Source: Sulfuricystis multivorans (GTDB lineage: Bacteria; Pseudomonadota; Gammaproteobacteria; Burkholderiales; Rhodocyclaceae). From it: a stretch of 64,000 bases of DNA. The translations under genes were made by a program, and so were the position numbers. Positions 1-64,000 of the stretch are shown one piece after another (position 1 is the stretch's first letter; every line of letters begins with the position of its first letter). The notes beneath the pieces were generated by a model that had not been told where the DNA came from, did no database searches, and was given only the letters and a program-made list of their open reading frames with translations. The stretch lies in the NCBI RefSeq assembly GCF_003966565.1, contig NZ_AP018718.1:62001-126000 (forward strand). Reading direction: 5' to 3'.

Positions 1-1
1 G

Positions 2-229
2 GCCTTTGCCCAGCTGCCGGCCTATGCGGCGCTGGAAGCGCCGCACCGTCAGGTGCATGCGGGCGTGCAAGGCGCGGTCGCAGCCGCGCGCCAGGACTGG
101 ATGCACGACCCGGCGGTGCTGGCGGGCATCGTCGAGCGCATGCGTGAGGCCGAGGCCGGCAGCCGCGAGGTGATCCGCCTGATCGGCGAGATGATTGCGC
201 AGAAGTATCCGCCGGCTCTCAAGTCTTGA
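2..229 (+). CDS. C-terminal fragment, probable chemoreceptor zinc-binding (CZB) domain protein
   Basis: This open frame enters from the left edge and ends at a TGA at 227-229; about 75 residues are visible. Near its start it reads LPAYAAL...PHRQVH, which resembles the end of CZB domains, where a final histidine helps bind zinc and a PH..VH segment is common. The remainder is predicted helical. CZB domains occur on methyl-accepting chemotaxis proteins and diguanylate cyclases, but nothing upstream is visible, so the full architecture is unknown. It converges on ribE and overlaps it by 11 bases. The family call is inference from a short segment. Confidence 0.45.
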   Translation, partial: AFAQLPAYAALEAPHRQVHAGVQGAVAAARQDWMHDPAVLAGIVERMREAEAGSREVIRLIGEMIAQKYPPALKS

Positions 230-806
230 GCATGCGCTCGACGTAGCGCGCGATCAGATCGACTTCGAGATTCACCTTCGCGCCGGGATGGAGGCGCTTC
301 AATGTCGTCACCGCGACGGTGTGCGGGATCAAGTTGATCGAGAATATGCGCCCCTTGACCCGGTTGGTGGTGAGCGACACGCCATCGACGGCGATCGAGC
401 CCTTCCTGGCGATGTACTTCGCCAGCCCCTTCGGCGCCTTGATTTCGAGCAGATGCGATTCGCCGACCGGCTCGAATCGCGTCACCTCGCCAACACCATC
501 GACATGGCCGGAGACGAGATGGCCGCCGATGAAGTCATTGAGCCGCAGCGCTTTTTCCAGATTGACCTCGCCGCCGAGCGTATCGAGGCCGACGGTGCAG
601 GACAGCGTCTCCTGCGAGACATCGACCTGATAGCCATTTTTCTTCTTGGCAATCACGGTCAGGCAGACACCCGAATGGGCGATCGAATCGCCGACTGCGA
701 CATCCTTGAGGTTCAGGGCGGGGGCTTCGATGGTCAGGCGCAAGCCCGTTTCGAGGGGTTCGATGTGAGTGATCTTGCCGGTGGCGGCGACGATGCCGGT
801 GAACAT
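219..806 (-). CDS. ribE: Riboflavin synthase, alpha subunit
   Basis: This 195-residue protein has the usual length and the MFTGIV start of riboflavin synthase, which converts two 6,7-dimethyl-8-ribityllumazine molecules into riboflavin plus the pyrimidine precursor. The two internally duplicated lumazine-binding barrels are visible as similar halves: SGVCLTV in the first and DGVSLTT in the second, preceded by GHLVSGHVDG. It is the last gene of a cutA-dsbD-ribE run on the minus strand, 14 bases after dsbD. No riboswitch precedes it, so it is probably not FMN-controlled here. Confidence 0.95.
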   Translation of the reverse strand: MFTGIVAATGKITHIEPLETGLRLTIEAPALNLKDVAVGDSIAHSGVCLTVIAKKKNGYQVDVSQETLSCTVGLDTLGGEVNLEKALRLNDFIGGHLVSGHVDGVGEVTRFEPVGESHLLEIKAPKGLAKYIARKGSIAVDGVSLTTNRVKGRIFSINLIPHTVAVTTLKRLHPGAKVNLEVDLIARYVERMLKT

Positions 807-820
807 GGGGTTCCCCTTTT

Positions 821-2593
821 TCAGTGGCGCAGGGCCTGGTCGAGCGTTTGCAGAAATGCTTCGGCCGGTTGGTAGCCGACGACGCGGAGATTGCTGATTT
901 CCTTGCCGTTCCTGAAGAAAATCGTGCCCGGCGGACCGAACAGTCCGAAGCGTTTCAATAGCGCTTGGTCGTCTTCATCGTTGGCGGTGACGTCGGCCTT
1001 GAGCAGCACGAATTCCCTCATCTTCGCGGCGACCCGCGGATCGGCGAAGGTGAATTTCTCCATCTCCTTGCAGGAGACGCACCAGTCGGCGTAGAAGTCG
1101 AGCAGCACGGGTTTGGTCGCGGCGGCCACACGCGCGTTGAGCTCGGCGAGGCTTTTCACGACCTCGAAAGTCGGCGCTGGCGAGACGGCAGCCGTGGCCT
1201 GGGCGGAGACCCGCAGGAAGCCGAGTGGCTGCAGGGGGTCACGGCTGCCGCCCAGCAGGCCGAGCAACGACGCCGCGCCATAGAGCAGCATCGTGACACC
1301 GATGCCTTTCCAGAACCGGTGCCAGCCGCCGGCATGGGGCGGCAACGGATCGAGCGCAGAAAGATAGATCGCCGGCACGATCGCGAGCAGCGCCCAGCCG
1401 AGCATCACCGCCCAGGCGGGCAACACCGGCGAGACGAGCCACAGCGCGGTGGCCAACAGCACGACGCCGAAGAATCTGCGCACGCCTTCCATCCAGCCGC
1501 CGGGTTTGGGCAGCAACGAGCGAGAAAACACGCCGACGGCGATGAGCGGTGTGCCCATGCCGAGCGCCATCGCGAACAACGCCGCGCCGCCGAGCACCGC
1601 ATCCTTCGTCTGCGCGATGTAGAGCAGCGCGCCGGCCAAGGGTGCTGCGACACAGGGGCCGACGACCAGTGCCGAGAGCGCGCCCATCAGCGCGATGGCC
1701 GGCAGCGAGCCGCCCTGACGGTTGGCCTCGTCCGACAGTTTCGATTGCAACGCGGCGGGTAGCTGCAGTTCATAGAAGCCGAACATCGACAGCGCCAATG
1801 CGACGAAGACCAGCGCGAACGCGGACAGCACCCAGGCGTTCTGCAGCGCATTCGAGAGCAGCGTGCCGGAGAAACCGGCAGCGACGCCAACCGCCGCGTA
1901 GGTCACCGCCATGCCGAGCACGTAGGCAGCCGAGAGCACGAAGGCGCGCGCATGGGTGACGGCATGGCCGTGATTGACGATGATGCCGGAAAGGATCGGG
2001 ATCATCGGAAAGACGCAGGGCGTGAGCGCCAGCAGGAGGCCAAAGCCGAAGAAGCTGATGATGGCGACCCAGAAGCCGGCGTTCTTCAACAGCCCGGCGA
2101 TGCGGCCGGATTCGTCGGCGGAAGCATCGAAAGTCGGCGCGGTCGAGACGGCACCCGCGGCAGCAACGGCAGGTGCTACGCCGCTCATCGCCGCCAGGGT
2201 GATTTTCGCCTCCTGGGTCATCGGCGGGTAGCAGATACCCTCGTCCCAGCAGCCTTGTGAGTCGGCGTGCAAAGTGATCGTGCCGCTGCCCTCGACGACG
2301 GGGATGAGGATCGTCAGCGTGCCGCGATAGGTCTCGACCTTGCCGAAAAAGTCATCCTCCTTCTCCTTGCCTTTCGGCAAGGCCGGCTCGCCGAGCGTTG
2401 CACCATCGGCATGGAAGGCAATCTTGTGGCGGTAGAGATAGTAGTCGGGCGCGATGTCCCAGCGCGCTTCGATGGTTTTCTCGTCGAGCGCGCGGGCCGA
2501 GAATCTGTAGGCGGCTTCGGGGTCGAGGGGCTCGGCGGCATGGGCCAGGCCGGTCATGATTAGCCAGAGAAGCGCAAGCAGGCGGATCAGCAT
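821..2593 (-). CDS. dsbD: Thiol:disulfide interchange protein DsbD
   Basis: DsbD passes electrons from cytoplasmic thioredoxin across the inner membrane to periplasmic DsbC and cytochrome c maturation. The 590-residue protein shows a signal peptide (about 1-19), an N-terminal DsbD-alpha domain with C115 and C121, a multi-span membrane domain whose cysteines are C193 (TPCVFP) and C314 (GPCVAAP), and a C-terminal thioredoxin fold with C505-V-S-C508. All three cysteine pairs are present. Two linkers, near residues 150 and 470, contain a TAPTF or PAPTF stretch that is encoded by copies of the dispersed DNA repeat described elsewhere. The start overlaps the end of cutA by 7 bases. Confidence 0.95.
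   Translation of the reverse strand: MLIRLLALLWLIMTGLAHAAEPLDPEAAYRFSARALDEKTIEARWDIAPDYYLYRHKIAFHADGATLGEPALPKGKEKEDDFFGKVETYRGTLTILIPVVEGSGTITLHADSQGCWDEGICYPPMTQEAKITLAAMSGVAPAVAAAGAVSTAPTFDASADESGRIAGLLKNAGFWVAIISFFGFGLLLALTPCVFPMIPILSGIIVNHGHAVTHARAFVLSAAYVLGMAVTYAAVGVAAGFSGTLLSNALQNAWVLSAFALVFVALALSMFGFYELQLPAALQSKLSDEANRQGGSLPAIALMGALSALVVGPCVAAPLAGALLYIAQTKDAVLGGAALFAMALGMGTPLIAVGVFSRSLLPKPGGWMEGVRRFFGVVLLATALWLVSPVLPAWAVMLGWALLAIVPAIYLSALDPLPPHAGGWHRFWKGIGVTMLLYGAASLLGLLGGSRDPLQPLGFLRVSAQATAAVSPAPTFEVVKSLAELNARVAAATKPVLLDFYADWCVSCKEMEKFTFADPRVAAKMREFVLLKADVTANDEDDQALLKRFGLFGPPGTIFFRNGKEISNLRVVGYQPAEAFLQTLDQALRH
1165..1190 (-). repeat. Dispersed 27-bp repeat, copy 1 (in dsbD linker)
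   Basis: Read on the minus strand this carries TGCCGTC followed by GCCAGCGCCGACTTT. It encodes SPAPTFE in the linker between the DsbD membrane and thioredoxin domains. Confidence 0.7.
2128..2153 (-). repeat. Dispersed 27-bp repeat, copy 2 (in dsbD linker)
   Basis: This is a second copy in dsbD, in the same reading frame as copy 1. It encodes STAPTFD just before the first membrane span. It differs from copy 1 at a few central positions (GACCGCG in place of GCCAGCG). Confidence 0.7.
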
Positions 2594-2928
2594 GTCGTGG
2601 GTTCCGTGGTTTCAGAGGCGACCCAGGCGAGATACTCCGGCAGGCCGCGCTCGATTGGGACAGCGACGATCTCTGGAAGTTCATACGGATGCCGCGCGCG
2701 GATCGCGGCTTCGAGCGCCATGTAACGCGCTGCGGTGGTCTTGATCAGCACCGGCACTTCCTCGGCGTTTTCCGTCTTGCCCTGCCAGCGATAGATCGAG
2801 CGGCAGGGCGCGAGGATGCTCACGCAGGCGGCGAGCCGCGCCTCGATCAGCGCGCCGGCCAGCGCATGGGCGCTGTAGCTGTCGGGCAGGTTCGTGATGA
2901 CCAGCAGGGCAAAAGAAGTGTCAGCCAT
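2587..2928 (-). CDS. cutA: Divalent-cation tolerance protein CutA
   Basis: This 113-residue protein is of the small trimeric CutA1 family, which resembles PII signalling proteins in fold. Characteristic stretches are ACVSI near the middle, YRWQGK, and VPVLIKTT. It is first in the cutA-dsbD-ribE run, a common neighbour of dsbD in proteobacteria. CutA has been linked to copper tolerance, but its biochemical role is not settled. Its start lies only 18 bases from the divergent ClpX-like gene, so the two promoters must overlap or lie inside the coding regions. Confidence 0.92.
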   Translation of the reverse strand: MADTSFALLVITNLPDSYSAHALAGALIEARLAACVSILAPCRSIYRWQGKTENAEEVPVLIKTTAARYMALEAAIRARHPYELPEIVAVPIERGLPEYLAWVASETTEPTTC

Positions 2929-2946
2929 CCTGTTATTCTAGCGGGC

Positions 2947-3951
2947 ATGGAGCTCACCCCCAGCCAGATCGTCGAATTCCTCGACCACCATGTCGTCGGC
3001 CAGGAGGATGCCAAGCGCCAGCTCGCCGTCGCCGTCCATACCCATTACCGCAAACTGGGGCTGGCCAGAGACCAGGGCCTCGAGCTGGTCAAGAGCAACG
3101 TGCTATTGGTCGGACCCACCGGCACCGGCAAGACGCTGTTGTGCGAGACGTTGTCGAAAGTGCTCGCCGTGCCCTTCGTCACGGCGAACGCCACCTCACT
3201 GGCGCAGAGTGAATACGTCAATGAGGAGATCGAGGCGATCCTCACGCGTTTGATCGACAAGGTCGGCGGCGAGCTCGGCCGCGCCCAGCGCGGCATCGTC
3301 TTCATCGACGAAATCGACAAACTGAAAGCGCCCGCCGAAGCTGGCGGGGCGAGAACCCCTGCCGGCGAGCGGGTGCAGCATGCTCTCTTGAAATTCATGG
3401 AAGGCGCGCCGGTGAAACTTTCGACCGGCGGCCATTTCGATACCACCGAGACGCTGTTTATCTGCGGCGGCGCTTTCAGTGGCATCGACGAGATTCTCTC
3501 CCAGACGCACACCTTCGGCTTCATCGCCACCGGCGAGGATGACAATCAGAAGATCCTCGATCGCCTCAACGCGCGCATCAAGCCGACCGACCTATTCCGC
3601 TATGGGCTGATCCCCGAGTTCGCCGGCCGGCTGCCGATCGTCGCACGCCTCAAGCCGCTCAGCCGCGAAATGATGGTGCGCATCATGACCGAGCCGCAAA
3701 ATGCGCTCTACAAGCAGTTCCGCGCCATTTTCGCCGCCGATGGGGTCGAGCTGACGATCGCGCCGCAGGTCCTCGAGCAGATCGCCGATCTGGCGATGGA
3801 ATACAAGGCCGGCGCACGCAGCTTGCGTGGCATCTTCGAGGAAATGTTGATGCCGGCGCTCTATCTCGTGCCCGACCATCCCGAAGTGAAGCAGGTCGTG
3901 TTCACTTCGTTGTTCGACGAACCGCGCTATCTGGGCGGCGGATCAAGTTAG
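2947..3951 (+). CDS. ClpX-like AAA+ ATPase lacking the zinc-binding domain
   Basis: The 334-residue protein starts directly at the ClpX-type AAA+ module ([16 protein letters not shown]) and has no N-terminal four-cysteine zinc domain. ATPase parts are intact: Walker A GPTGTGKT at 56-63, Walker [10 protein letters not shown] at 117-125, the PEFAGR box at 223-228, and sensor-2 GARSLR at 289-294. The substrate and partner loops differ from ClpX. The GYVG pore loop is EYVN (89-92), the RKH loop is shortened to about [11 protein letters not shown], and the ClpP-contacting IGF loop reads [10 protein letters not shown] chose the ATG at 2947 because it matches the family start; upstream in-frame codons lie antisense to cutA. 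It is probably an unfoldase or remodeller that does not use ClpP in the normal way; this is inference. Confidence 0.85.
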
Positions 3952-5574
3952 CGCTGCGGCGACGATCTGCTGGGCCTCGGCGACGATCCGTTGCAGGTGC
4001 TCGGCGGAGACGAAGCTCTCGGCATAGAGCTTGTAGATGTCCTCGGTGCCCGACGGGCGCGCCGCGAACCAGCCGTTCGTCGTCGTCACCTTGAGGCCGC
4101 CGATCGGCGCGCCGTTGCCGGGAGCGCGCGTGAGCTTGGCGGTGATCGGGAAGCCGCCGAGCGTCGTCGCCGTCACACGTTCCGGTGTGAGATTCTTGAA
4201 GGCGGCCTTCCGTTCGGGTGCAACCGGCGTATCGATGCGCAGATAATGCGGCGCGCCATACCGCGCGGCGAGCTTTTCGTAATGACGGCCAGGATCGGCG
4301 CCGGTGACCGCGGTGATCTCGGCGGCCAACAGGCCCAAGAGGATGCCATCCTTGTCGGTGCTCCAGGCCGTGCCGTCCATTTTCAGGAAGCTCGCGCCGG
4401 CCGACTCCTCGCCGCCGAAACAAATCGTGCCGTCGTGCAAGCCCTGCGCGAACCACTTGAAGCCGACCGGCACTTCGAGGAGCACACGGCCGCGGCCTTC
4501 GACGACACGATCGATCAGCGCGGAGGAGACCAAGGTCTTGCCCACCGCCGCCGTCTGTGGCCACTGCGGTCGATGCATGAGCAGATAATCGATCGCCACC
4601 GCGAGATAGTGATTCGGGTTCATTAGACCGACGGAAGGCGTGACGATGCCGTGGCGATCGACGTCGGCGTCATTCCCCCAACTGATGTCGAACTGATCTT
4701 TGAGGCCGACGAGGCTGGCCATGGCAAAGGGGCTCGAGCAGTCCATGCGGATCTTGCCGTCGTGGTCGAGCGTCATGAAGGCGAAGCTGGGATCGACCTG
4801 CGGATTGACCACCGTGATGTCCAAGCCGTAATGCGCGGCGATCCGCGGCCAGTAATGGACGGCTGCACCCCCCATCGGATCGACGCCGATCTTGAGCTTC
4901 GCGGCACGGATCGCCTCGATGTCGATGACTTCGCCGAGCGCGGCGATGTAGGGCGTCATCAGGTCGACGGCATGCACATTCGGCGCGAGGAGCGCCGCCT
5001 CGTATGCCATGCGTTTCACGCCGCGATTGCCGTCAGCCATCGAGGCATTGGCGCGGCTTTCGATCCAGCCGGTCACATCCGTATCGGCCGGCCCGCCATG
5101 CGGCGGGTTGTACTTGATGCCGCCATCCTGGGGCGGATTGTGCGACGGGGTGATGACGATGCCGTCCGCCGTGCCGTGCCGCGAACGCCGACTTTCATCG
5201 TCATTATGGGCGAGGATCGCGCGCGAGATCACTGGCGTCGGTGTGAAGCCGCCATCCTTCTGGAAATGCACCTCGACGCCGTTGGCGGCGAGCACCTCGA
5301 TGACGTTCCGTTGCGCCGGCGCGGACAGCGCATGGGTGTCCATTCCCAGGAACAGCGGCCCAGTGATGCCGGCTTGCAGCCGGTATTCGGCGATGGCCTG
5401 AGCGATCGCGAGAATGTGCGCTTCATTGAAGCTGCCATTGAATGCGCTGCCACGATGGCCGCTGGTGCCGAAAGCGACGGGTCGTGTCGCCGGGCCATGA
5501 TACGCGGCAGCCAATGCCGGGATGTCGGTGAGCAGTTCGGTGGGCGCGGGTTTGCCGGCAAGCGGGTGGGGCAT
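3943..5574 (-). CDS. pgm: Phosphoglucomutase (alpha-D-glucose-specific)
   Basis: This enzyme interconverts glucose-1-phosphate and glucose-6-phosphate, linking glycolysis with polysaccharide and sugar-nucleotide synthesis. The 543-residue protein has the catalytic phosphoserine loop [11 protein letters not shown] and the sugar-binding GGEESAG motif, and matches the length of the E. coli Pgm type. The start at 5574 is set by an AAAGGAGG ribosome site seven bases upstream; an earlier ATG at 5598 would lie before that site. Just before the catalytic loop the protein has a longer [10 protein letters not shown] segment, encoded antisense by a copy of the dispersed repeat. The 3' end overlaps that of the ClpX-like gene by 9 bases. 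Confidence 0.95.
5172..5200 (+). repeat. Dispersed 27-bp repeat, copy 3 (in pgm)
   Basis: Read on the plus strand it has TGCCGT, then CGCCGACTTT. It is antisense to pgm and encodes the residues [10 protein letters not shown] just before the active-site serine loop, where relatives appear shorter. Confidence 0.55.
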
Positions 5575-5626
5575 GGGAAGTCCTCCTTTCTGAAGCAATT
5601 CTAATGCTGCCCCCCCGCGCCGGCTT

Positions 5627-7027
5627 TCAGATGTGGATCGGCTGCCCCAGCGCGCGCAGCGCCGCTTCCTGCACCGCCTCGCCGAGCGTCGGATGGGCGT
5701 GGATGGTGCCGGCGATGTCTTCGAGGCAGGCGCCCATCTCGAGCGACTGGGAAAACGCCGTCGCCAGCTCCGCGACGCCGCGCCCGACCGCCTGCCAGCC
5801 GAGGATCAGGTGATTGTCGCGGCGCGCGAGCACACGAACGAAGCCGTTGGCCACATCGATCGTCAGCGCGCGGCCATTGGCGGCGAACGGGAAGTGGGCG
5901 TGGATGGCGTCGATGCCGGCCGCTTCCGCTTCCTGTGGCGAGAGGCCGACGACGACGATTTCCGGATCGGTGTAGCAGACGGCGGGGATCGCCGCCGGCA
6001 CGAATTCGCGCCGGCGGCCGGCGATGAGCTCGGCGACCATTTCGCCCTGCGCCATCGCGCGATGCGCGAGCATCGGCTCGCCGGTCAGATCGCCGATCGC
6101 CCAGACGTTGCGCATCGAGGTGTGGCAGCGGCTGTCGATCTGCACGGCATTGACGTTCATCGCCAGGCCGAGCGACTCCAGCCCCCATCCGTCGGTGCGC
6201 GGCTTTCTGCCGATCGCGACCAGCACGCGGTCGGCGGGCAGCTCGCGCTCCTCGCCGGCGAGGTTGCGGATACGCACCGCGGTGCCGGCGGCATTCAGGC
6301 CGCGCACCGTGCCGCCGGTATGCACTTCGATGCCCAGCTGGCGCAGCGAGGTGGCGACCGGCCTGGTGAGTTCCTCGTCATAGGCGGGCAGGATGCGCGG
6401 CTGCGCTTCGACGATGGCGACCTCGACGCCGAGCTTGCGATAGACGATGCCGAGCTCGAGGCCGATGTAGCCGGCGCCGACGACGACCAGCCGTTGCGGC
6501 AGGGTTTGCGGCGAGAGCGCTTCGGTCGAGGAGATCACGTTGCCGCCGAAAGGCAGTCCCGGCAGCGCGCTGGCGACCGAGCCGGCGGCGAGCAGCAGAT
6601 GTTCGCAAGCGATGCGCCACGGCTCGCCGCCGTCGGCGGGTTTCACCTCGACGGTCTTGCCATCGACGATGCGCGCGAAGCCCTTGACGACGCGCGCGCC
6701 GGCCTTCTTCAGCAGCGCGGCGACACCGCCGGTGAGTTTCTTCACGACGCCGTCCTTCCACTGGACGGCCTGGGCGATGTCGATCGCGGGCGAGTGCACC
6801 ACGATACCGAGCGGAGATAGGCCGGCGAAGTGGCGCGCGCGGGCGAATTCGTCGGCGACGTGGATCAACGCCTTCGACGGAATGCAGCCGACGTTGAGGC
6901 AGGTGCCGCCGAGATGTTCGCCTTCGACCAGCACGGTGGGAATGCCCAGCTGCGCGGCGCGGATCGCGGCGACATAGCCGCCGGGGCCGCCGCCGACGAC
7001 GAGCAGGGTGGTGGATTCGGTGAGCAT
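5627..7027 (-). CDS. lpdV: Dihydrolipoyl dehydrogenase, branched-chain 2-oxoacid dehydrogenase E3
   Basis: This is the FAD-linked E3 that reoxidises dihydrolipoyl groups of the branched-chain complex with NAD. The 466-residue protein has the FAD fingerprint [10 protein letters not shown], the redox disulfide in [13 protein letters not shown], the NAD-binding GAGYIGLE, and the active-site HAHPTLGE near the C-terminus. From memory its sequence follows Pseudomonas LpdV closely. It is the last gene of bkdA1-bkdA2-bkdB-lpdV, with three bases between it and bkdB, which supports the specific rather than the general E3 assignment. Confidence 0.93.
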
Positions 7028-7030
7028 GAC

Positions 7031-8320
7031 TTACTCCACGAGAAGCGTCGCCGGGGCTTCGAGAAAGCCGCGCACGGCTTGGATGAAGCGCGCCGCATCC
7101 ATGCCGTCGACGACGCGGTGGTCGAAGGACGAGGAGAGATTCATCATCTGGCGCGCGACGATCTGGCCATTCTTGATCACCGGCCGTTCGACTATCCGGT
7201 TGACGCCGACGATCGCCACCTCGGGGTGATTGATCACCGGCGTCGAGACGATGCCGCCCAAGGCGCCGAGGCTGGTGATCGTGAGCGTCGAGCCGGACAG
7301 CTCCGCGCGGCTGACCTTGCCGTTGCGCGCGGCTTCGGAAAGCCGTGCGATTTCCGCGGCGATCTGCCAGAGATCGAGCGTCTCGGCATGGCGCAGTACC
7401 GGCACCATCAAGCCGCCGTCGGTCTGCGTGGCGATGCCCAGATGCACCGCGCCGTAACGGGTGACGATCTGCGCTTCGTCGTCGTAGCGCGCGTTGACCT
7501 GCGGGAACTCGCGCACCGCGAGCACGATCGCGCGCACCAGAAACGGCAGCAGCGTGAGCTTGCCGCGCGTTTCGGCAACCTTGGCATTCAGCTGCCGGCG
7601 CAGCGCCTCGCAGTCGGTGATGTCGATCTCCTCGACATAGGCGAAGTGCGGGATGTGGCGCTTCGCTTCCTGCATCTTCTGCGCGATCTTGCGACGCAGC
7701 CCGATGACCGGGATCGCTTCTTCCCACTCGATGCGCGCGCGCTGCGGGATCGGGGTGGCGATGCCCTGCCGGCCGGCGATGTAGGCATCGACGTCCTCGC
7801 GCAGGATGCGTCCGACCGGGCCACTGCCGGAAACGAAGCGCAGATCGATGCCGCGATCCCAGGCATAGCGGCGCACCGCTGGCGAGGCCAGCGGTTTCTC
7901 ACCCGGCTGGCGCAGCGGCGCGGTGAGCGCCGGGTGCCGTTCCACCAGCGCCGAATTTTGCACGACCGCGGCCGCTGCAACCGATCCAGCCGTGACAGGC
8001 TTGGCTGGCGAAGGTGCAACTGGCGTGGATTCGAATGTCGACTGCGGCAGGGCGGCGCTTTCCTTGACGTTGCCTTCGCCGGCCACTTCGAGGCGGATCA
8101 GTTCGGAGCCCACCTGCATGATGTCGCCCGCCTTGCCGCCGAGGGCGATGACCTTGCCCGCCACCGGCGACGGGATCTCGACGGTGGCTTTGTCGGTCAT
8201 CACGTCGGCGAGCGGTTGGTCCGCGATCACCGTGTCACCAGGCTGCACATGCCAGGCGGCGAGCTCGACCTCGGCGATACCTTCGCCGATGTCCGGCATC
8301 TTGATCACGTGAATGCCCAT
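7031..8320 (-). CDS. bkdB: Branched-chain 2-oxoacid dehydrogenase E2 (lipoamide acyltransferase)
   Basis: E2 carries acyl groups from the E1 component to coenzyme A and forms the core of the complex. In 429 residues it shows one lipoyl domain (lysine in DVMTDKATVE), an Ala/Pro/Val-rich linker, a peripheral subunit-binding domain (around SPAVRRYAWDRGIDL), and the acyltransferase domain ending with the catalytic DHRVVDG motif. The single lipoyl domain and DIGEGIAEVEL start are typical of the BkdB type rather than pyruvate dehydrogenase E2. The ATG at 8320 matches the family start. One base separates its start from the bkdA2 stop. Confidence 0.94.
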   Translation of the reverse strand: MGIHVIKMPDIGEGIAEVELAAWHVQPGDTVIADQPLADVMTDKATVEIPSPVAGKVIALGGKAGDIMQVGSELIRLEVAGEGNVKESAALPQSTFESTPVAPSPAKPVTAGSVAAAAVVQNSALVERHPALTAPLRQPGEKPLASPAVRRYAWDRGIDLRFVSGSGPVGRILREDVDAYIAGRQGIATPIPQRARIEWEEAIPVIGLRRKIAQKMQEAKRHIPHFAYVEEIDITDCEALRRQLNAKVAETRGKLTLLPFLVRAIVLAVREFPQVNARYDDEAQIVTRYGAVHLGIATQTDGGLMVPVLRHAETLDLWQIAAEIARLSEAARNGKVSRAELSGSTLTITSLGALGGIVSTPVINHPEVAIVGVNRIVERPVIKNGQIVARQMMNLSSSFDHRVVDGMDAARFIQAVRGFLEAPATLLVE

Positions 8321-8321
8321 G

Positions 8322-9338
8322 TCAGTTGCCCTCCAGCGCGCGCTTGAAGCCCTCGGCCACCCGCTGCGGGCCGGGGAAGTAAGCCCATTCCTGCGCGTGC
8401 GGATATGGGGTGTCCCAGCCGGTGACGCGCACGATCGGCGCCTCGAGATGCCAGAAACAATGTTCCTGGACCAGCGCGACGAGCTCGGCGCCGAAGCCGC
8501 TGGTGCGCGTCGCCTCATGGACGACGACGCAGCGGCCGGTCTTTTTCACCGAGGCGACGATGGTGTCGAGATCGAGCGGCCAGAGGCTGCGCAGGTCGAT
8601 GATCTCGGCATCGATGCCGGACTCGTTGGCCGCGCATTCGGCGACATGCACCATCGTGCCGTAGGTCAACACCGTCAGCTGCGTGCCGGGGCGGTGGACG
8701 GCGGCGGAATCGAGCGGCACCGTGTAGTAGCCCTCAGGCACCTCGCCTTTTGGATGTTTCGACCAGGGCGTGACCGGACGCTCGTGGTGGCCGTCGAACG
8801 GGCCGTTGTAGAGACGTTTCGGCTCGAGGAAGATCACCGGGTCGTTGCATTCGATCGCGGCGATCAGCAGGCCCTTGGCGTCGTAGGGGTTCGAGGGCAT
8901 CACCGTGCGCAGGCCGCAGACATGGGTGAAAAACGCCTCTGGGCTCTGGCTGTGGGTCTGCCCGCCGTAGATGCCGCCGCCGCAAGGCATTCGGATCGTC
9001 AGCGGGGCGATGAACTCGCCGGCCGAGCGGTAGCGCAGGCGTGCCACTTCCGAGACGATCTGGTCGGTGGCGGGATAGAAATAGTCGGCGAACTGGATCT
9101 CGACCACCGGCCGCAGACCGTAGGCGGCCATGCCGACCGCCGTGCCGACGATGCCGCTCTCCGAGATCGGCGTGTCGAACACCCGCGACTTGCCGTATTT
9201 CTGCTGCAGTCCCTCGGTGCAGCGAAACACCCCGCCGAAGTAGCCGACATCCTCGCCGAAGATCACCACGTTCTCGTCGCGCTCGAGCATCACGTCCATC
9301 GCCGAACGCAGGGACTGGATCATCGACATCGTCGCCAT
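8322..9338 (-). CDS. bkdA2: Branched-chain 2-oxoacid dehydrogenase E1 beta
   Basis: With BkdA1 this forms the thiamine-diphosphate-dependent E1 that decarboxylates the 2-oxoacids derived from valine, leucine and isoleucine. The 338-residue protein starts MATMSMIQ, as in Pseudomonas BkdA2, and keeps GEDVGYFGGVFR, the central QIQFADY-type region (EIQFADYFYPA) and the PYPHAQEWAYFPGP tail of that family. The ATG at 9338 was chosen on this basis. It begins one base after the bkdA1 stop, so the two subunits are probably translationally coupled. Confidence 0.95.
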   Translation of the reverse strand: MATMSMIQSLRSAMDVMLERDENVVIFGEDVGYFGGVFRCTEGLQQKYGKSRVFDTPISESGIVGTAVGMAAYGLRPVVEIQFADYFYPATDQIVSEVARLRYRSAGEFIAPLTIRMPCGGGIYGGQTHSQSPEAFFTHVCGLRTVMPSNPYDAKGLLIAAIECNDPVIFLEPKRLYNGPFDGHHERPVTPWSKHPKGEVPEGYYTVPLDSAAVHRPGTQLTVLTYGTMVHVAECAANESGIDAEIIDLRSLWPLDLDTIVASVKKTGRCVVVHEATRTSGFGAELVALVQEHCFWHLEAPIVRVTGWDTPYPHAQEWAYFPGPQRVAEGFKRALEGN

Positions 9339-9339
9339 C

Positions 9340-10722
<1,383 letters not shown>

Positions 10723-11499
10723 TCATTTGAGGAAGCGACGCCGGGCGAGCACGACGGCGATCCAGAAGGCCGCCACGGTGATTGCCGCCAGCGCGCCGGC
10801 ATGCTGCAGGATGTCGGCCGGCAGGTGGCCGAAGATCAGTGGCCGGATCAACGCGACCGAATGCGACAGCGGCAGCCAAGCGGCGATGGCCTGCACGAAG
10901 GCTGGCAACTGATCGACTGGAAAGAATACGCCGCAGACGATCACCATCGGCGTGATGAATAACGTGAAGTAATACATGAAGAAATCGAAGGACGGCGAGA
11001 GCGCCGTGACGATCAGACCGAGCGCGGCGAAAGTGAGGCCGGTGAGGAAGATCGCCGGCAGCGCCAGGAGCGCGAGCGGTCCGGCGACATAGCCGAGCGC
11101 CCAGATCACGGCGAGGATCGCCGCGCCGGAAAGGCTCGCCTTCGCCGCGGCCCACAGACATTCACCGGCAAGCACGTCGTCGAGGAGCAGGGGCGCATTC
11201 ATGATCGCTTCCCAGGTGCGCTGCACGTTCATGCGCGAAAAGGCCGAATAAAGCGCCTCGAAGGAGGCGGCGTTCATCGTCGAGGCGCACACCGTGCCAG
11301 CGGCGAGAAAGGCGATGTAGGGCATGCCCCCGATCGGCGGCAGCAGGCCGCCGAGGCCGTAGCCGAGGCCAAACAGATAGATCATCGGATCGGCGAGATT
11401 GCCGAGCAGCGAAGGCAGGGCGAGCTTCCTCCACACCAGCAGGTTACGGCGGAATACCGCGATCGCACGCCAGGAAAGTGTTGGGAAACGGGTGTCCAT
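10723..11499 (-). CDS. ABC-2 type export permease
   Basis: The 258-residue protein has about six hydrophobic segments and the ABC-2/NodJ-like pattern (LLVWRKLALPSLLGNLADPMIYLFGLGYGLGG near the start). The ATG at 11499 overlaps the stop of the ATPase gene as ATGA, so the two form a pair. Such exporters move lipids, polysaccharides or drugs, and nothing here identifies the substrate. The NodIJ label often given to this family does not imply nodulation. Confidence 0.85.
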   Translation of the reverse strand: MDTRFPTLSWRAIAVFRRNLLVWRKLALPSLLGNLADPMIYLFGLGYGLGGLLPPIGGMPYIAFLAAGTVCASTMNAASFEALYSAFSRMNVQRTWEAIMNAPLLLDDVLAGECLWAAAKASLSGAAILAVIWALGYVAGPLALLALPAIFLTGLTFAALGLIVTALSPSFDFFMYYFTLFITPMVIVCGVFFPVDQLPAFVQAIAAWLPLSHSVALIRPLIFGHLPADILQHAGALAAITVAAFWIAVVLARRRFLK

Positions 11500-12269
11500 C
11501 AATCCCTCAGTTCGTGGCCGGTCAGCTCGAGGAACACGTCTTCCAGATTCGCCGGCCGCCGCGGATCCGGCGAGACCGGCACATGCGCCGCGATCAGCGC
11601 GCGCGGCGTTCCTTCGGCGATGCGGCGACCGTGATCCATGATCAGCAGCCGGTCGCACAGACGCTCGGCTTCCTCCATGAAGTGGGTGGTGAGCAGGATC
11701 GTCTTGCCTTGCGCAACGAGTTCGCGCAGCCGCTCCCAGATCAGGTGGCGCGCCTGCGGATCCAGCCCGGTGGTCGGTTCGTCGAGCACCAGCAGCTCCG
11801 GGTCGTTGATCAGCGCCCGGGCCAGCGTCAGCCGCCGCTTCATGCCCCCCGAGAGCGTGCGGATGTTGCCGCGTTCCTTGCCGGCGAGACCGGCGAATTC
11901 CAGCAGCCCCGGAATGCGCGCGTGCAGCGTGGCGTCGGGGATGCCGAAATAGCGACCATAGACGAGCAGGTTCTCGGCCAGGCTGAAATCAGGATCGAGG
12001 TTGTCGAATTGCGGCACGACGCCGATGCGCATCCGCGCTTCGCGGCCATGCGGCGGCACCGGCAGGCCGAGCACGGTGATATGGCCGCCGTCGGGCGCAG
12101 TCAGACCCAGGCAGCAGCGCAGCGTGGTGGTCTTGCCGGCACCATTGGGGCCGAGCAGGCCGAAACATTCGCCCCGGGCAACGGCAAACGACAGATCGTC
12201 GACGGCCGGCTTGCCCTCGTAGCGTTTGACCAGGTGCTCGACGACGAGAGCAGCGGCGGCAGAGTGCAT
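11499..12269 (-). CDS. ABC transporter ATP-binding protein (paired with ABC-2 permease)
   Basis: The protein has Walker A GPNGAGKT, a Q-loop near VVPQFDN, signature LSGGMKRR and Walker [14 protein letters not shown], in that order, so it is a complete ABC ATPase of the ABC-2 exporter group. The start is uncertain: ATG at 12269 (256 residues) or at 12284 (261 residues); neither has a clear ribosome site. The next gene starts divergently at 12292, so the promoters of both must be embedded in coding sequence. Confidence 0.87.
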
Positions 12270-12291
12270 CGGATCGGATAACATCGCAGGC

Positions 12292-12924
12292 ATGGAATAC
12301 GCCATTTTGCCCGTAACGCCCTTCGAGCAGAACTGTAGCCTGCTCTGGCAGGCCGAAACGCGCCGTGCGGCGGTGGTCGATCCCGGCGGCGACGTGGAAG
12401 AGATCCTCGCGGCGATCGCCGTGCGCGATCTCGCGGTCGAGAAAATCCTGCTCACGCATGGCCACATCGACCATGTCGGCGGCGCCGCGGCCCTGGCGCG
12501 AGAGCTTTCCGTGCCCATCGAAGGGCCGCAGCGCGAGGATGCCTTCTGGCTCGATGCGCTGCCCGAGCAATGCCGCATGTTCGGATTCCCGCCCACGCCG
12601 CCGCTCGTGCCCGACCGCTGGCTCGGGGACGGCGATGTGGTGAAGGTGGGCGATCTTGCACTCGAGGTGCTCCATACGCCCGGTCACACGCCCGGCCATG
12701 TGTGTTTCATCCAGCGACCGTCGCGACTGGCGATCGTCGGCGATGTGCTGTTTGCCGGCTCGATCGGCCGCACGGATTTCCCACGCGGCGATCATGCTGC
12801 GCTGATCCATTCGATCCGCGCGAAGCTGTTTGCCCTCGGCGACGATTACGTCTTCATCCCCGGTCACGGCCCGCTGTCCACCTTCGGGGCGGAGAGGCGC
12901 AGTAATCCGTTCGTCGCCGACTAA
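12292..12924 (+). CDS. Metallo-beta-lactamase-fold hydrolase (glyoxalase II-like)
   Basis: The 210-residue protein carries the family metal motifs in order: [33 protein letters not shown], and the final GHGPLS. This matches the small YcbL/GloB-like branch that hydrolyses thioesters such as S-lactoylglutathione. The C-terminal substrate domain of classical GloB is missing. It is a single gene between the ABC exporter and mscL. The exact substrate cannot be told from sequence. Confidence 0.88.
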
Positions 12925-12930
12925 ATCGAA

Positions 12931-12946
12931 CCCCCCGCGAGGGGGG
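12931..12946. terminator. GC hairpin between convergent genes
   Basis: A six-pair CCCCCC/GGGGGG stem with a GCGA loop lies between the convergent ends of the hydrolase and mscL. There is no clear T-tract on the plus side, so it may be a weak bidirectional terminator or simply a transcript-end stabiliser. Confidence 0.4.
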
Positions 12947-12961
12947 CGAAGGGGGCAGGTA

Positions 12962-13393
12962 TTACTTTTTCAGCGCATCACGAATCTCGCGCAGCAGGAC
13001 GATGTCTTCCGGCGTCGGTGGCGGGGCGGCCGGCGCGGCGGCATCCTCGCGCTTCAGGCGATTGATCTGCTTGACCATCACGAAGATGATGAAGGCGAGG
13101 ATCAGGAAGTTGAGCAGCACGGTGATGAAGCTGCCATAGGCGAACACCGGCACGCCGGCCTTCTTGACCTCGGCGAGCGTCATTGCGACGCCGGCGGGTA
13201 CTTCCTTGAGGGGGATGAAGTAGTTGCTGAAATCCAGTCCGCCGACGACCCGGCCAACGAGCGGCATGATCAGGTCGCCAACCACCGAATCGACGATCTT
13301 GCCGAAGGCGCCGCCGATGATCACGCCGATCGCCAGATCCATTACGTTGCCCTTGACCGCGAATTCGCGGAATTCCTTGAAAAAGCCGCTCAT
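12962..13393 (-). CDS. mscL: Large-conductance mechanosensitive channel
   Basis: MscL opens under high membrane tension to release solutes on osmotic downshock. The 143-residue protein shows the amphipathic N-terminal helix ([13 protein letters not shown]), the first membrane helix with [15 protein letters not shown], a periplasmic loop, the second membrane helix, and a charged C-terminal helix bundle. Both length and motifs are standard. A 234-base region separates it from the divergent gene at 13628. Confidence 0.96.
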
Positions 13394-13627
13394 GTTTTTT
13401 CCCTGACCGATGACGGAAGAATGCACTATGGAAACGCTGAAGAAGGCCGCGAGCGGGATGCAGCGCAAGGCGCACGGAGCGCAGCGACCGAGACATAACA
13501 TGGAGTTAGGCGAGGGAGCGAGTACCGCGCAACGCGGCGATGCGCCCGCGCAGCAACTTATTCAGCGTTTCCCTATATCGTAACCCGACATGTTCCCGAA
13601 GAAGGGCAAAACGATTATCATCATTCC

Positions 13628-13981
13628 ATGCCTCTCGATCCCATCAGCGCCGCGATCGTCAGTTCTCTCATCGGCTCGGCCGTCGAGTCGGCCTTAACGC
13701 CTGCTGCGCCTCGGCCTGCCACGGGGTTGGTGCGCCATCTGCCCGCCGAAGCGAAGCGTGGTGTGATGGGCATGCCTGCCGATGGCCGGGTTCAGATCGA
13801 CGGCCAGACCTATCTGCTCTCGCCCGGGGTGGTGATCCGCAACGAATACAACATGGCGATTCCGTCGATGCTGGTATCTGCCCCGGTGCTGGTGCGCTAC
13901 CAGACCGATGCGATGGGCGCGGTGTCTCGGGTGTGGATTCTTTCTGCAGCCGAGGCGCAACTGGCCGAAGCACAGAAGTGA
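13628..13981 (+). CDS. Hypothetical protein, 117 residues
   Basis: I do not recognise this protein. It starts with a hydrophobic PISAAIVSSLIGSAVESALT segment, then has a beta-rich part (GRVQIDGQTYLLSPGVVIRNEYN) and ends EAQLAEAQK. The first part could be a membrane or amphipathic helix, but no cleavage site is obvious. It lies 32 bases before phoH on the same strand and may be cotranscribed with it. The 234 bases upstream hold no gene; they must contain promoters for this gene and for mscL. Confidence 0.6.
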   Translation: MPLDPISAAIVSSLIGSAVESALTPAAPRPATGLVRHLPAEAKRGVMGMPADGRVQIDGQTYLLSPGVVIRNEYNMAIPSMLVSAPVLVRYQTDAMGAVSRVWILSAAEAQLAEAQK

Positions 13982-14004
13982 AAGGCGGCGCTGGCGAGTC
14001 GGCA
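13981..14004 (-). repeat. Dispersed 27-bp repeat, copy 4 (between hypothetical gene and phoH)
   Basis: On the minus strand this reads TGCCGACTC then GCCAGCGCCGCCTTT. It fills most of the gap between the stop at 13981 and the phoH start. It is more diverged than the other copies. Confidence 0.45.
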
Positions 14005-14013
14005 CGACGCTCA

Positions 14014-15051
14014 GTGAAAACCAAGAGTTTTTCCGTCGAACTGCAACCGGTCGACAACGTCCGATTGGCGAATCTGTGCGGCGCGCTCGACGAAAACCTG
14101 CGCCAGATCGAGCTGGCCTTCGACGTCGTGTTGACGCGGCGCGGCGAGCATTGCCGCATCAACGGCGAGCCGGCCCAGGCGCGGCTCGCGGCGACGGCGC
14201 TGCGCCATTTCTACACGCTGGCGGCAACCCCGCTGTCGGTCGATGACATCCAGCTCGGTCTGATCGAGCTCAAAAACCGCGGCGAGATTCCTGCGCCTGC
14301 CGCCGGACTGCTCACCCGCAAAGCCGACCTGCATGGCCGCACGCCGCATCAGGTCGAGTATCTGAAGAATATCCAGGAACACGACATCACCTTCGGCATC
14401 GGACCGGCCGGCACCGGCAAGACCTATCTCGCGGTGGCTTGCGCGGTCGATGCCTTCGAGCGCGAGCAGGTGCAGCGCATCGTGCTCACCCGCCCGGCGG
14501 TCGAGGCCGGCGAGCGGCTCGGTTTTCTGCCCGGCGATCTGGCACAGAAGGTCGATCCTTATCTGCGGCCGCTCTATGACGCGCTCTACGACCTGATGGG
14601 CTTCGACAAGGTGATGCGCCTGTTCGAGAAGCAGGCCATCGAGGTCGCGCCGCTCGCCTACATGCGCGGGCGGACATTGAACCATGCCTTCATCATTCTC
14701 GATGAGGCCCAGAACACCACGCCCGAGCAGATGAAGATGTTCTTGACGCGCATCGGCATCGGCACCAAGGCGGTGATCACCGGCGATGTGACACAGATGG
14801 ATTTGCCCAAGGGGCAGAAATCCGGACTCATCGAGGCGCGACGCATTCTTGCCGATGTGCGGGGCTTGGCCTTCACCGAATTCGATGCTTCCGACGTGGT
14901 GCGCCATCCGCTGGTTGCGCGCATCGTCGCGGCTTATGAAAACGAGGCGTCGACGGCGGTCGCGAGTCGCCATCGCGCCGAAGTTTCGGCGCAGGCCAAT
15001 GCCCGCGAAGCGGGCGTTAGCCGGAGCCAACGCTCAGATTATGAAACCTGA
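14014..15051 (+). CDS. phoH: PhoH-family ATPase (YbeZ)
   Basis: The 345-residue protein has the PhoH Walker A GPAGTGKT and Walker [10 protein letters not shown], and sits directly before ybeY as in most proteobacteria. YbeZ is an ATPase, probably an RNA helicase, that cooperates with YbeY in rRNA maturation. I chose the GTG at 14014 because [12 protein letters not shown] matches the usual start; an earlier GTG at 13978 overlaps the preceding stop and is possible. The far C-terminus (after ENEASTA) is divergent and overlaps the ybeY start. Confidence 0.9.
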
Positions 15052-15475
15052 ACTGCATCTCGCGGTGCAATATGCCGTCGCCGGCGATGATCTGCCGGAA
15101 CGCGCGCAGGTACGCCGCTGGGTGCGTGCGGCGCAGGAAAAACCTGCGACCGTGACGGTGCGCCTATGCGATGACGACGAGGGTCGCGAGCTCAATCGCG
15201 CCTATCGCGGCAAGGATTACGCGACGAATGTGCTGTCCTTCGTCTATGAAGACGAACCAGTGGTCGGCGATCTGGTCATCTGTCTGCCGGTGGTGCGGCG
15301 CGAGGCGGTCGAGCAGGGCAAGGCCTTGCGCGACCATCTGGCGCACATGGTGGTGCATGGTATGCTTCATCTGCAAGGGTATGACCACGAGACGAACGTC
15401 CGTGATGCCGCGCGCATGGAAGCGCGCGAGCGCGAAGTGCTCGCCCGTTTCGGCATTCCCGACCCCTATCGTTGA
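15041..15475 (+). CDS. ybeY: Endoribonuclease YbeY
   Basis: YbeY is a zinc-dependent endoribonuclease needed for 16S rRNA 3' end maturation and ribosome quality control. The 144-residue protein has the signature [12 protein letters not shown] with the three metal histidines, and the NVLSF strand before it. The start overlaps the end of phoH by 11 bases, and corC begins two bases after its stop. The order phoH-ybeY-corC-lnt is conserved. Confidence 0.95.
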
Positions 15476-15477
15476 AC

Positions 15478-16323
15478 ATGGACCCTTCCCGACCTCGTCC
15501 GTCATTGCTGGAACGTCTTTCGCTGCTGTTGCTCGGCGAACCGGAAGACCGCGAACAACTTCTGCAACTGTTGCGCAAGGCGCACGACCGCAACCTGATG
15601 GATGCCGATGCGCTGTCGATCATCGAAGGCGCCCTGGCGGTCTCCGAGATGCAGGTGCGCGACATCATGGTGCCACGCGCCCAGATGGATGTCGTCTCGA
15701 TCCACGATCCGCTCGAGAAGATCGTCGCTTTCGCGCTCGACACCGCGCACTCGCGCTTTCCTGCGATCGGCGAGAGCAAGGACGACGTGATCGGCATCCT
15801 GCTCGCCAAGGACCTGCTGCGCCCCTTTGCCGGCCGCGAATTCGACTTGCGCGACAGCCTCAGACCGGCGGTGTTCATTCCCGAATCGAAGCGCTTGAAC
15901 GTCTTGCTGCGCGAATTCCGCGCCTCGCGCAACCACATGGCGATCGTCGTCGATGAATATGGCGGCGTCGCCGGGCTGGTCACCATCGAAGACGTGCTCG
16001 AGCAGATCGTCGGCGACATCGAGGATGAATACGATTTCGACGAGACGGCGGGCAACATCGTGCTCGACAACGCTGGCCGCTATCGCGTCAAGGCGACCAC
16101 CGAGATCGCCGATTTCAACGCCGCCTTCGGCACGCATTTCCCAGACGAGGAGTTCGATACGGTCGGTGGGCTGGTGATCAAACAGCTCGGTCGGCTGCCG
16201 AAGAGAAACGAGGTCGTCGTCATCGACGGGATGCGCTTCCAGGTGCTGCGCGCCGACTCTCGCCGCGTGCATACTCTGCTGGTCGACCCGCAAAGGCGGC
16301 TGCCCATCGATTCCGCTTCATGA
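15478..16323 (+). CDS. corC: CorC/YbeX-type protein with CBS domains
   Basis: The 281-residue protein has two CBS domains (from about VRDIMVPRAQMD to FASRNHMAIVVDEYGG) followed by a CorC_HlyC domain (from about EIADFNAAFGTHF). Family members are linked to magnesium/cobalt efflux and, for YbeX, to ribosome maturation, fitting its place beside ybeY. There is no membrane domain. I prefer the ATG at 15478 over a TTG six bases upstream that overlaps the ybeY stop. Confidence 0.92.
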   Translation: MDPSRPRPSLLERLSLLLLGEPEDREQLLQLLRKAHDRNLMDADALSIIEGALAVSEMQVRDIMVPRAQMDVVSIHDPLEKIVAFALDTAHSRFPAIGESKDDVIGILLAKDLLRPFAGREFDLRDSLRPAVFIPESKRLNVLLREFRASRNHMAIVVDEYGGVAGLVTIEDVLEQIVGDIEDEYDFDETAGNIVLDNAGRYRVKATTEIADFNAAFGTHFPDEEFDTVGGLVIKQLGRLPKRNEVVVIDGMRFQVLRADSRRVHTLLVDPQRRLPIDSAS

Positions 16324-17768
16324 GGCAGGCATTGTTCGCCGCGGGCCTGGGCGCGGCGACGGTCCTCGGTTTCGCGCCCTTCGGCATCTTCCCGTTGCCG
16401 GTGGTGACACTCGCGCTCTTGTTCCGCTTCTGGGCGCGCGCGCCCTCCGCCCGCGCTGCAGCCGGCTTGGGCTTTGCCTGGGGGCTGGGCTTTTTTCTCA
16501 CCGGCGTCTCGTGGGTCTATGTGAGCCTGCATGACGTCGGCGGCATGGCCGCACCGCTCGCCGTCGTCGCGACGCTGCTGTTTTGCGCCTATCTCGCTCT
16601 GTTTCCCGCGCTCGCCGGCTATCTCTCATGCCGCCTCACCAGCGCCGACTTTTGGCACAACGCCTTGCTCTTGGCCGGTATGTGGACGCTGACGGAAGCC
16701 TTGCGCGGTGTGCTCTTCACCGGCTTTCCGTGGCTGGCGATCGGCTATTCGGCCACGCCGCCCAATCCCCTGGCGGGCTTTGCGCCGGTGCTCGGCAGCC
16801 ACGGCCTCGATTTCCTCGTCGCGCTGCTTGCGGCAGCCTTCGCGAGGGGCTTACGGCGAAAAGCGGCCTGGCTGTTGCTGATCCTGCTCGCAAGCCTTGG
16901 ACAATTCTTGCGCGCGATGGACTGGACCCAGCCCGTGGGCCAGCCGCTCACGGTGAGCCTGCTGCAAGGCAATGTGCCGCAGAGCCTGAAGTGGCAGCCG
17001 GAAAATCTAGAGCTGTCGATCGCTACCTATCTCGATCTGGCGCAGCAGCATCCCGCCGCCCTCACGGTGCTGCCGGAGACCGCGATCCCGCTGTTCTTCG
17101 ACGAAGTGCCAGGGAAGGTGCTGCAAAGGCTCACCCGGCATGGCGACGTACTCTTGGGTATCGCGATCCGTCACCGCTCGGGCGGTTATGTGAATGGCGC
17201 GGTGGCGCTCACCCCTGCGCAGGCGCAAAGCTATGCCAAGCGCCATCTGGTGCCGTTCGGCGAATACGTGCCGCCGGGCTTTGCCTGGTTCTTCGCTCTG
17301 GTGAACATCCCGATGGCGGATTTTTCCGCCGGCCCCACCCGGCAACCGCCGCTTGCCATCGCCGGACAAAAGATCGCGCCGAACATCTGTTTCGAGGACC
17401 TGTTCGGCAACGAGCTGCGCACTGCCCTGCCCGAAGCGACGTTGCTGGTCAATCTCTCGAACACCGCCTGGTTCGGGCGCTCGCTTGCCCAGCCGCAGCA
17501 TTTGCAGATTTCCCGCCTGCGCGCGATCGAGACCGGGCGCATGATGCTCAGAGCGACGAACACGGGGATCACCGCAGCGATCGCGCCGGATGGCCGCGTG
17601 CTCGCGGCTTTGCCGCCCTTCACCCGCGGGGCGCTTATCGTCGAGGCGCAAGGCTATGCAGGGGTGACCCCCTATGTGCGCTGGGGCGATGCGCTGGCGT
17701 TTTCGATCGCGATCGGCGCCCTAATACCCTCCTGTTTGGCGGCTTACCGCCGGCGGCGCAGCGGCTAA
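16320..17768 (+). CDS. lnt: Apolipoprotein N-acyltransferase
   Basis: Lnt adds the third acyl chain to lipoproteins in the inner membrane. The 482-residue protein has a hydrophobic N-terminal half (about six spans) and a C-terminal nitrilase-type domain with the catalytic set: glutamate in LPETAIP, a lysine near AKRHLVPFGEY, and cysteine in PNICFEDLFG. It overlaps corC as ATGA. A copy of the dispersed repeat encodes CRLTSADFW in the membrane half. Confidence 0.95.
   Translation: MRQALFAAGLGAATVLGFAPFGIFPLPVVTLALLFRFWARAPSARAAAGLGFAWGLGFFLTGVSWVYVSLHDVGGMAAPLAVVATLLFCAYLALFPALAGYLSCRLTSADFWHNALLLAGMWTLTEALRGVLFTGFPWLAIGYSATPPNPLAGFAPVLGSHGLDFLVALLAAAFARGLRRKAAWLLLILLASLGQFLRAMDWTQPVGQPLTVSLLQGNVPQSLKWQPENLELSIATYLDLAQQHPAALTVLPETAIPLFFDEVPGKVLQRLTRHGDVLLGIAIRHRSGGYVNGAVALTPAQAQSYAKRHLVPFGEYVPPGFAWFFALVNIPMADFSAGPTRQPPLAIAGQKIAPNICFEDLFGNELRTALPEATLLVNLSNTAWFGRSLAQPQHLQISRLRAIETGRMMLRATNTGITAAIAPDGRVLAALPPFTRGALIVEAQGYAGVTPYVRWGDALAFSIAIGALIPSCLAAYRRRRSG
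16629..16655 (+). repeat. Dispersed 27-bp repeat, copy 5 (in lnt)
   Basis: TGCCGCCTC is followed by ACCAGCGCCGACTTTTGG on the plus strand. The frame differs from the dsbD copies, giving CRLTSADFW inside Lnt. Confidence 0.6.
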
Positions 17769-17792
17769 AATCGGGTTTTCAGCGAACAAATC

Positions 17793-18716
17793 ATGAAACC
17801 CACATTCCAATCCATCATCCTGCGCTTGCAGGACTTCTGGGACCGGCAGGGCTGTGCGCTGTTGCAGCCCTACGACATGGAAGTCGGCGCCGGCACCTCG
17901 CATACCGCCACCTTCCTGCGCGCGCTCGGCCCCGAGCCGTGGAAGGCCGCTTACGTGCAGCCCTCGCGGCGGCCGAAGGATGGCCGCTATGGCGAGAATC
18001 CAAACCGCCTGCAGCACTACTACCAGTATCAGGTGGTCTTGAAACCCGCGCCCGAGAACATCCTCGATCTCTATCTCGGCTCGCTCGAAGCCCTGGGTTT
18101 CGATCTGACGCAAAACGACGTGCGCTTCGTCGAGGACGACTGGGAAAACCCCACGCTGGGCGCCTGGGGCCTGGGCTGGGAAGTGTGGATGAATGGCATG
18201 GAGATCACGCAATTCACCTATTTCCAGCAGGTCGGCGGGATCGATTGCAAGCCGATCACCGGCGAGATCACCTATGGCCTGGAGCGGCTGGCGATGTATC
18301 TGCAAGGGGTCGAGAACGTCTTCGACCTCGTCTATGCGCCCGGCCTGAAATACGGCGATGTGTTCCATCAAAACGAGGTCGAGCAGTCAGCCTACAACTT
18401 CGAGCACAGCGACGTCGAGTTCTTGCTCACCGCCTTTGCCGCGCATGAAAGGCAGGCCAAGTATCTGATGGCGCAAAAGCTCGCGCTGCCGGCGTACGAA
18501 CAGGTCTTGAAGGCCGCGCACACCTTCAACCTGCTCGACGCGCGCGGCGCGATTTCGGTGACCGAGCGCGCCGCCTACATCGGCCGTATCCGCACTCTCG
18601 CCAGAAGCGTGGCGCAAAGCTATCTCGAATCGCGCGCCCGGCTCGGCTTCCCGATGGCGCCGCGGGAACATGCCGCCGAAGTGCTGGCGAAACTGAACGA
18701 GAAGAAGGCAGCCTGA
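17793..18716 (+). CDS. glyQ: Glycyl-tRNA synthetase, alpha subunit
   Basis: This is the catalytic subunit of the bacterial alpha2beta2 glycyl-tRNA synthetase. The 307-residue protein contains the standard [13 protein letters not shown] and [17 protein letters not shown] segments and the [11 protein letters not shown] motif. It is followed two bases later by glyS. The start has the family form [16 protein letters not shown]. Confidence 0.97.
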
Positions 18717-18718
18717 CC

Positions 18719-20824
18719 ATGACGACGAAAAACCTGCTCGTGGAACTGTTCGTCGAGGAGCTGCCGCCGAAGGCGCTGAAGGAACTCGGCGAAGCCTTCG
18801 CCGCCACGGTGGCCGAGAGGCTCAAAGCCGCCGGGCTCGTCGCCAAGACGACGGTCTCTCGATACGCCTCACCGCGGCGTTTGGCAGTGCATCTCACGGA
18901 TGTCGCCGCCAAGGCGGCCGACAGACGAGTCACCCAGAAACTGATGCCGGCCGCCGTCGGGCTCGATGCCGACGGCAACCCTACCCCGGCGCTGCTCAAA
19001 AAGCTCGCCGCGCTCGGCAAAGATGCCGCAGTCGTGCCGAGCCTCAAACGGCAGCTGGACGGCAAGGCCGAGGCGCTGTTCCTCGACAGCGTCTTGCCCG
19101 GCATGACCCTGCAAGAGGGCCTGCAGGCCGCGTTGGATGCGGCGCTCGCCAGCTTGCCGATCCCGAAGGTGATGAGCTATCAGTTGCAGGACGGTTGGAC
19201 CACCGTGCATTTCGTGCGTCCTGCGCACCGGCTCGTCGCGCTGCATGGCGCCGAGGTGGTACCGGTTGCCGTGCTGGGCTTGACCGCCGACCGTAAGACC
19301 CAGGGCCACCGCTTCGAGGCCAGCGCCAATCCGGTGGTGATTCGCGAGGCGGACAGTTATGCCGAGCAGCTGGAGGCCGAGGGCGCGGTGATTCCCGGCT
19401 TCGCCGCACGCCGGGCCGAGATCGAACGGCAGTTACAGGCTGCCGCCGCGCGCGAGGGGCTCGTGCCGATCGCGGACGACGCGCTGCTCGACGAAGTGAC
19501 GGCGCTGGTCGAACGGCCCAACGTGCTCGTCTGCCAGTTCGAAAAAGAGTTCCTCGACGTGCCGCAGGAATGCCTGATCCTGACCATGAAGGCGAACCAG
19601 AAGTATTTTCCGCTGCTCGATGCCGCCGGCAAACTGACGAACAAGTTCCTCGTCGTCGCCAACATCCGGCCACACGATCCCGCGGCGGTGATCGGCGGCA
19701 ACGAGCGCGTCGTGCGCCCGCGGCTGGCCGATGCGAAATTCTTCTTCGACCAGGATCGCAAGAAGTCGCTGATCGACCGCATCCCGGGGCTCGCCAAGGT
19801 GGTTTATCACAACAAGCTCGGCAGTCAGGGAGAGCGGGCCGAACGCGTCGCGCGGCTGGCGCACATGATCGGCGAGCGGCTAGGCAGCGCAGAGCTCGCC
19901 AATGCCGCGGACCGCGCCGCGCTGCTCTCGAAGGCGGATTTGCTCACCGACATGGTCGGCGAATTTCCGGAACTGCAAGGCATCATGGGCCGCTACTATG
20001 CGCTCCATGATGGCGAGCCGGTCGAGATCGCCGACGCGATCGAGGATCACTACAAGCCGCGCTTTGCCGGCGACGGCCTGCCGCGCAATGACGTCGGCCT
20101 CTGTGTCGCGCTCGCCGACAAGCTGGAGACGCTGGTCGGCCTGTTCGGCATCGATGAAAAGCCGACCGGCGACAAGGATCCCTTCGCGCTGCGGCGTCAC
20201 GCGCTGGGCGTGCTGCGCATGCTGATCGAGAAAGAGCTCGCATTGCCGCTCGACGAACTGATCGAGGCCGCATTCGCCGTCTTTCCCACCGGCATGCTGC
20301 GCGATGCGCGGGGCGAGCTCATGAGCTTCGTGTTCGAACGCCTTGCCGGTCTTGCGCGCGAGTATGGCCATACGGCCCAAGAGGTCGATGCGGTGCTTTC
20401 GTTGCAACCGATGCGCATCGACCTCGTGCCCAAGCGTCTTGCCGCGGTGCGCGCCTTTGCCCGGCTGCCGGAAGCGGAAAGCCTCGCCGCCGCCAACAAG
20501 CGCGTCGGCAACATCCTGAAGAAAGCCCAAGGCATTGGGCTGATGCCGAAGGTCGATCCCCTGCTTTTCGAAAAGGAGGCCGAACGTGCCCTCCATGCCG
20601 CGCTCGTGTCCGTCGGGCAGGAGGCGGACGCACTGTTCGAGTTGGGTGATTACGCCGCGTCGCTGTCGCGGCTTTCCGCGCTCAAAACGCCGGTCGATCG
20701 GTTCTTCGACGAGGTGATGGTGAATGTCGAGGATGCGCGGCTGCGCGCCAACCGGCTGGGCTTGCTGGCGAAACTGCATCAGGCGATGAACCGCGTCGCC
20801 GATCTTGCGCGTCTTGCCGCTTGA
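18719..20824 (+). CDS. glyS: Glycyl-tRNA synthetase, beta subunit
   Basis: The 701-residue protein is the tRNA-binding beta subunit that partners GlyQ. It starts with LLVELFVEELPPKAL, which is highly characteristic, and carries the YASPRRLAVHL, MKANQKYFPLLD and KLGSQGERAERV segments. The length is normal and no frameshift is visible. It is two bases after glyQ. Confidence 0.97.
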   Translation: MTTKNLLVELFVEELPPKALKELGEAFAATVAERLKAAGLVAKTTVSRYASPRRLAVHLTDVAAKAADRRVTQKLMPAAVGLDADGNPTPALLKKLAALGKDAAVVPSLKRQLDGKAEALFLDSVLPGMTLQEGLQAALDAALASLPIPKVMSYQLQDGWTTVHFVRPAHRLVALHGAEVVPVAVLGLTADRKTQGHRFEASANPVVIREADSYAEQLEAEGAVIPGFAARRAEIERQLQAAAAREGLVPIADDALLDEVTALVERPNVLVCQFEKEFLDVPQECLILTMKANQKYFPLLDAAGKLTNKFLVVANIRPHDPAAVIGGNERVVRPRLADAKFFFDQDRKKSLIDRIPGLAKVVYHNKLGSQGERAERVARLAHMIGERLGSAELANAADRAALLSKADLLTDMVGEFPELQGIMGRYYALHDGEPVEIADAIEDHYKPRFAGDGLPRNDVGLCVALADKLETLVGLFGIDEKPTGDKDPFALRRHALGVLRMLIEKELALPLDELIEAAFAVFPTGMLRDARGELMSFVFERLAGLAREYGHTAQEVDAVLSLQPMRIDLVPKRLAAVRAFARLPEAESLAAANKRVGNILKKAQGIGLMPKVDPLLFEKEAERALHAALVSVGQEADALFELGDYAASLSRLSALKTPVDRFFDEVMVNVEDARLRANRLGLLAKLHQAMNRVADLARLAA

Positions 20825-20833
20825 TCGCCACCC

Positions 20834-21376
20834 ATGCCTGCGACGAAGCTGATCATCCTCGACCGCGACGGCGTCATCAACCAGGACTCCGAGCTCTACA
20901 TCAAGTCACCCGAGGAGTGGGTGCCGATCCCCGGCAGCCTCGAAGCGATCGCGCGACTCAACCAGTGGGGGTTTCGCGTCGTGGTGTGCACCAATCAGTC
21001 GGGCATCGGCCGCGGCCTCTTTGACATGGATACGCTGAACGCGATCCACGACAAGATGATCAAAGCAGTCTCCCACGCCGGCGGCGCGATCGATGCGATC
21101 TTCTTCTGCCCCCATACCAACGCCGACAATTGTGAATGCCGCAAGCCCAAGCCCGGCATGTTGAAGGAAATCGCCGCGCGCTACAACGTCAGCCTCGCCG
21201 GCGTGCCGGTGGTCGGCGACAGTTTGCGCGATCTCGAATCGGCAGTGGCGGTCGGTGCGCAGCCGATCCTGGTGCTGACTGGCAAGGGCAGGAAAACCGA
21301 GAAAGATGCTGCACTGCCAAGCCACACGATGGTCTTCCCCGACCTGGCGACCGCCGTGGCGAAGCTGACCGCATGA
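20834..21376 (+). CDS. gmhB: D-glycero-beta-D-manno-heptose 1,7-bisphosphate 7-phosphatase
   Basis: GmhB removes the 7-phosphate in ADP-heptose synthesis for the LPS inner core. The 180-residue HAD-family protein has the nucleophile motif DRDGVINQD, the threonine/serine motif CTNQSGIGRG, the zinc-binding CPHTNADNCECRKP loop and the final VGDSLRDLE motif. It follows glyS by nine bases, a common betaproteobacterial order together with plsC. Confidence 0.94.
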   Translation: MPATKLIILDRDGVINQDSELYIKSPEEWVPIPGSLEAIARLNQWGFRVVVCTNQSGIGRGLFDMDTLNAIHDKMIKAVSHAGGAIDAIFFCPHTNADNCECRKPKPGMLKEIAARYNVSLAGVPVVGDSLRDLESAVAVGAQPILVLTGKGRKTEKDAALPSHTMVFPDLATAVAKLTA

Positions 21377-21389
21377 CGGAATCGACCGG

Positions 21390-22142
21390 ATGAACCTGCT
21401 GCGTTCTCTGCTCTTCATGCTGGTGATGGTGCCGTCGCTGGTGCTCATCGTCGCCTTGCTGTTGTTGCTGTTCTGGTTGCCACCGCGCAGCCGCCGGCTG
21501 CTCGTGATGCCCTGGGTGCGCTTCGTGATGTGGCTGACCGAGCATGTGCTCAGGCTACGCATGCGCGTCATCGGTGCCGAGAACGTGCCGGCCGGCCCTT
21601 GCGTGATCCTGGCCAAGCATCAGTCGGCCTGGGAAACCTTCGCGCTGCAGCTGATCTTTCCGCTCACCGCGTTCGTCTACAAGCGCGAGCTCAATTGGCT
21701 GCCGTTCTTCGGTTGGGGCATGAAGCTGATGCCCTTCGTCGCGATCGACCGCGCTTCCGGCAAGGCGGCGTTGAAGCAGGTCATCGAGCGGGGTAAGCAG
21801 CGGCTGGCCGAAGGGTATTCGGTGGTGGTCTTTCCAGAAGGCACACGTGTGGCGCCGGGGACGAGCCGGCCCTTCAAGATCGGCGGCGCGTGGCTGGCCG
21901 TCGCCGCGAAAGTTCCGGCCGTGCCGGTGGCGCACAATTCCGGCGAATGCTGGCCGCGCAGGGCATTCATCAAGCGTCCCGGCATCGTGACGGTGAGCAT
22001 CGGCCCGCCGATCGACACCGCCGGCCGCAACCCCGGCGAGGTGAATGCGCTCGCCGAAGCCTGGATCGAGGCCGAAATGCGTCGCATCAGTCCGCATCTC
22101 TATCATGCCGAAGCGAGACCCGCAACTGAGACTGCGGCTTGA
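21390..22142 (+). CDS. plsC: 1-acyl-sn-glycerol-3-phosphate acyltransferase
   Basis: The 250-residue protein starts with a membrane helix and has the acyltransferase motifs KHQSAWETF (HxxxxE variant of HxxxxD) and FPEGTR, as in PlsC proteins that make phosphatidic acid. A HxxxxE form is usual in the betaproteobacterial gmhB-linked branch. It starts 13 bases after gmhB and its 3' end overlaps the next gene by 38 bases. The second PlsC-type gene in the window (47935) is of the OlsA type and lies in a different context. Confidence 0.9.
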   Translation: MNLLRSLLFMLVMVPSLVLIVALLLLLFWLPPRSRRLLVMPWVRFVMWLTEHVLRLRMRVIGAENVPAGPCVILAKHQSAWETFALQLIFPLTAFVYKRELNWLPFFGWGMKLMPFVAIDRASGKAALKQVIERGKQRLAEGYSVVVFPEGTRVAPGTSRPFKIGGAWLAVAAKVPAVPVAHNSGECWPRRAFIKRPGIVTVSIGPPIDTAGRNPGEVNALAEAWIEAEMRRISPHLYHAEARPATETAA

Positions 22143-22572
22143 CGCCGTCGCGAACGCTGCCGATGCCGCCTGGCGGGACGGCGCGCGTGTCGCCTATCTC
22201 GGCGGCTGGCTCACGCTCGAGCTCGATACCGACCGGCCGCGGCCCGAACGGCTGGGCGATGCATTGCACTTGCCCCTGCCGCCCGCTGCGACGCCGCGGC
22301 AGATCCGCGACATGACGGAGTCCTGGCTGCGTGACGAGGCGCTGCGGGTGTTGCGAGATTCGGCGCTGGCAACACGGCACCCGGATGCCGCAACGCTGCG
22401 CATCGTGCTGAGTTTCAGCCGTCATGGGGATTGGGTTGCGCGCGATGGCGGCGTGCTGCGCTGCTACTGGCGGCTGATCGAGCAGCCGCTGCCCGTCATC
22501 GAGCAGGCGCTTGTCCGGGCGATGACCGAGGCGACACCCACCGCCGTCGAAGACCTGTTTGCGTTGGGATGA
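22105..22572 (+). CDS. Probable inactive YgjP-like paralogue
   Basis: No catalytic motif is present in this 155-residue protein, but it aligns by eye with the C-terminal two thirds of the YgjP-type protein next door. Shared points are YLGG versus LLGG at the start, then LxxxLxLPLPP with a helical segment ending in ALRVLRD, then LSFSR...W...GGVLRCYWRLIE against LSSARTRW...GIRLNWRLIH. Where YgjP has HEVAH, this one reads VRAMTEA. I infer a tandem duplicate that lost the metal site. The start at 22105 overlaps plsC by 38 bases; a later start is possible. The stop overlaps the next start. Confidence 0.6.
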   Translation: MPKRDPQLRLRLDAVANAADAAWRDGARVAYLGGWLTLELDTDRPRPERLGDALHLPLPPAATPRQIRDMTESWLRDEALRVLRDSALATRHPDAATLRIVLSFSRHGDWVARDGGVLRCYWRLIEQPLPVIEQALVRAMTEATPTAVEDLFALG

Positions 22573-23312
22573 TGCAGCTCGAGCTGTTCCGCGCCCTGCC
22601 GCCGCATGACACGGCGTCGAGCCGGCCGCGCCACATCCTCATTGGCGCCCATATCGTCGCTTACACGCTGCGGCGCGACCGCCGCCGATTGTCCATGCGC
22701 ATCGACGAGCGCGGGCTCAGTGTCGGCGCGCCGCGCAGCGTGACGCTGGGCGAAATCGAGGCGTTCATTCGGCAGCATGGTGCCTGGGTCGTGGACAAAC
22801 TCGCGGCCTTCGCGGCCCAGGGTGCTCGCCGGCATCTACCGATCTTCGACGGTGCGCGCCTGCCGCTCTTGGGCGGCGAAGTGCGCGTGCGCGTGACCAA
22901 CGGCGCCAATCGCGGCTACTGGAGCGAGGACGAGCTCTGGCTTGCCGCACGACCCGATGCCGATCTGTCGGCACTGACACGTCGGGCGCTGCAACGGCGC
23001 GCCCTCGAACACTTCCGGCCAAGGCTCGTCGAGATGGCGGCGCGGATCGGCCAGCCGGCGCCGCCCTTGGCCTTGAGCTCGGCGCGCACACGCTGGGGCA
23101 GCTGCAGCCTGCGAAGCGGCATCCGGCTCAACTGGCGGCTCATTCATTTGGCGCCGGCGACGATCGATTACGTCATCGCCCACGAAGTCGCGCATCTGGT
23201 CGAGATGAACCACAGTCCGCGCTTCTGGCAGGTCGTGGAACGACTTTACCCCGACTGGCCTGCCGCGCGCGCGCGGCTCAAGCAAGAGGGTGCCGCGTTA
23301 CCGCTGATCTGA
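22569..23312 (+). CDS. YgjP/M48-like metallopeptidase (DUF45)
   Basis: The 247-residue protein has RTRWGSCS and the zinc motif HEVAHLVEMNHSPRFW, typical of the YgjP-type DUF45 family, which resembles the Wss1/SprT proteases. The physiological substrate is unknown. It starts ATGATG overlapping the stop of the preceding paralogue, and its 3' end overlaps the convergent cyclase gene by 15 bases. Length is normal for the family. Confidence 0.88.
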   Translation: MMQLELFRALPPHDTASSRPRHILIGAHIVAYTLRRDRRRLSMRIDERGLSVGAPRSVTLGEIEAFIRQHGAWVVDKLAAFAAQGARRHLPIFDGARLPLLGGEVRVRVTNGANRGYWSEDELWLAARPDADLSALTRRALQRRALEHFRPRLVEMAARIGQPAPPLALSSARTRWGSCSLRSGIRLNWRLIHLAPATIDYVIAHEVAHLVEMNHSPRFWQVVERLYPDWPAARARLKQEGAALPLI

Positions 23313-24731
23313 GGCTGCAGACAGGCGCGTGGCGAGAAAACGCTCGAGGTGGCGGTCGGTGATGCTGATGTGGCTGATGAACCAATCCAGCAAGAGGAAC
23401 TGACAGCGGAAGGCCAGCCGCAGCGGTGAGACGGTGCCGGCGGCGATTTCGCGCAGCAGCGTGGCGAGAAACGCGGAGAACTTGAGATGCTGCTGCCGAT
23501 GTTCGGCGCGCGGGGAGAGGGGGTAGCCGTGCGCTTCCATCAGCCTTTCTTCGGCGTCGAAATGCTCGGCGGTGATTTCGACGAGGCGAGCGATCAGCCG
23601 TTCGGCCCGGGCGGCCGACTCCGCTTGCAGCGCCTCGGCAGCCGCGACGATGTGGTCGAAGATCAGCCGGTGCATCTCGTCGAAGGCGGTGAAGTCGAGA
23701 GAATATTCCGGCTGCCAGGTGGCGAAGCCATCGCTTTCGGAGATGCCGGCGGAATCGCCATGGCCGGGATGCTGGCAACGCTGCCAATAGACGGATGCCG
23801 GAGTATCGCCCGGATTGCGTTCGAGGCATTCGGCAAACAGCCGCCGCGCATCATCGCTGCGGCGGAAATGATAGTGGGCGAGCGCGTCCTCGAAGGTGTC
23901 CAGACTGGCCAGCTTCGCGGCCTTGAGCGGCGCTGGGTCGGCATCGAACACCTCGTAGATCGATTGCGCCAGATGCTTGCCGCGCACCCGTACCCGATCG
24001 ATGAAGCGGATCGAGAAGGCGGCGGGATCGCGGATGCTGTTCAGCGTGTGCTGGGTGATGAGGATCGGCGTCTGCCAGGTCTTGGTCAGCGTTTCGACGC
24101 GCGCGGCGAGGTTGACCGCGTCGCTGATCACGGTGACTTCCATGCGCTTGTCGCCACCGATCACGCCGAGCATCAACAAGCCGGAATTGAGCCCGATGCC
24201 GATGCGGATCGGCTGCTCCGGGTTCGGCTCGGGCAAGCCGGCAAGCCCGGTCGCGCGGTGGGCATTGAAGCGCTCCAGTTCGGCGAGCATCGCCAGCGCC
24301 GCATGCAGCGCGTCGTCGCCGCGGGAAGGAAACAGCGCCATCACCGCATCGCCGATGTATTTGTCGATGAAGCCGCCGTGCGCGAGCACGACGGGCTCCA
24401 TGAAGGAGAGATAGGCGTTGATGAAATCGAAACACTGCTGCGGCGACATCCGTTCCGACAGCGAGGCAAAGCCGCGGATGTCGGAGAACAGGATCGTCAT
24501 CTTCTTTTCGGCCTGGTTGCCCCAGTCGACGTCGAGGATGCTGTCCTTGCCGAGCAGTTCGATCAGTTGCGGCGGCACGAAGCGGGCGTAGGCCGTTTGA
24601 AGATCGGCAAGGCGTTTCTCCACCCCGTGACGTGTCGCGATCTCGGCCTCGAGGCGCGCCCGCAGGCGTTTGAGCTCGTCCGTGGCGTCGTCGCCGAGAG
24701 GGAGTTCGCCTGGCCTGGCAGGGTTCGTCAT
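23298..24731 (-). CDS. Class III adenylate cyclase fused to a C-terminal hemerythrin domain
   Basis: The 477-residue protein has, in order, a coiled-coil linker (about 18-50), a class III nucleotide cyclase domain (about 75-260), a TPR-like helical linker and a bacteriohemerythrin domain (about 345-470). Cyclase residues are present: metal aspartates D84 (FSDIRGF) and D128 (IGDAVMALF), adenine-type lysine K124, N207 and R211. Hemerythrin ligands are complete: H354, H390, E394, H411, H415, H454 and D459, with canonical spacings. There are no membrane segments, so it is a cytosolic enzyme. I infer that oxygen or redox state bound at the di-iron site controls cAMP synthesis. The ATG at 24731 follows an AAGGG site. 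Confidence 0.9.
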   Translation of the reverse strand: MTNPARPGELPLGDDATDELKRLRARLEAEIATRHGVEKRLADLQTAYARFVPPQLIELLGKDSILDVDWGNQAEKKMTILFSDIRGFASLSERMSPQQCFDFINAYLSFMEPVVLAHGGFIDKYIGDAVMALFPSRGDDALHAALAMLAELERFNAHRATGLAGLPEPNPEQPIRIGIGLNSGLLMLGVIGGDKRMEVTVISDAVNLAARVETLTKTWQTPILITQHTLNSIRDPAAFSIRFIDRVRVRGKHLAQSIYEVFDADPAPLKAAKLASLDTFEDALAHYHFRRSDDARRLFAECLERNPGDTPASVYWQRCQHPGHGDSAGISESDGFATWQPEYSLDFTAFDEMHRLIFDHIVAAAEALQAESAARAERLIARLVEITAEHFDAEERLMEAHGYPLSPRAEHRQQHLKFSAFLATLLREIAAGTVSPLRLAFRCQFLLLDWFISHISITDRHLERFLATRLSAASDQR

Positions 24732-24754
24732 CGCCCTTCGTTTCGCAAGTTGCA

Positions 24755-24797
24755 TGATGGGCTCGCAGGGACTCGAGCCCAGGACCAAAGGATTATG
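24755..24797 (-). pseudogene. Truncated copy of the tRNA-Ile2 3' half
   Basis: These 43 bases match the 3' half of the tRNA gene at 24855-24897 with five mismatches and an offset of exactly 100 bases. Identity ends abruptly just past the anticodon. The T-stem contains a mismatch and the 5' half is missing, so it cannot make a tRNA. It may be a remnant of a tandem duplication or of an integration event. Confidence 0.7.
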
Positions 24798-24854
24798 GGA
24801 CTGCTTCAATGACTACGGCGCAGCGGCCCTCGTCAGTGGCCGCGGCGAGAATGC

Positions 24855-24931
24855 TGGTGGGCCCGCTGGGGCTCGAACCCAGGACCAAAGGATTATGAGT
24901 CCTCTGCTCTGACCGACTGAGCTACAGGCCC
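24855..24931 (-). tRNA. ileX: tRNA-Ile2 (anticodon CAU, read as LAU after lysidine modification)
   Basis: A full cloverleaf of 77 bases is visible on the minus strand: acceptor GGGCCTG/CGGGCCC, D-stem GCTC/GAGC, anticodon loop CTCATAA and T-stem CTGGG/CCCAG, with encoded CCA. The acceptor has C4-G69 and C5-G68, which favour tRNA-Ile2, the substrate of TilS, over elongator tRNA-Met. A software call may label it tRNA-Met because of the CAT anticodon. It sits between the cyclase and the radical SAM gene. Confidence 0.88.
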
Positions 24932-24974
24932 GCCGCTGCCGATTATAGGCCGAGCGAACCCATTGATCTTGGCA

Positions 24975-26564
24975 TCAGGAGCGCTCGGAAGCGGGCAGGA
25001 TCCAGAAAAGTCGGCGGCTCCGAGACGGCACGCTGACGGCCGGCAGCTCGCGGTCGAGAATTTCCATCGTCGCGCGGCCGACATATTCGCCGGCGGTGTC
25101 GTCCATCTTGCTCGAGTATTCGAGCGCCCGCAGATAGGCGCGGCCGATCAGGCGGCCCAGCGGCGGCGGGTTGTAGAGCAGCTTCTTGATGATGAACGGA
25201 TTGAGCGTCAGCGGGTCGTAGTTCTTCGGCAGATAGCCGCTCGCGAGCAGCCGCTTTTCGACCGGGGTGTTGGGTTGCACACCGACGAAGAAGATGAACG
25301 GCAGCACCTTGTCGCGGCCGAACAGCGCATAGAGTTCCTCGATGCGCGCCATCGTCGCCCGCAGCGTCGCCGGGGTTTCGCCCGGCGCATTGAGTGGCAT
25401 ATACAGCTTCACCTTCAGATCGGCATACTCACCAGTCATTGCTGCCTTGAAGTAGCGGAAGGCGCCCATCTGCTGTTCGAGTTCGTAGCCAAGCGTCAGG
25501 CTCTCGATCATCTCCTGCGAGCCGGTAAAGGACAGATCGAGGCTCTCCAGACCGGAATCGAGCATCTTGCGCGCGATTTCCGGGGTGATGTAATTCAGGC
25601 GCAGATAGCCGGTCCACCGCACCTTGACCTGGCGTCTGATCATCTCGTCGAGGATCGCTTCGGCATGCGTCATGCTGCGCCGGGTCGAGCAGAACTGCGC
25701 GTCGGTGAACCAGATGCGCGAGACGCCATACTGCTTGTTGAGCGTCTCGACTTCCTTGGCGACCTCGACTGGATCGCGATAGCGCTGGCGGGCGCCTTCG
25801 ATCTTGTTGTAGAGGCAGAAATGACACTGGTATGGGCAGCCGCGCTTGGTGTGCACGCCGATCGAGATGTCCGGCTTACCGACGTATTCCCGAAAAGCGG
25901 GAAAGATCGATTCGATGTAGGAAAAATCGACCGCCGTGAGCTGGCCGAGATCGAAGTTTTCCTCGGCCGGGCGGTGATGTACCTGGCCTTCGGTGTCCTT
26001 GTAAAAATGGTGGCCGGCAGGCACTTCGTTGCCATCGACGATCGACAGCATCGCCGCCTCGCCCTCGCCGACGACGACGACCGTGTCGGTCGGACAGCGC
26101 TCGGCCACGTATCTGCCGAAGATCGACACCGCGGTGCCGCCGACGACGAGGCGCGAGTGCGGCGAGAGCTTGCGCACCAGCTTCAGGTAGCCGAGATTGC
26201 GCAGTCGCTGGCTTGCATAGTCGTAGATGATGCCGAGCGCCTGCCAGGCGGCCTTCAGGCGCTTGAGTGGATTCGGCGAATGGTCGTAATTCATCACCAC
26301 GTCGAGCGCATCGTTTTCCGGATGCGGCCCGAAAGTCTGCATGTTGCGCCAGGAGAAGGCGATCACGTCGGGGCGCAATTCGCGCACGCGACTGATCAGG
26401 GCAGCCTTGCGCTGACGTGGCGGAATCACGGCGAGATCGAGGATTTCCTGTCGGACGCCCGGGCGTTGCCTGTGGATGAAATCGGCCAGATAGACGATGC
26501 CCCCAGGCCAGATCTTCCAGACGGGAAGGCGCACGTAGAGTACGGAGCGGGCAGGGATTGGCAT
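24975..26564 (-). CDS. Radical SAM protein with N-terminal B12-binding-like domain
   Basis: The 529-residue protein has a cobalamin-binding-like Rossmann domain (about 1-180, with VVGGTAVSIFG and VVVVGEGEAA) and a radical SAM domain with C243, C247 and C250 in CPYQCHFC. The C-terminal part includes LDLSFTGSQEMIESL and a Tyr-rich end. This architecture is shared by methyltransferases, cyclases and hopanoid or bacteriochlorophyll enzymes, and I cannot name the reaction. It is a stand-alone gene, and no partner enzyme is adjacent. The C-terminus is partly encoded by a dispersed repeat copy. Confidence 0.82.
   Translation of the reverse strand: MPIPARSVLYVRLPVWKIWPGGIVYLADFIHRQRPGVRQEILDLAVIPPRQRKAALISRVRELRPDVIAFSWRNMQTFGPHPENDALDVVMNYDHSPNPLKRLKAAWQALGIIYDYASQRLRNLGYLKLVRKLSPHSRLVVGGTAVSIFGRYVAERCPTDTVVVVGEGEAAMLSIVDGNEVPAGHHFYKDTEGQVHHRPAEENFDLGQLTAVDFSYIESIFPAFREYVGKPDISIGVHTKRGCPYQCHFCLYNKIEGARQRYRDPVEVAKEVETLNKQYGVSRIWFTDAQFCSTRRSMTHAEAILDEMIRRQVKVRWTGYLRLNYITPEIARKMLDSGLESLDLSFTGSQEMIESLTLGYELEQQMGAFRYFKAAMTGEYADLKVKLYMPLNAPGETPATLRATMARIEELYALFGRDKVLPFIFFVGVQPNTPVEKRLLASGYLPKNYDPLTLNPFIIKKLLYNPPPLGRLIGRAYLRALEYSSKMDDTAGEYVGRATMEILDRELPAVSVPSRSRRLFWILPASERS
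25004..25030 (-). repeat. Dispersed 27-bp repeat, copy 6 (near the end of the radical SAM gene)
   Basis: On the minus strand it reads TGCCGTCTCG then CCGCCGACTTTTCT. It encodes VPSRSRRLFW close to the C-terminus, in a third reading frame relative to other copies. Confidence 0.6.
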
Positions 26565-26687
26565 GGCGCGTTGTTGTTTTTGCTCTCTGGCTGAGCATAG
26601 AGCATGTTGGCCGTCGCGCCTATGCCCTATTTTGGGTATATAAGGAGATACTGAATAAAGGGTGAAAAGCTGCCCGCGCGCGACGAT

Positions 26688-26993
26688 TCAACGCTTGAAA
26701 GGCGCCAGAACCCGTGACGGGAAATTGGCCCGCCAGAACTGCCAGGCGAGAAAAGCGCGCTTGCCCCAGCGCCACAGGAAGCGTCGGGTACCTGGCCGCA
26801 CCGCCGCCAGGAGCGCGATGCCGGTGGCGACGATCTCGGGATGGCGCTTCACCCAGCGCACCCCCTCCTGCAGACGATCGGCCGCATCGATAAGCGGCGC
26901 CAGACCTTGCAGATGATCGCCCAGGGCGACGCGCTGACTCGCGGCTTCGAGTTGCAGCCGTTGTTTTTCCAGAGCCAGTTCGATCGCATTCAT
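26688..26993 (-). CDS. yqjK: YqjK-like small protein
   Basis: The 101-residue protein has an N-terminal helical, charged half (ALEKQRLQLEAASQRVALG) and a short hydrophobic stretch near IVATGIALLAAVRPG, followed by a basic W-rich tail. It is the last of a yqjD-yqjE-yqjK set, the same order as in enterobacteria, where the set is membrane-associated and stress or stationary-phase linked. The start overlaps the yqjE stop. The exact function is not known. Confidence 0.75.
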   Translation of the reverse strand: MNAIELALEKQRLQLEAASQRVALGDHLQGLAPLIDAADRLQEGVRWVKRHPEIVATGIALLAAVRPGTRRFLWRWGKRAFLAWQFWRANFPSRVLAPFKR

Positions 26994-27379
26994 TGCGCGG
27001 CATCCTCGTTGCGCAGTGCCGTCTCATCGCGCTCGAGCTCGGCCAGACTGGCGGCGAAGAGGCGCGAGCCTTGCCGCAACAGGCGCAGCGTCACGCTGCC
27101 GGCGATCGCGGCGGCGACGAGGAACAACGCGGTGAAGATGCCCAGCGCCAATACCCTGTGGCTGTCCCACAGCAAGACGGTGAGAAAGACGCCCAGGAAT
27201 GCGACGCCAAGCACCCCGCACAACACTGCCGTCGCGCCCCACAGTAGCAGCCCGGAGATACGCCCGACCTCCTCCTGCGCCTCGACCTTGAGCAGTTCGA
27301 GACGCGTGCGGACCAGCGCGACGCTGGTCGTCGCAAGTCCGCGCAGCGAAGCCAGCAGGCCGGGAGAAGCGTCGGACAC
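26990..27379 (-). CDS. yqjE: YqjE-like inner-membrane protein
   Basis: The 129-residue protein has two membrane helices (about 40-65 and 75-97), flanked by charged helices, as in the YqjE/phage-holin-superfamily-6 group. It lies between yqjD and yqjK. The 'phage holin' label often given to this family is a domain name; nothing else here suggests a prophage. It probably works with YqjD at the membrane, but the role is unproven. Confidence 0.8.
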   Translation of the reverse strand: MSDASPGLLASLRGLATTSVALVRTRLELLKVEAQEEVGRISGLLLWGATAVLCGVLGVAFLGVFLTVLLWDSHRVLALGIFTALFLVAAAIAGSVTLRLLRQGSRLFAASLAELERDETALRNEDAAQ

Positions 27380-27397
27380 GCTTTACTCCCGCCTTTC

Positions 27398-27709
27398 TCA
27401 GCGCCGGCCGATCAAGAGGCCGACGATGAAGCCTAGCCCTGCGGCGATGCCGACGGAACGCCAGGGATTGTCCTGCACATAGCTGTCGGCAGCGCGGCCG
27501 ACCTGCTTGGCCTTGTCGACCAACGCGGCTTCGGCGTCGGCGAGACGCACTTTCGCATCGGCCAGACGGCTCTGGATGCGCGCGCGCAGGTCGGCGGCCT
27601 TGTCACCCGCCACGTTGGCGGTGGCGCGCAGCAGTTCTTCGGCATCGGCGACGACCACCTTGAAATCATTGATCAGTTTTTCTTTGCTGACTTCGGTCAT
27701 TTCGGTCAT
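27398..27709 (-). CDS. yqjD: YqjD-type ribosome-associated membrane protein (DUF883)
   Basis: The 103-residue protein has a long amphipathic, Ala-rich helix, then the conserved YVQDNPWRSVGIAAGLGFIVGLLIGRR-type tail, which anchors DUF883 proteins in the membrane through one C-terminal helix. E. coli YqjD binds ribosomes in stationary phase. The ATG at 27709 follows AAGGAG by six bases. It overlaps the xth stop by four bases. Confidence 0.87.
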   Translation of the reverse strand: MTEMTEVSKEKLINDFKVVVADAEELLRATANVAGDKAADLRARIQSRLADAKVRLADAEAALVDKAKQVGRAADSYVQDNPWRSVGIAAGLGFIVGLLIGRR

Positions 27710-28548
27710 TTTCGGCTCCTTGCAGTGGGGTTCGAACTTTGCCATTGTTGCACAATTTTCGGCCATGCATAGTCGATCGTCAGCGGAGCGTGATCGGAAA
27801 AACGCACATCCTTGAAAACGCTCGCGGCGACGGCGGTTGCGGCGATGCCAGGCGTGGCGAGCTGATAATCGATGCGCCAGCCGACGTTCTTCGCCCAGGC
27901 CTGGCCGCGATTGGACCACCAGGTGTAACCCTCGTCCTCGGCATCGGGGTTAAGCCGCCGATAGACGTCGACCCAGCCGAGCTCATCCTTGACGCGGGCG
28001 ATCCAGGCGCGCTCCTCGGGCAGGAAGCCGGAGTTTTTCTGGTTCGATTTCCAGTTCTTCAGGTCCTTTTCCGTTGGCGCGATGTTCCAGTCGGCGCAGA
28101 TGATGAATTCGCGGCCGGTTTTGCGTGCTTCATCGCGCAAGGCGGCCAGATGGGGAAAGAAGACCTCCATGAAGCGGAACTTGGCGGCCTGGCGTTCGGG
28201 GGAGGAGGAACCCGAGGGCACATACAGCGAGATCACGGCAAGTCCCGGCCAGTCGCAGCGCAGGAACCGCCCCTCGGCATCGAACTCCCGATTGCCGATG
28301 CCCTCGGTCACCCGCTGCGGGGCATGGCGCGCATACAGGCCGACGCCGCTGTAGCCTTTCTTCTCGGCAAAGTGGAAATAGCCGTGGTAGCCGGCCGGAT
28401 GGTGCTCGGCAGGAGACAAATCGGCATCCTGCGCCTTGAGCTCCTGGACGCAGACGATGTCGGCATCCTGGTGCGCGAGCCAGTCGAGCCAGCCCTTTTT
28501 GACCGCGGAGCGGATGCCATTCAAATTCAGCGTGACGATTTTCAGCAT
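27706..28548 (-). CDS. xth: Exodeoxyribonuclease III
   Basis: ExoIII cleaves abasic sites and acts as a 3'-5' exonuclease in base excision repair. The 280-residue protein has the family motifs NLNGIRSA, VQELK, the active-site DWNIAP and the final SDHAPL. It carries an extra C-terminal tail of about 18 residues. I chose the ATG at 28548 (MLKIVTLNLNG); upstream in-frame ATGs run into the divergent pyrE. Only 13 bases separate the two starts. Confidence 0.94.
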   Translation of the reverse strand: MLKIVTLNLNGIRSAVKKGWLDWLAHQDADIVCVQELKAQDADLSPAEHHPAGYHGYFHFAEKKGYSGVGLYARHAPQRVTEGIGNREFDAEGRFLRCDWPGLAVISLYVPSGSSSPERQAAKFRFMEVFFPHLAALRDEARKTGREFIICADWNIAPTEKDLKNWKSNQKNSGFLPEERAWIARVKDELGWVDVYRRLNPDAEDEGYTWWSNRGQAWAKNVGWRIDYQLATPGIAATAVAASVFKDVRFSDHAPLTIDYAWPKIVQQWQSSNPTARSRK

Positions 28549-28561
28549 GTAGAATGAAGCG

Positions 28562-29215
28562 ATGATGAGCGAGGCAAACGATTTCAGCCGCGACTTTATC
28601 GCGTTCGCCTGCGAGCGGGGGGTGTTGCGCTTTGGCGAATTCAAGACCAAGGCCGGTCGTCTGTCGCCGTACTTCTTCAATGCCGGGCTGTTCAACGATG
28701 GCGAATCGCTTGCCCATCTCGCCGATTTCTACGCGCGCGCCATTCTCGGCTCAGGACTTCCGATCGACATGCTGTTCGGGCCTGCCTACAAAGGCATTCC
28801 GCTGGTGGCGGCGGTGGCGATCAAACTGGCCGAGCGCGGCCGCAATTTCCCTTTCGCCTTCAACCGCAAGGAAGCCAAGGATCACGGCGAGGGCGGCAGC
28901 TTGATCGGCGCGCCGATCAAGGGCCGCGTGCTGATCGTCGATGACGTGATTTCCGCCGGTACCTCGGTGCGCGAATCGATCCAGATCATCCGCGGCGCCG
29001 GCGCGATCCCGGCAGGGGTCGCGATTGCGCTGGACCGCCAGGAACGCGGCACGGGGAAGCTTTCCGCCGTGCAGGAAGTCGAACGGGAACTGGGGCTGCC
29101 GGTCATCACTGTTGCGCGCCTTGCCGACCTGATCGATTATCTGGCCGGCCAGCCGGCGCTGGCAGAAAACCTTTCAGCGGTGCGCCGCTATCGGGAGGTC
29201 TATGGTGTCGATTGA
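28562..29215 (+). CDS. pyrE: Orotate phosphoribosyltransferase
   Basis: PyrE makes orotidine 5'-phosphate from orotate and PRPP in pyrimidine synthesis. The 217-residue protein has the PRPP motif [13 protein letters not shown] and the catalytic-loop region [13 protein letters not shown], so it is complete. The ATG at 28562 is followed by another ATG and the start could be either. It is divergent to xth and overlaps the next gene by 14 bases. Confidence 0.96.
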
Positions 29216-29816
29216 ATCCCGTACCCTGCTGTTCGCCGTCGGCCTCGCGCTGGCTTGGCCGGCCGCGGCGCGCATCGTCTGTTGTGACGTGAATGGCAAG
29301 CGGGTGTGCGGCGATCCGCCGCCGCCGGTGTGTGACAGTCGGGCGAAGACCATCTATCTACAAGGCGGCTCGTCCAAGGAAATCGAGGCGCCGCTCACGG
29401 CCGAGCAACGCGCCGCGCGCGAAGCGGAAGAAGCCCGCAAGAAGGAAGAGGCCAGAAAGGCCGCCGAACAGGCGCGCAAGGACCGCGCGCTGCTCGACAG
29501 TTTCACGAACGTCAAGGAACTCGATGCGGCGCGCGAGCGGGCGATCGCCGACCTCGAAAAGAATGCCGAGCAGGCGAAGAACCGGCTCGAAGCCGCGCTC
29601 GCCAAGCAGAAAAAGCTCGACGACGAGAAGGAGTTCTATACCAAGAAGCCGCTGCCGGCGGCGCTGAAGAAACAGATCGAAGAGAACGAACGCGAAATCG
29701 CCGCGCAGCGCCAGGCGCTCGAGCAGAAGGAAAAGGACGTCGCTGCGGTGCGCGAGCGCTTCGCCGCCGACCGGGAACGTTACCTGCAGCTCACCGGCAA
29801 GACGGCCAGGAAATAG
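29202..29816 (+). CDS. Secreted coiled-coil protein, unknown function
   Basis: The 204-residue protein has an N-terminal signal peptide ending near PAAAR, followed by a short four-cysteine part ([10 protein letters not shown]...VC), which resembles the start of DUF4124-type proteins. The rest, from about residue 60, is a highly charged coiled coil of Glu, Lys, Arg and Ala. No enzymatic motif is visible. The start overlaps pyrE by 14 bases and has GGGAGG just upstream. It is probably periplasmic. Confidence 0.8.
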
Positions 29817-29822
29817 CCGGCG

Positions 29823-29849
29823 TGCCGGTCAGCCAGCGCCGAGTTTTTT
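29823..29849 (+). repeat. Dispersed 27-bp repeat, copy 7 (at gatB 3' end)
   Basis: TGCCGGTC is followed by GCCAGCGCCGAGTTTT on the plus strand. The minus-strand gatB stop codon lies inside it; the copy encodes the C-terminal KKLGAG. Confidence 0.6.
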
Positions 29850-31268
29850 CCTCAGTAGCTCGCCGACCTGCTGCGGATTGGCCTTACCCTTGGTCGCCTT
29901 CATCACCTGGCCGACCAACGCGTTGAAGGCCTTTTCCTTGCCGGCACGGAATTCCTCGACCGATTTCGGATTCGCGGCGATCACCTCGGCGACGATCGGC
30001 TCGATCGCGGCAGCATCGGATACCTGCTTCAGTCCGCGTGACTCGATGATCGTGTCGGCATCGGTTCCTTCCTGCATCCACAGCGCCTCGAAGACTTCCT
30101 TGGCAAGCTTGGAGGAGAGCGTGCCATCACTGATGCGCCGAATCATGCCGGCCAGCTGCATGGCCGAAACTGGCGCGGCGCCGATATCCTTTTCCGCGCG
30201 GTTCAATCGGGCCGCGAGCTCGCCCATGATCCAGTTGGCACAGAGTTTCGCATTCTCCCTGCCTGCGGCGGCAACGGCATCCTCGAAATAACGCGCCGTC
30301 GCACGCGTCGCGGTGAGCGTCGCGGCATCGTAGGCGGAAAGGCCATAATCGGCCTGGAAACGCACCTGCATCGCCTGCGGGAGCTCGGGCATGCCGGCCT
30401 TCACTTCGGCGATCCACTCCGGCCCGATCTCGAGCGGCAAGAGATCGGGATCGGGAAAGTAGCGGTAATCGTGCGCATCTTCCTTGCTGCGCATCGCGCG
30501 CGTCTGACCGCTGTCTGGATCGAACAGCACGGTGGACTGTTCGATGGCCCGGCCTTCCTCGAGCTCGTTGATCTGCCACTGGATTTCGAAGTCGATCGCC
30601 TGTTGCAGGAAGCGAAAGGAGTTCAGGTTCTTGATCTCGCGGCGCGTGCCGAGCGGCCCGCCGGGACGGCGCACCGAGACATTGGCATCGCAGCGGAAAC
30701 TGCCTTCCTGCATGTTGCCGTCGCAGATGCCGATCCAGGTGACGAGCGCGTGCAGCGCCCTGGCATAGGCGACGGCCTCGCTGGAGGAACGCATGTCGGG
30801 CTCGGAGACGATTTCGAGCAGCGGCGTGCCAGCGCGGTTGAGGTCGATGCCGGTCTTGCCGTGGAAATCTTCGTGCAAGGATTTGCCGGCATCCTCTTCG
30901 AGGTGGGCGCGGGTCAGCCGGATGAGTTTTTCCGAGTCATTGACGCGGATCGTGATGCCTCCGCCGGAGATCACCGGCGTTTCGTACTGGCTGATCTGGT
31001 AGCCCTTCGGCAGATCGGGGTAGAAGTAGTTCTTGCGCGCGAAGATCGAGCGCGGCGCGATTCCGCCACCGACGGCGAGGCCAAATTTGATGGCGCAGAC
31101 CACCGCCTCGCGGTTCAACACCGGCAGCACGCCGGGCAGCGCGATGTCCACTGCGCAAGCCTGGCGGTTGGGTTGCGCGCCGAAGGCGGTGCTGGCGCCG
31201 GAGAAGATTTTCGATTGCGTCTGCAGCTGGACGTGGGTTTCGATGCCGATCACGACTTCCCAGCTCAT
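29829..31268 (-). CDS. gatB: Aspartyl/glutamyl-tRNA amidotransferase subunit B
   Basis: GatB is the kinase/tRNA-binding subunit that, with GatA and GatC, converts Asp-tRNA(Asn) or Glu-tRNA(Gln) to the amides. The 479-residue protein has the standard [10 protein letters not shown] start, the [20 protein letters not shown] segment and a C-terminal YqeY-like domain. Presence of this set suggests indirect asparaginyl- or glutaminyl-tRNA synthesis. The start overlaps the gatA stop as ATGA. Confidence 0.96.
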
Positions 31269-32722
31269 TTGATACCTCCGGGCATGCGCCGATGCCAGTC
31301 CGTGGCTTGCTGATAACGATGGGCGACATTGAGCATCTTCGCCTCGGCAAACCACGGCGCGATGATTTGCAGCCCCACCGGCAGGCCCGCATCGAAACCG
31401 CAGGGGATCGACATCGCCGGCAGGCCAGCGAGGTTGACGGCGATCGTGTAGATGTCGGACAGATACATCTGGACCGGATCGGCGCTCTTTTCACCGAAGC
31501 GGAAGGCGGGCGTCGGCGTGGTCGGCCCGATGATCACGTCGCAGGAGGCGAACGCAGCCCGAAAGTCCTCGGCGATCAGCCGGCGCACCTGCTGAGCCTT
31601 CAGATAATAGGCATCGTAGTAGCCGTGCGAGAGCACATAGGTGCCGATGAGGATGCGCCGCTTGACCTCCGACCCGAAGCCTTCGGCGCGGGTCTTTTCA
31701 TACATCTCGATCAGGTCGCGGTACTCGGCGGCGCGATGGCCGTAACGCACGCCATCGAAACGGGCGAGATTCGAGCTCGCCTCGGCCGGCGCGATCACAT
31801 AGTAGACCGGCACCGAAAGATTGGAATTGGGTAGCGAGACCTCGACGGTCGTCGCGCCTAGCCGGCGATATTCGGCAAGCGCGTCCTCCACCGCGGCGCG
31901 CACGCCGGCAGCCATGCCGGTGCCGAAAAATTCCTTTGGGAGACCGATCTTCAGGCCATCGAGGGGCTTATCGAGTTCAAGCGTGTAGTCTTCGGCTGCG
32001 CGATCGAGCGAGGTCGAGTCGCGCGCATCGAAGCCGGCCATCGCGTTTAGGAGCAGCGCGCAATCCTCGGCCGATTTGGCCATCGGCCCGCCTTGATCGA
32101 GGCTGGAGGCGAAGGCGATCATGCCAAAGCGCGAGACCACGCCGTAGGTGGGCTTGAGGCCAGTGAGGCCACACAGCGCCGCAGGCTGGCGGATCGATCC
32201 TCCCGTGTCGGTGCCGGTGGCCGCCGGCACGAGGCGAGCCGCGATGGCCGCCGCCGAACCGCCCGAAGAACCACCGGGCACGCGCGCCAAATCCCAGGGG
32301 TTCTTCACCGGCCCGAAGAACGAGGTCTCGTTCGACGAGCCCATCGCGAACTCGTCCATGTTGGTCTTGCCGATCAGCACCATGCCGGCAGCGGCCATCC
32401 GCTCGACCACATGGGCGTCATATGGCGAGACGAAGTTGGCCAGCATCTTCGAGCCGCAGGTGGTGCGCCAACCTTGTGCGCAGAAGATGTCCTTGTGGGC
32501 GAGCGGGATGCCGGTCAGCGGGGATGCCGTCTCTGCCTCGCCGAGTTTCGCATCCGCGGCGCGCGCGAGGCTGAGCGCCTTCTCGCGGTCGATGGTGATG
32601 AAGGCATTGAGCGTCGGGTTGAGTTTCTCGATACGGTCGAGGAACAGCGTGGTGAGCTCGACGCTGGAAATCTCTTTCCCGACGAGGGCGGCGGACAGTT
32701 CCTTGAGAGACGAATCGATCAT
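31265..32722 (-). CDS. gatA: Aspartyl/glutamyl-tRNA amidotransferase subunit A
   Basis: GatA is the glutamine amidase subunit. In the 485-residue protein the Ser-cisSer-Lys triad is visible: lysine in PLAHKDIFC, and serines in GGSSGGS and [10 protein letters not shown]. The ATG at 32722 ([10 protein letters not shown]) is the family start. It is preceded by a short hairpin-containing gap and gatC. Confidence 0.96.
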
Positions 32723-32745
32723 AAAGCGAAGCGACCACAAAGTCT

Positions 32746-32763
32746 CCCCTCCGAGAGGAGGGG
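32746..32763. terminator. Short hairpin between gatC and gatA
   Basis: A perfect seven-pair stem, CCCCTCC/GGAGGGG, with a GAGA loop lies in the 64-base gap. There is no T-tract, so it is more likely an intergenic hairpin that modulates transcript stability than a terminator. Confidence 0.35.
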
Positions 32764-32786
32764 CTGGGGGAGGCGGGCGATCCGTT

Positions 32787-33074
32787 TCATTCGATCACCT
32801 TCGGCACCAGATACAGGCCGGCTTCAGACTCGGGCGCGATCGCCATGAAGTCGTCGCGGCGGTCGCTTTCGGTCACGCGGTCTTCGCGCAGGCGCTGCAC
32901 GACATCGACGGCGTGGGCCATCGGCACGATGCCGGTGGTGTCGACGGCCTGCAACTGTTCGACGAAGGCGAGGATCGCATTCAGCTGTTCGCGGATCTGC
33001 GCGGATTCGCTGGCGGAGATCTCGATGCGCGCCAGATGCGCGATGCGACTGACGTCGGCCGGGCTCAAGGACAT
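32787..33074 (-). CDS. gatC: Aspartyl/glutamyl-tRNA amidotransferase subunit C
   Basis: GatC is a small chaperone-like subunit that stabilises GatA and GatB. The 95-residue protein starts [19 protein letters not shown] and contains [14 protein letters not shown], both standard. It is first of gatC-gatA-gatB and divergent from mreB across 134 bases. Confidence 0.95.
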
Positions 33075-33145
33075 GGTTTCAAAGTGAAATTTCGGGTTGT
33101 CCCCACTCGCGGGGCAGATTTGCCAAGCTCGTTAGGTTATCATAG

Positions 33146-34252
<1,107 letters not shown>

Positions 34253-34275
34253 GTTCCGCTCCGGTAAGGTGTGCG

Positions 34276-34296
34276 GTGGCATGGTGCCCATGCCAC
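34276..34296. other. Perfect hairpin between mreB and mreC
   Basis: A nine-base perfect inverted repeat, GTGGCATGG/CCATGCCAC with a TGC loop, lies in the 75-base gap. There is no T-tract after it. A flanking GGTGG could instead pair with the later CCACC, so two alternative folds exist. It may partially attenuate or process the mreB-mreC transcript. Confidence 0.5.
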
Positions 34297-34327
34297 GTTG
34301 AACCACCGGGGGAGAAATGCAGTCTTG

Positions 34328-35239
34328 ATGTCCGTCGCGGGTCATTCGCCTCCACCATTTTTCAAGCGCGGGCCGGCGCCCCTGGTGCGGTTGGCCTTTT
34401 TCCTCGCGCTATCCGTGGCGGCGATGGTCGCCGATTTGCGCTTCAAAATGCTCGAACCGGCGCGCGCCGCGGTCGCGGCGCTGCTTTGGCCTTTGCAGAA
34501 AGCCGTCATGCTGCCGGTCGAGGGCGCTGGCGAGGCAGGCACTTATCTCGCCGACCTGGCACGGCTGAAAAAAGAAAACGAGGAACTGCGCGCGCGCCAG
34601 ATCATGCAGGCCAATCAGCTGTTGCGCCAGGCGCATCTGGACCAGGAAAACCGTCGCCTGCGCGCTTTGCTCGACATGCGCGAGCGGCTGGACGCGCCTG
34701 CCCAGGCCGCCGAAATCCTCTATGCGGCGCGTGACCCGTTTTCCCGCCGCATCGTCATCGACCGCGGCATGACGCATGGCATCGAGGCCGGCCAGCCGGT
34801 GATCGACGAGGTCGGCGTGATCGGCCAGGTGACGCGCGTTTTCCCTTTGACCAGCGAGGTGACCCTGCTGACCGACAAGAACCAGGCCATTCCGGTGCAG
34901 GTGCAGCGCAATGGTCTGCGCGCCGTGCTGGCCGGCGCCGGCAACGGCCTCTTGGAATTGAAGTTTTTGCCGATGAATGCCGATGTGCAGGCCGACGATC
35001 TGCTCGTCACTTCCGGACTCGACGGCATCTTTCTACCGGGTCTGCCAGTGGCGCGCGTGACGAAGATCGATCGCGACAACTCCTTCGCGTTCGCGCGCAT
35101 CGAATGCGTACCGATCGCCGGCGTCGAGCGCCAGGGCCAGGTGCTGGTGCTAGGCTCGCGTGCCGCGCCGCCGCTGCCCGAAGAGCGGACCGAGGAACTT
35201 CCCAAGACTGGCAAAGGTCGCAAGACACGAGGCCAATGA
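34328..35239 (+). CDS. mreC: Rod shape-determining protein MreC
   Basis: MreC is a bitopic scaffold of the elongasome. The 303-residue protein has one N-terminal membrane helix, a coiled coil (LARLKKENEELRARQ...LDQENRRLRALL) and the beta-barrel periplasmic part with IDRGMTHGIEAGQPVID. I chose the ATG at 34328; earlier in-frame codons lie in the hairpin region. The C-terminal tail is charged. Confidence 0.94.
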   Translation: MSVAGHSPPPFFKRGPAPLVRLAFFLALSVAAMVADLRFKMLEPARAAVAALLWPLQKAVMLPVEGAGEAGTYLADLARLKKENEELRARQIMQANQLLRQAHLDQENRRLRALLDMRERLDAPAQAAEILYAARDPFSRRIVIDRGMTHGIEAGQPVIDEVGVIGQVTRVFPLTSEVTLLTDKNQAIPVQVQRNGLRAVLAGAGNGLLELKFLPMNADVQADDLLVTSGLDGIFLPGLPVARVTKIDRDNSFAFARIECVPIAGVERQGQVLVLGSRAAPPLPEERTEELPKTGKGRKTRGQ

Positions 35240-35473
35240 TCCTAAAAACCTCAGTTGGACGCGCCCGATGGTACGTGCCGGCGGGCGGATGGCGCGACGC
35301 GACGACGCAGCAGGCTCATGCCTGCAAGGAGGAGCAACAAAGCCAGGCGCCCGTCGGCGCGTACCAGGGGGTGCGTAGCGGGGTCACCTCTCCGGTGAGC
35401 AGAATCAGTGAGACATCTTTCGATCTTCTCAGGCATTTTTTGCCTTCAGGAGCGGTCAACTGGGGTTTTTAGG
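35240..35473. other. Unexplained 234-bp gap between mreC and mreD
   Basis: mreC and mreD are usually almost adjacent. This segment has no convincing gene. It contains a TTTTT-looped AGGCA/TGCCT hairpin at about 35436-35450 and a good spread of stops. A short minus-strand frame encodes a hydrophobic stretch plus arginines, resembling the end of sorting-signal proteins; I do not trust it. Confidence 0.5.
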
Positions 35474-35998
35474 ATGATCCAGCCTACCCATTCCTCGCGG
35501 CGCATTTTGCTGCCGGCACGCACCTGGTTCATCTACCTGTCATTGCTGGTGGCGGCTTTGCTGAACCTGATCCCCCTCGGCCGCCTGCCCGGCGTGCCCG
35601 ACTGGGTGGCGCTGGTGCTCGCCTTCTGGTGCATCCATCAACCGTTGAAGGTCGGCATGGCGGCGGCCTTCTGCTTCGGGCTGGCGATGGATGTCGCCGA
35701 TGCGGCCGTGATGGGTCAGCATGCATTCGCCTATGTGCTGCTCGCCTTCTTCGCCGCCGGCTGGTCGCGCCGTGTGCTCTGGTTTCCGCTCGCCCAGCAG
35801 GCACTGCACGTGTTGCCGATGCTGCTCGGCACGCAGCTCGTGATGCTCTTGATCCGTCTTGCCACCGGCGCCGAGTTTCCCGGCCTCGGTTACTTCCTGT
35901 CGAGCTTCACCGCCGCGCTGCTCTGGTATCCGGCAAGCTTCGTGCTGCTGCTGCCGCAGTATCAGCCAGTCGACCGCGATGAGACCAGACCCATCTGA
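35474..35998 (+). CDS. mreD: Rod shape-determining protein MreD
   Basis: The 174-residue integral membrane protein has about five hydrophobic segments and belongs between mreC and mrdA. MreD sequences are poorly conserved, so context carries much of the weight, but PDWVALVLAFWCIHQP and FCFGLAMDVAD are familiar. The ATG at 35474 follows a G-rich stretch. Its TGA overlaps the mrdA ATG as TGATG. Confidence 0.92.
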   Translation: MIQPTHSSRRILLPARTWFIYLSLLVAALLNLIPLGRLPGVPDWVALVLAFWCIHQPLKVGMAAAFCFGLAMDVADAAVMGQHAFAYVLLAFFAAGWSRRVLWFPLAQQALHVLPMLLGTQLVMLLIRLATGAEFPGLGYFLSSFTAALLWYPASFVLLLPQYQPVDRDETRPI

Positions 35999-37890
35999 TG
36001 AGAATCAAGGACGCACAGGAGGGGCTGGAACAGTTCAACCGCCGCATAGCCAGCGCAGGCGGCCTGGTGATCGTCTGCTTCGTCCTCTTGTTCGGCCGTT
36101 TCTTCTGGCTGCAGGTGATCCAGCACGATTACTACAAGACGCGCGCCGAGGACAACCGCATCTCGCTGGTACCGATCGTGCCCAACCGGGGCTTGATCGT
36201 CGATCGCAACGGCGAAGTGTTGGCGAGAAACTACTCCGCCTATACGCTGGAGATCACGCCTTCGCAGGTCAGCGATCTCGAGGCGACGATCGACGCTCTG
36301 GCGGAATTCATCACCATCGAGCCGAAAGACCGCAAGCGTTTCAGGAAGCTGATGGAAGAGAGTAAGCGCTTCGAGTCGCTGCCGATCCGCACGCGCCTGA
36401 CCGACGAGGAGGTGGCGAAGTTCATCGCCCGCCGCTATCGCTTTCGCGGCGTCGACATCAAGGCACGCCTGTTCCGCCAGTATCCGAAAGGCGCCTTCGC
36501 TTCCCATGTGCTCGGCTATATCGGCCGCGTCACCGACCGCGATCTGGAGCGGATCGCCGAGAATGACCAGGAAGCCAATTACCGTGGCACCGATTATTTC
36601 GGCAAATCTGGTCTGGAGCAGCACTATGAATTCGAGCTGCACGGGCAAACCGGCTTCGAGCAGGTCGAGGTCGATGCCGGCGGCCGCGCGGTACGGACGC
36701 TCTCGCGCGTCGCGCCGGTGCCGGGCAACAACCTGACGCTGACGCTGGACGCCAAGCTGCAGGAAGTCGCCGAGCAGGCCTTCGGCGATCGTCGCGGCGC
36801 GCTGATCGCGATCGAACCGTCCACCGGCGGCGTTCTCGCGCTGGTCTCGGTGCCGAACTATGATCCGAACCTGTTCGTCGATGGCATCTCCGCGGCCGAC
36901 TGGCAGGCGCTCAACGAAGCGGCGGACAAGCCAATGGTCAACCGTGCGCTCAACGGCGCCTATCCACCCGGCTCGACTTTCAAGCCGTTCATGGCGCTGG
37001 CCGCGCTCCACTACGGCAAACGCCGGCCAGAACAGGCGATCATGGATCCGGGCGGATTCAATTTCGGCGGCCATTTCTTCCGCGACGACAAGAAGGGCGG
37101 CCACGGCATGGTGGATATGTACAAGTCGATCGTCGTCTCCTGCGACACCTACTACTACCTGCTCGCCAACGACATGGGTATCGACGCGATCGCCGCCTTC
37201 ATGGGGCCGCTGGGTCTGGGCAGCAAGACCGGCATCGACATCGAGGGCGAGTCCGAAGGCGTGCTGCCGTCGCCAGCCTGGAAGAAGAAGCGCTTCAAAA
37301 AGCCCGAGCAGCAAAAGTGGTATGCCGGCGAGACGATTTCGATCGGCATCGGCCAGGGTTACAACGCCTACACGCCGATCCAGCTCGCCCAGGCGGTGGC
37401 CACGCTCGCCAACGATGGCGTGATGTTCCGCCCGCACCTCGTCAAATACATCACCGACACGAAGACCGGCGAAAAGCGTTTCATCGAGCCGCAGCCGATC
37501 AGGAAACTGCCCTGGAAGCAGGAGCACATCGACGTGATCAAGCGCGCGATGATCGGCGTCACCAAAGAGGGCACGGGTGCGCGCGCTTTCGCCGGGGCGG
37601 AGTACGTGGCGGCCGGCAAGACCGGCACGGCGCAGGTGTTCTCTTACAAGGGTGCCGAGCACAAGACGGAGACCATGAAGGCGCAGTTGCGCGACCATGC
37701 GCTGTTCATCGCCTTCGCGCCGGCCGATCAGCCGAAGATCGCGCTGGCGGTGCTGGTCGAAAACGGCGGCTTCGGCGCCCAGGCCGCCGCGCCGATTGCG
37801 CGCCAGGTGCTCGACTATTACCTGCTCGGCAAGCTGCCCAAGGGCATGGCGCCGACCGACGAGGCCGCGGTGGAGGCGGATCCCGAATGA
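35998..37890 (+). CDS. mrdA: Penicillin-binding protein 2
   Basis: PBP2 is the elongation-specific transpeptidase. The 630-residue protein has an N-terminal membrane helix (about 20-40), a dimerisation domain and a transpeptidase domain with GSTFKPF (SxxK), SCDTYYY and KTGTAQ, in correct order. It overlaps mreD by one base and rodA by four bases. Confidence 0.97.
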   Translation: MRIKDAQEGLEQFNRRIASAGGLVIVCFVLLFGRFFWLQVIQHDYYKTRAEDNRISLVPIVPNRGLIVDRNGEVLARNYSAYTLEITPSQVSDLEATIDALAEFITIEPKDRKRFRKLMEESKRFESLPIRTRLTDEEVAKFIARRYRFRGVDIKARLFRQYPKGAFASHVLGYIGRVTDRDLERIAENDQEANYRGTDYFGKSGLEQHYEFELHGQTGFEQVEVDAGGRAVRTLSRVAPVPGNNLTLTLDAKLQEVAEQAFGDRRGALIAIEPSTGGVLALVSVPNYDPNLFVDGISAADWQALNEAADKPMVNRALNGAYPPGSTFKPFMALAALHYGKRRPEQAIMDPGGFNFGGHFFRDDKKGGHGMVDMYKSIVVSCDTYYYLLANDMGIDAIAAFMGPLGLGSKTGIDIEGESEGVLPSPAWKKKRFKKPEQQKWYAGETISIGIGQGYNAYTPIQLAQAVATLANDGVMFRPHLVKYITDTKTGEKRFIEPQPIRKLPWKQEHIDVIKRAMIGVTKEGTGARAFAGAEYVAAGKTGTAQVFSYKGAEHKTETMKAQLRDHALFIAFAPADQPKIALAVLVENGGFGAQAAAPIARQVLDYYLLGKLPKGMAPTDEAAVEADPE

Positions 37891-38975
37891 GCGTGCGCCG
37901 ATACTGGCAGATGCTCGTCGCCCCACTCGATGGGCCGCTGTTCGGCTTCAGCGTGCTGTTGTTGATCCTCGCCACGGTCGCTTTGGCCAGCGCCGCGCCG
38001 GAACGGCTCAGTGCCCATTGGCTCAATCTCGGCGTGGCGTTGGCGGTGATGCGCATCGTCGCCCAGGTGCCGCCGCAGCGGTTGATGCACATCGCGTTGC
38101 CGATCTATGTGCTCGGGCTGTTGCTGTTGATCGCCGTGGCATTGTTCGGCGACGTCTCGAAAGGCGCGCGGCGCTGGCTCAGCCTGGGTTTCATGCGCAT
38201 CCAGCCCTCGGAGCTGATGAAGATCGCGATGCCGTTGATGCTCGCCTGGTATTTCCAGAAACGCGAGGGCCTGCTCGTCTGGCGCGATTGGTTCATCGCC
38301 ACGCTGTTGCTCGTGATGCCGGTGGCATTGATCGCGCGCCAGCCCGATCTGGGTACCGCGGTGCTGGTGTTCGCCGCCGGCTTTTACGTGATCTTCCTCG
38401 CCGGCCTGTCCTGGAAGGTGATGCTCGGCCTGCTGGGGCTGGCTGCCGCCGCCGCGCCGTTTGCCTGGAATTTGCTCCACGACTATCAGCGGCAACGCGT
38501 TCTGATGCTGCTCGATCCGCAACAGGACCCGCTTGGCAAAGGCTTCCACATCATCCAGTCGATGATCGCAATCGGTTCGGGTGGCCTCTTCGGCAAGGGC
38601 TGGGGACAAGGCACGCAATCCCAGCTCGACTTCATTCCGGAGCGCCATACCGACTTCATCTTCGCCGTCTGGTCGGAAGAGTTTGGTCTGACCGGCAATG
38701 CCGCGCTGTTGATCCTCTACCTGCTGCTGATCGGCCGCGGCCTGCAGATCGCGCTCGCGGCACCGACGTTGTTCACGCGCCTTCTGGCCGGCGCGCTGAC
38801 GCTGATCTTCTTCACCTATGCCTTCGTCAATATGGGGATGGTGTCGGGCATCCTGCCCGTGGTCGGCGTGCCGCTGCCGTTCGTCAGCTATGGCGGCACC
38901 GCACTGGTCACGCTCGGCATCGCGATGGGCATTCTGATGTCGATCCAAAAGAATCGTATGCTGGTGCAGAAATGA
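37887..38975 (+). CDS. rodA: Rod shape-determining glycosyltransferase RodA
   Basis: RodA is the SEDS-family peptidoglycan glycan polymerase paired with PBP2. The 362-residue protein has about ten membrane segments, the QPSELMK, PERHTDFIFAVWSEEFG and FVSYGGTALV signatures. It overlaps mrdA as ATGA and rlpA by four bases. Confidence 0.96.
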   Translation: MSVRRYWQMLVAPLDGPLFGFSVLLLILATVALASAAPERLSAHWLNLGVALAVMRIVAQVPPQRLMHIALPIYVLGLLLLIAVALFGDVSKGARRWLSLGFMRIQPSELMKIAMPLMLAWYFQKREGLLVWRDWFIATLLLVMPVALIARQPDLGTAVLVFAAGFYVIFLAGLSWKVMLGLLGLAAAAAPFAWNLLHDYQRQRVLMLLDPQQDPLGKGFHIIQSMIAIGSGGLFGKGWGQGTQSQLDFIPERHTDFIFAVWSEEFGLTGNAALLILYLLLIGRGLQIALAAPTLFTRLLAGALTLIFFTYAFVNMGMVSGILPVVGVPLPFVSYGGTALVTLGIAMGILMSIQKNRMLVQK

Positions 38976-39988
38976 ACCGGATCATCCTGCTATCCTTGTC
39001 GCTACTGCTCGCCGCCTGTGGCGGTCAGCCGCCCAAGCCTGCCGTGCAGACAACCGCCGCGGGTGCCGCCCCGCCAGCGCCGACTTTTCGTAGTGAGTCG
39101 GCGCCCGGCGGAACGACTTCATTTCCGCCAGCGCCGAGTTCGGGCGAGCGGAAACCGGCCGCAACGCCGCAGGGTGGGGGTTACTATCTCGACGATGGGC
39201 CGCTCGACCATTCGATCGATCTGGCGGCGATCCCCGATGCCGTGCCCAAGCCTGAACCGCTCAACCGCTTCGCCAACCGGCCTTATTCAGTGTTCGGCCG
39301 CGATTACGTGCCGCTTGCCGATGCCACCGGCTACCGGCAGCAAGGCGTGGCGAGCTGGTATGGCCGGCGTTACCACGGCCAGAAGACCTCGAGCGGCGAA
39401 CCTTACGACATGTTCGCGATGACCGCCGCGCATCCGACGCTGCCGATTCCCTCCTATGCGCGCGTCACCCGGATCGACGCCGGGCCCGATTTCGGCAAAT
39501 CGGTCGTGGTGCGCATCATCGATCGTGGCCCCTTCCTGCACGATCGCCTGATCGATCTTTCTTACGTTGCGGCCTGGAAGCTCGGTCTCGTCGATGACGG
39601 CAGCGGCCGGGTCCTCGTCGAGAGCGTGCTTCCCGAAAGCACAGGCGCGCCATTCGCCCGGGCGGAAACCGCGCCTGCCGCGGAGCCGATCGCGCTTGGC
39701 GCCGCCAGCGCGAGTCCTCCGCAGCAGTCGCAGGCCGAGCTGCGCGACGTCGTCGAAAAGGGGGGCCACTATCTGCAGCTTGGCGCTTTCGCCAGCCGCG
39801 ACAATGCCGAAGCGCTGAAGGCCAAGCTGTATCGCGATCTCGGCGAGCTGGGCGACAAGCTGGTGATCAGAAGCGCGGGTAATCTGCATCGGCTGCAGCT
39901 CGGCCCCTGGCTGGATGAAGCCGCCGCGCGCCGCATCGCCGAACGGCTGAAACTCGCCTTCGATCTGCCCAGCATGCTCGTGAAATAG
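38972..39988 (+). CDS. rlpA: Septal ring lytic transglycosylase RlpA (lipoprotein)
   Basis: The 338-residue protein is a lipoprotein (lipobox cysteine C16 in LLAAC), with a Pro/Ala/Ser-rich linker (about 20-65), a double-psi beta-barrel RlpA domain (GVASWYGRRYHGQKTSSGE) and a C-terminal SPOR domain (LQLGAFASRDNAEALKAKL). RlpA cleaves naked glycan at division or cell-end sites. The linker is built from three copies of the dispersed repeat. The start overlaps the end of rodA. Confidence 0.94.
   Translation: MNRIILLSLSLLLAACGGQPPKPAVQTTAAGAAPPAPTFRSESAPGGTTSFPPAPSSGERKPAATPQGGGYYLDDGPLDHSIDLAAIPDAVPKPEPLNRFANRPYSVFGRDYVPLADATGYRQQGVASWYGRRYHGQKTSSGEPYDMFAMTAAHPTLPIPSYARVTRIDAGPDFGKSVVVRIIDRGPFLHDRLIDLSYVAAWKLGLVDDGSGRVLVESVLPESTGAPFARAETAPAAEPIALGAASASPPQQSQAELRDVVEKGGHYLQLGAFASRDNAEALKAKLYRDLGELGDKLVIRSAGNLHRLQLGPWLDEAAARRIAERLKLAFDLPSMLVK
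39064..39142. repeat. Cluster of three dispersed-repeat copies in the rlpA linker
   Basis: A plus copy lies at 39064-39090, a minus copy at 39095-39116 and a shorter plus copy at 39125-39142. The first two form an inverted repeat, with GCGCCGACT facing AGTCGGCGC. They encode PPAPTF, SESAPGG and FPPAPSS in the flexible linker. Confidence 0.65.
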
Positions 39989-40039
39989 CCATCACGGGTG
40001 GCAAGGTATACTTTTTCGAAATCTCACCGGTGAATCTCC

Positions 40040-41173
40040 ATGCGTTTTCTTCTCCTGCTGCTTTCCCTGTTTTGCCTGAACGCCTTCGCCCAGACGAGCG
40101 AACCGCCCCCGCCGCTGGCCGCGCGCGCCTGGCTGCTGATGGACCAGACCACCGGCCAGATCCTCGCCGCCCAGAATCCCGAGATGAAGGTCGAGCCGGC
40201 CTCGCTGACCAAGATCATGACGAGCTATGTCGTCTATGGCGCGCTGCGCGACGGCAAGCTCAAGCGCGACCAGATCGTGCCGGTGTCAGTCAAAGCCTGG
40301 AAGGCGCCGGGCTCGCGGATGTTCATCGCGCCTGACCAGCAGGTCACCGTGGGTGCGCTCATCGATGGCATGGTGATCCAGTCGGGCAACGACGCCTCGA
40401 TCGCGCTCGCCGAAGCCGTTGCCGGCAGCGAGGAGGCCTTCGCCGAGCTGATGAATGCCGAAGCGAAGCGGCTCGGTCTGACCAACACGCATTTCGTCAA
40501 CGCCACCGGCCTGCCCGATCCGGCGCACTACACCACCGTGGTCGATCTGGCGCGGCTGACTACCGCGCTGATCCGCGATTTCCCCGAGGAATACAAGCGC
40601 TATGCGGTAAAGGAGTTCACCTGGAACAAGATCAGACAGCCCAACCGCAACCGCCTGCTGTGGCTCGACCCGGCAATCGATGGCGTCAAAACCGGGCATA
40701 CCGAATCGGCAGGCTTCTGTCTGGTCGCCTCGCGTTTCGACGGCGTGCGGCGGCTGACCACCGTAGTCGTCGGCACCGCTTCCGACAACGCACGGGTACA
40801 GGAAACGCTGGCGTTGCTGCATTACGGCGCACGCGCCTTCGATGCGGTCAAGCTCTACGACAAGGGCCAGGCGCTGACCCAGCTCAAGGTGTTCAAGGGC
40901 CAGCAGAACACCGTCGGCGCCGGCTTCGCGCAGGATTTCGTGCTGTCGCTGCCGAAAGGCGTGGCGAGCAACCCAGAGCGCATCAAGGTCGAGGTGGTGA
41001 GCAAACAGCCACTGCTCGCCCCCGTCAAGCAGGGCGATGTGGTCGCCACGCTGAAGCTCACCGTCGATGGCCAGTCCTGGGGCGAACACCCGCTCATCGC
41101 GCTTACCGATGTGCCGGTGGCCGGCTTTTTCGGTCGGGCTTGGGATGCCCTCAAGCTCTACTTCCAGAAATGA
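40040..41173 (+). CDS. dacA: D-alanyl-D-alanine carboxypeptidase (PBP5/6 type)
   Basis: The 377-residue protein has a signal peptide ending near NAFAQ, a carboxypeptidase domain with SLTK, SGN and KTG motifs (EPASLTKIM, QSGNDAS, DGVKTGHTES), and a C-terminal amphipathic anchor (FGRAWDALKLYFQ). It trims the last D-Ala from peptidoglycan pentapeptides. The gene next door makes D-amino acids. A TATACT-like element lies at 40007-40012. Confidence 0.96.
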   Translation: MRFLLLLLSLFCLNAFAQTSEPPPPLAARAWLLMDQTTGQILAAQNPEMKVEPASLTKIMTSYVVYGALRDGKLKRDQIVPVSVKAWKAPGSRMFIAPDQQVTVGALIDGMVIQSGNDASIALAEAVAGSEEAFAELMNAEAKRLGLTNTHFVNATGLPDPAHYTTVVDLARLTTALIRDFPEEYKRYAVKEFTWNKIRQPNRNRLLWLDPAIDGVKTGHTESAGFCLVASRFDGVRRLTTVVVGTASDNARVQETLALLHYGARAFDAVKLYDKGQALTQLKVFKGQQNTVGAGFAQDFVLSLPKGVASNPERIKVEVVSKQPLLAPVKQGDVVATLKLTVDGQSWGEHPLIALTDVPVAGFFGRAWDALKLYFQK

Positions 41174-42042
41174 CGCTCTGTTATCTGAACGGCGAATTTA
41201 TGCCACTGGCCGAGGCGAAAGTCTCGCCGATGGATCGCGGCTTCCTGTTCGGCGACGGCGTCTATGAAGTCGTCCCGGTCTATTCGCGCCGGCCGTTTAG
41301 GCTCGACGAGCATCTGGATCGGCTGCAACGGAGCCTCGACGCGATTCGGCTCGACAATCCACTCGGGCGCGAAAAATGGCGCGCCATCGTCGCGCGCCTC
41401 AGCCAGGCTGCCGACTGGGACGACCAGTCGGTCTATCTGCAAGTCACGCGCGGGCCGATGACAATTCGCAACCATGCGTTTCCCGAAGTCGTCACCCCCA
41501 CGGTATTCGGCCTCGTCGAACCCCTCGTCATACCCAGTGCCGAGCAGGTCGAATCGGGTGTGGCCGCTGTCTCCGCCGCCGATTTCCGCTGGCTGCGCTG
41601 TCATGTCAAGGCGACTTCACTGCTGGCCAACTGCCTGTTGCGCCAGATGGCTTATGACGCCGGTTGCGCCGAGACGGTGATGTTCCGCGACGGCATCCTC
41701 ACCGAAGGCGCCGCCTCGAACATCTTCGTCGTCCGGAACGGCACGCTGCTCGCCCCGCAGAAGAACCACCTGATGCTGCCCGGCATCACCTACGACGTCG
41801 TGCTCGAACTCGCCGCCCGGCATGGGCTGCCAGTCGAGGTGCGCGACATCTCCGATGCTGAAGTGCGTGCCGCCGACGAGCTGTGGCTTACCTCCTCGAC
41901 CAAGGAAGTGCTGGCGATCGTCGAGCTCGACGGCCGCAAAATCGGCGGCTCCAACACGGCAGGCAAGCCTGGGCCGGCGTTCCGGCGGATGTATCGCTGG
42001 TATCAGGATTTCAAGCGGACGGTGATGCGTGGCGATGACTGA
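41170..42042 (+). CDS. dat: D-amino-acid aminotransferase
   Basis: The 290-residue protein is a fold-type IV PLP enzyme. The Schiff-base lysine lies in CHVKATSLL, and the phosphate-binding EGAASNIFVV and LTSSTKEV segments are present. Family members make D-alanine or D-glutamate, or act on branched-chain amino acids; position after dacA supports the D-amino-acid role. It overlaps dacA as ATGA and ybeD by eight bases. Confidence 0.88.
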   Translation: MTLCYLNGEFMPLAEAKVSPMDRGFLFGDGVYEVVPVYSRRPFRLDEHLDRLQRSLDAIRLDNPLGREKWRAIVARLSQAADWDDQSVYLQVTRGPMTIRNHAFPEVVTPTVFGLVEPLVIPSAEQVESGVAAVSAADFRWLRCHVKATSLLANCLLRQMAYDAGCAETVMFRDGILTEGAASNIFVVRNGTLLAPQKNHLMLPGITYDVVLELAARHGLPVEVRDISDAEVRAADELWLTSSTKEVLAIVELDGRKIGGSNTAGKPGPAFRRMYRWYQDFKRTVMRGDD

Positions 42043-42301
42043 ACAGGAAACGCTGCTCGAGTTCCCCTGCGACTTCCCGATCAAGGTGATGGGCGCAACG
42101 CGCGAGGGCTTCGCACAGACCGTCGTCGAGGTGGTGATGAAGCATGCACCCGACTTCGATGCCGCCACGGTCGAGATGCGCCCCTCGCGGGCCGGCCATT
42201 ATCTTTCCATCACCTGCGTCATCCGCGCGACCTCCAGGCCGCAGCTCGATGCGCTGTATCGCGAACTGACCTCCCACCCGTGGGTGAAAATCGTCTTGTA
42301 G
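42035..42301 (+). CDS. ybeD: YbeD/DUF493 protein
   Basis: The 88-residue protein has the DUF493 pattern [13 protein letters not shown] and [23 protein letters not shown], an ACT-like fold, with the usual place between dacA and lipB. The function is unknown, although it is conserved. I prefer ATG 42035; a GTG at 42029 is in frame. The stop overlaps the lipB GTG by one base. Confidence 0.88.
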
Positions 42302-42891
42302 TGCGCCGGCTCGGCCTAGTCGAGTATGAGCCGACCTGGCGCGCGATGCAGGCCTTCACTGCCCGGCGGGGCCCGGCGACCCCAGACGAGCTCTGGCTGT
42401 GCGAGCACCCTCCGGTATTTACCCTCGGCCTGGCCGGCAAACCGGAGCACCTGTTGCGCGACGTCGGCATTCCCGTGGTGAAGATCGACCGCGGCGGACA
42501 GATCACCTACCACGGTCCCGGCCAGCTCGTCTGCTACCTGCTGCTCGACTTGAAGCGCCGGGGTCTTTCCGTGAAGACGCTGGTCCATCGCATGGAGCAG
42601 GCGGCGATCGATCTTCTCGCCGGTTACGGCATCGCCGCAGAACGGCTGGAAGGCAGACCGGGTGTTTATGTCGGCGGTGCGAAGATCGCCGCGCTGGGGT
42701 TGAAGATCAAAAACGGCTGCTGCTATCACGGCCTGGCGGTCAACGTCGCGATGGATTTATCGCCCTTTGAAGCGATCAACCCGTGCGGCTATCCCGGCAT
42801 GGCGGTGACGCAGCTCGCCGCGTTCGCCCCTGCTGCGGACGTGGCAACGGTCGGCGTTAAACTGCTCGCACAGCTTGAGGAGAAACTATGA
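42301..42891 (+). CDS. lipB: Octanoyl-[ACP]-protein octanoyltransferase
   Basis: LipB transfers octanoate from ACP to lipoyl domains, such as that of BkdB in this window. The 196-residue protein has the [17 protein letters not shown] signature, catalytic lysine in GGAKIAALG and catalytic cysteine in [12 protein letters not shown]. The start is GTG at 42301, overlapping the ybeD stop; no in-frame ATG fits. It overlaps lipA by four bases. Confidence 0.93.
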
Positions 42892-43817
42892 AGCAGAAGG
42901 GCGCAGCCAAGACCGCACGCATCCCGATCAAGATCGTGCCGGCCGCCGAGCCGCTGAAAAAACCCGACTGGATCCGCGTCAAGGCCGGCAATTCCGCGGC
43001 GCGCTTCGGGGCGGTGAAGGCGATCCTGCGCAGCCACGGCCTGCACACGGTCTGCGAAGAGGCCACCTGCCCGAACATCGGCGAATGCTTCGGCAAGGGC
43101 ACCGCCACTTTCATGATCCTAGGCGATCTGTGCACGCGCCGCTGCCCGTTTTGCGACGTCGGCCACGGCGTGCCGGCCCCGCCCGACCCCGAGGAGCCGG
43201 CAAAGCTCGCTGCCACGATCGCGGCGATGAAGCTTCGCTATGTGGTGATCACCAGTGTCGACCGCGACGATCTGCGCGATGGCGGCGCGGGGCATTTCGC
43301 CGCCTGCATCCGCGCGATCCGCGCTGCCACACCTGAAACCAAGATCGAGATACTGGTGCCGGACTTTCGCGGCCGGCTGGCAATCGCGCTCGACATCCTC
43401 GCTCATGATCCGCCGGATGTGATGAACCACAACCTGGAGACCGTCCCACGCCTCTACAAGCAGGCCCGTCCCGGGGCCGACTATGCGCACTCGTTGCAGC
43501 TCTTGCAGGCATTCAAGCGTCGCCTGCCGCACATTCCAACCAAGTCCGGGCTGATGGTGGGCCTGGGCGAGAGCGACGAGGAGATCCTCGCGGTGATGCG
43601 CGACTTACGCGCCCACGACGTCGAGATGCTGACCATCGGCCAGTATCTCGCGCCATCGAGCCATCATCTGCCGGTCGTGCGCTATGTGCATCCCGAACTG
43701 TTCAGGATGTATGCGGACGAGGCGGAGAAGATGGGCTTCACCCATGCTGCCTGTGCGCCGCTGGTGCGCTCGAGCTATCACGCCGAGCTGCAGGCGCACG
43801 ACGCTGGTGTGGCCTAG
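42888..43817 (+). CDS. lipA: Lipoyl synthase
   Basis: LipA inserts two sulfurs into the octanoyl chain. The 309-residue radical SAM protein has the auxiliary cluster [12 protein letters not shown] and the radical SAM cluster CTRRCPFC, plus the final RSSYHA serine. It is last in dacA-dat-ybeD-lipB-lipA and overlaps the convergent glycosyltransferase by four bases. Confidence 0.96.
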
Positions 43818-45001
43818 ATTTCAAAAGTCGGCGCTGGCAGGACGGCATCCGCAGCGTCGAAACGGTGCTCGACCGCATCGATGAGCATCGTTTCGTAACG
43901 CTCGACGACGCTGTTCCAGCTCAGGTGGCGCACGCTGGCGGCACAGCCAGCGCGATCGATGCCGTTGCGGGTGAGCCGTCGCACGGCTTCGCGGCTGGCG
44001 GCGATGAAGCCGACTGTATCGCCGGGCTTGACGAGCCAGCCATTGACGCCTTCGACGATAAGCTCGCCGGCGGCGGCATGGTCGAAGGCGACCACCGGCA
44101 GGCCGCTCGCCAGTGACTCGGCTACGACGTTGCCAAAGGTCTCGGTCAGGCTGGGAAAGAGAAACAGATCGGCGCTGGCGTAATGTGTGGCAAGGTCTTC
44201 GCCGGTTCGCATGCCGCAGAACAGGACATCCGGATAGCGGCGTGCCAAGGCGAGTGCGGCCGGGCCATCGCCGACACAGACCATACGTGCTTGCGGCCAT
44301 TCTTGGCGGATCGCCGTGAAGGCCTTGAATGCCAGCGCCAGATTCTTTTCCGGCGCCAGCCGGCTGACGACCAGACAAACCGGCGCATCCGGACGCGCTC
44401 CCCATTCCAGGCGCAGCAGCGGCGAGCGGCGTGCCGGTGAAAACAACCGTGTGTCCACACCGCGCGAGAGCACCCGCACATTGCCAAATCCCGCTTGGCC
44501 GAGCGCCATGGCGAGACTGGCCGTCGGCACCAGGATCATGGCCGTGCGATTGTGGAACCAGCGTAAGTAGGATTCGATGCCGCGCTGCAGCCAGCCGATG
44601 CCGTAGTGCCGGCTGTAGCTGTGGAAGTTGGTGTGGAAGCTGGAAATCGTCGGAATGCCAAGCCGTCGCGCCGCCGCGAGCGCCGAATGGCCGAGCGGCC
44701 CTTCGGTGGCGACATGCACGACATCCGGCATGGCTGTACGCCACAGCGAGATGAGGCGCCGAGCCGCCGGCAGGCCGAAGCGCAGTTCGGGATAGCGCGG
44801 AATCGGCAGTCCCGGCACCAGTAGCCCGCCATCCGGCAACGTTGCGCTCACCTCATCCTTCTGGCGCGGCCGCACGATGCTTACGGCATGGCCGCGGCTG
44901 CGCAGACCCTCGGCCAGCCGCCCAAGCGTCATCGCCACGCCATTGACTTCGGGCGGAAAGGTTTCGCTGACGAGCGCGAGGCGGAGCTTGCGGGCGCTCA
45001 T
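43814..45001 (-). CDS. GT4 glycosyltransferase (SqdX/MgtA-like)
   Basis: The 395-residue protein has the two Rossmann halves of GT-B enzymes: [21 protein letters not shown] at the start and [20 protein letters not shown], then [26 protein letters not shown] with the donor-site ExxxxxxxE. The [21 protein letters not shown] segment resembles SqdX and glycolipid GT4 proteins that glycosylate diacylglycerol. It is the last gene of a three-gene unit with plcP and a second GT4. Its last residues (VLPAPTFEI) come from a dispersed repeat. The sugar donor is unknown. Confidence 0.85.
43821..43847 (-). repeat. Dispersed 27-bp repeat, copy 8 (at glycosyltransferase 3' end)
   Basis: On the minus strand TGCCGTCC is followed by GCCAGCGCCGACTTTTGA. 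It supplies the C-terminal PAPTFE residues, in the same frame as the dsbD copies, immediately before the stop. Confidence 0.7.
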
Positions 45002-45768
45002 CAGGCCGCTGTCCGCAAGGGCACGACGTTCGTCCCGACGTGGCGCCATTCGATCAGCTCGAGCGCGCCATCGAGATGCTCGACGATCGCGGTGCAGCTA
45101 TCGACCCAGTCGCCGCAATTGACGTAGAGCACGCCATCCCTTTCGCACAGCGCGGCGCTATGGATATGGCCGCAGATGATGCCGTCGAGACCGCGGCTGC
45201 GCACCGTGCGGATGACGGCATCCTCGTAATCGCAGATGAAGGAGACCGCACGCTTGATGCGCCGTTTGGCATAACCGGCCAGCGACCAATAGCCCGGGAT
45301 GCGCAGGCTGCGCCGCAACCAGGAAAGCCCGGCGTTCATTCGCACCAGCGCGTTGTAGCCAATGTCGCCGAGCAGCGCGATCCAGCGGTGATGGCGAGTG
45401 ACCTGATCGAACTCATCGCCATGCAAAAGCAGCAGCCGCCGGCCGTCGGCGGTTTCGTGCACATGTTCGGCCGCCAACTGGATGTCGCCGAAACGAGCGC
45501 CGACATATTCGCGCAAGGCTTCGTCATGGTTGCCGGGAATCAGCATCACCTTCTCGCCATGCCGAGCGCGGCGCAGCAGCTTTTGCACTACGGTGTTCTG
45601 CGCAGCGCTCCAATGGATGCCGCGCCTCATCGCCCAGAAATCGACGATGTCGCCGAGCAGGAACAGCTGCTCGGCCTCGTAGTGGCGCAAGAAAGCGATC
45701 AGGCTGTCGGCCTGGCAGCCACGCGTGCCGAGGTGGATGTCCGAGAGGAAGATGCTGCGTACTCGCAT
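45001..45768 (-). CDS. plcP: PlcP-type phospholipase C (metallophosphoesterase)
   Basis: The 255-residue protein has the metallophosphoesterase motifs in order: SDIHLGT, GDIVDFW, GNHDE, HGDEFD and GHIHSA. It starts as RSIFLSDIHLGTRGCQAD and ends with YVNCGDWVDSCTAIVEH. That pattern is typical of the PlcP group, which releases diacylglycerol from phospholipids under phosphate starvation and is often mislabelled UDP-2,3-diacylglucosamine hydrolase. It lies between two GT4 genes; its stop overlaps the next start. LpxH is the alternative, but the neighbours favour PlcP. The ATG at 45768 is preferred over one 21 residues upstream. Confidence 0.8.
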   Translation of the reverse strand: MRVRSIFLSDIHLGTRGCQADSLIAFLRHYEAEQLFLLGDIVDFWAMRRGIHWSAAQNTVVQKLLRRARHGEKVMLIPGNHDEALREYVGARFGDIQLAAEHVHETADGRRLLLLHGDEFDQVTRHHRWIALLGDIGYNALVRMNAGLSWLRRSLRIPGYWSLAGYAKRRIKRAVSFICDYEDAVIRTVRSRGLDGIICGHIHSAALCERDGVLYVNCGDWVDSCTAIVEHLDGALELIEWRHVGTNVVPLRTAA

Positions 45769-45811
45769 AGCCAGCAGCTTGCCGGGCGGATGCGACGCGA
45801 AGATGAAAGAA

Positions 45812-47014
45812 TCATGACGGAATGGTGACAATGGCTTTGTCGGCCACCCTGCGGGTTTCCAGCACCGTGCGATAGACCTCGGCCAGTCGACGGGCGCAGG
45901 CCGTAGTGGTCCATTCGTTGGCGAAGCTGCGCGCCGCGCGCCCCATTGCCTCGCGGCGCTGAGGATCGTCGATCAACGCGGCCAGCGTCGTGCCGAAGGC
46001 TGGGGCCTCCTGGGGTGCCGGCAGAGCACCGCGGCGCGGCTCGACGATCTCGCGCGTGCCCAGCGCGGAAAAGGCCAGCACCGGCAGGCCGGCCGCCATC
46101 GCTTCGAGTAACACCAGACCCTGCGTCTCGGTGCGCGAGGCGAACACGAAGACGTCTGCTGCTGCGTAGCAGGCCGGCAATTCGCTGCGTCGGTCGAGAT
46201 AGCCGACGAAGCGCACGTTCCGCGTGATGCCCAAGGCCGCCGCCTGACGTTGCAAGGCCGGCAAGGCGGGGCCTTCGCCGGCGATGACCAGGATCAGCTC
46301 CGGCCGCCGTTCAAGCGCATGCGGCATGGCATCGAGCAGGAAGCCGATGTTCTTTTCATGTGCCGTGCGACCGACGAACAAGGCCACTGGCGCTGTGGCA
46401 GGTATGGCGAAGCGGGCGCGAAAGCCGGCGCTGCCAGTACGGCAGCCGGTGCTGAAATGCTCGACGGGGATGCCGGTCGGCACGCGATGCAGCGGCGCGG
46501 TCACACCATAGCTGCGTAGCGTCTCGTGCATCGCCTGGGACGGAACGACGACGGCATCGAGCGCATTGCACTGGCGACGCGCGAGTCGGCGCGCGAAGGC
46601 GCGCAGTGCGCCTTGCGGCAATGCCGGTAGGTAGTTGTGGAGGTATTCCTCGAAATGGGTGTGATAGGTGGCGATGCAGGGCAGGCCATGCCTGCGCGCA
46701 TGGGACAATCCGGCGTAGTGGGCAGCGAAGGGGGTTTGGACGTGCACCAGGTCGACCGCGGGAGCCCGCTTCAGCGCCTGCCGCAGGCGCCAAGGCAGCA
46801 TCAGCCGGTCTTCGGGATCGAAGGGCACCCGGTGCGCCGGCACGCGAAAAATGTGCTCGTCATCGAGGTGGGGCTTGGGGTACGCCGGCGCGATGAGACT
46901 GATCGTGATGCCTTCCGCCGCGAGCGCCTGCCGGAAGGACTCGATCGACGTCGCCACGCCATTGATGCGGGGAAAAAACACGTCGGAGATCATCAGCACA
47001 CGCATTGAACGCAT
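45812..47014 (-). CDS. GT4 glycosyltransferase, diacylglycerol glycosyltransferase-like
   Basis: The 400-residue GT-B protein starts MRVLMISDVFFPRINGVATSI and has VHVQTPFAAHYAGLSHAR, ATYHTHFEEYLHNYLP and the RTETQGLVLLEAMAAGLPV donor motif. The INGVATS and YHT..EEYLH features recall diacylglycerol alpha-glucosyltransferases and SqdX. It is the first gene of the unit with plcP, so diacylglycerol released by PlcP is the likely acceptor. A dispersed repeat copy encodes a TGCRTGSAGF loop. Starts at 47020 (GTG), 47014 or 47005 (ATG) are all possible. Confidence 0.82.
   Translation of the reverse strand: MRSMRVLMISDVFFPRINGVATSIESFRQALAAEGITISLIAPAYPKPHLDDEHIFRVPAHRVPFDPEDRLMLPWRLRQALKRAPAVDLVHVQTPFAAHYAGLSHARRHGLPCIATYHTHFEEYLHNYLPALPQGALRAFARRLARRQCNALDAVVVPSQAMHETLRSYGVTAPLHRVPTGIPVEHFSTGCRTGSAGFRARFAIPATAPVALFVGRTAHEKNIGFLLDAMPHALERRPELILVIAGEGPALPALQRQAAALGITRNVRFVGYLDRRSELPACYAAADVFVFASRTETQGLVLLEAMAAGLPVLAFSALGTREIVEPRRGALPAPQEAPAFGTTLAALIDDPQRREAMGRAARSFANEWTTTACARRLAEVYRTVLETRRVADKAIVTIPS
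46419..46444 (-). repeat. Dispersed 27-bp repeat, copy 9 (in glycosyltransferase)
   Basis: On the minus strand TGCCGTACTGG is followed by CAGCGCCGGCTTTCG. It encodes CRTGSAGFR in a loop between the two Rossmann domains. Confidence 0.55.
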
Positions 47015-47067
47015 TGACACATCTTCGCGCGCGCATGTGACGGCGATATTTCATTTCGCAGCGACTC

Positions 47068-47111
47068 ATGTCATCGCGGCGTCACTGCCGAGTCAAATTT
47101 CCGTAACGCCG
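47068..47111 (+). promoter_or_regulatory. Four-unit PhoB-box array upstream of olsB
   Basis: Four consecutive 11-base units carry the cores GTCAT, GTCAC, GTCAA and GTAAC at the same phase (each core at the third base of its unit). This is the pattern of PhoB direct-repeat half-sites. A possible -10, TACAGT, follows at 47118-47123, and an AAGGAG ribosome site lies at 47145-47150 before olsB. On the other strand a possible AAATAT -10 (47046-47051) could serve the divergent glycosyltransferase-plcP unit. Confidence 0.75.
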
Positions 47112-47158
47112 TTTTCCTACAGTGCCGTTGCCCAACACACTGACAAGGAGACCGGCCA

Positions 47159-47929
47159 ATGGAGACCCGGAATGAAAGAGACGAACAGGCAGCTCTGCTA
47201 CGCCCCGCGCGCGTCAAACTGCACGTCGGCCTGGCGAGCTCCCCCTCCGAAATCCTCGCCGCGCAAAAGCTGCGCTGGCGTGTCTTTGCCGAGGAGCTCG
47301 GCGCCACGCTGCCGACGCGCATCCCCGGCGTCGACCAGGATTTCTACGATGCCTACTGCGAGCATCTGATCGTGCGCGACGAAGCCAACGGACGGATCGT
47401 CGGCACCTATCGCATCCTTTCGCCGTTGGCGGCGCGCCGGGTCGGCAGCTACTACTCGGAAAACGAGTTCGATCTGACGCGGCTTACGCATCTGCGCCCG
47501 CGCATCGTCGAAGTCGGCCGTTCCTGCATCGACCCGGAATACCGCACCGGCGCGACGATCGCGCTGCTGTGGTCGGGCCTGGCGCGCTACATGGTCGACA
47601 ACGGCTACGAATACCTGATCGGCTGCGCCAGCATCGGCATGCAGGATGGCGGCCACAACGCGGTGGGCATCTACCACGCGCTCACCGCGCACGAAGCGCC
47701 GCCCGAGTATCGCGTCTTTCCCCGCCACCCCTTGCCGCTCGAGCGCATCTGGGCTTCGCCACATCCGGACGTGCCGCCCTTGATCAAGGGCTATCTGCGC
47801 GCCGGCGCCTGGGTGTGTGGCGAACCGGCCTGGGATCCGGATTTCAACACCGCCGATTTGTTGCTGCTGTTGCCGATGAGTCGTGTCAATGCGCGTTACG
47901 CCCGCCACTTCGTCGAGCGAAAGGTGTGA
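47159..47929 (+). CDS. olsB: Ornithine N-acyltransferase OlsB-like (GNAT fold)
   Basis: OlsB joins a 3-hydroxy-acyl chain to ornithine to make lyso-ornithine lipid. The 256-residue protein has the family run AAQKLRWRVFAEELGA, RIVGTYRIL, VEVGRSCIDPEYRTG and GCASIGMQDGG, and is followed by an acyltransferase gene. The hemolysin label sometimes given to this family is historic. A good AAGGAG site precedes the ATG, and the four-unit PhoB-box array lies upstream, which fits synthesis when phosphate is scarce. Confidence 0.83.
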   Translation: METRNERDEQAALLRPARVKLHVGLASSPSEILAAQKLRWRVFAEELGATLPTRIPGVDQDFYDAYCEHLIVRDEANGRIVGTYRILSPLAARRVGSYYSENEFDLTRLTHLRPRIVEVGRSCIDPEYRTGATIALLWSGLARYMVDNGYEYLIGCASIGMQDGGHNAVGIYHALTAHEAPPEYRVFPRHPLPLERIWASPHPDVPPLIKGYLRAGAWVCGEPAWDPDFNTADLLLLLPMSRVNARYARHFVERKV

Positions 47930-47934
47930 AAGCC

Positions 47935-48738
47935 ATGCTCCGCGAGCTACGCGCGGCGTTTCGCATCACCCGCGTCGGGCTTCATCTTTGCTGGGGAGCA
48001 GCGACGGTCGCCGTAGCTTATCCGTGGCTCGATGAGCGCTGGCGGCGCGCGTTGAAACGGCGCTGGTCGCGTCAGCTGCTGGAAATACTCGGCGTCAAAC
48101 TCGGCGCTGGCGACACGGTACCCCCGCCTGGGCTGATCGTCTGCAACCACATCTCCTGGCTCGACATCTTCGTCATCAATGCCCTCACGCCGGCTGCCTT
48201 CGTGGCAAAAGCCGAGGTGAAAGACTGGCCGCTGATCGGCTGGCTGTGCGCACGCACCGAAACGCTCTTTCTCGAGCGTGGCTCGCGCACTTCGGCGCGT
48301 CGCACCATCGAGGCCATGGTCGAAAGCTTAAAGCGCGGCATTCATGTCGCCGTGTTTCCCGAAGGCACGACGACGGCTGGCGACTGCGTGCTGCCCTTCC
48401 GCGCCGCGTTGTTCCAGGCGGCGATCGAGGCCGAAACGCCCGTCATTCCCCTCGCGCTCGGCTATGCCGATCACCGCGGCAAGCCGAGCCGAGCGCCCGC
48501 CTACGACGGCGAAATAACCTTCTGGCAGTGTCTGCGTGCCATCGCCGCTGAGCGCCGGCTCGTGGCCGAGCTGCGCGTGCTGGGTGCGCTCGAGAGCCGC
48601 CAAAGCGCCCGTGGCGAGCTCGCGAGGCGCAGCCGGGAAAATATCATCTTGCAACTGGGCAACCGCCACTTTGCCCCTGCTGGAAAGATCGCTACCGACG
48701 GCGATCTGCTCGAGCTCGGAATACAACCAGCGCAATAG
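47935..48738 (+). CDS. olsA: Ornithine-lipid O-acyltransferase OlsA-like (PlsC family)
   Basis: OlsA adds the second acyl chain to lyso-ornithine lipid. The 267-residue protein has the PlsC motifs NHISWLDIF and FPEGTTTAGD, with RSARRTIEAM-type residues (TSARRTIEAM) between them. It starts five bases after olsB. By sequence alone it could be a lysophosphatidic acid acyltransferase, but the olsB pairing favours OlsA. A dispersed repeat copy encodes VKLGAGDT before the first motif. Confidence 0.8.
   Translation: MLRELRAAFRITRVGLHLCWGAATVAVAYPWLDERWRRALKRRWSRQLLEILGVKLGAGDTVPPPGLIVCNHISWLDIFVINALTPAAFVAKAEVKDWPLIGWLCARTETLFLERGSRTSARRTIEAMVESLKRGIHVAVFPEGTTTAGDCVLPFRAALFQAAIEAETPVIPLALGYADHRGKPSRAPAYDGEITFWQCLRAIAAERRLVAELRVLGALESRQSARGELARRSRENIILQLGNRHFAPAGKIATDGDLLELGIQPAQ
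48095..48120 (-). repeat. Dispersed 27-bp repeat, copy 10 (in olsA)
   Basis: On the minus strand TACCGTGTCG is followed by CCAGCGCCGAGTTTGA. It is antisense to olsA, encoding VKLGAGDTV. Two or three positions differ from the common form. Confidence 0.5.
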
Positions 48739-48794
48739 TGCCGCGATGGATGTAGATTGCCGTTACCGCTGCCTTGCGCCGCATGCCCTCGCTG

Positions 48795-50036
48795 TCAGAC
48801 CCGCCGTTCGGCAGGGAAGCGGCAGGAAAACGTGCTGCCGCGATTGGGCGTCGAACGGATCTCGAGTTTGCCGCCGTGGCGCGCGAGCACGTGCTTGACG
48901 ATCGCCAGTCCAAGGCCAGTGCCGCCCGAGGCCGTGGCGCGGCCCTTATCGACGCGGTAGAAACGTTCGGTCAGACGGGGAATGTGCTCCGCCGGGATAC
49001 CGATGCCGGTATCGATGACGGCGAAGGTGGGCTGGCCATCGACGATGCGCCAGTCCAGCGTGATCCTGCCGCCGGACGGCGTGTAGCGCACGGCGTTGAA
49101 GACCAGATTACCGAAGGCGCTGCGGATTTCCTCGCTGCAGCCGACGAGCTTGCCGGCCGAAGTCGCGGCGATGATGATCTCATGGCGCTGGCCGGACAGC
49201 GCCAGCGCTTCGTCGCGCAGCGCTGCGAGCAGCGCCGGGATATCCACGACTTCTTCGCGCAACGGCCGGTCGCTGCTTTCGAGGCGCGAGAGTGTCAGCA
49301 GATCATTGATCAGACGATTCATGCGAGCGGCCTGCTCGGCCATCAGACGGATGAAGGTGCGCGCCGTCTCGCCGCTGGGCGGGTCTTGAGTGTCGAATTG
49401 TTCGAGAAAGCCGCTGATCACGGTCAATGGCGTGCGCAGCTCGTGTGAGACGTTGGCGATGAAGTCCCGGCGCATGGCCTCGCTGCGCACCTGTTCGGTG
49501 ACATCGGTCGAGACGAGCAGCGTGCCGCTGTCGGAAAAAGGCACGAGCATTACCGACAGCACGCGTTCGCTGCCGTTGCCATCCATGCGCAAGAGCGCGG
49601 CTGGCTGTTGGCGTCGCTGCACGCGGTAATGCTCGCTCAGCTGCTGGAATTCGCTTAGGCGGATCAATTGGGTAATCTGCGTGCCGGGATCGCGCGTCGC
49701 GTCGAGGGCGAAATGGCGACAGGCTGCTTCGTTGAGCCATTCGATGCGCATTTCTCCATCGAGCAGGATGACGCCATCGGGGAGTGCCTGGACCGCAAGG
49801 CGGAAGCGTTCTAGCGCGTTGCCCAGTTCTTGCAGTCGCTGCCGTTGCTGTTTGTGTTGCGCGAGCAGGCGGGAAGAGATTTCGCCCCAGATGCCGCGGC
49901 CATCGGGCAGCGGGTGCAATTCGGGTGCGATGAGCCAATCGCGCAGCGCGCTGCGTTGGCGGAGCTCGCGAGCGAGGGCAATCGCCAAGGCGCAGGCAGC
50001 GGCGAGCAACAACCACGCCACGCCAGTGGCGCTCAT
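48795..50036 (-). CDS. phoR: Phosphate-regulon sensor histidine kinase PhoR
   Basis: The 413-residue protein has an N-terminal membrane segment, a PAS domain (about 85-190), the phospho-acceptor helix FIANVSHELRTPL and an ATP-binding domain with NLVFNAVRYTPSGG, DTGIGI and GGTGLGLAIV. It controls PhoB in response to PhoU and the Pst transporter. Only one strong membrane helix is seen. The start overlaps the phoB stop as ATGA. Confidence 0.95.
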   Translation of the reverse strand: MSATGVAWLLLAAACALAIALARELRQRSALRDWLIAPELHPLPDGRGIWGEISSRLLAQHKQQRQRLQELGNALERFRLAVQALPDGVILLDGEMRIEWLNEAACRHFALDATRDPGTQITQLIRLSEFQQLSEHYRVQRRQQPAALLRMDGNGSERVLSVMLVPFSDSGTLLVSTDVTEQVRSEAMRRDFIANVSHELRTPLTVISGFLEQFDTQDPPSGETARTFIRLMAEQAARMNRLINDLLTLSRLESSDRPLREEVVDIPALLAALRDEALALSGQRHEIIIAATSAGKLVGCSEEIRSAFGNLVFNAVRYTPSGGRITLDWRIVDGQPTFAVIDTGIGIPAEHIPRLTERFYRVDKGRATASGGTGLGLAIVKHVLARHGGKLEIRSTPNRGSTFSCRFPAERRV

Positions 50037-50728
50037 CGCGTCGGGCTCGTCAACTTGTAGCCGACCCCGCGCACCGTCTCGATCAGCGCTTCGCTCGCCG
50101 GACCCAGTCCGGCGCGCAGACGGCGGATATAGACGTCGATGGTGCGGTCTTCGAGGAAGCGATGGTCGCCGCGTAACGCGTTCAGCAGCTGGTCGCGGGT
50201 GAGCGCCCGGTTCGGGTGGGTCATCAGATAAAGCAGCAGATCGAATTCGGTCGGTCCCAGCGCAACGGGCTGGCCATTACAGCTGACGGTGCGCGCGCCC
50301 GGGTCGAGCTTGAGCGGCCCGATCTCGACCGGATCACCGGCGAAATGCGGGGCGCGGCGCCGGAGCACCGCACGGATGCGTGCGATCAGCTCCTTCGGCG
50401 AGAACGGCTTGCTGACGTAATCGTCGGCGCCGAGGTCGAGGCCCTCGACACGGTCGGACTCCTCGGCACGCGCGGTGACCATGATGATCGGCAGCTCGCG
50501 CGTGCGCGCCTCGGCGCGCAGGCGTTTTGCCAACGCATTGCCCGACATGCCCGGCAACATCAGGTCGAGCAACACCAAGGTCGGCAGGCGCTGGCGGATC
50601 TCTTCGAGCGCGGCCTCGGCAGTGCCGACGACGACGACCTCGAAAGCGGCCTGTTCCAGCGAATAGCGCAACAGCGCCTGGATGGCGATTTCGTCCTCGA
50701 CGACCAGAATGCGCGGCCGGCTGCTCAT
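50033..50728 (-). CDS. phoB: Phosphate-regulon response regulator PhoB
   Basis: The 231-residue protein has a receiver domain with the phospho-acceptor D55 in LVLLDLMLPG and switch lysine in VSKPFSPKELIARI, then an OmpR-type winged helix (PTEFDLLLYLM, DRTIDVYIRRLR). It binds 11-base direct repeats such as those found at 47068 and 58107. It overlaps both phoU and phoR by four bases. Confidence 0.97.
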   Translation of the reverse strand: MSSRPRILVVEDEIAIQALLRYSLEQAAFEVVVVGTAEAALEEIRQRLPTLVLLDLMLPGMSGNALAKRLRAEARTRELPIIMVTARAEESDRVEGLDLGADDYVSKPFSPKELIARIRAVLRRRAPHFAGDPVEIGPLKLDPGARTVSCNGQPVALGPTEFDLLLYLMTHPNRALTRDQLLNALRGDHRFLEDRTIDVYIRRLRAGLGPASEALIETVRGVGYKLTSPTR

Positions 50729-51435
50729 TGCCCATCTTGCTCCGCAGTTCCCATCTTGCCCAATGGGGTGTGACGCACGTCTTCGCCACGGGCGATGAAG
50801 ATCACGTCGCGGGCGATGTTCTTGACATGATCGCCGATGCGTTCCACCGAGCGGGCGATGAAGATGATGTCGAGCGCAGTGCTGATCGTACGCGGGTCTT
50901 CCATCATGTAGGTGATCATCTGGCGCACGATGGAACGGAAACTTTCGTCGATTTCCTTGTCGCGAGCGATGATCGTCAGCGCGGCGCGATCATCGACGCG
51001 CACGAAGGCGTCGAGCACGTCGTGCAGCATGCCCTGGACGCGCTCGCCGAGGTAGCGGATTTCGGTGACCTGAGTCAGACAGCCGCTCATGCCTTGGTCG
51101 AAGACCTTGCGCACGCCCTTGGCGATTTTTTTCACTTCGTCGCCGATCCGCTCCAGGTCGGTGACGATCTTGCTCACCGCCATGATCATACGCAGGTCGA
51201 CCGCCGTGGGCTGACGGCGCGCGATGATGTGGGCGCAGGCGGCGTCGATGGAGACCTCCATCTGGTCGACCCCGGCATCGCGGGCAATGACCAGATCGAC
51301 GAGCTCGCGATCCTCGCCGTCGAGCGCGTTCAGCGCAGCGCGCATTTGCTCTTCGACCAGCCCGCCCATCTGGGTGATGCGGGCACGGATATCGTCGAGC
51401 TCGGTGTCGAAACGTTTGAAAATGTGCTCGTGCAT
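50725..51435 (-). CDS. phoU: Phosphate signalling protein PhoU
   Basis: The 236-residue protein has two repeated three-helix PhoU domains: GLVEEQMRAALNAL and IMAVSKIVTDLERIGDEVKKIAKG in the first half, and IIFIARSVERIGDHVKNIARDVIFI in the second, each with acidic metal-binding ExxxD motifs. It links PstB to PhoR and prevents kinase activity when phosphate is plentiful. It is 15 bases after pstB. Confidence 0.96.
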   Translation of the reverse strand: MHEHIFKRFDTELDDIRARITQMGGLVEEQMRAALNALDGEDRELVDLVIARDAGVDQMEVSIDAACAHIIARRQPTAVDLRMIMAVSKIVTDLERIGDEVKKIAKGVRKVFDQGMSGCLTQVTEIRYLGERVQGMLHDVLDAFVRVDDRAALTIIARDKEIDESFRSIVRQMITYMMEDPRTISTALDIIFIARSVERIGDHVKNIARDVIFIARGEDVRHTPLGKMGTAEQDGQ

Positions 51436-51450
51436 GGCTTTCTCTTCTCC

Positions 51451-52278
51451 TTAGCCGAAGCGGCCGGTGATGTAGTCCTCGGTGCGTTTGTCTTTCGGCT
51501 TGATGAAAATTTCGTCCGTGGCGCCGAATTCGATCAGCTCGCCCAGATACATGTAGGCCGTGACGTCGGAAATGCGCGCCGCCTGCTGCATGTTGTGGGT
51601 GACGATGATGATGGTGTATGCGCTCTTCAATTCGTCGATCAGTTCCTCGATCTTCGCCGTCGAGATCGGATCGAGCGCCGAGCAGGGCTCGTCGAGCAAC
51701 AACACCTCGGGTTGCAGGGCGATGGCGCGGGCGATCACCAGGCGCTGCTGCTGGCCGCCCGACAGGCTCATGCCGCTCTCGTGGAGCCGATCCTTGACCT
51801 CGTCCCACAGCGCCGCACCGCGCAGGGCGCGCTCGACGGCCCCGTCGAGCGTGGTCTTGTCATTGACGCCCATGATGCGCAGGCCGTAGGCGACGTTCTC
51901 ATAGATCGACTTGGGGAAAGGGTTGGGTTTCTGGAATACCATGCCGACGCGACGCCGCAGCAGCGCGACATTCACGTCCTTGTCATAGATGTTCTTGCCA
52001 TCGAGCAGGATCCGCCCCTCGATCCGGCAGCTATCGACCAGATCGTTCATGCGGTTGAAGCAGCGCAGCAACGTCGATTTGCCGCAGCCGCTCGGGCCGA
52101 TGAAGGCGGTGACGCGGTTGCGCGGTATCTGCAGATTGATGTCCTTGAGCGCATGGTTGTCGCCGTAATGAAGGTTCAGCCTGTCGACGTGCAGCACATG
52201 GTCGCTCGATGGCTCGAGCAGCACGCGGCCGAGCTCGCCGAAGTGCATCGCATGGGTCTTTTCGGGATTTGCGTTCAT
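51451..52278 (-). CDS. pstB: Phosphate ABC transporter ATP-binding protein
   Basis: The 275-residue protein has Walker A GPSGCGKS, the [18 protein letters not shown]-loop region that is diagnostic of PstB, signature LSGGQQQRL, and Walker [14 protein letters not shown]. The ATG at 52278 gives a normal length. It is 29 bases after pstA. Confidence 0.97.
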
Positions 52279-52307
52279 TGCGTTTCGTCCAGCGGGGAAA
52301 TGAGGGA

Positions 52308-53963
52308 TCAGACGCCTTCGAGGCCACGCATCTTCTCGCGCAGGCGGTGACGCAGGCGAATCGCGGCAAGATTGAGCACGACGATGATCAGTACCAGCAA
52401 TAGGGCAGTGGCATAGACGAGCGGCCGCGCCGCCTCGATGTTGGGGCTCTGGAAGCCGACGTCGTAGATGTGGAAGCCCAGGTGCATGAACTTGCGCTCC
52501 AGATGCAGGAACGGATAGTTGCCGTCGAGAGGGAGGCTGGGCGCGAGCTTGACCACACCAACCAGCATCAGTGGCGCCACTTCGCCCGCGGCGCGCGCCA
52601 CGGCGAGAATCAGCCCGGTCATCATCGCCGGGCTGGCGATCGGCAGCACGGTGCGCCACAGGGTTTCCGCCTTGGTCGCACCCAGAGCGAGGCTGCCCTC
52701 GCGGATGCTGCGCGGCACGCGCGCCAGACCTTCTTCGGTAGCGACGATCACCACCGGCAGCGTCAATAGCGCGAGCGTCAGCGAAGCCCACAACAGGCCC
52801 GGACTGCCGAATACCGGCGCCGGCTGCGCTTCTGGGTAGAACAATAGGTCGATGTTGTGACCGAGGAAGTAGACGAAGAAACCGAGGCCGAACACGCCAT
52901 AGACGATCGACGGCACGCCGGCGAGATTGTTGACCGAGATGCGGATGATGCGGATCAAGGGGCCCTGTCTGGCGTATTCGCGCATGTAGATCGCCGCCAT
53001 GATGCCCAAGGGCGTGACGATCACCGCCATCAGCAGCACCATCAGCACGGTGCCGAAGATGGCCGGGAAGATGCCGCCTTCGGTGTTCGCCTCGCGCGGA
53101 TCCTCGGCAGCGAATTCCCACAGCTTGCGCGCATAGTGACGCATCTTCGCCGGGATGCTCATCGCATTCGGGAGATAGGCATCGGCGACGTTGGCCAGCG
53201 GCACGTCGATGATGCGGCCATCGCTGATCTCGGCGGCGAGGCTGTCGCGTTTGATCTCGTGGCGCAGCTTTTCCAGTTTCTCCTGCAAGGCGAGGAAGGC
53301 TTTCTGATATTGCTCGCGCTCGTTGGCGAGCGCCGCCTGCTCCGCAGCGGTGAGCCTTTGCTGGAGCTCGAGCTTGCGCTCCTTGAGGCGCAATTTCTCG
53401 AGCGCATAGTTGATGTTGCCGATCTCGACCTTTTCGATGTGGTAGATCTCTTTGAACAGGGCGCTGGAACGCTCCAGGCGCTGTTGCAGCTCGGGCCAGG
53501 CGGCAGCCCCTTCTGCGACGACCTTGCCTTCTTCCTTGACCGCCTTCAGGTGGCCGTAGAAGTTGCCCCATTCGCGCCGCTCGAGCGTCAAAAGGTCCTG
53601 CGGACGTTCGAACTTGCCGAGCATGGGCTGCGGAAACCACTTGAAGTCGCTGCCGGTGACGTCGCGGTTGCCGAGCTTGAAAAGGTAGCGCGTGGTGAAT
53701 TTGTCCGGGCTGTCGATCTTGAAGCCGGCTTCACGAAGGCGCAGCAGCGAGACTTCCTCCTCGTCGTGGATTTCGCCGATCACGCGCTGCGGCTTGCCGT
53801 CGTTGCCGGTGAAGGTGGTCTGGATCACCGGGTGCGGCCAGAAGTGCGTCAGTCCGCGGGCGGCGGCGAGCCAGACGACGGCATAGACCATGACGAGCGA
53901 GAGCGCGACGGCGCCGGCCGTCATCCAGATCCAGGGCTCCCCGCTCTTGAACCAATTACGCAT
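52308..53963 (-). CDS. pstA: Phosphate ABC transporter permease PstA (extended form)
   Basis: The 551-residue protein is far longer than enterobacterial PstA (about 300). It has one N-terminal membrane helix (about 15-37), a long extracytoplasmic insert with a charged coiled coil around residues 165-250, and a C-terminal permease core with about five more spans and the EAA-type loop [18 protein letters not shown] similar long form is known in Pseudomonas. It is 12 bases after pstC. Confidence 0.92.
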
Positions 53964-53975
53964 GATGAAACATCC

Positions 53976-56246
53976 TCACAATGAGCTGTATTTTTCGCGC
54001 AGGCGCTGACGCACCAGCTCGCCCAGCGTGTTGGCGGCGAAGGTGATCAGAAACAGCACCAGCGCGGAGAAGAACAGCAGCCGGTAATGCGTGGTGCCGA
54101 CGGCCGCTTCGCCCATCTCGACGCCGACGTTGGCCGACAGGGTGCGAAAGCCGGTGAAGATCGACAAATCCATCACCGCGGTATTGCCGGTAGCCATCAG
54201 GACGATCATGGTCTCGCCGATCGCGCGACCCATACCGATCAGGATCGCCGAAAAGATGCCGGGACTGGCGGTCAGCAGCACGACGTTGTAGAGCGTCTGC
54301 CAAGGGGTTGCGCCGAGTGCCAGCGACCCGGTGGTCAAATGCTTGGGCACGCTGAATACGGCATCCTCGGCGATCGAGAAGATCGTCGGGATCACCGCGA
54401 AGCCCATCGCGATGCCGACCACCAGCGAGTTGCGCTGCTCATAGGACCAGCCGAGCCGCTGGTGGATCCAGTGCGGCATGTCGCCGTCGAACAGCGCCGC
54501 CTCGATCGGGTGGCCGGCCGAAAGCGCCAGTGCCATCACGAGGAGGATCACCGGGATCAGCAAAGCGGCCTCCCAGCCGGGGCTGACGCGCTGCGTCAGA
54601 CGGGCGGGCAAGAGGTGCCAAAGCCAGGCCGTCAGCAGGAAGGTGATCGGCAGCAGGAAGATGGCGAGCAAGGTGCCGGCCAGGTTGTTGTCGACATAGG
54701 GGGCGAGCCACAACCCAGCGAGAAAGCCCAGCACCACGGTCGGCAGTGCCTGCATGATCTCGATCGACGGCTTGACGATGCCGCGCATCTTCGGGGACAT
54801 GAAATAGGCGGCGAAGATCGCGCCGAGCACTGCCAGCGGCACCGCGACCAGCATCGCGTAGAACGCGGCCTTCAGCGTGCCGAGGGTGAGCGGCGCGAGG
54901 CTGAATTTCGGCTCGAAGTCCGAATTGGCCGCGGTCGATTGCCAGATGTATTCCGGCTCGCTGTAGCTTTCATACCAGACTTTCTGCCACAGCGCCGAGA
55001 AGGACACCTCCGGATATTCGTTATGCACGCGCGCCAGCGTCAGACGGCCATCGGCAGCCTCGGCCAAGAGCGCGTTGCCGCGCGGCGCAATGCCGACCAT
55101 CATCAGCGGTTGGGAGCCCGTCGAATGGGTGAGCAGCTGGCGTTGCGAGGTGGCGTAATACAGGCCAATCTCGCCCTGGTCGTCGCCGGCGAGGAAACCC
55201 TTGCGGAAGTATTCCGGGACGAGGATGGTGATTTTCCCTTTCAGCGCCGGGAACGTGCGGATCCGGGTCAGGTGATAGTTGTTTTCGGCATCGCGCACCA
55301 GGAACCATTGCGCGAGATTGCCTTTGTCGGAGCCGACGATCAGGGAATAACCGCCGGAGAGCATCGTCGCGGCGCTGACGGATTCGCCGACCGGGAACAG
55401 CTCGACGGTTTGAACCAGGCGCGGATTGGCCTTGTCCATCACGTCGTAATGGGTCGCGTAGCGGCCATCGTGCAAGACGTAAAGCTCGCGCTGCTTGACT
55501 TCGAGCAGCAGCCGTTCGATTCTGCCTTGCGGAACGGGCGGCAAGGCGACGGTGTTCTGCTCGATGTTCGTCTCGCCGGTGATCAGGTTGGTCTTGCTGG
55601 CGATGCTGGTCAAAAGCAGCCGACCATCCTCGGTGAGCGCCACGACGGTAGTTTCGTTGTCGTCGTATTGGATGGCGATTTTTTCGAGCGCCTGACCCTG
55701 CGAGTCGATGGCAAGCGGCGTCTTGCCCAAAGGGTAGTCGAGACGCGGCGTGATGGTGCGGATGTCCTTGTCGGGATGCGTCGGATCTTTCTTGAACTGG
55801 ACATCGAAGGCGGTCTTGACGAACATGATCCTGCCATCGGCCAGCCCCCAGGCGACCACGCCCTTGGCCGGATCGCCGGCAGCGAAGCTGACGGGCTTGC
55901 TGTCCGTAGGCAATTTTTCTCTGGCGATCTCGTGGCCGTCCTTCATGCCGAAAAACCGCACTTCGCCCGCCAGGGTCATGCGCACGCCGATTTCCGCCTG
56001 CTCTTCGCTGCTCAAATACACGGTGTCCGCGCCGCTCATGGCAAGCGGCACCGTTTGCGGCTTTTCGAGGCTGGGCGGGGTAAAAATGGGCACGACGACG
56101 CTGGCCAGATAGAAAAAGATCAGGCTGATCGCGAGGATCACGCTCAAGCCGCCGATGGTCATCACGTGCTTGAACAGCTTGTCCCGGGTCATGCGCCGGC
56201 CGGTAAAGCCGCCGACCTTGCTGATGTTGGCCTCGATTTTTTCCAT
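53976..56246 (-). CDS. pstC: Phosphate ABC transporter permease PstC (extended form)
   Basis: The 756-residue protein has an N-terminal membrane helix (about 31-53), a large periplasmic domain with repeated beta-strand pattern (about 60-440, possibly a beta-propeller-like fold), and a C-terminal permease core with the loop LALGATPWQTLYNVVLL. The enterobacterial form is about 320 residues; long forms occur in pseudomonads and betaproteobacteria. The added domain may contact PstS or the lipoprotein encoded just upstream. Confidence 0.92.
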   Translation of the reverse strand: MEKIEANISKVGGFTGRRMTRDKLFKHVMTIGGLSVILAISLIFFYLASVVVPIFTPPSLEKPQTVPLAMSGADTVYLSSEEQAEIGVRMTLAGEVRFFGMKDGHEIAREKLPTDSKPVSFAAGDPAKGVVAWGLADGRIMFVKTAFDVQFKKDPTHPDKDIRTITPRLDYPLGKTPLAIDSQGQALEKIAIQYDDNETTVVALTEDGRLLLTSIASKTNLITGETNIEQNTVALPPVPQGRIERLLLEVKQRELYVLHDGRYATHYDVMDKANPRLVQTVELFPVGESVSAATMLSGGYSLIVGSDKGNLAQWFLVRDAENNYHLTRIRTFPALKGKITILVPEYFRKGFLAGDDQGEIGLYYATSQRQLLTHSTGSQPLMMVGIAPRGNALLAEAADGRLTLARVHNEYPEVSFSALWQKVWYESYSEPEYIWQSTAANSDFEPKFSLAPLTLGTLKAAFYAMLVAVPLAVLGAIFAAYFMSPKMRGIVKPSIEIMQALPTVVLGFLAGLWLAPYVDNNLAGTLLAIFLLPITFLLTAWLWHLLPARLTQRVSPGWEAALLIPVILLVMALALSAGHPIEAALFDGDMPHWIHQRLGWSYEQRNSLVVGIAMGFAVIPTIFSIAEDAVFSVPKHLTTGSLALGATPWQTLYNVVLLTASPGIFSAILIGMGRAIGETMIVLMATGNTAVMDLSIFTGFRTLSANVGVEMGEAAVGTTHYRLLFFSALVLFLITFAANTLGELVRQRLREKYSSL

Positions 56247-56303
56247 GAGTTACTGTCCGACGAGCTTGGGATACCGCGCAGAGTCTACCGAACGCGACGC
56301 AAC

Positions 56304-56331
56304 GTGGGGCAACCCGGTCGGGCAGCCCCAC
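56304..56331. other. Hairpin upstream of pstC
   Basis: Seven perfect pairs, GTGGGGC/GCCCCAC, enclose a 14-base loop that can itself pair CCC with GGG. It lies in the 117-base gap between the lipoprotein gene and pstC. There is no T-tract on the minus side, so it may adjust transcript levels between PstS/lipoprotein and the permeases. Confidence 0.4.
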
Positions 56332-56363
56332 GCATGCGCCCTGCGTTGCATCGTGAGTGACGC

Positions 56364-56969
56364 TTATTTTTTCGAGTGCAGCTTATTGAAGGCTTCGATC
56401 AATGGGGCCGGGCGGCCGGCATTCTTGGTCTTCTTGTTCAACGCATAGATGACCGTCTCGCCCTTCGGGCCGGCGCCGATTTCCGTGAAGGTCCAGGCGA
56501 CCTCCTTGTGCTGCAGGAAATCTTTCATATCCTGCCATTCGCCAAAGACGTAGTAGCGACCGTTGTAGATCACTTCGCCATAAAAGGCGCCGACCTCGCC
56601 GATCTTGCCGTCGAAAAATTTTTCGGCAACGACCGGCGCATCGAGCGGGAGGCCGGCTTCCTTTTTGGTCAGGCCGAAGATCACCGTCTGTCCGTCGGGC
56701 CCGCCGCCGATGCGAGTGCGGGTGAGCGGCACCTCGTCGTGCTCGAGGAACAGCAAATAAAGCGCCGGATCGCTGAAGGCATAGAGGCGGCCGTTGTCGT
56801 GGAAGACGAGGAAGTAATTCGCCTTCTGCGCGGCGGCTGGCTGGGCGGCCTTCGCCTCGTGGTGGGAAGTTGCAGCCGGCTGCTGGCTGGCACAACCGGA
56901 AAGGCCAAGGGCGCCAAATGCCAGCGCGGCGGCCAGGCTGTGGGCGGAAATGCGTTGCATGATGCGCAT
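56364..56969 (-). CDS. Lipoprotein with two repeated domains, in the pst operon
   Basis: The 201-residue protein has a lipobox with cysteine C26 (GLSGC) and then two similar units of about 55-60 residues. The first runs from NYFLVFHDNGRLYAFSD to GPDGQTVIFGLTKKE, the second from GEVIYNGRYYVFGEW to GPKGETVIYALNKKT. No standard Pst subunit corresponds to it, and I do not recognise the family. It sits between pstS and pstC on the same strand, so it is very likely phosphate-regulated and lies in the periplasm on a membrane anchor. Confidence 0.85.
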   Translation of the reverse strand: MRIMQRISAHSLAAALAFGALGLSGCASQQPAATSHHEAKAAQPAAAQKANYFLVFHDNGRLYAFSDPALYLLFLEHDEVPLTRTRIGGGPDGQTVIFGLTKKEAGLPLDAPVVAEKFFDGKIGEVGAFYGEVIYNGRYYVFGEWQDMKDFLQHKEVAWTFTEIGAGPKGETVIYALNKKTKNAGRPAPLIEAFNKLHSKK

Positions 56970-57035
56970 GATGGGGTCTCCGTGGTCGGGTCACGCCGGC
57001 CGCGTGGGCGACCGGCGACTCACATGGATCGCGAT

Positions 57036-58022
57036 TCAGTGGATGCCCAGATCGGCCAGCGCCTTCTTGGCCATGCCGGCTGGCATCGGCACGAAGCCGT
57101 CCTTGACGACGACCTGCTGACCTTCCTTCGAGAGCACCATCTTGAAGAATTCGCGCTCGAGCGGCGGCAGTTCCGTGTTGGGGCGCTTGTTCACATAAAC
57201 GTAGAGCACGCGTGCCAGCGGATAGGTGCCGTCGATCGCGTGCTTGGCGTCGGCCTCGACGAAGGGTTGGCCGGTCTTCTTCGACAGCGGCACGGCGCGC
57301 ACGCCGGAGGTCTTGTAGCCGATACCGGAATAGCCGATGGCGTTGAGCTGGCCGCTGACGCTTTGCACGACCGACGCGGAACCAGGCTGTTCAGCGACTT
57401 CGCGTTTCAGGTCACCCTTGCACAGCGCGTGCTCCTTGAAGTAGCCATAGGTACCAGACACCGAATTGCGGCCATACAGGGCGATGGCACGGGTTTCCCA
57501 TTCGCCGGTGAGCCCCACCTGACCCCACTTGGTGATGTCGGCCGGTGCGCCGCACTTGCGGGTCGAGGAGAAGATCGCATCGACCTGCTGGATCGACAGG
57601 CCCTTGATCGGGTTGTCCTTGTTGACATACACGGCCAGGGCGTCGATCGCGACCGGCACCGCCGTGGGTTTGTAGCCGTATTTCTTCTCGAAGGACTCGA
57701 TTTCCTTGGCATTCATCACGCGGCTCATCGGGCCGAAGTTCGAAGCGCCTTCGATCAGCGCAGGGGGCGCGGTCGAGGAACCGGCGCCCTGGATCTGGAT
57801 GTTGACGTTGGGATAGAAACGCTTGTAGGTTTCGGCCCACAGTGTCATCAGGTTATTGAGCGTGTCGGAGCCGACACTGGTGAAATTGCCGGAAACCCCG
57901 CTGGCCTTGGTGTAGCTGGGCAGGGCCGGATCGACCTGCACGGCCTGGGCGCTGGCCGCCGGGGCGATGAATGCGGTGGCAGCGACGAAACCGAGAGCTG
58001 ACGCGATCTTTCTGAGTTGCAT
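57036..58022 (-). CDS. pstS: Phosphate-binding periplasmic protein PstS
   Basis: The 328-residue protein has a signal peptide ending near APAASAQA and phosphate-contacting motifs such as [21 protein letters not shown] and [12 protein letters not shown]. It delivers phosphate to PstC/PstA. The ATG at 58022 follows AAGGAG. A two-unit PhoB box lies upstream, so it is the first gene of the pst-pho unit. Confidence 0.95.
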
Positions 58023-58106
58023 GAACTGACTCCTTTCGTTGGGTGTAGAGGAAACGCGCCGGATAACGAGCGTCTTGCGGCGCACCAGGTCATGCTATTG
58101 AAACAG

Positions 58107-58124
58107 TGTGACGAATTTGTGACG
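58107..58124 (-). promoter_or_regulatory. PhoB box upstream of pstS
   Basis: On the minus strand CGTCACA, four bases (AATT), then CGTCACA match the heptamer-spacer-heptamer form of the PhoB box. A third, less regular core (GTCAT) lies 12 bases further upstream. The box is 85 bases before the pstS start and is followed by a CAATAG-like -10. Confidence 0.8.
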
Positions 58125-58196
58125 GTGTGCATGACCCCAGCCAAGGGCGGCTCGCTGGCATGAGCGTCCGTGACCGCTGTGGTTAAATAACATCAA

Positions 58197-58429
58197 ATGA
58201 AACTCGACCTACGCAAAATCTACCGCTTCGACACCATCGCGCGGGAGCCCGGCGGCTCTTTGGCGAAGGGTGGCAACGTCATTACGAGTGCGCCGAATGC
58301 AAGGAAATCGTCGCCTGCGTCGCCTACATCGAGGCTGCTTGCAGCTGCGGCAACATCACGGGGGGCGATGGTACGACGGTCATCAAGGATTCGGCCAAGG
58401 TCACTCCGCTACGTGGCGTCTTGAAGTAG
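58197..58429 (+). pseudogene. Frameshifted small zinc-ribbon-like gene
   Basis: The first frame starts with ATG at 58197 (MKLDLRKIYRFDTIA) but becomes low-quality after about 58245. Another frame, shifted by one base, then reads plausibly: ECAECKEIVACVAYIEAACSCGNITGG and on to a TAG at 58427-58429. It has CxxC and CxC. No start codon fits this second frame. I infer one real gene interrupted by a frameshift near 58240-58265, either a mutation or a sequence error. Confidence 0.5.
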
Positions 58430-58434
58430 TTGGC

Positions 58435-60417
58435 GTGCAAGGACTCAACCCCCCGCAGCGGGAAGCGATCCGCTATCTCGATGGTCCGCTTCTGGTGCTG
58501 GCCGGCGCCGGTTCCGGCAAGACGCGCGTGATCACCGAGAAGATCGCCTATCTGATCGGCGAAGTAGGCATCGCACCTGCGCACGTCACGGCGATCACCT
58601 TCACCAACAAGGCCGCGCGCGAGATGAAGGAGCGCGTCGCCAGGCGCGTTGGCGAGCGCGCCAGCGAAGTCAATATCAGCACATTCCACGCCCTGGGCGC
58701 GAAATTTCTGCGCATGGAAGCCAAGGCGGCGGGCTTGAAGCCCGGCTTTTCGATCCTCGATGCCAGCGATACCGCGGCGCTGTTCGCCGAGCTGATGAAG
58801 GATGCCGACAAAGCGCGCCTGAAGCTGGTCCAGCAGCGTATCTCGCTTTGGAAGAACGCGCTGCTCGGCCCCGATGACGTCTCACCCTTGGACGATCTCG
58901 AAGCCGACGCGGCCCGCGTTTATGCCGAATACGAACGCATGCTTCATGCCTACCAGGCGGTCGATTTCGACGATCTGATCATGAAGCCGGTGCGGCTGCT
59001 CGAACAGGATGAGGAAGTGGCGCAGCGCTGGCGGCAGCGCATCTGGCACCTCTTGGTCGATGAATACCAGGACACCAACCGTTGCCAGAACCGCTTGATG
59101 CGTCTGCTCACCGGTGAGCGCGCAGCCTTCACCGCGGTCGGCGACGACGACCAGTCGATCTACGCCTGGCGCGGCGCCGACGTCGATAACTTACGCCAGC
59201 TCGCCGCCGACTATCCGCGCCTCAAAGTCATCAAGCTCGAACAGAACTACCGCTCGACGACGCGCATCCTCAAGGCGGCCAACAGCGTGATCCGCCACAA
59301 TCCCAAGCTGTTCGAGAAGAAACTCTGGTCGGACAAGGGGCATGGCGACATGATCCGCGTGATGGCCTGCCGGGATGATCAGCACGAGGCCGAATGGGTG
59401 ATCACGCGCCTGATGGCGCACCGGTTCGAGACGCGCGGCCGCTGGCGTGACTATGCGATCCTCTACCGCGGCAATCATCAGGCGCGCCTTTTCGAGCAGC
59501 AGCTGCGCGCCCACAAGGTGCCCTATGTGCTCTCGGGTGGCCAGTCGTTCTTCGACAAAAGCGAGATCAAGGATATCGTCAGCTACTTGCGCCTCTTGGC
59601 CAACCCGGATGACGATCCGGCCTTCATCCGCGCCGTCACCACACCCAAGCGGGGCATCGGCGGCACGACGCTCGAAGCCTTGGGACAGGCGGCGGGACGA
59701 CGTCACATCGGTCTGTTCGCCGCAATCTTCGCGCCGGGCATCGAACTCGAAATCAAGGCGCCGCAACTGGCGGCGCTACGCGAGTTCGGCGGTTTCATCA
59801 ATCGCATGGAATTTCGGGCAAGGCGGGAACCCGCAAGCCAGGTACTCGCGGACCTCGTCAAGGCGATCGGCTATGAGACCTGGCTGTTCGAGACGCTGGA
59901 AACGCGTGATGCCGAAGCGCGGCTGGCCAACGTGCGCGAATTCGTCGGCTGGCTTGCCGCCAAGGGCGAGGAGGAAAAAAAAGGCCTGCTGGAGCTCGCC
60001 CAGACCGTCGCCTTGATCACGATGCTCGACAAGCGCGACGAGAACCTCGATGCCGTGCAGCTCGCGACCTTGCACGCCGCCAAGGGACTCGAGTTCCGCC
60101 ATGTCTTCCTCGTCGGCGTCGAGGAAGGCAACCTGCCGCACCGCGAGTCGATCGATGTCGGCAATATCGAGGAGGAACGCCGCCTGATGTATGTCGGCAT
60201 CACACGCGCGCAGCTCTCCCTCAACGTGAGCTGGTGTCTGAAGCGCAAGCAGGGCAAGGAGATCGTCGAGCGCATGCCATCGCGTTTCATCGCCGAGATG
60301 GGCGACGATGTCAGGCATGAGGGGCAGGGTGCCGTCCCGTCAGCGCCGACTGTCGACAAAGCCGCTGGCAACGCGCGGCTGGCGAGCTTCAAGGCGCTGC
60401 TGAAGACAGTGCCTTGA
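58435..60417 (+). CDS. rep: ATP-dependent DNA helicase Rep
   Basis: The 660-residue protein is a UvrD/Rep-type superfamily 1 helicase: GAGSGKT, TFTNKAAREMKERV, DEYQDTN, GDDDQSIYAWRGAD, QNYRST, TLHAAKGLEF and RRLMYVGITRA in order. The length and motifs fit Rep better than UvrD. The GTG at 58435 gives VQGLNPPQREAIRYLDG; no ATG is near. It begins five bases after the frameshifted gene. A dispersed repeat copy encodes PSAPTV near the C-terminus. Confidence 0.92.
   Translation: MQGLNPPQREAIRYLDGPLLVLAGAGSGKTRVITEKIAYLIGEVGIAPAHVTAITFTNKAAREMKERVARRVGERASEVNISTFHALGAKFLRMEAKAAGLKPGFSILDASDTAALFAELMKDADKARLKLVQQRISLWKNALLGPDDVSPLDDLEADAARVYAEYERMLHAYQAVDFDDLIMKPVRLLEQDEEVAQRWRQRIWHLLVDEYQDTNRCQNRLMRLLTGERAAFTAVGDDDQSIYAWRGADVDNLRQLAADYPRLKVIKLEQNYRSTTRILKAANSVIRHNPKLFEKKLWSDKGHGDMIRVMACRDDQHEAEWVITRLMAHRFETRGRWRDYAILYRGNHQARLFEQQLRAHKVPYVLSGGQSFFDKSEIKDIVSYLRLLANPDDDPAFIRAVTTPKRGIGGTTLEALGQAAGRRHIGLFAAIFAPGIELEIKAPQLAALREFGGFINRMEFRARREPASQVLADLVKAIGYETWLFETLETRDAEARLANVREFVGWLAAKGEEEKKGLLELAQTVALITMLDKRDENLDAVQLATLHAAKGLEFRHVFLVGVEEGNLPHRESIDVGNIEEERRLMYVGITRAQLSLNVSWCLKRKQGKEIVERMPSRFIAEMGDDVRHEGQGAVPSAPTVDKAAGNARLASFKALLKTVP
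60330..60356 (+). repeat. Dispersed 27-bp repeat, copy 11 (near the rep 3' end)
   Basis: TGCCGTCCCG is followed by TCAGCGCCGACTGTCGA. It encodes VPSAPTVD in the disordered tail of Rep, in the same frame as the dsbD copies. Confidence 0.6.
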
Positions 60418-61609
60418 TCGCCGCGATACGGGCTCGATGAATGCGCGCCGGAATCTGTCGGGGATCGGCGCAAGTCTGGGCAATCGCACCGGCATCGACC
60501 GACTGCACGGCAGCCAGCAGTCGGCGCCAAAGGTCGGCGGCGGCGTAGCTTTTCTCCTCCCAGCCGAGCCGGCCGCGATAGTCGGCCTCACAGGCGGCGA
60601 GGATTTCCGCAAAGCGGGCCGCACGGCGCAGCGCATCGCAGCGCTCCAGAATCTCGAGCTTCGTTTCTGGCCGCAGCTCGGCCACCTTGTGGATGTCGCC
60701 GTGATAGCGCGCGACGAGGCGCGCGAGGTCGCGGCAATCGCCCGGCACGCGCAGGCGCTCACAGAGCGGTTCGAGCAAGGCGACGCTTCTTTGTTCATGG
60801 CCGACGTGGCGCGGCAGGATTTCGGCCGGCGTCATCCCCTTGCCCAGATCGTGGGTGAGCGCTGCAAAGCGCGCCGGAAGGGAAAGACCGAGCCGCGCCG
60901 CCATGTCGATCACCAGCATCACATGCACGCCGCAATCAACCTCCGGATGGAAATCGGCGCGTTGCGGCACACCCCAGAGCCGGTCGAGCTCCGGTAACAG
61001 TCGCGCCAGCGCCCCGCAGCTGCGCAACACCTCGAACATGCGCGAAGGCTTCGCCTCCATCAAACCGCGCGCGAGTTCCTGCCAGACCCGTTCGGCAACC
61101 AGATGATCGACCTCGCCGCTAATCACCATCGAGCGCATCAGCTCCAGCGTCTGTGCTGCTACGGAAAAGTCGGTGAAGCGGGCGGCGAAGCGGGCGACGC
61201 GCAGGATGCGCACCGGGTCCTCGGCGAAGGAGGCCGAGACGTGGCGCAGGATCTTCTTCGCGAGATCGCTGCGGCCGCCGAAAGGGTCGATCAGCGTGCC
61301 ATCTTCGGCCTTGGCGATCGCATTGATCGTCAAATCGCGGCGCGCGAGGTCGTCTTCGAGCGTGACATCGGGTGCGGTATGGAAGGTGAAGCCGTGATAG
61401 CCATGCCCGCTCTTCCGCTCGGTGCGCGCCAGCGCATACTCCTCGTGGGTCTGTGGGTGGAGGAAGACGGGGAAGTCCTTGCCCACCGGCGTAAAGCCCT
61501 GCGCGAGCATTTCCTCGGGCGTGCTGCCGACGACCACCCAGTCGCGATCCTGCACCGGCAGGCCGAGCAGCTGATCGCGCACCGCGCCGCCGACGCAGAA
61601 AACCTTCAT
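60389..61609 (-). CDS. cca: CCA-adding enzyme with HD phosphohydrolase domain
   Basis: Cca adds or repairs the 3' CCA of tRNAs. The 406-residue protein has the nucleotidyltransferase start VFCVGGAVRDQLLG, the DD pair in RDWVVVG, RRDLTINAIA and the HD domain ALTHDLGKG. It overlaps the helicase 3' end by 29 bases and the next gene by four bases. Confidence 0.95.
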   Translation of the reverse strand: MKVFCVGGAVRDQLLGLPVQDRDWVVVGSTPEEMLAQGFTPVGKDFPVFLHPQTHEEYALARTERKSGHGYHGFTFHTAPDVTLEDDLARRDLTINAIAKAEDGTLIDPFGGRSDLAKKILRHVSASFAEDPVRILRVARFAARFTDFSVAAQTLELMRSMVISGEVDHLVAERVWQELARGLMEAKPSRMFEVLRSCGALARLLPELDRLWGVPQRADFHPEVDCGVHVMLVIDMAARLGLSLPARFAALTHDLGKGMTPAEILPRHVGHEQRSVALLEPLCERLRVPGDCRDLARLVARYHGDIHKVAELRPETKLEILERCDALRRAARFAEILAACEADYRGRLGWEEKSYAAADLWRRLLAAVQSVDAGAIAQTCADPRQIPARIHRARIAAIKALSSAAP

Positions 61610-62484
61610 CGCTTGGCGAGATAGTCCGGCGCCACCGCCTCGAGTGGCGTGGCCGTCAGACCGAAGGGCAGCGTTGAGCCTTCGGGACAGACGTTGGGTA
61701 CCTGCATCGAGCGGACGTTGTCGCGCGTCATCGGCCCGTTGGGCAGCCATTCCATGATCAGCGCCTGCAGATAGGAAAGCGCGAGCGGCAAACCGATGAT
61801 CGGCCGCGGATGGCCGGAAAGCCAGCCGGTATAGGCGACCAGCTCGCGCAGGGTATAGATGCGCGGACCACAAAGCGGATAGGTTTGTCCCTGGCTTTCG
61901 GGATAATCGAGACTGGCGACGATGCTCGAGACGACGTCCTCGACCCAAACCGGCGTAAAGCGCGCCTGTGGGCAGGCGAGCGGCACCAGCGGCGCGATCG
62001 CCAGCAGCCCGGCGAACAGCGTCAGGAAGCTGTCGCCGCGGCCGAAGATCACCGAAGGCTGAAAGATCGTGGCTTGCGGAAAGAAGGCTTTCACCGCCGC
62101 CTCGCCGGCGGCCTTGCTCCTCAAATATTCGGAGGGCGCATCAGCTGTCGCACCCAGCGCCGAGATGTGGATCAGCCGCGAAACATGGGCCACCGCGGCG
62201 GCGCGCGCGATCTTGCCGGGCAGCTCGACATGGGCGCGTTGGAAATCGCCCTTCAGGATGCCGACGAGATTGACGACGAGATCCTGCCCGGCCATCAGCC
62301 GCGCGAGCGTCTCTTCATCGTGAACGTCGGCCTCGACGACGTTCGCCGCCGGCAACACCGTCAGATGTTTCACGCGCTCGCGGCGGCGCGTGGGCAGTGT
62401 GAGCGCAAAGTCGGCGCGGCCAAGACGGCACGCCAGCGCGCTGCCCAGGAAGCCGGTGCCGCCGATCAACAGGGCCTTCTTCAT
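61606..62484 (-). CDS. NAD(P)-binding epimerase-like protein (complex I NDUFA9-type)
   Basis: The 292-residue protein has the short-chain dehydrogenase dinucleotide motif IGGTGFLGSALACRL, then VVNLVGILKG, HISALGATADAPSEYLRSKAAGE (with the YxxxK-like pair) and VFGRGDSFLT. This matches the NDUFA9/YfcH-like branch, often found in betaproteobacteria between cca and a transglycosylase. Its role is unclear. A repeat copy lies near its start, encoding RLGRADFAL. It overlaps cca as ATGA. Confidence 0.82.
   Translation of the reverse strand: MKKALLIGGTGFLGSALACRLGRADFALTLPTRRRERVKHLTVLPAANVVEADVHDEETLARLMAGQDLVVNLVGILKGDFQRAHVELPGKIARAAAVAHVSRLIHISALGATADAPSEYLRSKAAGEAAVKAFFPQATIFQPSVIFGRGDSFLTLFAGLLAIAPLVPLACPQARFTPVWVEDVVSSIVASLDYPESQGQTYPLCGPRIYTLRELVAYTGWLSGHPRPIIGLPLALSYLQALIMEWLPNGPMTRDNVRSMQVPNVCPEGSTLPFGLTATPLEAVAPDYLAKR
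62405..62430 (-). repeat. Dispersed 27-bp repeat, copy 12 (in the epimerase-like gene)
   Basis: On the minus strand TGCCGTCTTGG is followed by CCGCGCCGACTTTGC. It encodes CRLGRADFA just after the dinucleotide motif, so it could partly reflect normal coding. Confidence 0.45.
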
Positions 62485-64000
62485 GGGAGTCTCTCCGCAT
62501 CGATGTCGCCGAAGCCGCGCGGCCGGATGGTGCCGAGTCGCTGGGTCAGCGACGGAGCCGGCCTGCCCATCAGCGCGGCATAGTAGATCGCATTCGCCAT
62601 CACTTTCTTCACGTAGTCGCGAGTCTCGGAAAACGGGATCGTCTCGACATAGATTGCGCCTTCGAGCGGCCGTTCGGCGCGCCACTTGCGCGCGCGGCCT
62701 GGTCCTGCGTTGTAGGCGGCGGTGGCCAGTACCGGATGATCATCGAGGCTGTCCATCACCATGCGCAGGTAATTCGTGCCGAGCGTCAGGTTGGTGTCCA
62801 TCTCGGTGACCTTGCCCGGATGGTAACTGGTAAGGCCGATCTTCTTCGCCACCCATTTCGCCGTCGCGGGCATCAGCTGCATCAGCCCCTTGGCGCCGGC
62901 GCTCGATTTCGCATCCATCACGAAACGGCTTTCCTGACGCATCAGTCCATATACCCAGGCGGGATCGAGATCGACCTCGCGCACGCGGGGCGCAACCTGC
63001 TCGAAAAAGGGCGTCGGGTAGCGCAGCGCGAAATCATGCTCGCTGCGGGTGCGCTCGGCGGTGCTGATCGCGCGGTCGATGACCTCGTTCTGCCTGGCAA
63101 AATCGGCGGCGGCCAAAAGCTGCCGGTCGTCCATGTCGGCGAGCACCCAGTTCCATTCGCGCACACCCTCATTGCGCAGCCCGGCGCGGATCAGCGCCAG
63201 CGCACGTATCAGCGTGGGGTGGCTTTCGGCCTCGCGACGCTCCTCGGGGCTCGGCGGCTGGGCGCGTGGCGGCAGGCTGAGCCGCCGTCCCAGCGCCTCA
63301 CTGGCGAGGATGCCGTAGAAGTGGGGCTGACCAGCGATCTGGCGATACAGCGCCTGTGCGTCATCGAGCCAGCCGAGTGCGGCCAGCGCGCGGGCGCGCC
63401 AGTAGAGCCATTCTGGCCGGGAAGCCAGGGTTTCGGGCAACGCGGCGGTCGAGCGCGCCACTTCCGGCCAGTCGCCGGCGCGCAAGCCCGCGCGGATGCG
63501 CCAGCCCTGTTGTTCCTCGTCGAAGCTGGCTCCGAGCTTCTCTGCATGGTTGAACCACTCGGTGGCCTCGGGTTGATGGGTCAGCGCGGCGACGAGCGCC
63601 AGGCGCCCCCAGACGATCCCGCGCAAACCGGCTGGCAGCCTCTCCTCGACCTCCTGCCAGCGCGCTGCGGCCAGATGCACGTCGGTGCGCGCCATGCGCA
63701 GGACGGCCAAAGCGGCCAGTACGCCGCTTTTTTTCGCTTCGGCCAGTACGCCGCTTTTTTTTGGATCGGCCAGTGTGCCGCTTTTCTTGTTGGCCAGCAC
63801 CTGCACAGGATGCTCCGCGATGTTATCCAAACTGCGGGGCGCCGGCGCCTCGTCCGCGGACAGCCAGCTGGCGAGGACTCGGGCTTCCTTGAGCCTGCCG
63901 CCGGCCCATTGACGGAAGAGACGTTCCCAGAGCAGTTCGGTGGGAAGCTCGCCCGTCGCCGCCAGCCTTCCTAGCGGCGGCAGGCAGCTCGCGGCGAGCG
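62481..64000 (-). CDS. slt: Soluble lytic murein transglycosylase (5' end outside window)
   Basis: The visible 505 or so residues include a long alpha-superhelical part and a C-terminal lysozyme-like domain with the catalytic glutamate in GLMRQESRF, then AGAKGLMQLMPATA and AAYNAGPGRARKW. This is the Slt70 type that cleaves glycan to 1,6-anhydro products in the periplasm. The frame continues to the window edge, so the start and signal peptide are not seen. Near the N-terminal part are three tandem KKSG-containing units. It overlaps the previous gene by four bases. Confidence 0.9.
   Translation of the reverse strand, partial: LAASCLPPLGRLAATGELPTELLWERLFRQWAGGRLKEARVLASWLSADEAPAPRSLDNIAEHPVQVLANKKSGTLADPKKSGVLAEAKKSGVLAALAVLRMARTDVHLAAARWQEVEERLPAGLRGIVWGRLALVAALTHQPEATEWFNHAEKLGASFDEEQQGWRIRAGLRAGDWPEVARSTAALPETLASRPEWLYWRARALAALGWLDDAQALYRQIAGQPHFYGILASEALGRRLSLPPRAQPPSPEERREAESHPTLIRALALIRAGLRNEGVREWNWVLADMDDRQLLAAADFARQNEVIDRAISTAERTRSEHDFALRYPTPFFEQVAPRVREVDLDPAWVYGLMRQESRFVMDAKSSAGAKGLMQLMPATAKWVAKKIGLTSYHPGKVTEMDTNLTLGTNYLRMVMDSLDDHPVLATAAYNAGPGRARKWRAERPLEGAIYVETIPFSETRDYVKKVMANAIYYAALMGRPAPSLTQRLGTIRPRGFGDIDAERLP
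63714..63791. repeat. Three tandem 24-27-bp repeats inside slt
   Basis: Two 27-base units at 63714-63740 and 63741-63767 start GGCCAGTACGCCGC, and a 24-base variant follows at 63768-63791. Read on the minus strand they encode NKKSGTLA, DPKKSGVLA and EAKKSGVLA. The units contain runs of 7 and 8 T, which are prone to slippage. Confidence 0.85.

Follow-up and report, generated by a model that had tools for sequence, protein, structure and literature searches.

The window analysed here, a 64,000-nucleotide stretch of Sulfuricystis multivorans (contig NZ_AP018718.1, positions 62,001 to 126,000), carries a set of predicted lipid genes next to a pstSCAB–phoU–phoB–phoR run. The locus genes are open reading frames at or very near the positions that an earlier note on this DNA had given, and Pfam and NCBIfam models confirmed its map of a plcP-type gene between two GT4 glycosyltransferase genes (GT-A and GT-B), divergent from an olsB–olsA pair; NCBIfam models likewise placed phoR–phoB–phoU–pst directly beyond olsA, in minus-strand orientation between 48795 and 58085. 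The individual parts are of known kinds, and gene identities, synteny and PhoB-box-like sites are established by the sequence, as follows:

43814..45001, minus strand: GT-A, GT4 glycosyltransferase, Agt2-like, probable glucuronosyl-diacylglycerol synthase (Pfam GT4, identity to Agt2, clade)
45001..45768, minus strand: PlcP, phospholipase C-type metallophosphoesterase, predicted to release diacylglycerol (PlcP clade, GNHD motif, identity to Sinorhizobium meliloti PlcP)
45792..45831, minus strand: tandem PhoB-box-like array before plcP, with four half-sites at 11-bp spacing, which overlaps GT-B at its 3′ end (the sites at 45814 and 45803 outscore all others on both strands of the window)
45812..47020, minus strand: GT-B, GT4 protein from a distinct clade with the motif TETQG, predicted as a probable diacylglycerol glycosyltransferase (Pfam GT4, tree, motif, neighbours)
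47068..47096, plus strand: PhoB-box-like array between GT-B and olsB, with three half-sites at 11-bp spacing (score 10.7; 13 of 2000 shuffled versions of the stretch score at least as high)
47159..47929, plus strand: OlsB-like ornithine N-acyltransferase (Pfam Acetyltransf_5; best NCBIfam model OlsB, 169.5 bits, under the cut-off of 320; 35.8% identity to the S. meliloti homologue)
47935..48738, plus strand: OlsA-like lyso-ornithine lipid O-acyltransferase (Pfam Acyltransferase; best NCBIfam model OlsA, 122.4 bits, under the cut-off of 300)
48795..50036, minus strand: PhoR sensor kinase (TIGR02966, over cut-off)
50033..50728, minus strand: PhoB response regulator (best model TIGR02154, 280.1 bits, under the cut-off of 296.2)
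50725..51435, minus strand: PhoU (TIGR02135, over cut-off)
51451..52278, minus strand: PstB (TIGR00972, over cut-off)
52308..53963, minus strand: PstA, long form of 551 amino acids (TIGR00974, over cut-off)
53976..56246, minus strand: PstC, long form of 756 amino acids (TIGR02138 best, 173.3 bits, under the cut-off of 196.45)
57036..58085, minus strand: PstS (TIGR02136, over cut-off)
58108..58125, minus strand: PhoB-box-like site before pstS (score 9.7, ninth in the window and by score alone within noise)

The product of 45001–45768 is a metallophosphoesterase by Pfam and is 49% identical to S. meliloti PlcP. Its homologues carry the public label 'UDP-2,3-diacylglucosamine diphosphatase' and LpxH models head its NCBIfam list, as would suit a second LpxH-like lipid A enzyme with glycosyltransferases that serve lipopolysaccharide or capsule. 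However, these models reach only 47–49 bits, whereas a separate LpxH of the same genome (G000:C1:1055380-1056033), whose presence the earlier note had asked to have checked, scores 251.5 bits against a cut-off of 190.35, and both proteins occur in all 18 genomes tested. In a 19-row tree the product falls with the Sinorhizobium and Pseudomonas PlcP proteins, separated from LpxH by a 100/100 split, and carries GNHD where all eight LpxH rows have GNRD. LpxH identity is thus rejected, the second-LpxH reading is already refuted as to membership and highly improbable as a whole, and the assignment to PlcP stands. What we take to be the metallophosphoesterase metal motifs (DxH, GDxxD, GNHD, H, GHxH) are kept in 16 of 16 alignment rows, PlcP included.

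Both glycosyltransferases are GT4 proteins by Pfam. The longest open frame of GT-A extends to 45049, but because homologue matches mostly begin at its residues 9–23, the gene probably starts at the inner ATG at 45001 and would then share one base with the stop codon of plcP. It has 50.9% identity with the Pseudomonas aeruginosa glycosyltransferase beside plcR (Agt2, PA0842 type) and 35.1% with Agt1; GT-A groups with Agt2 (support 91/97, in 90% of bootstrap trees) and carries TETFG, the Agt2-type motif being SETFG or TETFG; a diacylglycerol-type glycosyltransferase, as the earlier note had proposed, is thus supported at the locus. According to the available text of PMC8528852, Pseudomonas Agt2 is a glucuronosyl-diacylglycerol synthase whose deletion abolished glucuronosyl-diacylglycerol, and the comparison makes GT-A a probable Agt2-like enzyme of this kind; Ugd, for UDP-glucuronate supply, is encoded at G000:C1:1621991-1623124. 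GT-B belongs to a separate GT4 clade with the motif TETQG, in which we met no characterised member. Strict membership of the Agt/GTcp (Agt1) clade was rejected for both proteins: Asp256 of GTcp is the Asp of the TDT(F/Y)G motif of that clade (PMC8231724, in its available part), and Agt1 and the Shinella Agt carry TDT, whereas this Asp is absent from TETFG and TETQG. NCBIfam ranks N-acetylglucosaminyl-PG synthase first for both proteins, but this assignment was also rejected, the scores being 133.3 and 153.5 bits where the cut-off is 480. Among solved structures the matches are general GT4 relatives only, with PimA the closest for GT-A and PimB′ for GT-B.

Taken with its neighbours, GT-B is probably a diacylglycerol-using glycosyltransferase. 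Among 29 GT-B loci at class level, 8 lie near PlcP and two more stand beside a PAP2 phosphatase, and 17 have neither PlcP nor an Agt-like gene within the 2.8–4.2 kb covered (the Pfam neighbour scan took in 15 of these 17, excluding L258 and L279). Motif counts for the TETQG clade drew on loci L034–L193, with some genomes present twice. The two glycosyltransferases might act in series, as had been suggested earlier, one making monoglycosyl-diacylglycerol and the other attaching a second sugar to give a disaccharide lipid. Such an order has a precedent in Caulobacter, where two Pho-regulated enzymes act sequentially on ceramide (PMC6445935, in its available part), and GT-A and GT-B occur together in 87 of 150 genomes, less than 12 kb apart in 59 of the 87. 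Series action is nevertheless weakened by genomes that have only one of the two: with 12 candidates scored per genome, 11 of the 150 genomes have GT-B alone and 15 GT-A alone, and 9 of the 11, all 9 with PlcP, also lack an Agt1 match, although another enzyme may act as first glycosyltransferase there. We therefore do not favour series action and judge it unlikely; GT-B would most likely act on diacylglycerol in parallel with GT-A.

For the ornithine-lipid pair that had been proposed, the adjacent olsB and olsA genes encode GNAT and PlsC-like domains and find OlsB and OlsA as their best NCBIfam models, which supports the assignment; both miss the curated cut-offs, and the models are lineage-named (Brucella, Rhodobacter).

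A predicted Pho box (CTGTCATNNNNCTGTCAT) ahead of the operon is represented by the plcP array and is weak for olsB and GT-B. With one row per genome, the box threshold is reached at the 11-bp period by 24 of the 81 stretches upstream of plcP, against 0–1 of 81 at periods of 8–10 and 12–15 bp; 57 of 81 fall below it, and in many of these plcP has other genes ahead of it in its run. In the background, 1.6% of 1464 upstream stretches score 10.7 or more (L034–L193, some genomes twice). PhoB control of olsB and GT-B is weakly supported, because the stretch ahead of OlsB reaches the threshold in only 1 of 26 genomes, namely in the window itself, and that ahead of GT-B in 0 of 48. These counts would suit lipid genes that are functional yet outside PhoB control, their nearness to pho/pst being inherited gene order. 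Against this stand the strict 11-bp period upstream of plcP and the position of the window's two best box-like sites at plcP; moreover, simple inherited order is insufficient because gene orders vary widely among genomes while the association with pho/pst is kept. We consider this explanation improbable, and the link to the Pho regulon holds through candidate boxes before plcP and olsB and a Pho-gene association that recurs in relatives.

The plcP loci of relatives (80 of the 105 PlcP-bearing genomes, 8–20 kb each, four below 20 kb at 8.3, 12.1, 16.0 and 17.3 kb; identity thresholds set by us) contained GT-A or GT-B in 59 of 80, OlsB in 25, pho/pst genes in 30 and all three in 14, so that the arrangement, which the earlier note had thought unusual, is not peculiar to this genome. 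None of 18 lpxH control loci had GT-A or GT-B, OlsB or pho/pst, and the clustering is therefore not due to chance. PlcP co-occurs with GT-A, GT-B and OlsB in the 150 genomes (Fisher P of 2e-11 or less, uncorrected for kinship), and the exact order GT-A–PlcP–GT-B is found in 5 of them only. The 150-genome counts left out G093 (weak PlcP; 105 to 104), G034 and G092 (GT-B at 37%; 100 to 98) and G021, G105 and G141 (GT-A at 37–38%; 105 to 102), retained partial matches at contig ends and took one place per genome.

To our knowledge, the pho/pst and olsBA genes of P. aeruginosa are not adjacent to its lipid renovation genes. Agt2 there lies away from plcP, beside plcR, whereas here GT-A adjoins plcP. 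The P. aeruginosa system shares PlcP, an Agt2-type glycosyltransferase, Pho boxes in glycosyltransferase operons and PhoBR control with this locus, but its plcP-linked glycosyltransferase is Agt1, which is absent here, and the available text describes no GT-B (PMC8528852). Marine plcP–agt clusters (Sebastian et al., PMC4796936) likewise combine plcP, one or more glycosyltransferases and a Pho box, and in types 3 and 5 the glycosyltransferases lie 3′ of plcP; none of their six context types is described with olsBA or phoBR/pst in the available part of that account. In Methylosinus trichosporium OB3b, PlcP–Agt yields glucuronosyl-diacylglycerol, and ornithine lipid also appears at low phosphate; the available text calls the MGDG synthase as yet unidentified (PMC9239053), and GT-B may be the kind of candidate that fits such a gap. 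In Caulobacter, too, a pair of GT4 enzymes, Sgt1 and Sgt2, belongs to the PhoB regulon, but they act in series on ceramide, and no mention of PlcP was found in the available text (PMC6445935).

On these comparisons, the locus is predicted to be the known PlcP–Agt and OlsBA remodelling system in a Pho-clustered form that recurs in Rhodocyclaceae, and this stretch very probably holds a gene set for swapping phosphorus-containing membrane lipids for sugar and ornithine lipids at low phosphate. We put the probability that it is a phosphate-limitation membrane-remodelling locus, with predicted PlcP, GT-A, GT-B and OlsBA under PhoR–PhoB, at about 85%; of the earlier lipid-remodelling proposal, the sequence supports PlcP, a diacylglycerol-type glycosyltransferase (GT-A), OlsBA and the Pho link, the last also by the PhoB-box-like sites, but not an arrangement peculiar to this genome, and series action is weakened. 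From the gene content we infer the induction, enzyme activities, sugar specificities and lipid products. Low phosphate would activate PhoR–PhoB; PhoB would bind ahead of olsB, perhaps also ahead of GT-B, and at the tandem boxes of plcP, from which plcP together with the coupled GT-A would be expressed. PlcP would remove phospholipid head groups, freeing these phosphate-bearing groups and leaving diacylglycerol, to which GT-A would add glucuronic acid from the UDP-glucuronate supplied by Ugd and GT-B, most likely in parallel, a sugar residue, while OlsB and OlsA would make ornithine lipid. We give even odds to a broader proposal, in which TETQG GT-B proteins form a distinct beta- and gammaproteobacterial diacylglycerol-glycosyltransferase clade, tied in turn to one or another diacylglycerol-producing enzyme (PlcP or a PAP2 phosphatase) and supplying a neutral monoglycosyl (or another) lipid where Agt1 is absent, and in which GT-B with PlcP, Agt2 and OlsBA makes up a phosphate-starvation membrane island repeatedly rebuilt beside phoBR/pst in Rhodocyclaceae.

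If the main reading is right, GT-B would be a named candidate where at least one study, for its own organism, lists a glycolipid synthase as unidentified, and the presence of two routes to phosphorus-free lipids next to the phosphate sensor would offer an easily tested system in one small locus. PlcP-type lipid remodelling would then extend to the Rhodocyclaceae, a family that includes denitrifying bacteria and relatives that accumulate polyphosphate, from wastewater and freshwater.

The locus lies in a 2.81-Mb genome of three contigs and comprises the following genes:
43814–45001, minus strand, GT4 glycosyltransferase (GT-A)
45001–45768, minus strand, phospholipase C (PlcP)
45812–47020, minus strand, GT4 glycosyltransferase (GT-B)
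47159–47929, plus strand, OlsB of the ornithine-lipid pair
47935–48738, plus strand, OlsA of the same pair
48795–58085, minus strand, pho/pst run
GT-B, PlcP and GT-A are successive on the minus strand, plcP and the GT-A gene probably overlapping by one base; OlsB and OlsA diverge from GT-B, and the run of PhoR, PhoB, PhoU, PstB, PstA, PstC and PstS is directed back toward OlsA. Between pstC and pstS lies a lipoprotein-like open reading frame of 201 aa (56364–56969, minus strand) that gave no match in Pfam and NCBIfam scans and has a 51% homologue within the pst run of a relative (G080, locus L036). PstA and PstC (52308–56246, minus strand) are long, at 551 and 756 aa. Identity to these long proteins is only about 27–39% for the PstA of most relatives with pst near plcP and 76–77% in L036/L118 and L166, suggesting that pst operons have been exchanged.

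The 45001–45768 product scored 47.7 bits against the LpxH model, a separate gene of the same genome scored 251.5 bits (cut-off 190.35), and a 19-row tree split 11 PlcP sequences, carrying GNHD, from 8 LpxH sequences, carrying GNRD, with 100/100 support. These results rule out LpxH for this product and bear out the earlier note, which had read it as PlcP and asked whether the genome holds a separate lpxH. Both genes were present in all 18 genomes tested (LpxH 207–284 bits, PlcP 36–54). Among 80 matches retained out of at least 573 confirmed relatives, the nearest named records to PlcP were Rhodocyclaceae MAGs (top identity 83%). PlcP is 50% identical to a plasmid-borne Pseudomonas aeruginosa PlcP and 49% to an S. 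meliloti homologue adjoining AHL-synthase and LuxR genes, presumably the characterised SMc00171; these two share 47% identity. This agrees with the 46% given for PA3219 and S. meliloti PlcP in excerpts of PMC8528852. The P. aeruginosa plcP-agt1 pair occurs on 96–167-kb records filed as plasmids (L194, hits H9–H11), and on a Mitsuaria plasmid (L196) the polyphosphate kinase gene ppk1 directly follows plcP. With a length of 3.7 Mb and with rpoN, mutS and trpS among its genes, CP090106.1 (L195, L283), labelled pSymB of S. meliloti Ak57, looks like a chromosome filed as a plasmid by mistake.

The top match of GT-A in the plasmid collection was a P. aeruginosa glycosyltransferase (50.8–50.9% identity) adjoining plcR and a phosphocholine-specific phospholipase C, which from its place beside plcR we take to be PA0842. 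UDP-glucuronate requires Ugd, which is encoded elsewhere in the genome, outside the locus. PA0842 is Agt2, the glucuronosyl-diacylglycerol synthase, and its deletion abolished glucuronosyl-diacylglycerol, according to excerpts of PMC8528852. GT-A shares only 35% identity with the diacylglycerol glycosyltransferase Agt1, and a 25-row tree placed it in a single group with its orthologues, Agt2 and a glycosyltransferase from Acinetobacter (support 91/97, recovered in 90% of bootstrap trees). The Asp of the TDT(F/Y)G motif in Agt1-type enzymes, described as essential in the Agt1-clade enzyme GTcp in the available part of PMC8231724, is replaced by Glu in Agt2 and GT-A.

GT-B is 28–32% identical to Agt1, Agt2 and GT-A and 49% to a Thiodictyon glycosyltransferase divergent from plcP; its group stood apart in the 25-row tree (100/100), and all 98 orthologues counted, some genomes being entered twice, carry TETQG. 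GT-B was present in 43 of 370 genomes of the GTDB class (E 1e-75 or better). Among 29 class-level loci, with 2.8–4.2 kb read in each, PlcP lay within that stretch in eight, an Agt-like gene without PlcP in four more, and neither in 17. Two of these 17 (L272, L277) have a PAP2 phosphatase followed by GT-B, one (L257) has a nucleotide-sugar dehydrogenase nearby, and the remaining neighbours share no theme. PAP2 phosphatases can produce diacylglycerol, and their adjacency to GT-B, together with a PAP2 gene 3′ of the Acinetobacter enzyme in the GT-A group, points to diacylglycerol as the probable GT-B acceptor. GT-B relatives of 742 and 526 aa (L202:3963–6191 and L200) carry an additional fused N-terminal part; in Pseudosulfitobacter an extended relative adjoins a lysylphosphatidylglycerol-synthase-like membrane protein.

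Scoring 12 candidates per genome across 150 family genomes, some incomplete, we found PlcP in 104, GT-A in 102, GT-B in 98 and OlsB in 122, and the genes co-occur. GT-B occurred without GT-A in 11 genomes and GT-A without GT-B in 15, so neither appears to require the other, which favours parallel action over the series proposed in the earlier note. Of the 11 genomes, two encode a true Agt1 (53–54%); GT-A and Agt1 are both missing from the remaining nine, every one of which has PlcP. Another first glycosyltransferase could possibly act ahead of GT-B where GT-A is missing. Parallel action is the reading that the co-occurrence pattern favours.

PhoB boxes were scored as weighted CTGTCAT-N4-CTGTCAT, the consensus also given in excerpts of PMC8528852, with weights set by us, over about 128,000 positions. 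The best two scores, at 45814(−) and 45803(−), fall within a single tandem array before plcP. Two sites tie for third rank at 10.7: 47068(+) before olsB, where 13 of 2,000 shuffles of that upstream stretch attain the score, and 35526(+) elsewhere, so the olsB site is notable solely for its location. At a threshold of 10.7, with one row per genome, plcP upstream stretches reached it in 24/81 cases in the sense orientation, 2/81 antisense and 0–1/81 with alternative box periods; the other counts were 4/49 for GT-A, 1/26 for OlsB (the window itself), 0/48 for GT-B and 2/7 for PstS-like genes. Predicted PhoB regulation is moderately supported for plcP and weakly supported for olsB and GT-B.

The arrangement, thought unusual when first noticed, has parallels. 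In 80 plcP loci of related genomes, GT-A was present in 48, GT-B in 47, either in 59, OlsB in 25, any of PhoR, PhoB, PhoU and PstB in 30, and a glycosyltransferase, OlsB and pho/pst together in 14; 18 control lpxH loci had none of these genes or combinations. Gene orders around plcP vary strongly: the exact GT-A–PlcP–GT-B order was found in five genomes (G000, the window's own, and G019, G126, G080 and G035), and the complete order from dacC to pstB is preserved in G019, which belongs to the same genus. Among the papers listed (in one case 10 of 630 matches), with subscription titles mostly missing, none dealt with PlcP-based remodelling in this family or with plcP clustering beside olsBA and phoBR/pst; this is weak evidence of absence for Rhodocyclaceae. 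PlcP-Agt operons bearing Pho boxes are already established in the accessible parts of PMC4796936, PMC8528852 and PMC9239053, and MGDG in the strain of the last may come from a glycosyltransferase that the paper, as excerpted, calls unidentified. The identity of the locus parts is well supported, and we infer its lipid products. Given the counts at plcP loci against none at lpxH loci, and the varied orders, the arrangement is a recurring association rather than a lone oddity, a variant form of a kind of system already known.
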